Of a stretch of DNA of 26,208 bases, positions 1 to 26,208 are shown piece by piece. The translations under genes and the position numbers were made by a program. Source of the stretch: a virus; IMG/VR virus record IMGVR_UViG_3300047552_001166, positions 1-26,208 of that record. One strand, 5' to 3'. Position 1 is the first letter of the stretch. Each line of letters starts with the position of its first letter. The notes under the pieces are model-generated. The model ran no database searches, was not told where the DNA came from, and worked only from the letters and a program-made list of their open reading frames with translations.

Positions 1-18
1 GTCTTTACGTGGAAACCT

Positions 19-1650
19 GTGTCATATCGTGATCGTGTCTACGGACAGTCACCATATTTTCAGGATGATGTCATCCCAAGAAATTATATCAGAAATAATT
101 TACGAAAGCTCCTTAGTGAAGAACATTTTGCTTCTGATCGGTTCACAAGCCTCAACGTGAATGATCAGAGCATTGATTCCAAACTTTATGCTTACATCTC
201 ATCATCAGCAACAGTGTTAAATGCGCAGAGACAAAATGCAAACTCACAACGTGGTCTAGCTCTTCAAACAAATGAGCTTACCTCGAATGAGGTTGATTAT
301 GCATTTCTTTCAAAGTATCTCGTTCAACCATCTGAGGATAACACATTCTTTTATGAGCGTGATGCTCAACGCCTTCGGAATGATGTTGTTAATAAGCTAA
401 AAGGATTCAATATTCAGATCCAGCTTAATAACAGCGTTATCCACACACTAATGAAGAGATCAGTCGCTTTTCCTGAGTCAACGTTTGATAGTGTACACCT
501 ATCGATGTACGAGGTGTCGAAAAAAGCGCAAGGACGCGCTCAAGCTCGAGGTATCAGAGATATACAAGCTGACGATTATCGCACCGTTGCTCCTGATTAT
601 GTTCGTCTTACTCCACTCACATCTGGAGATCCTGGTCTTGCCACACGTGCACGTATCGTAGGTTACGTTATTGACCGCTATGAGTTGCAACCAGACGGTC
701 AAGCCATTCCTCTTGAGCCGCTTGTCATTGAGAACCCAACGGCCGGCACCACTGTTGATCTTCGTGTCAAATATTATGCACGATATCAATATGCTATTCG
801 TGCAGTAGCTGAGTTTAGTGTGCCTTCTATCGTTGAAGATACCGGCGAGTTAGTTGTTACAAAGTTTCTTGTTGCTTCGCGACCCACAGCTCCAATTGTG
901 GTCTCTTGTCATGAAATGGTGCCACCTCCACCACCTGCGGACGTCCGATTTACATGGGACTGGGACACTGATAAACTCTTTATTAGTTGGGCTTTTCCAC
1001 CAAACCCTCAACGTGATATAAAGCGTTTTCAAGTGTTTCGTCGACGCTCCATTAATGAATCATTTGAACTAGTAAAACAGATCGAGTTTGATGATTCAAT
1101 GGTTCCAGCTCCTTATGCAGAACAGCCTGATCCGCGCTTAGTAGAACGGGTCACAAATCCAAAGCTGTATTGGGTTGATGATGAATTCACGCGGGAATCG
1201 ACTTTTATTTATGCACTTGGTACTGTCGATGCTCACGGAATGGTGTCAGCATATGGTCCACAATCACGTGTTTCATACATGAAGTATCGTAATCGTCTAA
1301 AAGTTGAGCGAATTTCATCTGGCGGCGCGCCGCGACCTTACCCCAACATGTATTTGTCTACCGATACGTTTGTTGACAGCGTAGTTGAGTCTAAAAAACA
1401 TAAAATGAAGATTGCGTACATGCCTGAGCATGACCGCTTGGTTGACAAGAATGGAAACGACCTTGGTTTCATAAAAACAGCACAACAAGGGGCTTCTTAC
1501 AAGATTCTTGCTTTGAACACTGACTTAGCTGCTTCTAGCACTGTAGAGATTCTTATTCAAGATAGGCGCCCTGCTAAAATGGTGCATCGATCAGTAACAT
1601 CTGTTGCGATCCCAGACTACGGTGATAAACTTACAAAAAACTCGAAATGA
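19..1650 (+). CDS. Phage virion structural protein with fibronectin-III-like region (possibly 5' partial)
   Basis: A 543-aa protein if started at GTG 19. The frame is open to the left edge of the window, so the true start may lie outside. Residues about 305-420 look like a fibronectin type III module: a run of prolines (PPPPPADVRFTW) leads into WDTDKLFISWAFPPN and RFQVFRRR, the usual Pro/Trp/Tyr pattern of FN3 strands. The N-terminal part is polar and partly helical. FN3 modules are common in baseplate, neck and tail proteins, where they mediate protein or surface contacts; the neighbouring virion genes fit this. I infer a tail or baseplate component but cannot assign a T4 gp number. It ends 4 bp from the stop of a convergent minus-strand gene. 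Confidence 0.6.
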   Translation: MSYRDRVYGQSPYFQDDVIPRNYIRNNLRKLLSEEHFASDRFTSLNVNDQSIDSKLYAYISSSATVLNAQRQNANSQRGLALQTNELTSNEVDYAFLSKYLVQPSEDNTFFYERDAQRLRNDVVNKLKGFNIQIQLNNSVIHTLMKRSVAFPESTFDSVHLSMYEVSKKAQGRAQARGIRDIQADDYRTVAPDYVRLTPLTSGDPGLATRARIVGYVIDRYELQPDGQAIPLEPLVIENPTAGTTVDLRVKYYARYQYAIRAVAEFSVPSIVEDTGELVVTKFLVASRPTAPIVVSCHEMVPPPPPADVRFTWDWDTDKLFISWAFPPNPQRDIKRFQVFRRRSINESFELVKQIEFDDSMVPAPYAEQPDPRLVERVTNPKLYWVDDEFTRESTFIYALGTVDAHGMVSAYGPQSRVSYMKYRNRLKVERISSGGAPRPYPNMYLSTDTFVDSVVESKKHKMKIAYMPEHDRLVDKNGNDLGFIKTAQQGASYKILALNTDLAASSTVEILIQDRRPAKMVHRSVTSVAIPDYGDKLTKNSK

Positions 1651-1654
1651 GCTT

Positions 1655-2299
1655 TTAAAATTCACCAACGGTACCGGCTTTTATCTTTTGATAGTGAGTG
1701 TCAAAATATATGATGGAGATGTTACCTGTTGACCCGTCTTCGTTAAGCGCTTTATAGGTGTCTTCTGGATCAGATCCAACACGTTGTACTTTGAACATGA
1801 AAATGGAACTTTCTTTGGAACCAGATGGTGCAATTATTGTGCCAAATGGTGCAATATGTGATGTGTATTGCATTGAGGCAGACACGTTTACAAGAATAGA
1901 ACCAGATAACCATCTGCTGTTGTCAGGGAACTCTTGTCCAAAATATGCCCACGCATACGTGAAATTCAACTTGAAGCTACCACTACCAGCTGCCATTGGG
2001 ATGTAGTGCATATGCGGTCGCACACCTGTTCCTGGATCCCAATCGTGTGGCATTTGAAAGGTCATTACAACCTTGTGATCTTTATCACTACTGAAGTATC
2101 GCACTAAGATATCGGTGTCGCGATACAGTTGATATTGGTTTGTGACTCCTGAATCGCCAATAAAAATCTCGTTGTAGGCACCAATATCATCCCAGCGGCC
2201 ATCAAAAGGTGCTTCATGATATTCTTTACCTTCGATAAGAACGCTATTTTCTCCACTTTCCTGTACAACACCTTGGCGTGATGTTAAATTTACTTTCAT
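1655..2299 (-). CDS. Conserved phage protein, probable virion/appendage component
   Basis: A 214-aa protein read on the minus strand. The start is well supported: a strong Shine-Dalgarno (GAGGGGG on the minus strand) lies just upstream of its ATG. The sequence has an early WDDIGAY segment and a central MPHDWDPGTGVRPHMHYIPM segment with closely spaced His and Asp residues, then alternating hydrophobic and polar stretches suggesting a beta-rich fold. I recall similar WDD...HMHY proteins in other tailed phages as unnamed structural or appendage-linked proteins, but I do not recognise a function. It is convergent with the upstream structural gene and its start overlaps a divergent + strand ORF by two bases. 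The reverse orientation inside a + strand structural cluster suggests a separately acquired gene. Confidence 0.6.
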   Translation of the reverse strand: MKVNLTSRQGVVQESGENSVLIEGKEYHEAPFDGRWDDIGAYNEIFIGDSGVTNQYQLYRDTDILVRYFSSDKDHKVVMTFQMPHDWDPGTGVRPHMHYIPMAAGSGSFKLNFTYAWAYFGQEFPDNSRWLSGSILVNVSASMQYTSHIAPFGTIIAPSGSKESSIFMFKVQRVGSDPEDTYKALNEDGSTGNISIIYFDTHYQKIKAGTVGEF

Positions 2300-2564
2300 G
2301 ACATCCCCCTCAATGTACGTAACAACTTGTGCGTCATGTTGCGAAAGTCTAGACCGTTCAAATGTTCATGTTCTTAATAATAATGATTTAGAGTTGTGGA
2401 TTTGTGAGTGTTGTAAGTCTGGTTTCGTTTGCGATGTTGATCCTTGGCAAAAGATGGTTGACTCTCTCAAACCTCTCAAAGAAAGTCTAAAACGTTTAGA
2501 AAAGAGTACTAAAAATCTTGATTGTTCATTTGTTAAGTTAGCAAAATACAAGGAAAATGAATAA
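2298..2564 (+). CDS. Small Cys-rich (zinc-ribbon-like) protein with basic helical tail
   Basis: An 88-aa ORF from ATG 2298, or 83 aa from the in-frame ATG at 2313; neither has a convincing Shine-Dalgarno, and the first ATG overlaps the divergent neighbour's start codon. Two Cys clusters (CASCC near residue 11 and CECC near residue 36) are spaced as in a treble-clef or zinc-ribbon finger. The C-terminal half is a Lys/Leu/Glu-rich helix that may form a coiled coil. Composition looks like a real protein, but the start is unclear. Possible roles are nucleic-acid or protein binding. Function unknown. A broken small gene follows immediately. Confidence 0.45.
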   Translation: MTSPSMYVTTCASCCESLDRSNVHVLNNNDLELWICECCKSGFVCDVDPWQKMVDSLKPLKESLKRLEKSTKNLDCSFVKLAKYKENE

Positions 2565-2891
2565 ATGAATAAACTTAATGACTATTGTGACAACGAGAAT
2601 TTTGAAACTGGAATTGCCATTAAGATAATTCTACAAGATATGAAGCTCGACAATTATAGTTTCGATCCTGGTGGATTCAAAGATTGGATTCCGATGTTGG
2701 TTACATGAGCCGCGGACAAGGGTAAGCATTTGAATGCTATTTCATTTGCTAAATGTATTTCTCGAATTTAGAAAGTTGGAAATCTTGTAGAGAAAGAACT
2801 TCCCCCATGCTTCTTTATTCCAGCTACAACTGACTCGACACTTCAACCCATATACGTTTCATATTTTGCTTTAGCACAAGTCAAAAAATAA
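2565..2891 (+). pseudogene. Broken small gene with two in-frame stops (TGA, TAG)
   Basis: ATG at 2565, one base after the TAA of the previous gene. One frame of 108 codons runs to TAA 2889-2891, interrupted only by TGA at 2706-2708 and TAG at 2769-2771. The first 47 codons read as ordinary protein (MNKLNDYCDNENFETG...), and the sequence after each stop does too: AADKGKHLNAISFAKC, then KVGNLVEKELPPCFFIPAT. Few stops in a frame of this length, with protein-like composition on both sides, point to a recently inactivated gene or to stop readthrough. The TGA stands where Trp would fit (VT-x-AAD). The product family is not recognised. Confidence 0.5.
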
Positions 2892-2898
2892 ATTTGGT

Positions 2899-3068
2899 AT
2901 TTCATGTAAAAAGTAACCAAATGAAATCATCTCTAGACTAGAGTTTGTTATTGAAGACATGGGTGTTAGTGTCAAAACTTTTGCGTCGTTGACTTCGTAA
3001 CAGATGAACTTTTGGAGAACGACGTTATATACTTGATGAAAACACGATTAACTTGTTGTGTAAGGTGA
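2899..3068 (+). pseudogene. Remnant of a small gene with a one-base frameshift
   Basis: This is the rest of the 512-bp stretch between the small Cys-rich gene and the 3077 structural gene. One frame reads NEIISRLEFVIEDMGVSVKT up to about 2983. The frame one base earlier then continues VDFVTDELLENDVIYLMKT to TGA 3066-3068. The switch falls in a run of short homopolymers (A4 then T4), as expected if a single base was lost. A TAA at 2914-2916 precedes the first segment in frame, so the original start is unclear. Family not recognised. Downstream, AAGGTG at 3063-3068 is the likely ribosome binding site of the next gene. Confidence 0.35.
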
Positions 3069-3076
3069 TAAAATAA

Positions 3077-3793
3077 ATGGGCTTTTTAGATTCAGCCACG
3101 AACAATATTCTAGTTGACGCTGTCTTATCAGACGTAGGTCGGTCCTACCTCGCTCGCAACGACGGCTCTTTCTCTATGGTAAAATTTGCCCTCGGTGACG
3201 ACGAGGTGGATTACCAAAATATTCGCAAGTATGGGCGTACAGTTGGTAAAGAGCGCATCGAGAAATTAACACCCGTTCTTGAAGCTCTTACCAATCAGTC
3301 ACACGCCCAGAAATACAAATTGATTTCTGTTTCCAATCCAAACTTGATTCGCCTCCCTCGTCTTTCATTGTCAGGAGATTCGTCGGTCAACAGTTCTTCG
3401 AGTGTCGTTACTCTTGGTAGGACTACACAAAAGTCGGCCGTCGTATCGGTTGAGCAAACAATTCAAGGTGAGTCAACAATTGACGTTGAACTACGCGATC
3501 AGGTGTTTCAAGTTGAGATGAGCAATCTGTTCTTACAGGTTGTACAAGGCACCCCAGACTCGGTCGATGGGCAACAGCGCGCAACTTACTTGCTTCCACG
3601 TTCTCCAAGTGAAAACAGTCAAGGTGGGTCGTCGCTACAGTTCACTATCGCAGCGAAATCTATTCCAGATGCCCAATTCAACGTGTATGGTTCGACTTCA
3701 AATCGCAACATCATCTCAACTTATGTTCGCATCACCGGGCTGCAGAGTGGCGCAGTGTTAGAATTTAAAGTCAACATCAACAAGAGCCTGTGA
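3077..3793 (+). CDS. Conserved phage structural protein, 238 aa
   Basis: Starts at ATG 3077 with AAGGTG nine bases upstream. The N-terminus (MGFLDSATNNILVDAVLSDVG, then GRSYLARNDGSFS and KFALGDDEVDY) is a pattern I recall from structural proteins of large marine T4-like and related phages. The middle is Ser/Thr/Val-rich and the C-terminus (ISTYVRITGLQSGAVLEFKVNI) looks like beta strands. No enzymatic motif, signal peptide or membrane segment is visible. Its place among virion genes supports a tail, neck or baseplate-associated role; the exact location in the particle is not known. Ends 56 bp before the 3' end of the convergent Nudix gene. Confidence 0.65.
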   Translation: MGFLDSATNNILVDAVLSDVGRSYLARNDGSFSMVKFALGDDEVDYQNIRKYGRTVGKERIEKLTPVLEALTNQSHAQKYKLISVSNPNLIRLPRLSLSGDSSVNSSSSVVTLGRTTQKSAVVSVEQTIQGESTIDVELRDQVFQVEMSNLFLQVVQGTPDSVDGQQRATYLLPRSPSENSQGGSSLQFTIAAKSIPDAQFNVYGSTSNRNIISTYVRITGLQSGAVLEFKVNINKSL

Positions 3794-3849
3794 TCAGCAG
3801 GATATGACACTTCACACTTGCTTCACAAGCACATTCTGACGATACAAAA

Positions 3850-4236
3850 TCATAGAACACCTAGACTTATAAACAGTCTCTTGTTGTACTCACGAAAGGT
3901 ACATCCTTCTTCTAATAGTCGCTCTGGTTTCACCCATTGAACCGTGATACCCTCCTCGGTTTGTTGAGGCTCACCAGACCACTCTGTGATCTGATAGCAC
4001 CACGCCACTTTCTTATTTGTTGTTTCATCGATTCGACTAAAGACATGATGAGCTAACATAACGTCTACGTTCGTTTCCTCTTTCACCTCTCGAACAAGAG
4101 CAGCATAAGGATTCTCGTCGAAAGACTCGATGCTCCCACCAGGCAAACCTAAGTTAGTTGGTTGGTTTCTTCGCGATACTGCGAGCACGAGGCCGTCCTT
4201 TTGAATGAGACCGACGACGAAGCTAGGAGTTTCCAT
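3850..4236 (-). CDS. Nudix hydrolase
   Basis: A 128-aa minus-strand protein of typical Nudix length. The Nudix box is clear at residues 34-57: LPGGSIES, then E41, then REVKEETNV (R49, E50, E53, E54 being the Mg2+-binding helix). It departs slightly from GX5EX7REUXEEXGU: the first spacing is one residue longer and the final Gly is Asn. Nudix enzymes cleave nucleoside diphosphates linked to another moiety; possible targets are oxidised or excess dNTPs, NAD-like compounds, ADP-ribose or RNA caps. The substrate cannot be told from sequence. It stands alone on the minus strand between + strand structural genes, so it is probably an accessory gene with its own promoter, rather than part of the virion operon. 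Confidence 0.85.
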   Translation of the reverse strand: METPSFVVGLIQKDGLVLAVSRRNQPTNLGLPGGSIESFDENPYAALVREVKEETNVDVMLAHHVFSRIDETTNKKVAWCYQITEWSGEPQQTEEGITVQWVKPERLLEEGCTFREYNKRLFISLGVL

Positions 4237-4378
4237 GTGTATATGGTATTAGCAAAAGAACGCTAACTTTACTCTTACTGTATTGATCTACCAAATAGAA
4301 TACAAGAGAGCGAATTGTTTGTACTCTTTGGGTCGCAAATATTGAAAACAAATTTTAGTTCCAAATAAAAGCAAATGA

Positions 4379-4598
4379 ATGACTTTCAAAGCTGACATCT
4401 ATCTGAAAGAAGAGATCAAGAAAAACTTGGTAAAAGTATTCGTCAACTCACACGCAACGGACAAGATATTACTATCTTCAACACGATGATGGAAGCTGTG
4501 CGAGTGATCGGGTACACAAGGATGTTGTATGTAACAACATTCAAGACCCGGAACAATGCCCGCTTAAGGACATCAAGTTCGAGTACGTGGCTAGGTAA
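4379..4598 (+). pseudogene. Small gene broken by two one-base deletions
   Basis: The only recognisable content of the 373-bp stretch 4237-4609; 4237-4378 holds nothing I recognise apart from the probable promoter zone of the minus-strand Nudix gene. Frame 1 from ATG 4379 reads MTFKADIYLKE; the next frame reads QEKLGKSIRQLTRNGQDIT then IFNTMMEAV; the third reads DRVHKDVVCNNIQDPEQCPL then KDIKFEYVAR and a TAA at 4596-4598. Adding one base at each switch (near 4420, in an A-rich run, and near 4505-4512) gives a 73-aa protein with no stops. All three segments read as normal, charged phage protein. The TAAGGA at its end doubles as the Shine-Dalgarno of the next gene. Family not recognised. Confidence 0.5.
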
Positions 4599-4609
4599 GG
4601 ATACAAGAA

Positions 4610-5863
4610 ATGGCAATCTATAAAGAGCTGAGTTCGGATAACATTAAGGTCGCCAGGAGCTTTCTAAGCCAATTAGTAGAAGTTCTTCAACAAGATATTT
4701 CCGGCTCCTCTACACGCAAAAAATATCAACACTTTGTCACAGGAGCAGGTGTTGCACCAGGTGTGACCTCATCATTGTTCCAAACCGTGTACGATCAGGA
4801 TTTCACGCTTCAAACAACAAATGCTCAGTTTGACGTGACTGTTGGTCTGTTCCAGAGCGGAACTATTGCTTCAACTATAAAGACGAGCACTGATTCGGCC
4901 GGAAAAATGTTGTTTCCGTCGAATTCACTGATGATGCGCGAAAAAGTGGATGTCTATCGCCAGATGGCTCAATTGTTGCTCGGCGACGCTTCCTCACAAT
5001 TTTCGGCGCCATTTGATTCCAGCACATCAACTGATTTGATTGATGCTGCACTATTCATTAGTTTCCGTCGTTTGTTTGCTCGTGACAAGATTAAGCGTGA
5101 GACCTTCGCTATGAAGTTCTACAAGTACGCAAATGTAATCGCGTCTGTCAACCATCCAGGCAACATTGCTACAGTTGTTACTGGATCTGAGCTTACTGGT
5201 GCTTTCATCTATACCGACGTTGGTTCGGCAAATAACCGTAATGTCACTATTGGTGGCGAGGTTGGTAGCATTGTCGAGTCGTCGAACACAAGCAATACAG
5301 TTGGTCTTCTCTTCTACGATCGCGGGATTGCTGTTCTTGACCTCGCAAAGATTATGTCAGGTAGCCAGCGCGTTTCTGGTTCAATCAACTCTGTTATTGG
5401 AAACTCGAATTACGGCCTATCGGCAGGATCTCAGGTTATTGGATTCGGGCAAAGTACCTCGGTTGATACTTCACGTAATCCGAACGCACGCTTCATACCA
5501 GATTTTCTTACAAGTGGTTCAATCGATAATATCGTGGACCATATCTGTGGCGTGCGTTTCCACACGGGTTCGGTCACTGCAATTACATTCCAAAACATTA
5601 CCAATATCAATTCGACGCTTGTATCTGTTCAAGCCGGCCCTGATGAATTCAATTATTCGAGCAATCCAACATTCCGGGATAGCGATGATCGTATTACAGT
5701 CATCGAGGCAGGGCAGGAAGATATTAGTCAGACGTTTGTGTTTGTAACAAGCGTAGGCTTGTATGATGCAAATGACAACCTGTTGGCAGTGGCGAAGTTG
5801 TCAAGACCAGTTGAGAAAAGTCCAGAGCGAGGGCTGAACCTTCGCGTCAGACTTGACTATTGA
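4610..5863 (+). CDS. Phage virion structural protein, 417 aa, with shared C-terminal strand motif
   Basis: Starts at ATG 4610 behind AAGGA (4597-4601). The N-terminal third is helical (SQLVEVLQQDISGSSTRKKY; REKVDVYRQMAQLLLGDAS; SFRRLFARDKIKRETFAMKF), followed by a Ser/Gly/Val-rich beta region. The C-terminus (VGLYDANDNLLAVAKLSRPV, ending LRVRLDY) is like the C-terminus of the 762-aa protein at 10020-12308, which ends LIRVRYDY. This fits a common assembly or attachment module of virion proteins. No catalytic motif seen. I infer a tail or baseplate-region structural protein; the precise component is unknown. A 12-bp-stem hairpin follows the stop codon. Confidence 0.65.
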   Translation: MAIYKELSSDNIKVARSFLSQLVEVLQQDISGSSTRKKYQHFVTGAGVAPGVTSSLFQTVYDQDFTLQTTNAQFDVTVGLFQSGTIASTIKTSTDSAGKMLFPSNSLMMREKVDVYRQMAQLLLGDASSQFSAPFDSSTSTDLIDAALFISFRRLFARDKIKRETFAMKFYKYANVIASVNHPGNIATVVTGSELTGAFIYTDVGSANNRNVTIGGEVGSIVESSNTSNTVGLLFYDRGIAVLDLAKIMSGSQRVSGSINSVIGNSNYGLSAGSQVIGFGQSTSVDTSRNPNARFIPDFLTSGSIDNIVDHICGVRFHTGSVTAITFQNITNINSTLVSVQAGPDEFNYSSNPTFRDSDDRITVIEAGQEDISQTFVFVTSVGLYDANDNLLAVAKLSRPVEKSPERGLNLRVRLDY

Positions 5864-5869
5864 TTTCAT

Positions 5870-5900
5870 AGACTTATCTATCTAACATAGATAGAAGTCT
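5870..5900 (+). terminator. Intergenic hairpin, possible transcription terminator
   Basis: AGACTT (5870-5875) plus CTATCT (5878-5883), separated by a two-base AT bulge, pair with AGATAG plus AAGTCT (5889-5900), leaving the loop AACAT. It lies just past the stop of the 417-aa structural gene and before the homing endonuclease. There is no long U tract after the stem, so it may be a processing or stability element, or an insertion scar, rather than a strong intrinsic terminator. Confidence 0.45.
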
Positions 5901-5910
5901 TGTCAAAAAG

Positions 5911-7548
5911 ATGAATCCGCTGAGCGAATTGCGCGATTGTAAACTGTGTGAACGTAGTTTTAAGCGTGAACGTGACCTAAAAAAGCACATACAACATACA
6001 CATGAAGTTGCGTATGAGTTGTATGTGCTTCAACACGTTTACAACGGAATTCGGCCAACTTGCGTATGTGGGTGTGGTAACGAAACAAAATTTGATGAAC
6101 GACGGTATAGTTCACGTCTGCGTGGGCACATCACGACAGAAGAAAAATCAGAGAAGTCACGCGAGTTTCTTGAATTCTTTCAAACAAATGAAGGAAGAGA
6201 ATTGGCTTCTGCTCGAGCGGCAAAAGCAAAAGAGTTCTATCAAACTATTGATGGTCTTGAAGCTCGCGAGCTTCGCTCAAAGATTATGAAGAATACCTGG
6301 GAAGATGAGCAACATCCTCATACAATTGCGCGTGTGAATGGAACGAGACTCGCAACCAAAACTCAGGAATTCAAGAATAAGCAAGTTGCTGCTAGTATGT
6401 TGTTGTGGTCTTCTGAAAAAGGAGAACATCTTCGCAAGCTGGCTCGAGTTCGTGGAGTGAAGCGTTACGAGGATATCTCTGAACGTGAACGAACAAGTAA
6501 GGACGTTAGATTTAGTCAATCACATATCATCGCAAATACGGAAGCTCGTTTGATTGCTTCGATGAAAGATGCTTGGTGTGATTTATCATATGAACGAGAT
6601 CTACCAAATGGTCAACAAGGGATTGCTAGTGCAAGGTGTATCACGTGTAACAACGTGGTTAAACGAAAGATTTTAGATTGGATACTTGAACGCGGCTGTC
6701 GTTACTGTGGCTACTACATCTCAAAAGCGCAACGAGAGGTGGCTGATGCGATCATTGAGATGGGACACAAAATCAGTCTGTCTGATAAAACACTTTTAGG
6801 ACACAACCGCGAAGTAGATGTGTTGGTTGAGGATGCGAAACTGGCGATTGAATATGATGGTCTTTACTGGCACTGTGAGCTTAACACTAAGAAAAAACCT
6901 GAAACAAAACGTTTGGCTTTAGAAAATAAGGGCTATTCCTTCTTTCATATCTTCGAAGATGAATGGATTAACAAGAAACCGATTGTACTAAGTCGTTTAA
7001 GACACAAGCTACACGTAACACAAACCAAGATTCATGCACGTGAGTGTGACATAGTAGAGCTTTCACGTAAAGAGGCAGACGAATTTTTTGCTTTGAATCA
7101 TATTGATGGCACAACAAGACATTCGTGTGCGTTTGGGTTAATGTCATCAAATATGCTTGTTGCTGCTATCTCTGTTCGAGATCCATTGCACAAGACTGAA
7201 GGAACTTTAGAGATTGCTAGAAGTGCTTCAAAATTGGATCATGTAATCGTTGGTGGTTTAGCGAAGTTGACAAAACGTGTTAAAACATATGCGATGGCGA
7301 ACAACTACAGCGAATTAATGACATATGTCGATCTTCGTGCAAGTGACGGACGAGGATATGAACGTGTTGGATTTACAAGAAGCAAAATTACACAACCACG
7401 TTTTTGGTGGTATGATCTGAAGACTCGCCGTGATCGATTTTGGTGTCGAGCCGAGTCTGGTAAAACACAAACAGAAGTCGCGATCGAACGTGGTGTTTAT
7501 CGAATTTGGGGATGTGCAAATGCTGTATATCGAATGCGTCTTGTATAA
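5911..7548 (+). CDS. Homing endonuclease: C2H2 zinc finger plus Vsr-like nuclease domain
   Basis: A 545-aa free-standing endonuclease gene between structural genes. An N-terminal C2H2 finger uses C10, C13, H26 and H31, followed by a second Cys cluster (CVCGCG, about residue 50). Residues 80-215 are a basic helical region with repeat-like segments such as FFQTNEGRELAS and FYQTIDGLEARE, probably DNA binding. A further zinc site is formed by CITC and CRYC. The nuclease core is REVDVLVEDAKLAIEYDGLY then WH at residues 300-321, the arrangement of Vsr/EDxHD-type phage homing nucleases with metal-binding acidic residues and an aromatic-Trp-His segment, then FHIFEDEW. The C-terminal 190 residues (EADEFFALNHIDG, DLRASDGRGYERVGF) resemble the acetyltransferase-like tail found in this group. 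Such enzymes cut phage DNA and promote their own spread. Shine-Dalgarno is weak. The gene looks intact. Confidence 0.8.
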   Translation: MNPLSELRDCKLCERSFKRERDLKKHIQHTHEVAYELYVLQHVYNGIRPTCVCGCGNETKFDERRYSSRLRGHITTEEKSEKSREFLEFFQTNEGRELASARAAKAKEFYQTIDGLEARELRSKIMKNTWEDEQHPHTIARVNGTRLATKTQEFKNKQVAASMLLWSSEKGEHLRKLARVRGVKRYEDISERERTSKDVRFSQSHIIANTEARLIASMKDAWCDLSYERDLPNGQQGIASARCITCNNVVKRKILDWILERGCRYCGYYISKAQREVADAIIEMGHKISLSDKTLLGHNREVDVLVEDAKLAIEYDGLYWHCELNTKKKPETKRLALENKGYSFFHIFEDEWINKKPIVLSRLRHKLHVTQTKIHARECDIVELSRKEADEFFALNHIDGTTRHSCAFGLMSSNMLVAAISVRDPLHKTEGTLEIARSASKLDHVIVGGLAKLTKRVKTYAMANNYSELMTYVDLRASDGRGYERVGFTRSKITQPRFWWYDLKTRRDRFWCRAESGKTQTEVAIERGVYRIWGCANAVYRMRLV

Positions 7549-7593
7549 TTGATGTAAATGGACTAACATAATAATTTTCGCTCTAACCCAAAC

Positions 7594-7933
7594 ATGCGAG
7601 CCATAGAAATTGGTAGAAGCTGTACTCAAGAATGACAAGTGTCTATTGTGCTAGATTGCATTCGAATGTCATATCGATGCTCATGAAGCAGTTTTCAAGC
7701 AGTTTGGCAGAGAGAAGCAAGAAGACGTTACCTAACTTCATCCCGTGTCCATCAAACGCCTAGCCCCTGAAGCCATTGAGACGTTCGCGATTGTCTTACA
7801 TGTCAAGCGAAAGTTTAGTGCCCGTGCCACTTATTTGACTAACAATTCTGTTGTTACAGAAAATGCTCTATTGACAGAGTCAGGTGAATCTATCACCACA
7901 GAAGCATCTGAGAATATTATCACTGAAAGTTGA
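7594..7933 (+). pseudogene. Remnants of small gene(s), ending in a 62-codon open frame
   Basis: This covers the 418-bp stretch after the homing endonuclease. One frame from about 7613 to the TGA at 7931-7933 is interrupted only by TAG (7652-7654) and TAA (7733-7735). Before the TAG it reads VEAVLKNDKCLLC; between the stops it reads IAFECHIDAHEAVFKQFGRE then KQEDVT. A possible start MRAIEI (7594) lies one base out of frame. The last part, 7745-7933, is open from GTG and could be a 62-aa gene: VKRKFSARATYLTNNS followed by repeated T/E units (VTENALL, TESGESI, TEASENI, TES), like the C-termini of small tail-fibre-linked phage proteins I recall. The upstream Cys-rich part could be a separate decayed zinc protein. 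7549-7593 and 7934-7966 hold nothing recognisable. Confidence 0.35.
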
Positions 7934-7966
7934 CAATTTTTATTTGTCAAGTATGTTGAATAGTGA

Positions 7967-8683
7967 TTACAATCGTCGAGCCCAAGTCTCAAATTTTTCG
8001 GCTGTCTCATTACTCCAAGCTGTTGAAGCCACTCCTACTGCCTTTACGATTCCATCAGGCGTCCAGGTTGCACCTCCTATTCGTAGATGAAATGCTGAAG
8101 AGTTTAAGTTTCCACATGCATCCCCGCTAACCCATCCCGTAGTTGTTGTGGCATTAGCTGCACGAATGTAAAGAATTCCGCCTTCCTTCTTTGCTTGCGC
8201 AATGAGTAGACCGCTACCACTACTTAAAAGAGATGTAACATCAACGGAAGCAACACGTACTGCAGTATCCCATTGATAATGGTAAAGCGTGATTGTTCCT
8301 ACGTTGTTACGTAGGAAGATGCCACAATACTGACCGTTATCGGAAATAATTCCATCGTTAAGGTAAGGAGTAGCACTGTTTCTAGTTACGCTTTCTAAGA
8401 CGATACTGCAAAAAAGAGTATGCGCCGGATCAGGCATCCAAACAGTATTTGCGTCAATAGCAGCACCAAGTGGAAAGTCAGTACTTGCTTCGCAATCTGG
8501 AGCACCTCCAACAGCAACTGGGTTTGGTTCTGCTGTGCCAACCAGATTGGTTGTGCCAACAGTAGGAGTCCAAGTGCCTAGACCAGAGTCGTTATAGTTT
8601 GGTGCAACATAAAAGATATTGAGTGACTCTTGTGTTGGGGTCCAACTTGCACCAACTGCATAGATTGGAAGCGCAAATAACAT
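7967..8683 (-). CDS. Probable tail-fibre-associated adhesin (lectin-like fold)
   Basis: A 238-aa minus-strand protein, second gene of a two-gene unit: its ATG lies 3 bp past the stop of the 403-aa fibre gene, with AAGAGAG as Shine-Dalgarno inside the end of that gene. The sequence is rich in Gly/Thr/Ser/Trp and alternating hydrophobic residues (HTLFCSIVLESVTRN, YCGIFLRNNVGTITLYHY, GILYIRAANAT, FHLRIGGATWTP), the pattern of a beta-sandwich of the concanavalin/LamG type. The end, WSNETAEKFETWARRL, is like phage proteins carrying a single lectin-like domain. A role in receptor or glycan binding at the fibre tip is inferred. The hydrophobic N-terminus is short and is not a convincing signal peptide. 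Confidence 0.55.
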   Translation of the reverse strand: MLFALPIYAVGASWTPTQESLNIFYVAPNYNDSGLGTWTPTVGTTNLVGTAEPNPVAVGGAPDCEASTDFPLGAAIDANTVWMPDPAHTLFCSIVLESVTRNSATPYLNDGIISDNGQYCGIFLRNNVGTITLYHYQWDTAVRVASVDVTSLLSSGSGLLIAQAKKEGGILYIRAANATTTTGWVSGDACGNLNSSAFHLRIGGATWTPDGIVKAVGVASTAWSNETAEKFETWARRL

Positions 8684-8686
8684 TTG

Positions 8687-9898
8687 TTAGCTCTCTTGAA
8701 TGCTTGCTCGAACAAGCCAGGTATATGTCTCTTCTGAGCTACCGGTAACGTATAGAACAACCGAACCAGCGCTTGATGTGAGAGCAGTGGCAAGACCATT
8801 ATTGCGAAAGACGTTACTACTAGGAGATGAACCAACTACAGCGAACGCTCCACTTCCTGAACGCTGATAACAGGCAGTCCACGAGGCTGCGTAACTACCT
8901 GTCGTATTTGTGCTTTTGCTTGTGACATTTAGATTGACAAGCACAACTTTATTAGCATCTGTAGTTGTGTGATTGAAAGCAAGCAATGGTGTTGCGGTTG
9001 TTGTGATACTGCTTGTGAGATAATCAAAAATAGGACCTACACCCGCATGTTGTTGGGTCGTAACTGGCGAAGAACCAAGACTTTCCGCGTGGAATGTGCC
9101 GCTGAGAGTAGCGTCATTGATAACTGTGGCTTGTCGATTAACATTTCCCGGAAATAAACCTCGCGAACCAGATGCAAACAAAATGGTATCTGATGCTGGG
9201 ACCGGAACAGCTCCTCCGTTACCAATGATCCAGTAATTTCCTAAAATGCGGCCAATTTCAGAACCAGAAGGTCGGTAAAACACAATACCGGAGGTGGCAC
9301 CCCAGAGTTCAATCTTGTATGAATACATTGAAAGCGTCCACCAAGAGGTGTCGCCAAATGTGATCGTAGACGACGCACGTGTAATAAATGAACGAAAGGA
9401 GCCAGCTACATCATCACGTATTTGCCAGAGTGCTTGAGAGGCCCCAAAATCTGTTTTAAAGTGAGGACCAGCTGTGGCTGGTAGCTGCACCATTGATGCG
9501 CTAAGACCGAGTGAAGCCGTGACAGGGCCAGTAAATGTCGAACCTGTTAATGAGGCATAATCTGGCGGATAACCTCCACCTCCGCCTCCACCACTGGGGC
9601 TTGAGCCGCTAAGAATGATTTGACCATTCGACCCTGTCGATACCGTGATGATATTACCTGCTGGAACCGTGATGAATGGAGTGCCAACACTAGTGCGCGT
9701 GAGTGAGCCTGTTAATTGAGCAGTGACAGGCCCCGAAAAGTTGGAGCCTGTGAGAGTTGCTACAAGACCATTGATTCCCAAAACAACATCTGTCAATGTT
9801 GCTTTTCGGGTTTCTCCAGCGGTCACATTGACAGTGGGAATTAAATTACTCGGCTGAACCGTAGTTTCAGCAGTAAGTTCTGTGATTTTTTTTGCCAC
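8687..9898 (-). CDS. Tail fibre protein, Ser/Thr/Gly-rich with Gly hinge
   Basis: A 403-aa minus-strand protein starting at GTG (complement of 9896-9898) with GAGTG as Shine-Dalgarno. The N-terminus (MAKKITELTAETTVQPSNLI, PTVNVTAGETRKATL) is the typical phage fibre attachment segment. The unit LTGSxFxGPVTA occurs twice (residues 49-60 and 117-128), a repeated fibre element. A seven-Gly hinge (103-109) separates the N-terminal shaft from the distal part. The rest is Ser/Thr/Gly/Ala-rich with beta-strand periodicity and ends in LYVTGSSEETYTWLVRASIQ. It very probably forms a trimeric receptor-binding fibre with the downstream 238-aa protein as tip or accessory. Being on the minus strand with its partner, it forms an exchangeable host-range cassette. 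Confidence 0.65.
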   Translation of the reverse strand: MAKKITELTAETTVQPSNLIPTVNVTAGETRKATLTDVVLGINGLVATLTGSNFSGPVTAQLTGSLTRTSVGTPFITVPAGNIITVSTGSNGQIILSGSSPSGGGGGGGYPPDYASLTGSTFTGPVTASLGLSASMVQLPATAGPHFKTDFGASQALWQIRDDVAGSFRSFITRASSTITFGDTSWWTLSMYSYKIELWGATSGIVFYRPSGSEIGRILGNYWIIGNGGAVPVPASDTILFASGSRGLFPGNVNRQATVINDATLSGTFHAESLGSSPVTTQQHAGVGPIFDYLTSSITTTATPLLAFNHTTTDANKVVLVNLNVTSKSTNTTGSYAASWTACYQRSGSGAFAVVGSSPSSNVFRNNGLATALTSSAGSVVLYVTGSSEETYTWLVRASIQES

Positions 9899-10019
9899 TT
9901 GTTATCACTCTACATAACAATTAGTCACCGTTCATGATTTATGTAATGACTCTTTGTTCTAACTAGGCTCATGTCTGCTGTGTAAAACTTGTTTAGCAGC
10001 TAACCTATATCCAAGCGTC
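9899..10019. promoter_or_regulatory. Divergent intergenic region between fibre and LamG-like genes
   Basis: 121 bp between divergently read genes must drive transcription to the left at least. It is A/T-rich and contains an imperfect inverted repeat (GCTG at 9977-9980 with CAGC at 9997-10000, and inner TAAA/TTTA). I do not see a clear sigma-70 pair or a T4-type TATAAATA late box, so promoter positions are not assigned. Confidence 0.3.
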
Positions 10020-12308
10020 TTGGATTATTACTTTACAGGATCAGTCAAGGTTTTTGCAAATCCATCTGCAAGAGAAAAGGATACTTTTCTTCCATCTGCA
10101 TTTGTTGATACAACTAGAAAGGCTGAGACTCTTGAGTCCATCCTTCGTAACTTACAAACAAAAATTAATGGTGGTGCCACAGATGTTGAGGATGCCACGC
10201 AAAGATATCTTGATGCTGTCAATGCTACACCAACTGCAGCAAAGAATCAAGCTGACGTTGAGATTCTTCGACATGCGCCGACAGCACAATACACGATAAA
10301 TACGGCAAAAAAATTATTCGTCCAAAACCGCTTGATGCCGTATTACCGATCTCATCGACCGTCTAATCATTGGGCGTATCCAAATTATCACTCTATCAAC
10401 TTTTTCACGTGCTCGTACGTTCCGTCTAATGCTGCCTGGTTATATCCGAACGTACAGTCTGACAGCTACCCTAGCGGATGCTACTCGCCATCCGGCAGTT
10501 TTACACTTGAGTTTTTCATTAACCCAAGGTATGGTTCAAAGACAGGAATCTTTAATGCTGGAACGATCCTGCATTTATCATCAACCTTTGTTTTGTCACT
10601 TGTATCGGGCTCCTCTGTAGGATCCGATATGGAAACAAATGGTTTTCGTCTTCTTCTTCAACTTTCTTCTTCTGCGGATGTTCGCCCAAGTCAAGTAACA
10701 CCAGGTAGTGGATCTGGTCAGTATGCTTATCTTAGCGACGACAATTCTCTTTTACGAAATCGATGGCATCATTGTTTTGTGACATGGGGTACAAATCGTA
10801 ATGATGCAGGGACAGGTAGTTTTTATATTGACGGTGAAAGAGTAGGCACCTTCGTATTTCCGTATGAGTCGATTCTTCCTAGACAAATTGCAAACGCGCC
10901 TGGTATTCTTACTTTAGGCAACTATTACGTTGGAAGTAACGCAAATACTTCATCGCAAACTCTCTTTTTTGCATCTGATACTGCTGTTCGCGAAGGTGTT
11001 TATGAATTGAACCAAACAGCAGGTATTGATCAACCGCTATCGTATTCATTTAACGATCAGCTTAATGCAGAACTTCACGATATTAGTATTCGTGAAGAGT
11101 ACTTGACACAAGTTAAGGCCAGGGCTTTAGGGCAAGCTTATCCTAAGCGCGCTCCACACTCAATAAACAATTATTTATTTTATGTACCACCATTTTTTGT
11201 TCCAGGCGCACCAACGCTTACAGAGGTCAATGGTAAAGGTGGATTGCTTATTTCACCTTTCCATACAATAAATGAAGCTAGTAAACACCCATTCTCTGCT
11301 CCAATGTCATTTGGCGTAGCAGGCAGGTACAACAGCTTAGAGAACTTCACTCGTGACTTTGTAACAGGCCGTTTTGCGCGTGTGCATGAGTTGACCATGT
11401 CGTTGAATTTGGAATCAACTATAGGCGCGCAAACATGTAATGATTACCTTTACGGAACTTCGAGTGTACGTCTACGCAACCTTAATGTTCTTCCATGTGA
11501 TGATGGAAATTTTCGTCCAAACTTTGATTTTCTAGCGTCGCTTGACTTATTAGAAGATCCTCGTTTTGTTGACGATCTTGGCGCACCAGATTTATCTCTC
11601 ATTTCGCTTCGAAACATGGTGACGGGTTCAATTTATGCAAGCTTGTATCACCAAACCGGTAGCATGGTTAACGATGTTATCAAACTTGTTCCAGAGTCAT
11701 TACAGTTTGGCGCAGTTCCTTCAGGTCTCTACGCTGTTCACCAACGCACACAAGATGCTACATCAAACGAAGTAGTTTTCTTTGACATCAGTAACTTGTT
11801 TTATGGTGAACGAATTAAACCTGGTTCATTTGTCATCTCAGATACGCGTGTAAGCGGCTCGAACGGACGTGTTGGCATGAGATTGCAAGATGATGGTAAT
11901 GGAGGTTTATTCCGAGCTCAATCTTCGACAAAACGAGCTCAATGGAACCATATCGGAAACATTTTTTATGAAGAAGGGATTATACTCATCAAGAGCCCTG
12001 CAATTCCGTTCTTTGGAATGGAGGGCTTCGATATTGAGTTTGAAGGCGAAAAGACGATTAATGCCATGAAGCTCAACGTCTTGGTTGATGCCACCTCATA
12101 TAACACATCGTCGAATCCATCTTGGACGAACACAATGTCGGCATCATTTAATGTTAATCGTGACCCCGAGAATCAAAAGTTTGTGACAATCAGTGGTGTC
12201 AACTTTCATGATGAGAACTTGAACGTGGTCATGCGCGCGCAGCTCGCGCAACCGATCGTGAAGCGTCCTGGGGACCGCTACTTGATAAGAGTTCGTTACG
12301 ACTATTGA
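10020..12308 (+). CDS. Large virion protein with LamG/concanavalin-like domain
   Basis: A 762-aa protein. The frame is open only back to a TAA at 9960-9962 and contains no ATG near its beginning; TTG 10020 is the likely start (DYYFTGSVKVFANP), with no strong Shine-Dalgarno. Residues about 160-305 look like a LamG/concanavalin module: GSFTLEFFINPR, GTILHLSSTFVLSLV, NRWHHCFVTWGT, GSFYIDGERVGTF and ILTLGNYYVG match its strand order, including the W-H-H strand and the sugar-binding-type turn. The C-terminal region ends in VMRAQLAQPIVKRPGDRYLI then RVRYDY, matching the end of the 417-aa protein at 4610. Probably a tail, baseplate or neck decoration protein binding surface glycans; T4 counterpart not identified. 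A hairpin follows the gene. Confidence 0.6.
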   Translation: MDYYFTGSVKVFANPSAREKDTFLPSAFVDTTRKAETLESILRNLQTKINGGATDVEDATQRYLDAVNATPTAAKNQADVEILRHAPTAQYTINTAKKLFVQNRLMPYYRSHRPSNHWAYPNYHSINFFTCSYVPSNAAWLYPNVQSDSYPSGCYSPSGSFTLEFFINPRYGSKTGIFNAGTILHLSSTFVLSLVSGSSVGSDMETNGFRLLLQLSSSADVRPSQVTPGSGSGQYAYLSDDNSLLRNRWHHCFVTWGTNRNDAGTGSFYIDGERVGTFVFPYESILPRQIANAPGILTLGNYYVGSNANTSSQTLFFASDTAVREGVYELNQTAGIDQPLSYSFNDQLNAELHDISIREEYLTQVKARALGQAYPKRAPHSINNYLFYVPPFFVPGAPTLTEVNGKGGLLISPFHTINEASKHPFSAPMSFGVAGRYNSLENFTRDFVTGRFARVHELTMSLNLESTIGAQTCNDYLYGTSSVRLRNLNVLPCDDGNFRPNFDFLASLDLLEDPRFVDDLGAPDLSLISLRNMVTGSIYASLYHQTGSMVNDVIKLVPESLQFGAVPSGLYAVHQRTQDATSNEVVFFDISNLFYGERIKPGSFVISDTRVSGSNGRVGMRLQDDGNGGLFRAQSSTKRAQWNHIGNIFYEEGIILIKSPAIPFFGMEGFDIEFEGEKTINAMKLNVLVDATSYNTSSNPSWTNTMSASFNVNRDPENQKFVTISGVNFHDENLNVVMRAQLAQPIVKRPGDRYLIRVRYDY

Positions 12309-12330
12309 TCTATACCAAGAATAATAGTTA

Positions 12331-12357
12331 GGAACACGATCAAAGAAATCGTGTTTC
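12331..12357 (+). terminator. Hairpin after the 762-aa gene, overlapping the next start region
   Basis: GGAACACGAT (12331-12340) pairs with ATCGTGTTTC (12348-12357) with one G-U pair, leaving the loop CAAAGAA; a short pyrimidine run follows. It lies 22 bp past the stop of the structural gene, so it can act as a terminator. It also covers the AGGA and possible start codon of the following endonuclease gene, so it could limit that gene's translation from read-through transcripts, as known for T4 homing endonuclease genes. Confidence 0.5.
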
Positions 12358-13313
12358 TTCCGCGAAAGCCCGGCGCTCCTGGTAAACCGCCTCGACAGCA
12401 CATTCTTGACTGTGATCACTGTCACGCGGCTTTCAACCGGCCTTACGACCCCAAACGCGCGAAGCAAGCAAGGCATTTTTGCTCTTCGAAATGCGTTTAC
12501 GCTGGTCGCGCAGCTAGTCCGCTTCATGGTCGCAAAACCACGCGCCCTTGTTCTCAATGTGGTAAAGAGGTCACGCGAATGACGTCTTATATGGAGAACA
12601 AGAAGGACATCTTTTGCGATCGTTCATGCTTCTCTGAACACAAGAAGGTTCATCAGCATCCAAACGCGGTCGAAGCGCTTAAACGTACCGTAGCTGATCC
12701 CGAGTTTCGCATGTTCATGAGCGAACACACGAAGGAACGAATTGCTCGTGATGGACACCCGATGTTGGGACGAAAGCATATTGAACAATCGCTAGAGAAG
12801 ATGCGAGGATCTCACGAAGGCAAGCACGATGGGCCTCTGAACGGCATGTACGGCCGCAATCATCGTGAGGATTCGAAAGAGAGAATGTCTGAAGGACATT
12901 CGCGAAACCTTGTTGAAGGCAAGGGTTTCATGTACGGTGGTTTACGTCACGAAAAAGGTTGACACACGTCGTCGAAGGGTAACAACGGGCAACCGATGTT
13001 CTACCGCTCATCGTGGGAAAAAGTAATGATGCTACATCTTGACAACGATGTGAACGTCGTTCGTTACGGTTACGAACGCGTGCGTATCCCGTACTACGAC
13101 ACTGACAATCACAAGCGACATTATGTGCCTGACTTCCTCATCGAGAACGTCAACAGCTCACATGTGCTCTGCGAGATCAAGCCAAAGCAATTCCTCGACA
13201 ACGAGAAGACGAGGTTGAAAGCCGACGCTGCAAACGTGTGGTGCGAGACGCTTAAGAACCATCAGTATGTAATTCTGACAAGCGAGGACTTACGTCTTCA
13301 AGAAATTTTGTGA
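12336..13313 (+). pseudogene. NUMOD3/TnsA-like homing endonuclease split by an in-frame TGA
   Basis: A single frame runs from 12336 to 13313, broken only by TGA at 12960-12962. The first part (GTG 12351, 203 aa) has paired zinc-finger motifs (CDHC with CSSKC; CSQC with CDRSC) and NUMOD3-like repeats (HPMLGRKHIEQSLEKM; GPLNGMYGRNHREDSKERM). The second part (105 aa from ATG 12996) is a PD-(D/E)XK nuclease of TnsA/gp4 type: YRSSWEKVMML, YVPDFLIE, CEIKPK. In relatives I recall, the junction reads G-W-H-T-S; here it reads G-stop-H-T-S, so TGG to TGA is the simplest explanation. The expected start after TTAGGAAC is ACG (12336), where 19289 has ATG behind the same TTAGGAAC. The gene is probably dead, or makes two pieces or a readthrough product. 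Confidence 0.65.
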
Positions 13314-13597
13314 TGTCAATTTTTGCCGACATGGATGTAGACAAGCTGTATGTGATGTGGCGTGACGTTCGAGCCGCGCGCGATGAAATGTGGAAATTAA
13401 AGTCTTTTCAAACAGGAAACTGGAAAACTCAGCATCACATCCAGATGTGGTTTGAAAAGAAGCCGCGTAAAACATCTTTCGAAGAGCTTGGCCTGTGGTT
13501 CGACAGACTCGATCAAATGCTTTACGAACTCCTGATGTCGAAAATCACGGAGCCCAATTTTAGAGATTTGGTTCAAATGGTGATGAATGAAGAATAA
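13313..13597 (+). CDS. Small helical protein, unknown function
   Basis: 94 aa from ATG 13313, overlapping the preceding TGA as TGATG, which suggests translational coupling. Aromatic and charged residues are abundant (MWRDVRAARDEMWKLK, IQMWFEKKPRKTSFEELGLW, FDRLDQMLYELLM), predicting an all-helical protein. No Cys cluster, membrane segment or catalytic motif. It overlaps the next nuclease gene by 11 bp, so the three ORFs 12351-13985 read as one transcription unit. I do not recognise the family. A small partner of the adjacent nuclease is possible but is only inferred from position. Confidence 0.5.
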   Translation: MSIFADMDVDKLYVMWRDVRAARDEMWKLKSFQTGNWKTQHHIQMWFEKKPRKTSFEELGLWFDRLDQMLYELLMSKITEPNFRDLVQMVMNEE

Positions 13598-13985
13598 GCG
13601 TCGTAAGCGTATTAGTCGCCGCGCAAAACGTGGGGTTCACTGTTCTCATAAGTGCCCAAATCCGTTTGTGTACCGTTCTGGCTGGGAACTAAAGTATGCA
13701 CTCTATCTTGATGAGTCTGCAGACGTAGTCTCGTATCTCTATGAACCTTATCCAGTCGAATACGTCTCAAATCTTAAAACCGGCAAACGTCGCAAATATT
13801 GGCCGGATTTTGAGGTGACGATGCGAGATGGCACTGTTGTCCTTGTTGAGATCAAGCCAAAAAAGAAGCTGACGTTGTTAATGAACATTAAGAAGTTTGC
13901 AGCTGCTTCGGCAATGTGTGCTTCTCGTGGCATCAATTTCTGTATCGTGACCGAGGTCAACTTAAAAGAGCTAGGGTTACTTTGA
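13587..13985 (+). CDS. TnsA/T4 gp4-like PD-(D/E)XK nuclease
   Basis: A 132-aa protein with a very basic N-terminus (MKNKRRKRISRRAKRG) and a CSHKC pair, then VYRSGWELKYALYLDE, YWPDFEVTMRDGT and VLVEIKPKKK. The W-E, P-D and E-x-K residues form the metal-binding core of the TnsA-N/head-completion nuclease family that includes T4 gp4. The same YRS-W-E ... PDF ... EIKPK order occurs in the interrupted endonuclease just upstream, so the two are paralogues or exchanged copies. It may be a virion-assembly (gp4-like) protein or a compact homing-type nuclease. Lying directly before ruvC and overlapping it by TGATG, it could also act in DNA processing. The reading frame looks intact. Confidence 0.6.
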   Translation: MKNKRRKRISRRAKRGVHCSHKCPNPFVYRSGWELKYALYLDESADVVSYLYEPYPVEYVSNLKTGKRRKYWPDFEVTMRDGTVVLVEIKPKKKLTLLMNIKKFAAASAMCASRGINFCIVTEVNLKELGLL

Positions 13986-14527
13986 TGCGTGTGCTTGGTT
14001 TGGATATTTCAACTACAACAATTGGCTATTGTGTTGTTGAGACAGATAATATGTCCATCATTGAGCTTGGTCATATCTCACTAAAAACTGTAGAGGGGCT
14101 CTTCAATAAGGTAGATTTCGTTGTCCCAAAGATTACCGCGTTGATAGTTGATTTGAAAGTCTCTAAAGCCTATGTTGAAGAGGCTGTTATGATGTTCACT
14201 ATGGGGATGTCATCAGCACAGACAATCCTCACATTAGCAAAGTTTAACGCACTTGTTTCGTATTGTGTGCGAAACCAACTTGGAGACGTCAACGTTGTTT
14301 GGGTAAAGCCAAATGAAGCTCGCAAAACATGCGGAATTATTCTTACAACAAAGAAGAAGGCAGGAGTTGGGCAAAAAGAGCAAACATTTTCACAACTTAC
14401 AGCTCCTAATGGTTTACTCTCACACATAAAGTGGGATATGACTAAAACAGGTAAGGTGAAACCTGAGAGTTTTGACCGTGCAGATGCTTTTGTAGTCGCA
14501 TTTTATGGCGCCATTAAATCAAAATAA
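13985..14527 (+). CDS. ruvC: RuvC-like Holliday junction resolvase
   Basis: 180 aa starting at ATG 13985, which overlaps the upstream stop as TGATG; this gives a protein beginning directly at the RuvC motif MRVLGLDISTTTIGY, so I prefer it to upstream starts. Catalytic residues fit the RNase H-like fold: D7, E65/E66 in AYVEEAV, and D164/D167 in FDRADAF near the C-terminus. Length is that of RuvC proteins (about 170-180 aa). It should cut four-way junctions and branched replicative DNA before packaging, the job done by endonuclease VII in T4. It sits in a replication/recombination operon with primase and gp46/47 homologues. Confidence 0.8.
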   Translation: MRVLGLDISTTTIGYCVVETDNMSIIELGHISLKTVEGLFNKVDFVVPKITALIVDLKVSKAYVEEAVMMFTMGMSSAQTILTLAKFNALVSYCVRNQLGDVNVVWVKPNEARKTCGIILTTKKKAGVGQKEQTFSQLTAPNGLLSHIKWDMTKTGKVKPESFDRADAFVVAFYGAIKSK

Positions 14528-14547
14528 AGAGATCTAAATTCTCATTT

Positions 14548-15543
14548 GTGCTAACAATCTCGCAGAAATTTGAACTGCTAAAGAAGCTGTTAGGCCCTGG
14601 CGATATTGACCGTCGTGGAGTCAATGCACAGTTCTGGTGTCCGTTTTGTAAGCACGTCGATAGCAAAAAACGAAAGCTAGCTGTTCGTCTGGAAGACGGT
14701 GTCACACATTGCTGGGTGTGTAATAAGTCAGCACGCACACCTGCAAAGTTTGTTCCGCTTTATAACGCGTATGACTTACTGCCCGAATTAGAAAAGGCCT
14801 TTGGGGCTGGCGGTGAGTTATTCAAGGAAGCTGAGGAGGTTCCGGACGAGATGATTGCCGAAGTCCCCTCTGATTTCGCACTGGTGTGCGATGAGATCGA
14901 TCGCGGTGTCATTCATCCTGATAAAATTGCTGCTATTCGTTATCTTGAAATGCGCGGAGTTACGTACAATACGGCCAAGTATTTCCGGCTTGGTCTCTCG
15001 AATCAAGAGATCTTTCGACGTCGCATTGTGTTTCCTTCGTTTGACGACAAGGGCACGTTGAATTATGTCACCGCGAGAGCTGTCGACTCACAGACTACGT
15101 TCAAGTACTTCAACACACAGCGACAACGCTCGACATTGGTGTTCAACGAAGTAGATGTAGACTGGAGTCGCGAGCTTGTGCTCGTAGAGGGGCCATTCGA
15201 CCTGCTAGCATGTATCGGAATGAACGCCGTCCCGATGCTCGGATCATGGCTTGATGAGAACTATGTGTTGTTCAATAGAATCGTCTCCAACCGAACGCCA
15301 ATTGTGCTGGCTCTTGACCCGGATGCTTTCAAGAAACAGGAGCTTATTGCACGTAAGCTACTTCAATATGAGGTCCCAGTACGTGCTGTCGACTGGTCTG
15401 GCTGCGCTGATGACGACGACCCATCAAAGGTTGGGTCGAAGCGTTTCAAACAGATGGTGGTTGAAGCTCCTGTTTACAACAAGGAAAGTGTGTTCAAATC
15501 AAAGCTTAACAGAGTGCTATGTTCGACAAGGTTACGCACTTGA
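14548..15543 (+). CDS. DNA primase (DnaG/gp61-like: zinc finger and Toprim)
   Basis: 331 aa from GTG 14548 (the likely start; no better initiation codon close by). The N-terminal zinc-binding domain uses C31/C34 (CPFC) and C55/C58 (CWVC). A Toprim core follows: E214 in LVLVEGPFDLLA and the D257-x-D259 pair in IVLALDPDA. This zinc-ribbon plus Toprim order is that of phage primases making RNA primers for lagging-strand synthesis, and the length fits gp61-type primases (about 340 aa). An upstream middle region (RYLEMRGVTYNTAKYF, FRRRIVFPSFDD) matches the DnaG RNA-polymerase N-domain pattern. No helicase domain is fused; the helicase must be elsewhere in the genome. Confidence 0.85.
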   Translation: MLTISQKFELLKKLLGPGDIDRRGVNAQFWCPFCKHVDSKKRKLAVRLEDGVTHCWVCNKSARTPAKFVPLYNAYDLLPELEKAFGAGGELFKEAEEVPDEMIAEVPSDFALVCDEIDRGVIHPDKIAAIRYLEMRGVTYNTAKYFRLGLSNQEIFRRRIVFPSFDDKGTLNYVTARAVDSQTTFKYFNTQRQRSTLVFNEVDVDWSRELVLVEGPFDLLACIGMNAVPMLGSWLDENYVLFNRIVSNRTPIVLALDPDAFKKQELIARKLLQYEVPVRAVDWSGCADDDDPSKVGSKRFKQMVVEAPVYNKESVFKSKLNRVLCSTRLRT

Positions 15544-15555
15544 CTAATCAGTCAC

Positions 15556-15693
15556 ATGAATGATTCGTAAGAAAAATATTATGACAACAAAGGTTGTGTT
15601 CCGTGGAACAAAACTTGTAAAGCTATGATTGAATATTATTGTGAACATGGAACGAACATCTGTGTTGTTTACGAGAAAGATTTGACAAACTGA
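15556..15693 (+). pseudogene. Small gene with an in-frame TAA at codon 5
   Basis: From ATG 15556 one frame runs to TGA 15691-15693 and is broken only by TAA at 15568-15570. After that stop it reads EKYYDNKGCVPWNKTCKAM then IEYYCEHGTNICVVYEKDL, a Cys- and Tyr-rich small protein. Its end overlaps the ATG of the gp47-like gene as TGATG, the arrangement used by intact genes in this operon, which supports a once-functional gene. A shorter product from the internal ATG 15625 (22 aa) is possible. Family not recognised. Confidence 0.45.
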
Positions 15694-16292
15694 TGCGCAT
15701 AGGACACCTTGCCGATTTACATTTGCGTGGCCTCACACGTCACGACGAGATTCGAACAGTTGTAGAAGCCTTTTGCGAATCAGCACGTGTCAAAAAAGTT
15801 GATCATATTGTGATCGCTGGAGATTTGTTCCACACAAAAACTACTGGTATTTCACCTGAAGTCATAGAGTTGTTTGTGTGGATGTTTCGAACAATGATTG
15901 ATGTTGCACCAGTTCATGTTACACTTGGTAATCATGATGGCGCGCTTACAAATCTTACTCGTCAAGATGCGATCAGCCCGATTGTTGAAGCGATTAATAG
16001 TCCTCGTCTCAAGCTTTACAAACAGAGTGGTGTCTATTCTATCGAACCCGGAGTCAATTTATGCGTGTACAGCTTATTTGACAAAGAGGGATGGGAGCGC
16101 GTAAAACCAATTAAAGATGATTACAATATTGCCGTGTATCATGGTTCTGTTGGAGGCGCAGTGTCCGAAGATGGATGGGTGCTAAAGGCAGAGACAACAG
16201 TCCAGTTCTTTGAGAAACAAGGTTACGATATTGTACTTCTTGGTGACATTCACAAACAGCAGTACCTTGGGTACAGAGAGTTCGAGGAATGA
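15693..16292 (+). CDS. gp47: Mre11/SbcD-like recombination nuclease, N-terminal catalytic part
   Basis: 199 aa carrying all five metallophosphatase motifs of gp47/SbcD/Mre11: D8 and H10 (HLADLHL), GD43-44 (IAGDLFH), GNHD at 79-82, H150 (VYHGSVGG) and GDIHKQQ at 184-190. The protein stops after QYLGYREFEE, whereas family members run on for over 100 residues (T4 gp47 is about 339 aa). The missing part is found at the start of the 849-aa ORF at 16507. Start is ATG 15693, coupled to the upstream stop. It should work with the Rad50-like ATPase in DNA end processing and recombination-dependent replication. Whether the two pieces act in trans, or are joined by RNA splicing, is open. Confidence 0.85.
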   Translation: MRIGHLADLHLRGLTRHDEIRTVVEAFCESARVKKVDHIVIAGDLFHTKTTGISPEVIELFVWMFRTMIDVAPVHVTLGNHDGALTNLTRQDAISPIVEAINSPRLKLYKQSGVYSIEPGVNLCVYSLFDKEGWERVKPIKDDYNIAVYHGSVGGAVSEDGWVLKAETTVQFFEKQGYDIVLLGDIHKQQYLGYREFEE

Positions 16293-16510
16293 TGTGCGTA
16301 AGCAAGTATCGTGCGATTCCGTGCCGTCGGCGATTACTGGCATGGACACCCGGAGAAGTTTCCTGTGTTCGATAAGATCCAGAAGTGGAATCCCGGTTAC
16401 GACTCAAAGAAGAACAAACTAGTCAAATGATTGGGTCTTCGACTAGTCAACGGGAATCTGACGTGATAAACGAGGAATAATTGATGAAAGTAATCGAGGG
16501 CTTACGATGA
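16290..16510 (+). pseudogene. Decayed Vsr-like homing endonuclease at the gp47 break
   Basis: One frame reads FRAVGDYWHGHPEKFPVF then DKIQKWNPGYDSKKNKLVK, a stop (TGA 16428-16430), then LGLRLV. After a one-base shift near 16448 it continues RESDVINEE, a stop (TAA 16478-16480), then LMKVIEGLR and TGA 16508-16510. GDYWHGHP is the Trp-His-Gly-His signature of Vsr-like homing endonucleases; LG-x-RLV-x-x-ESDV is their usual C-terminal strand and helix. The N-terminal half of such a domain (about 80-100 residues) is gone. The remnant starts where the gp47 N-part ends and overlaps ATG 16507 of the downstream ORF as ATGA. It may be what is left of an intron-borne or inserted endonuclease gene. I could not identify a group I core with confidence. 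Confidence 0.65.
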
Positions 16511-19056
16511 AGAAGTTGATTCCTTGGATCGGATATAGCGGATCGACGTTACAAAACAGTTACAATGAAGATCTTGAACATGGCTATCTTGTGTGGGACA
16601 TCGACGTCAACACACGTAAGCACGATGTCGAGTTCGTAAAGCTCCCCAATCCACGTCCGTTCGTTACTATCGACTGGCAAGGTAGTGTCGACTTAACGTT
16701 CGACGCAGCAAAAGATTGGCCACAGCAGAGTCGCTTTCGGGTGCGCTCGCAGTATGCACTCCCCGCGAGTGACGCTGCCCTTCTTAGCTCGAAACTACGA
16801 AAAGATAAACAGGCGACAGAGATCATTTTCAAGTCCAATGACGATGAGTCAGCCAAGAAGTTTGCTTCGGCAAGTCTGGGCGTTGATGTTCGGTCTCTCG
16901 ATGCTGTCGAGAGCATGCTTCACGAGTACTACTCTAACGAAGAGTTCGACGATGCCACATACGACGAGATGCGAGAGGTATTATGCTCAGCTCACTCTCG
17001 TGTTATGCTTGAAGATGATACAGCTCGCAACACAGTGTGGACTATACGTCGACTTGATTTTGATAATCTCTACAGCTATGGGTCTGATAACAGCATCGAC
17101 TTTGAGAACAAGAGCGGCATCGTGGGCATCTTTGGTCCTAATGCGATCGGGAAGTCCTCGATTGTCGGGTCCATCATGTACACGCTTTTCAATACTTCGG
17201 ATCGCGATACCAACAAGAATGCACACATTGTTAATTCGCGAAAAAAGTCGGGCTGTGGTCGGGCCGTCATTGTCGCAGCTGGCTCTGAGTATGAGATCGA
17301 ACGCAAGTCAGAAAAGGTTGTCTCGCGTGGTCTACTTACCGCCAATACTTCGCTGACATTTAAGCAATTAGATGGTGAGTGTGAAGATTTGACTGGAGAT
17401 CTTCGCCCGGACACCGAAAAGAATATCCGTAAGCTTATCGGCAACTACGAAGACTTTGTGGTGACCTGTGGCTCTGTACAGGATGATGTTGCTCGCTTTT
17501 TAAAGGAAGGTCCAACACAGCGTAAAGCTATTCTGTCACGCTTTTTAGGGATTGATGTCTTCGAGAAGTTATATGTTGTGCTCAACAGCGAGTTGAGTGA
17601 GACAAAGAGTAAACTTAAGAATTTGCAAACACGGGATGTTCTGCTTGCTTCTGTGAAACAGATTGAGGAAAGTATTGCTGCAGCGCATCTTCGAGTTGAG
17701 ATACTTGAGAAACAGAAGATCACATGCGACGTCTCACGTTCTGATGCTTATGTCGTGATGCAGAATCTTGCGAAGGAAGTAGAGATTCGGAAAAAGGTGG
17801 TCGAGAAGAACCACTTTATTGAGGCTTCTCTCAAAAAAGTACAGAGTTGTGAGGAAATGATTGCAAAGACAAAAGAGCGTATTGCCCAATGCTCTGAGCA
17901 TGTCGCCAGAGTCGAAGCGAAACTCACAACGCTGCTTACTTGGGACGAGATGGATGTTCAGAGAACACGTATCAATGAAGCAAAGCTTGGAGTTCAAGCT
18001 TTGAAAACAGAAGCTGATAAGTGTGGTAGCGCCGTGACGACAGCAAAACGTGTGTCACTGAAACTGATAGATGTTCCATGTGGAGACCAATACCCAATGT
18101 GCGTGTATATCAAAGACGCTCATGAGATGAAGCGACAACTTGTCTCGCTTGAAGCACATCATATTGAGGCGTTGACGAAGTATACAGAATCAGTTGAGAA
18201 ACTCGCTATATTTGATGAGTACAAACTTAACGCTGCACGTGATTTACGGAAAGAACAAGAAGCGGAGTTAGCTCGAGTCAATAAGAGCTTAAATGAAGCA
18301 AAAACAACATTGACTAAGCTTTACTTAGAACAAGAACAAGCACGCGTCGATGCTGCCAAGTATACATCAATAAATCTTGATAATAGTGATATTGAGTCTC
18401 ACTATTTTGAGGCAAATACACTCTACCGTACTCTCAGTCACGAGCTAGCAAGCTATGAAGCTGATCTGAAAGCAGTTTCTAACTCAATTGGTAAACTTGA
18501 GGCAAATCTAACAAAGACACAAGAAGATCTTGTGCAGCGTGTTACTCTTGAACGACAGATGCGTATTCGCGAACTATTGGTTAATGCCTTTTCGCGTCGT
18601 GGTATTCCAAACGTAGTGCTAAGTCGTTTGCTACCTGTTGTCAATAATGAAATGTCGAAGATTCTTGACGGAGTCACGAATTTCAACGTCAACCTAGTTG
18701 CTGAAGACGCGACCAATGCACTTGAGATTTATATCGACGATGAAGGCATAACGAAAAAGAGTTTGCGACCGCTCGAGCTTGGCTCAGGTATGGAGCGTAT
18801 GATGGCATCCTTAGCTTTACGTGTTGCTTTAAGCAATCTTACCACCCTTCCAAAGACAGATTTCATGATCATCGACGAAGGATTTGGTTCACTTGACCCA
18901 ACGAACGCAGTGGCTTGTGTATCGCTTCTTCGCAAGCTAAAGCAATATTTTCGTTTTATATTAGTAATTAGTCACATTGATATCATCAAAGATGCTGTTG
19001 ATTACGCAATTGAAATTACAAATGTAAATGGCGATGCATGTGTAACATCGTCATAA
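16507..19056 (+). CDS. gp46: gp47 C-terminal domain fused to gp46/Rad50-like ATPase
   Basis: 849 aa from ATG 16507 with GAGGG as Shine-Dalgarno. Residues 1 to about 165 are not Rad50: IPWIGYSGSTLQNSYNEDLE, HGYLVWDI and LPNPRPFVTIDW are the capping region that follows GDIHKQQ in gp47/SbcD proteins. From about 175 the Rad50-like part begins: Walker A GPNAIGKSS (210-218), long coiled coil with a CGDQYPMC zinc-hook-like turn (C525, C532), signature LGSGMERM (758-765), Walker B FMIIDE (786-791), D-loop SLDP and H-loop SH (822-823). It should bind and process DNA ends together with the metallophosphatase part encoded just upstream. In T4 the two proteins are separate genes, so this join is unusual. 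Confidence 0.85.
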   Translation: MKKLIPWIGYSGSTLQNSYNEDLEHGYLVWDIDVNTRKHDVEFVKLPNPRPFVTIDWQGSVDLTFDAAKDWPQQSRFRVRSQYALPASDAALLSSKLRKDKQATEIIFKSNDDESAKKFASASLGVDVRSLDAVESMLHEYYSNEEFDDATYDEMREVLCSAHSRVMLEDDTARNTVWTIRRLDFDNLYSYGSDNSIDFENKSGIVGIFGPNAIGKSSIVGSIMYTLFNTSDRDTNKNAHIVNSRKKSGCGRAVIVAAGSEYEIERKSEKVVSRGLLTANTSLTFKQLDGECEDLTGDLRPDTEKNIRKLIGNYEDFVVTCGSVQDDVARFLKEGPTQRKAILSRFLGIDVFEKLYVVLNSELSETKSKLKNLQTRDVLLASVKQIEESIAAAHLRVEILEKQKITCDVSRSDAYVVMQNLAKEVEIRKKVVEKNHFIEASLKKVQSCEEMIAKTKERIAQCSEHVARVEAKLTTLLTWDEMDVQRTRINEAKLGVQALKTEADKCGSAVTTAKRVSLKLIDVPCGDQYPMCVYIKDAHEMKRQLVSLEAHHIEALTKYTESVEKLAIFDEYKLNAARDLRKEQEAELARVNKSLNEAKTTLTKLYLEQEQARVDAAKYTSINLDNSDIESHYFEANTLYRTLSHELASYEADLKAVSNSIGKLEANLTKTQEDLVQRVTLERQMRIRELLVNAFSRRGIPNVVLSRLLPVVNNEMSKILDGVTNFNVNLVAEDATNALEIYIDDEGITKKSLRPLELGSGMERMMASLALRVALSNLTTLPKTDFMIIDEGFGSLDPTNAVACVSLLRKLKQYFRFILVISHIDIIKDAVDYAIEITNVNGDACVTSS

Positions 19057-19060
19057 ATAA

Positions 19061-19273
19061 ATGATTGGTGATTGTATGATACGCTCATGGAAACGCAAAG
19101 GTGACCCATCTGGTCGTCCTGATCTCTTTTGCAAAAAGTGTGGTCGTTGCATGTACACCAAAGACGATGTTCGTTCTCGAGCTGATCGTGGAATATGTTC
19201 ACGATGTTCTGAAAATTCGGCTGTTTTCGAGCAATCTGATGTGATTACGATTGTTATTGGCGCGGGAGTCTAA
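19061..19273 (+). CDS. Small zinc-ribbon protein
   Basis: 70 aa from ATG 19061, or 65 aa from the in-frame ATG at 19076. Two Cys pairs, CKKC (after PDLF) and CSRC (after DRGI), separated by about 20 residues including CMYTKDD, form a typical zinc ribbon. Both ends are hydrophobic or basic, with no other domain. Such proteins in phages may bind nucleic acid or modify transcription; no specific role can be read. It lies 4 bp after the gp46-like gene and 15 bp before the next gene, so it belongs to the same transcript. Confidence 0.55.
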   Translation: MIGDCMIRSWKRKGDPSGRPDLFCKKCGRCMYTKDDVRSRADRGICSRCSENSAVFEQSDVITIVIGAGV

Positions 19274-19288
19274 TTACTTGTTAGGAAC

Positions 19289-19702
19289 ATGACCGAAAAG
19301 ATCGACCTGAATGCTTTAGGCCAAGCAATGGACACGACGTTCACACGTTCGAGCGCGTCACATGGCCCTGTCATCAACACACACTCTGTCAAGGCCGTTT
19401 TTGTCGGTCACGACGAGACACCTAAAATTAAAGTGACTTACACTGTTGTCGTGAATATGGTTCGTGACCGTGAGCTTGTTGAGTCAAAGGCTCGTTACGA
19501 GAAGGAAGGCGACTCTTACATTGATGCTGCGATTAAGCAGATTTCAAAAGACTACAAGGAATGGGTAGCCGAAAACTCGAAGCAAAACGTCAAGTTTGAT
19601 CGTGTTGACGTTGGAACCTCCATTGAGATTGTTGATCTCAACGTCCATAACCAAAAGCGTACCGCGTTGTTCCGCCGGACCGCTACTTTTAATGTAAAGT
19701 GA
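19289..19702 (+). CDS. Conserved phage protein upstream of terminase
   Basis: 137 aa from ATG 19289 behind a clear TTAGGAAC Shine-Dalgarno. The middle alternates hydrophobic and polar residues (VKAVFVGHDETPKIKVTYTV, VVNMVRDRELVESKARYEKE), followed by a helix (IDAAIKQISKDYKEWVAE) and a final strand segment (EIVDLNVHNQKRTALFRRTA). I recall similar small proteins beside terL in other large phages, without an assigned function. No catalytic motif. Head or neck assembly, or a packaging accessory role, is suggested only by position. Confidence 0.5.
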   Translation: MTEKIDLNALGQAMDTTFTRSSASHGPVINTHSVKAVFVGHDETPKIKVTYTVVVNMVRDRELVESKARYEKEGDSYIDAAIKQISKDYKEWVAENSKQNVKFDRVDVGTSIEIVDLNVHNQKRTALFRRTATFNVK

Positions 19703-19709
19703 GGCAACA

Positions 19710-21395
19710 TTGCCCGCTTTTGGTAATGGGCGCAGGCAGCCCGTAGAGAAATTTGCACCAACTTCGGCTCAAGTTGAAGAGCTTAAGCAGTGTGCTCGCG
19801 ACCCGATTTATTTCGCGAACAAATATTGCAAGATTAAGCATCCCCATAGGGGAACACTCCCTTTAAAAACCTACCCATTTCAGGATAGATGTCTTAGAGC
19901 GTTTCAGAAGCATCGTTTCAATATTGTTCTCAAGTCACGTCAGCTCGGCTTGTCAACTATCAGTGCCGCGTACTCTGTATGGATGGCACTTTTCAAACGT
20001 GATAAGAACATCCTGATTATCGCAACTAAACTTTCTACGGCGAAAAACTTCATCATCAAGGTAGTAAAGATTCTCGACAGTCTGCCTCCATGGATGCGTA
20101 TATGTGACTACGACAAGAATCAGCAGGAGATCAGGTTTGAGAACGGTTCACAAATCAAGGCTGTTCCAACTACTGAAGATGCTGGTCGTTCTGAGGCACT
20201 TTCACTTCTTATTATTGACGAAGCAGCATTCGTTCGCAATTTTGAGGAGATTTGGGCCGCCTTGTTCCCAACTTTATCAGAGGGTGGAGGAGCTATCGTC
20301 CTTTCAACTCCTAATGGAGTTGGTGGGCAATACTATGATTTGTGGGTTGGGGCTGAAACAAATGGGTTTGACGTCGATGCGGTCGGCGAAAATGGCTTTC
20401 ACCCAATCAAACTCCCGTGGAACGTTCATCCAGAACATGATGAGGAGTACTTCGAGGCGACATCCAAGAAGCTTGGTCCTCGCAAGACCGCGCAAGAATT
20501 ATTGTGTGACTTCCTCTCGTCTGGCGAGACCTTTCTTAAGGCAGCCACAATGAGCTGGATCAGTAAGGAGCAGCGTGCACCTATTCGACGTGAAGGTCCC
20601 GAGGACGCGGTTTGGGTGTGGCGTGATGCAGACCGAAGTCACAAATATCTGATTGGTGCTGATGTAGCGCGTGGCGATGCGAGTGACAATTCAACATTTG
20701 TCGTTATTGATATGACGATTGGAGAGATTGTTGCTGAGTATCAAGGAAAAATCTACCCCGATGGTATGGCTGAAATCTTAGACCAATACGGACGTTTATA
20801 TAACAATGCTCTTGTTGTCGTTGAGGCGAACACGTATGGTGCTCACACACTTATCGATTTAAAAAAGCTTGGTTATCCAAATATTTTCTATCGAACAGCT
20901 CCGGCACATTCAATTGAAAAATATTATGCTACCCCTAAAGATAAAGCCGGGTTTGATACCCAGACAGCTTCCCGTATGGAGGCATTAATCCGATTTGAGG
21001 ACAGTATGCGATGTCACGTTGTCACCCCACGTTCAAGTCGTTACTATGAAGAGGCTCAATCTTTTGTCTGGTTAGACGAGAAACCGCAAGCAAAAAAGAA
21101 TAAACGAGATGATCTTATCATGGCAACTGCCATTGCATGTTGGGTATATCGCACATATTTTGAGAACTATCGTTTATCCTGTAAATCAGGAAGCACCACA
21201 AGTGAAAAGCCACTTTTTGTGCATATGTCAAGATCATCCTCAACTTTTAGTGGGTTTCGTACTTCGCTTCCACCAACTGTGATGTCATCTGATTACAAAC
21301 GAAATTCACAAAAGACCATTTCGATTGAAGAAAAATCAAAGCAAATTCAAGATGCGACAAAAACTGATGATGAGTTGAAATGGCTGCTTAGTTGA
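19710..21395 (+). CDS. terL: Terminase large subunit (gp17-like packaging ATPase/nuclease)
   Basis: 561 aa from TTG 19710, chosen because GAGG lies five bases upstream. ATPase: a deviant Walker A VLKSRQLGLST (73-83) with Lys at the beginning rather than before Ser/Thr, comparable to KSARVGYSK of lambda gpA; Walker B LLIIDE (166-171); coupling motif STPNG (199-203). Nuclease: D318 in LIGADVARGD, E372 in VVVEAN and D467/D468 in RDDLIMA, an RNase H-like metal site that cuts concatemeric DNA. Length is near that of T4 gp17 (610 aa). The last 75 residues are Ser/Thr-rich and probably flexible. It works with the portal encoded downstream. No small terminase subunit is recognisable in the window. 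Confidence 0.93.
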   Translation: MPAFGNGRRQPVEKFAPTSAQVEELKQCARDPIYFANKYCKIKHPHRGTLPLKTYPFQDRCLRAFQKHRFNIVLKSRQLGLSTISAAYSVWMALFKRDKNILIIATKLSTAKNFIIKVVKILDSLPPWMRICDYDKNQQEIRFENGSQIKAVPTTEDAGRSEALSLLIIDEAAFVRNFEEIWAALFPTLSEGGGAIVLSTPNGVGGQYYDLWVGAETNGFDVDAVGENGFHPIKLPWNVHPEHDEEYFEATSKKLGPRKTAQELLCDFLSSGETFLKAATMSWISKEQRAPIRREGPEDAVWVWRDADRSHKYLIGADVARGDASDNSTFVVIDMTIGEIVAEYQGKIYPDGMAEILDQYGRLYNNALVVVEANTYGAHTLIDLKKLGYPNIFYRTAPAHSIEKYYATPKDKAGFDTQTASRMEALIRFEDSMRCHVVTPRSSRYYEEAQSFVWLDEKPQAKKNKRDDLIMATAIACWVYRTYFENYRLSCKSGSTTSEKPLFVHMSRSSSTFSGFRTSLPPTVMSSDYKRNSQKTISIEEKSKQIQDATKTDDELKWLLS

Positions 21396-21417
21396 ATCTG
21401 TATAGTTACCCGTTGCT

Positions 21418-21906
21418 ATGGCCAAAGACACCCTTACTTCTAATGAATTGAATGAGATCCGGCGTCAGGTGCGCGCGTGCCTCCAGGAGTATACGGATGG
21501 CGCTGTCCCTCCGCTCCCTAAGGTCACCGTAGGCGATCCACGTGCAGCTGATGTTATGCCAAATGCTTCTCCTCATGAGTCAACGCTAAAAGTGTCGATT
21601 AAGCCAGACGCGACAATTCAGTCTACTGTTGTTGACGTTACAAAGGCGGCCGCATACGGACTCGAGCGTCTTGAATTGCTTAAGAAGCGCGACTTTCCGA
21701 CACATAAATCGGCGAATGCGGTTAGCACTGCTTTAGACGCACTGGAAATGATCTTTCAGGATATGCTCAAGAATCCGATGGGTTATCTTGATGAGGACCC
21801 TGCTGAGAAAGTTGCTGAGTACGAAAAGTCCCTTGACTCTGAAGAGGCCTTGCTTAATAAGGCTACGTCGCCGGCTGTCGCTTCGAAATCTACGCAGTCT
21901 CTCTGA
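21418..21906 (+). CDS. Small protein between terminase and portal, unknown
   Basis: 162 aa from ATG 21418. N-terminal helix (NELNEIRRQVRACLQEY), a Pro-rich linker, a central helical region (AAAYGLERLELLKKRDFPTH; AVSTALDALEMIFQDMLKNP) and an acidic, Ala/Ser-rich C-terminal tail. The helical, acidic composition and position between terL and portal resemble small head-assembly proteins in other phages, but I do not recognise the family. It has no Cys cluster or enzyme motif. Confidence 0.5.
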   Translation: MAKDTLTSNELNEIRRQVRACLQEYTDGAVPPLPKVTVGDPRAADVMPNASPHESTLKVSIKPDATIQSTVVDVTKAAAYGLERLELLKKRDFPTHKSANAVSTALDALEMIFQDMLKNPMGYLDEDPAEKVAEYEKSLDSEEALLNKATSPAVASKSTQSL

Positions 21907-21934
21907 GCCGCATATCTTCTGGAACTAGAGGAAC

Positions 21935-24900
21935 ATGGCCGGACGTCAGAGCACACTTTTTCAACAACTTACTCGTTTGTTCAAGGGCAGTGGTCCATTA
22001 GTCAAACGTAAGATTAAACAAGCTGATACGCGTATAGCTCGCGGTGACCCAACCGGGATAAGCAGCGCTCTTTTGCTTTCTCGTACCGCAGCGGGCTTTA
22101 ATGCTGCGATTGCGGGTGCTGGTGCTTATAACCATCAAGAACGTTCTGCTCGTCTCAATGATTACAACGAGATGGATCAATATGCGCTTGTCAATGCGGC
22201 GCTAGACATCTATGCCGATGAGGCCGTTGCACAGGATGCCAATGGTCGCACACTCCACGTTCACTCTGATAAACCGGCAATCAAAGAGAGTCTCGAGGAG
22301 CTGTTTTATAACACGCTCAATGCTGAGTTTAACATCCGACCTTGGACACGAAATCTTCCTGTGCGGAGAGACACAGTGATCCCACTGTTGGATGGCAGGA
22401 ACATAACAATCGAGCAACTAGCGAAGGAGCACAAGGAAGGCAAGGAGAACTGGGTTTACAGCGTTCAAGATGAGACGCATCGCTCGGTACCTGGAAGGGT
22501 CAATTGGTGCGGGCTTACACGCTCGAATAGCAATCTTGTCCGTGTTCACCTTGATGATGGTACACATGTGGACTGCACACCGGATCATGATTGGGTGATG
22601 CGTGACGGCAGCAAGAAGGCGGCGAATGATCTACGGCCTGGCGATAGCTTGATGCCGTTTTATAGGAAGGTTAGCGATCGAAGCAAAGGAGCTCGTGCTG
22701 ATGGGTACGAGCAAGTGTACGATCCGGGTTCGAACCGATACGTCTACACCCACTGTCGCGTCGCTGAAATTTTGCCTGAGGTTCCACTCAAATCAGGCAG
22801 GCATCGAGTCACCCACCACAAGGACTTCGTCAAGCTCAATAACTCTCCATCAAACCTCGTGAGGATGGATGAAGCGGAACACATGGAGCTTCATCGTCAG
22901 TTTGCCATCGAGAAGCTACACACACCTGAGGTTACGGCGAAGCGCATGGCAGGTATCGACCGTTGGCTACGTTCCGACGAGCACCGTGAAGCCGCGCGTA
23001 CACAGACAAAGAAGCGTCTCGCCGACGGTACACTCCCCACGTGGTCTGCTTACAACGCCTCCGAGCTTCACAAGGAGCACAACGTTGTTCGTTCCGCGGG
23101 AATGAAGGCGATGTGGTCCGATCCTAGGGTCGCCTCGGATAAACGCTTCCAGAAGGCCTTGAAGATCAGCGAGTCGAAGAGAAAGGTCAAGAACCACAAG
23201 GTTGACCGTGTCGAAAAACTGATTGAGACCGATGATGTGTATTGTATGGAGGTGCTTGGGCCGAACGGCGAGCATGACAGACATAATTTCGCAGTACTGA
23301 GTCGAAAGTCGAATGGTGATCTAAATTCATCTGGGGTAGTACTCGGGAACTGTAAATACGGCGACTTCTACCTGTATATTGACGTTTCGCCCGAATATGG
23401 CGTCATCAATGTTATGCCAATTGCGGTCAATGAGCTAGTACGAGAGGAAGGATACGATCCAAATGATCCGCTTGCCTTCCGTTTCAGGTGGACAAATATC
23501 GGAAATCGTACACTCGAGAATTGGGAGGTTGCACACTTTCGATTACTTGGCAATGATATGTTTCTCCCATATGGATCTTCGATGATCGATGGTGCTCGTC
23601 GTACATGGCGTCAGCTTGTCATGATTGAGGATGCAATGCTTGTATATCGCGTCACTCGTGCAGTCGATCGTCGTGTGTTCTACATTGATGTCGCGGGTCA
23701 AGCTCCGGATGAGATTCCGAACTATATGGAACAGGCGAAGGTCGCGCTTCGTAGTCAGGGCGTCATTGATCGCAACACAGGTAAGATGGATATGCGATAC
23801 GCACCGGTCTCCATCGAAGATGATTTCTGGGTTCCAACACGCGGTGGCGAAACAAGCACCAAGATTGACACGTTACCGGCTGGTAACAATGCCGCACACG
23901 TTGAGGATGTCGAGTATATCAAGAAACAACTCATCGCTGCTCTTAAGGTTCCGGCTGCCTATCTTGGATACAATGATGCTATACCAGGAAGTAGCGGTCT
24001 CGCCCAGGTGGATATAAGATTTTCCCGTACTGTCAACATGATTCAGCGAACATTGGTCAGCGAACTTAACAAGATTGCGATGATTCATTTGTATGCTGCC
24101 GGCTTCCGTGGTGACGATCTTACTAATTTTGAAATCCGTTTGAGCAATCCATCTACTATTGCTCAACAACAGAAGCTTGATTTGTTGAGGCTACGTTTTG
24201 AGATTGCTGGTACCGCACCTATCATTGGTGAGACATCGCTTATGAGCGAACGTTGGATGTTTAAAAACGTGATTGGGCTTAACGATCAGGAGATCTTGCA
24301 GATTCGTAGAGAGCGACTTGATGATGCTCGTGCTAAAGGAGCTTTGGAAGCTGCTAGCGCTCTTGCTGATTCAGGGAATGAAAGCGGCGGTGGCGGTGCT
24401 GAGGAAACTCCTACACCTGATGCTGGTGGTGAGCCTGAGCTTGAGACTGCTGCAGATGACAATCGTGGGCAAGGTGATGTCATTTCTGGTCTCAAGGAAG
24501 ATGAAAGCCCCGTCAAAATTGCCCCAGCTCTCAGGACAACATTGGTTAATCGACGTCGCAATCAACGTCGAAAGACTCGTTTCCCAACCATTAATGATCG
24601 TGCAGTCTCTGGTGCGACCGCCGTACCTACTATCCCTGAACAAAATCTACGTGAGGCCTTTGAGGATCTCTATAAAGAGACTGTTGAGGATATGCATGCA
24701 CAAAATGCTGACACAGATCCTGAAAAGACTCACATCACAGTCAAACCTATCTTTGGTTTGGCAGAACTTCGCATGCTCAACAAGTTTGCGGAAATGAAGA
24801 ATACGTCTGTACCAAACTCAACTGACTGGGACAGTCAAAATGCTGCTAAGGTTCTGACCGAACGATACGTTACTACCCCACGTATCGAGGAAAAAGAAGA

Positions 24901-24958
24901 TCCTCTCGATTTTGACTTATATGTCGTTGAAGACGGTGACGGAAAGGTGACTACTTAG
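21935..24958 (+). CDS. gp20: Portal protein (gp20-like) containing an intein
   Basis: 1007 aa from ATG 21935 with GAGGA six bases upstream; about 331 residues are an intein, leaving a mature protein of about 676 aa, larger than T4 gp20 (524 aa). The extein reads NIRPWTRNL (to residue 141) then CKYGDFYLYIDVSPEYG (from 473); joined, TRNL-CKYGDFYLY is the conserved core of gp20-type portals. Later segments MDQYALVNAALDIYADEA, HFRLLGNDMFLPYGSSMIDG and EDAMLVYRVTRAVDRRVFYI fit the family: the dodecameric ring through which DNA is packaged and to which the neck attaches. The last 190 residues after the core are acidic and Gly/Glu-rich (GGGGAEETPTPDAGG) and probably disordered. Ends in TAG, 10 bp before the next gene. 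Confidence 0.9.
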   Translation: MAGRQSTLFQQLTRLFKGSGPLVKRKIKQADTRIARGDPTGISSALLLSRTAAGFNAAIAGAGAYNHQERSARLNDYNEMDQYALVNAALDIYADEAVAQDANGRTLHVHSDKPAIKESLEELFYNTLNAEFNIRPWTRNLPVRRDTVIPLLDGRNITIEQLAKEHKEGKENWVYSVQDETHRSVPGRVNWCGLTRSNSNLVRVHLDDGTHVDCTPDHDWVMRDGSKKAANDLRPGDSLMPFYRKVSDRSKGARADGYEQVYDPGSNRYVYTHCRVAEILPEVPLKSGRHRVTHHKDFVKLNNSPSNLVRMDEAEHMELHRQFAIEKLHTPEVTAKRMAGIDRWLRSDEHREAARTQTKKRLADGTLPTWSAYNASELHKEHNVVRSAGMKAMWSDPRVASDKRFQKALKISESKRKVKNHKVDRVEKLIETDDVYCMEVLGPNGEHDRHNFAVLSRKSNGDLNSSGVVLGNCKYGDFYLYIDVSPEYGVINVMPIAVNELVREEGYDPNDPLAFRFRWTNIGNRTLENWEVAHFRLLGNDMFLPYGSSMIDGARRTWRQLVMIEDAMLVYRVTRAVDRRVFYIDVAGQAPDEIPNYMEQAKVALRSQGVIDRNTGKMDMRYAPVSIEDDFWVPTRGGETSTKIDTLPAGNNAAHVEDVEYIKKQLIAALKVPAAYLGYNDAIPGSSGLAQVDIRFSRTVNMIQRTLVSELNKIAMIHLYAAGFRGDDLTNFEIRLSNPSTIAQQQKLDLLRLRFEIAGTAPIIGETSLMSERWMFKNVIGLNDQEILQIRRERLDDARAKGALEAASALADSGNESGGGGAEETPTPDAGGEPELETAADDNRGQGDVISGLKEDESPVKIAPALRTTLVNRRRNQRRKTRFPTINDRAVSGATAVPTIPEQNLREAFEDLYKETVEDMHAQNADTDPEKTHITVKPIFGLAELRMLNKFAEMKNTSVPNSTDWDSQNAAKVLTERYVTTPRIEEKEDPLDFDLYVVEDGDGKVTT
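22358..23350 (+). mobile_element. Intein with HNH endonuclease; class 3-like splicing residues
   Basis: In-frame insertion, portal residues 142-472. Block A: PVRRDTVIPLLDG, aligning Pro142 with the usual Cys1 (the D-T pair falls at positions 5-6). Block B: DCTPDHDWVMRDG, with T215, H218 and W220. Block F: DDVYCMEV with C437, then HNFAVLS. Block G: VVLGN ending in N472, followed by extein C473. No Cys or Ser at position 1, Trp at B:12 and Cys at F:4 match class 3 inteins, but the Thr expected at G:5 is Leu and the penultimate residue is Gly rather than His. Between the splicing blocks lies an HNH endonuclease (RVTHHKDFVKLNNSPSNL then EHMELH) followed by NUMOD-like helices. It should self-excise, joining L141 to C473. 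The portal function requires this to work. Confidence 0.85.
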
Positions 24959-24968
24959 CGGAAGGTCA

Positions 24969-25835
24969 ATGGCTAAACGAAGAGCCTCTAAGAAGCGTAA
25001 TGCGTTGTTAGTCTTTGAGCTTTTAACTAAAGAAGCTTCAAGACGTGTGATAGCGGGTGATAATGATGGCGCACGCCAAGTTGTTGCTCTTATCAAGGAG
25101 GCCTTTGCGCCTGGCAGCGAACTACATCGTGAGCTGCGTTTAGCAAGATCACTATACCTGACTAAAGTGTCATCTCCGGCTGTTGCTGCTCATATTCTCA
25201 CAGAAGCCCGTTCAGCTTCGAATAGTTTGGATGTTGTCAAGCTACATGCTGAGAAAACAAATCTGATTGCGCGTATCGAGCGTGAGATTGATCAAAGTGG
25301 GTCTCTTTACGAAGACCAACACCAAAGTTATCGTCTCTTGTCTACGATTGGCACGCTGTTATCTGATTGGCGTTCTAACGACAAAGATCTTGGACGTATT
25401 GCACAGTATGAAGATCAGCTTATGGAGCATCTCACGTCTCCAGCATCTCCAGGGCTCGTTCTTGAGGAAGATCCGAGTGATAAAATGAGCACTGGAGAGC
25501 GTCGTGCTCTTATTGCCATTATGTCGCGTAAACTAGAAGATAAATGGGGTCGCGCACTTACGAAGGATCAGAAGTCTCTTTTGCGTGAGTACGTTCTCGC
25601 TAAAAATCCAAATGCTCTTTTAGAACGCATTCGCTTCATTAAGTCTGAAGCACTTAAATGTCTTGATTCTTGTCGTTCTATGGCAGAAAAAACAGATTAC
25701 TTCGTTGGTCGTGTAGACGAATCAAAGAATGCTATTCTAGCTCAGAATATTGATGAAGTGAATGATGAGACGGTAGGCCTCGGCTTGCTGTACCTCAAGC
25801 TTATTGCCGAGGCGACAAATGAGGAACAGCGATGA
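24969..25835 (+). CDS. Helical protein between portal and protease, unknown
   Basis: 288 aa from ATG 24969, with GGAAGG as Shine-Dalgarno. The basic N-terminus (MAKRRASKKRNALLVFELLT) is followed by almost entirely helical sequence (LHAEKTNLIARIEREIDQSG; KWGRALTKDQKSLLREYVLA; ERIRFIKSEALKCLDSC). No enzymatic motif. Located between portal and prohead protease, where T4 encodes small core proteins gp67/68, so a prohead-core or internal capsid role is possible, but length and sequence do not let me call it. Its TGA overlaps the protease ATG as ATGA, indicating coupled translation. Confidence 0.55.
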   Translation: MAKRRASKKRNALLVFELLTKEASRRVIAGDNDGARQVVALIKEAFAPGSELHRELRLARSLYLTKVSSPAVAAHILTEARSASNSLDVVKLHAEKTNLIARIEREIDQSGSLYEDQHQSYRLLSTIGTLLSDWRSNDKDLGRIAQYEDQLMEHLTSPASPGLVLEEDPSDKMSTGERRALIAIMSRKLEDKWGRALTKDQKSLLREYVLAKNPNALLERIRFIKSEALKCLDSCRSMAEKTDYFVGRVDESKNAILAQNIDEVNDETVGLGLLYLKLIAEATNEEQR

Positions 25836-26208
25836 ACGAGAAAAAACTCCTCACCACCTTCCAACCCCTTGAGATTGATGTAAAAACACTTAAGGAGAAC
25901 CGTGATTTAAACGGAGGTAAAGTTGTTTTGCGTGGCATTATGCAACGTGCAGACGCTGTAAACCAGAATGGTCGCATCTATCCACGCAATGTACTAGAGC
26001 GTGAGATTGAGAATTATCAAAAGTTTGTGCGCGAGCGCCGAGCCCTAGGTGAGCTTGACCACCCAACTGCTTCTGTTGTCAATCTTCAGAATGCATCCCA
26101 TATTGTGACTGAGATTCACTGGGACGGTGATGCTGTCGTTGGTGCAATTGAGCTTCTTAGTACTCCTATGGGCAAGATTGCACAAAGTCTCGTTGAAGAT
26201 GGTGTAAA
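25832..26208 (+). CDS. gp21: Prohead core protease (gp21-like), 3' truncated by window
   Basis: The first 125 codons of a gene running off the right edge. ATG 25832 has GAGGA seven bases upstream. The sequence includes VLRGIMQRADAVNQNGRIYP, RNVLEREIENY, then RALGELDHPTASVVNLQNAS with the His of the catalytic dyad, and GAIELLSTPMGKIAQ. These are motifs of the gp21/U9-type herpes-like prohead protease that cleaves scaffold and capsid proteins in maturing heads. The catalytic Ser would lie beyond the window. It follows portal in the T4 gene order. Confidence 0.85.
   Translation, partial: MNEKKLLTTFQPLEIDVKTLKENRDLNGGKVVLRGIMQRADAVNQNGRIYPRNVLEREIENYQKFVRERRALGELDHPTASVVNLQNASHIVTEIHWDGDAVVGAIELLSTPMGKIAQSLVEDGV

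Follow-up and report, generated by a model that had tools for sequence, protein, structure and literature searches.

How does an Mre11-Rad50 enzyme come to be encoded in two pieces that part within the nuclease itself, and can such pieces still work together? The question is raised by a 26-kb virus fragment of 26,208 nucleotides, hereafter the window, in which Mre11 and Rad50 are split between two open reading frames (ORFs) instead of sharing one, as they do in 102 relatives. A preliminary description of this DNA had located both ORFs, and we confirm them at their positions. The first, as that description held, carries all the metallophosphatase motifs of Mre11/gp47/SbcD and matches Pfam Metallophos (8.8e-18) and the SbcD-like phrog_100 (5.9e-17). 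It does stop soon after GDIH, but its true end lies seven residues past the GDIHKQQYL quoted as its terminus. The second, starting with MKKLIPWIGYSGSTLQNSYNEDLE, indeed continues gp47 and then carries the Rad50/gp46 ATPase, with Walker A, Walker B and a match to the SbcC-like phrog_77 (1.8e-51); the Shine-Dalgarno sequence and ATG of its own that had been assigned to it are present. The features of the locus, all on the plus strand, are as follows.

15693..16292 (+): gp47/Mre11/SbcD nuclease core with motifs I-V, 199 aa, ending in GDIHKQQYLGYREFEE and a stop codon (ORF, Pfam, phrog)
15714-15722 (+): motif DLH (sequence)
15819-15833 (+): motif GDLFH (sequence)
15927-15941 (+): motif GNHDG (sequence)
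16137-16145 (+): motif YHG (sequence)
16242..16253 (+): metal-binding motif V, GDIH, with the break 12 residues further, in the turn of the next β-hairpin (sequence, alignment)
16325..16449 (+): nuclease-domain remnant of a Vsr-type homing endonuclease gene (GDYWHGHPEKFPVFDKIQKWNPGYDSKKNKLVK and a stop codon), 74% identity to L003:4815-4939
16450..16506 (+): 3' end of the dead homing endonuclease gene, 88-91% identity to L003, containing the ribosome-binding site of the downstream piece
16496..16500 (+): GAGGG, Shine-Dalgarno-like, for the downstream piece, six bases before the ATG at 16507 (sequence)
16507..19056 (+): second piece, 849 aa, the C-terminal part of gp47 (residues ~1-170) followed by gp46/Rad50
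16507..16521 (+): MKKLI, basic head of the second piece, putative partner of the acidic end GYREFEE of the first
17134..17157 (+): Walker A, GPNAIGKS (sequence)
18865..18897 (+): Walker B and D-loop, MIIDEGFGSLD

The conserved stretch VPCGDQYPMC (18073-18102) holds two cysteines seven residues apart, which is not the CxxC of a zinc hook. A primase-like gene lies upstream of the locus and T4-type terminase and portal genes downstream, the portal gene carrying an intein.

Scans of virus contigs yielded 143 distinct loci with both parts, fused in 102 and split in 41 (loci are numbered L001 and so on). As most relatives are fused, the ancestor is best understood as an Mre11-Rad50 fusion, and the fused state of the outer rows of the tree favours the fusion as the earlier form. 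The single ancestral gene, broken inside Mre11, that the preliminary description had proposed is thus upheld by about 100 fused relatives and by their position in the tree. In most of these the fused form is one protein of ~1050 aa; the uninterrupted fusion that was to be sought among relatives is seen, for instance, in Microcystis phage Mel-JY01, where a single 1066-aa protein holds both parts, their matched stretches 15 bases apart, and also in a 1202-aa ORF of a 735-kb phage record, while Tenacibaculum phage pT24 has a 1310-aa protein with the metallophosphatase at its start. An arrangement in which the start of the second piece is a native N-terminal domain of gp46, with a complete gp47 elsewhere, was not seen among the relatives. 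Isolated phages with related sequence are confined to Mel-JY01 and a few large phages, all of them distant, and no cellular relatives were found among the genome contigs searched. A fused junction is exemplified by L048 (GDIHKQQFLGYRDGKPWIGYPGTPIQQNYAEEL), and L044, the fused locus closest to the window's clade, sits on a long branch. All splits fall in one and the same loop after GDIH. A tree of 132 rows requires a minimum of 11 switches between the fused and split states; 11 are likewise needed on a tree of 46 rows built under a mixture model, where well-supported branches force 10 of them. Such counts alone do not separate gain from loss.

What the preliminary description had not seen is that the break recurs and that it is tied to a homing endonuclease gene (HEG), a remnant of which fills the gap. 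The 214 bases between the halves of the window gene are mostly what is left of a Vsr-type (EDxHD-like) HEG, its 3' end, now decayed: 186 nt match the intact HEG of L003 at 76% identity (E 3e-36), with approximately the first 230 codons missing, in-frame stops and a 4-nt gap. Its last 35-45 nt are 91% identical to L003 and the rest 74%; the Shine-Dalgarno sequence of the downstream piece lies within the last codons of the dead HEG, a plausible reason for the persistence of the remnant. Intact HEGs occupy the same junction in L003, L006, L171, L212, L220 and L224, with ORFs of 293 aa in L003 and 298 aa in L006 between the halves. Both of these overlap the downstream start by ATGA, and that of L003 also overlaps the upstream stop. 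The HEG of L171 is 36-45% identical to those of L212, L003 and L006. The HEGs of L003 and L006 match phage homing-endonuclease families, and we take the intact HEGs to be kin of the EDxHD enzymes; the Pfam Vsr match of the L006 HEG is weak (E 7.8e-5) and below Pfam's cut-off, and a PDB sequence search with the HEG gave no useful match to a solved structure. Conserved in four HEGs are E193, the D of EFDFY/EYDFY, and DGDY(W/F)H, the window copy lacking the first half. In L009, a 484-kb phage, the same junction holds an ORF with a TnsA-like domain.

When 80 loci were recovered with a HEG alignment, the ten closest were all at or beside this junction, and the more distant ones lay elsewhere, apart from two that are merely near the fused gene; queries with two HEG sequences alone returned only known loci and weak hits. 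The distribution points to a preference of the HEG for this site. Remnants are found in L004, L164 and L169: in the first two an in-frame deletion has removed the middle of the HEG but spared its first and last codons, and L169 retains ~66 nt of its 3' end. In L001 and most of the L067 group there is no trace of a HEG, only a 4-nt stop-start overlap (ATGA in L001, TTGA or ATGA in the L067 group). The relatives therefore cover all stages, from an intact HEG to one that has been erased.

Between close sisters in the fused and split states, the cassette is the main difference. Split L164 and fused L013 have 86-87% identity on either side of a junction at which 274 nt replace 41 nt, and L169 (split) and L210 (fused) are 86-88% identical on both sides of one at which 181 nt replace 30 nt. 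Between L164 and L169, and between L171 and L160, the synonymous difference is 0.23-0.24 in the tail before the HEG and 0.73-0.80 in the flanking gene. A stretch of 71 nt, reaching from the HEG's end into the beginning of the downstream gene, is identical in L003 and L004, even though L004 has diverged in its gp46 part (54% identity to the window, 66-71% nucleotide identity to L003). Synonymous identity reaches its maximum beside the junction, a rise that L001 lacks on the downstream side. The pattern is as expected of homing with co-conversion of the flanks, and from it we infer that homing has taken place.

All together, we consider it very likely that a phage gene for an Mre11-Rad50 (SbcD-SbcC) fusion has been split at this locus by a Vsr/EDxHD-like HEG, free-standing and site-specific, and its halves probably reassemble non-covalently into an active nuclease-ATPase. 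The HEG would cut the uninterrupted fused gene near the conserved GDIH region, and repair would copy the HEG into the cut gene and so spread it. In the window phage the HEG has decayed, its last 35-45 bases, with the downstream ribosome-binding site, remaining well preserved. The two polypeptides would rejoin through the broken hairpin, its strands apparently lengthened with opposite charge (GYREFEE and MKKLIPW in the window; VEIEIDExDL... and MGKKIKIKVKKPW in other lineages).

That the halves form a two-piece enzyme, which the preliminary description had thought possible, has to be weighed against the reading that the first piece is a useless remnant, Mre11 function having been lost so that only Rad50 remains, or another gp47 being present. 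The break does lie inside the nuclease domain, and the window is only a fragment of a phage genome; yet all split loci examined retain the five motifs, the nuclease core of the window compared with relatives gives a pN/pS of 0.21-0.25, and purifying selection acts on both halves of all split pairs tested (pN/pS 0.04-0.33). Relatives of 72 kb and 132 kb each have a single Metallophos match and a single AAA_23 match, with no second complete gp47 found in either record; phages of 369 kb and 484 kb contain other metallophosphatases and one AAA_23 match each. Given the purifying selection and the lack of a second copy in the 132-kb relative, the halves probably reassemble, as far as the sequences can tell, and loss of function is very unlikely. 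Still less probable, to the point of being barely credible, is an intron or intein that restores a full-length protein by excising the gap. The interruption lies within a conserved protein region, and the portal gene of the same phage does carry an intein; yet the junction peptides contain neither the N nor the C half of a split intein, and each piece is served by signals of its own (a separate stop, start and Shine-Dalgarno sequence). Splicing, which the preliminary description had left to be tested, is not borne out either: a group I intron was sought and gave no match to known intron RNA families, and the intact L003 HEG shares 4 nt with each half, so that an intron core could not fit outside its ORF.

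The order of events admits another reading, which we regard as unlikely but deserving of more weight than these two, namely that the split came first, as two coupled genes with a stop-start overlap, and that the HEG settled later in the ready junction. The split of L001 by a 4-nt ATGA overlap without HEG means that the split could predate the HEG in the window's clade; the L067 group is organized likewise, the missing downstream rise of synonymous identity in L001 fits the same order, and a similar one has been considered for gene 43 of phage 25 (PMC2988022). Against it, L001 is nested among carriers of the HEG or its remnant, L004, with a remnant, lies outside L001, and in other clades the splits with HEG or remnant (L164, L169, L171 and L160) sit within groups of fused sisters that yielded no split intermediate free of a HEG. 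Splitting by the HEG remains the reading we prefer.

How a nuclease cut in this way might be held together is suggested by the site of the break, the two-residue turn of a β-hairpin just past metal motif V (GDIH). In an AlphaFold model of the fused L048 protein (mean pLDDT 83.9), GDIH is at 183-186 and the break falls at the turn D195-G196, flanked by strands 189-194 and 197-202; in Foldseek searches the models match Rad50 as well as SbcD/Mre11 structures. At the split loci, an acidic tail closes the first piece (mean charge -5.3, as in VEIEIDEDDLYKYPGCTIIE) and a basic head opens the second (mean charge +4.7, as in MGKKIKIKVKKPW). The charges of tail and head are opposite in 38/39 split loci, against 18/96 fused loops, although the split loci are related and most have one tail type, so that 38/39 does not amount to 39 independent cases. 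The exception is L001 (+1/+1), and the window's clade, without the long tail and head, has a short charge pattern of -2/+2 (GYREFEE, MKKLI). The fused L111 has comparable segments of both kinds, in frame; in its model (mean pLDDT 87.3) strands 194-205 and 225-237 enclose a helix and another strand, which we take to support pairing of tail and head strands. From the secondary structure we propose that acidic tail and basic head may pair as β-strands. A pattern search of the collected loci for the same tail and head pair flanking other genes found none outside gp47. The pieces of nrdA in Aeromonas phage Aeh1 are said to assemble via tails derived from the mobile element, which, if so, would be a precedent. 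It is conceivable, at somewhat less than an even chance, that the mobile cassette brings its own protein clasp, with an acidic β-α-β tail, a basic β-strand head and the Mre11 hairpin rebuilt between the chains.

Fractured phage genes with split inteins, the two halves flanking a HEG of a Vsr-like family, were reportedly described by Dassa et al. 2009, a study that PMC10448857 lists; unlike those, the present locus has no intein halves and thus no protein trans-splicing. Fusions of Mre11 and Rad50 are known from Mimivirus R555, from certain plasmids and from a Bacillus phage, and it has been inferred that aquatic viruses commonly carry them (PMC3175470). In fusions of the R555 type the Mre11 nuclease, cap, Rad50-binding region and Rad50 follow one another in one chain, and the fused relatives (Mel-JY01, L048 and others) are alike; in the window, by contrast, the fusion is cut again inside Mre11, and the second gene comprises the C-terminal part of Mre11 and Rad50. 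Genes split by a HEG without an intron include Aeh1 nrdA (mobE), T4 topoisomerase (mobA) and gene 43 of phage 25, the split Aeh1 enzyme being functional and the gene 43 product having polymerase activity (PMC2988022, PMC3653736). As in these cases, a free-standing HEG sits at a critical site, with no intron and with both parts open, and, as in the Aeh1 nrdA type, its remnant separates two halves of what is, in relatives, an uninterrupted gene. The present case differs from them in the host gene, in the HEG, which is of Vsr type here and HNH there, in the recurrence of fused/split changes (11 or more) at a single site, in the full series from intact HEG to no trace, and in the charge-complementary tail and head. 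The intact junction HEGs resemble EDxHD enzymes in a putative Vsr-like nuclease domain (the weak match in L006), and differ from members such as the homing endonuclease I-Bth0305I (PMC6083498) in their zinc-finger-like N-terminal region. No report of a HEG within an SbcCD or gp46-gp47 gene turned up in the literature searched; both fusions and HEG-split genes have precedents, and their combination was not found described there.

The locus and its relatives thus offer a natural series at a single, precisely defined position in a central repair enzyme, from the intact gene through the HEG-split gene and the dead HEG to a clean two-gene form, with closely related fused and split sisters available for comparison. 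Two questions become testable with them, by what means a protein stays active when cut within its catalytic domain and how one gene is permanently turned into two by mobile endonucleases, and the separable Mre11 core provides a route to study the coupling of nuclease and ATPase. The clasp, if true, would be a way, besides introns and inteins, for a HEG to live in an important gene, and it would outlast the death of the endonuclease, so that the two-subunit enzyme becomes fixed.

Besides the decayed Vsr-like homing endonuclease gene (HEG) that lies between the two pieces of the gp47-gp46 gene, the window holds other endonuclease-like genes, as well as an intein in its T4-type portal protein.

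Features of the window
5911-7548: homing-endonuclease-family protein, 545 aa (phrog_3339, 4.8e-60; weak match to the MTES_1575 nuclease)
12339-13310: second gene resembling a homing endonuclease, with NUMOD3 and a TnsA-like domain, in two ORFs (intact in the related locus L004, 800-1795)
13587-13985: one more endonuclease ORF of the TnsA-like kind (Pfam 5.9e-17), beside a RuvC-like gene
22358-23350: intein, ~331 aa, in the portal gene 21935-24958 (uninterrupted RNLCKYGDF in the related locus L002)

The 545-aa protein is possibly related to the dead HEG of the gp47 junction. An in-frame stop divides the NUMOD3 gene, whose L004 counterpart encodes 331 aa and is 55% identical, and genes similar to the separate TnsA-like ORF are located upstream in both L004 and L001, the latter a split, HEG-free locus. 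The intein borders read RNL/PVRRDT...VVLGN/CKYGDF, the L002 portal being intein-free at the same place; position 1 would be proline, which is unusual for an intein.

The gp47 region itself varies among related loci. In L006, ~180 nt (3924-4107) separate the gp47 N-terminal piece from an intact HEG. This segment, which appears to form a small open frame (VWHCEYTHRTWIIVGKGSGYMFEK...), is missing from L003, which also carries an intact HEG. In L224 (4843-5988) and L222 (4708-4960), a small ORF encodes the gp47 C-terminal head in ~75-80 aa, and the ORFs after it are unrelated; because the gp46 match of L224 begins ~900 nt beyond the head, the fusion may there be in three pieces. The fused gene of L111 (5995-9204) contains, in frame, segments resembling the acidic tail of the first split piece and the basic head of the second; it could be a split gene that has fused again, or the product of an old insertion.
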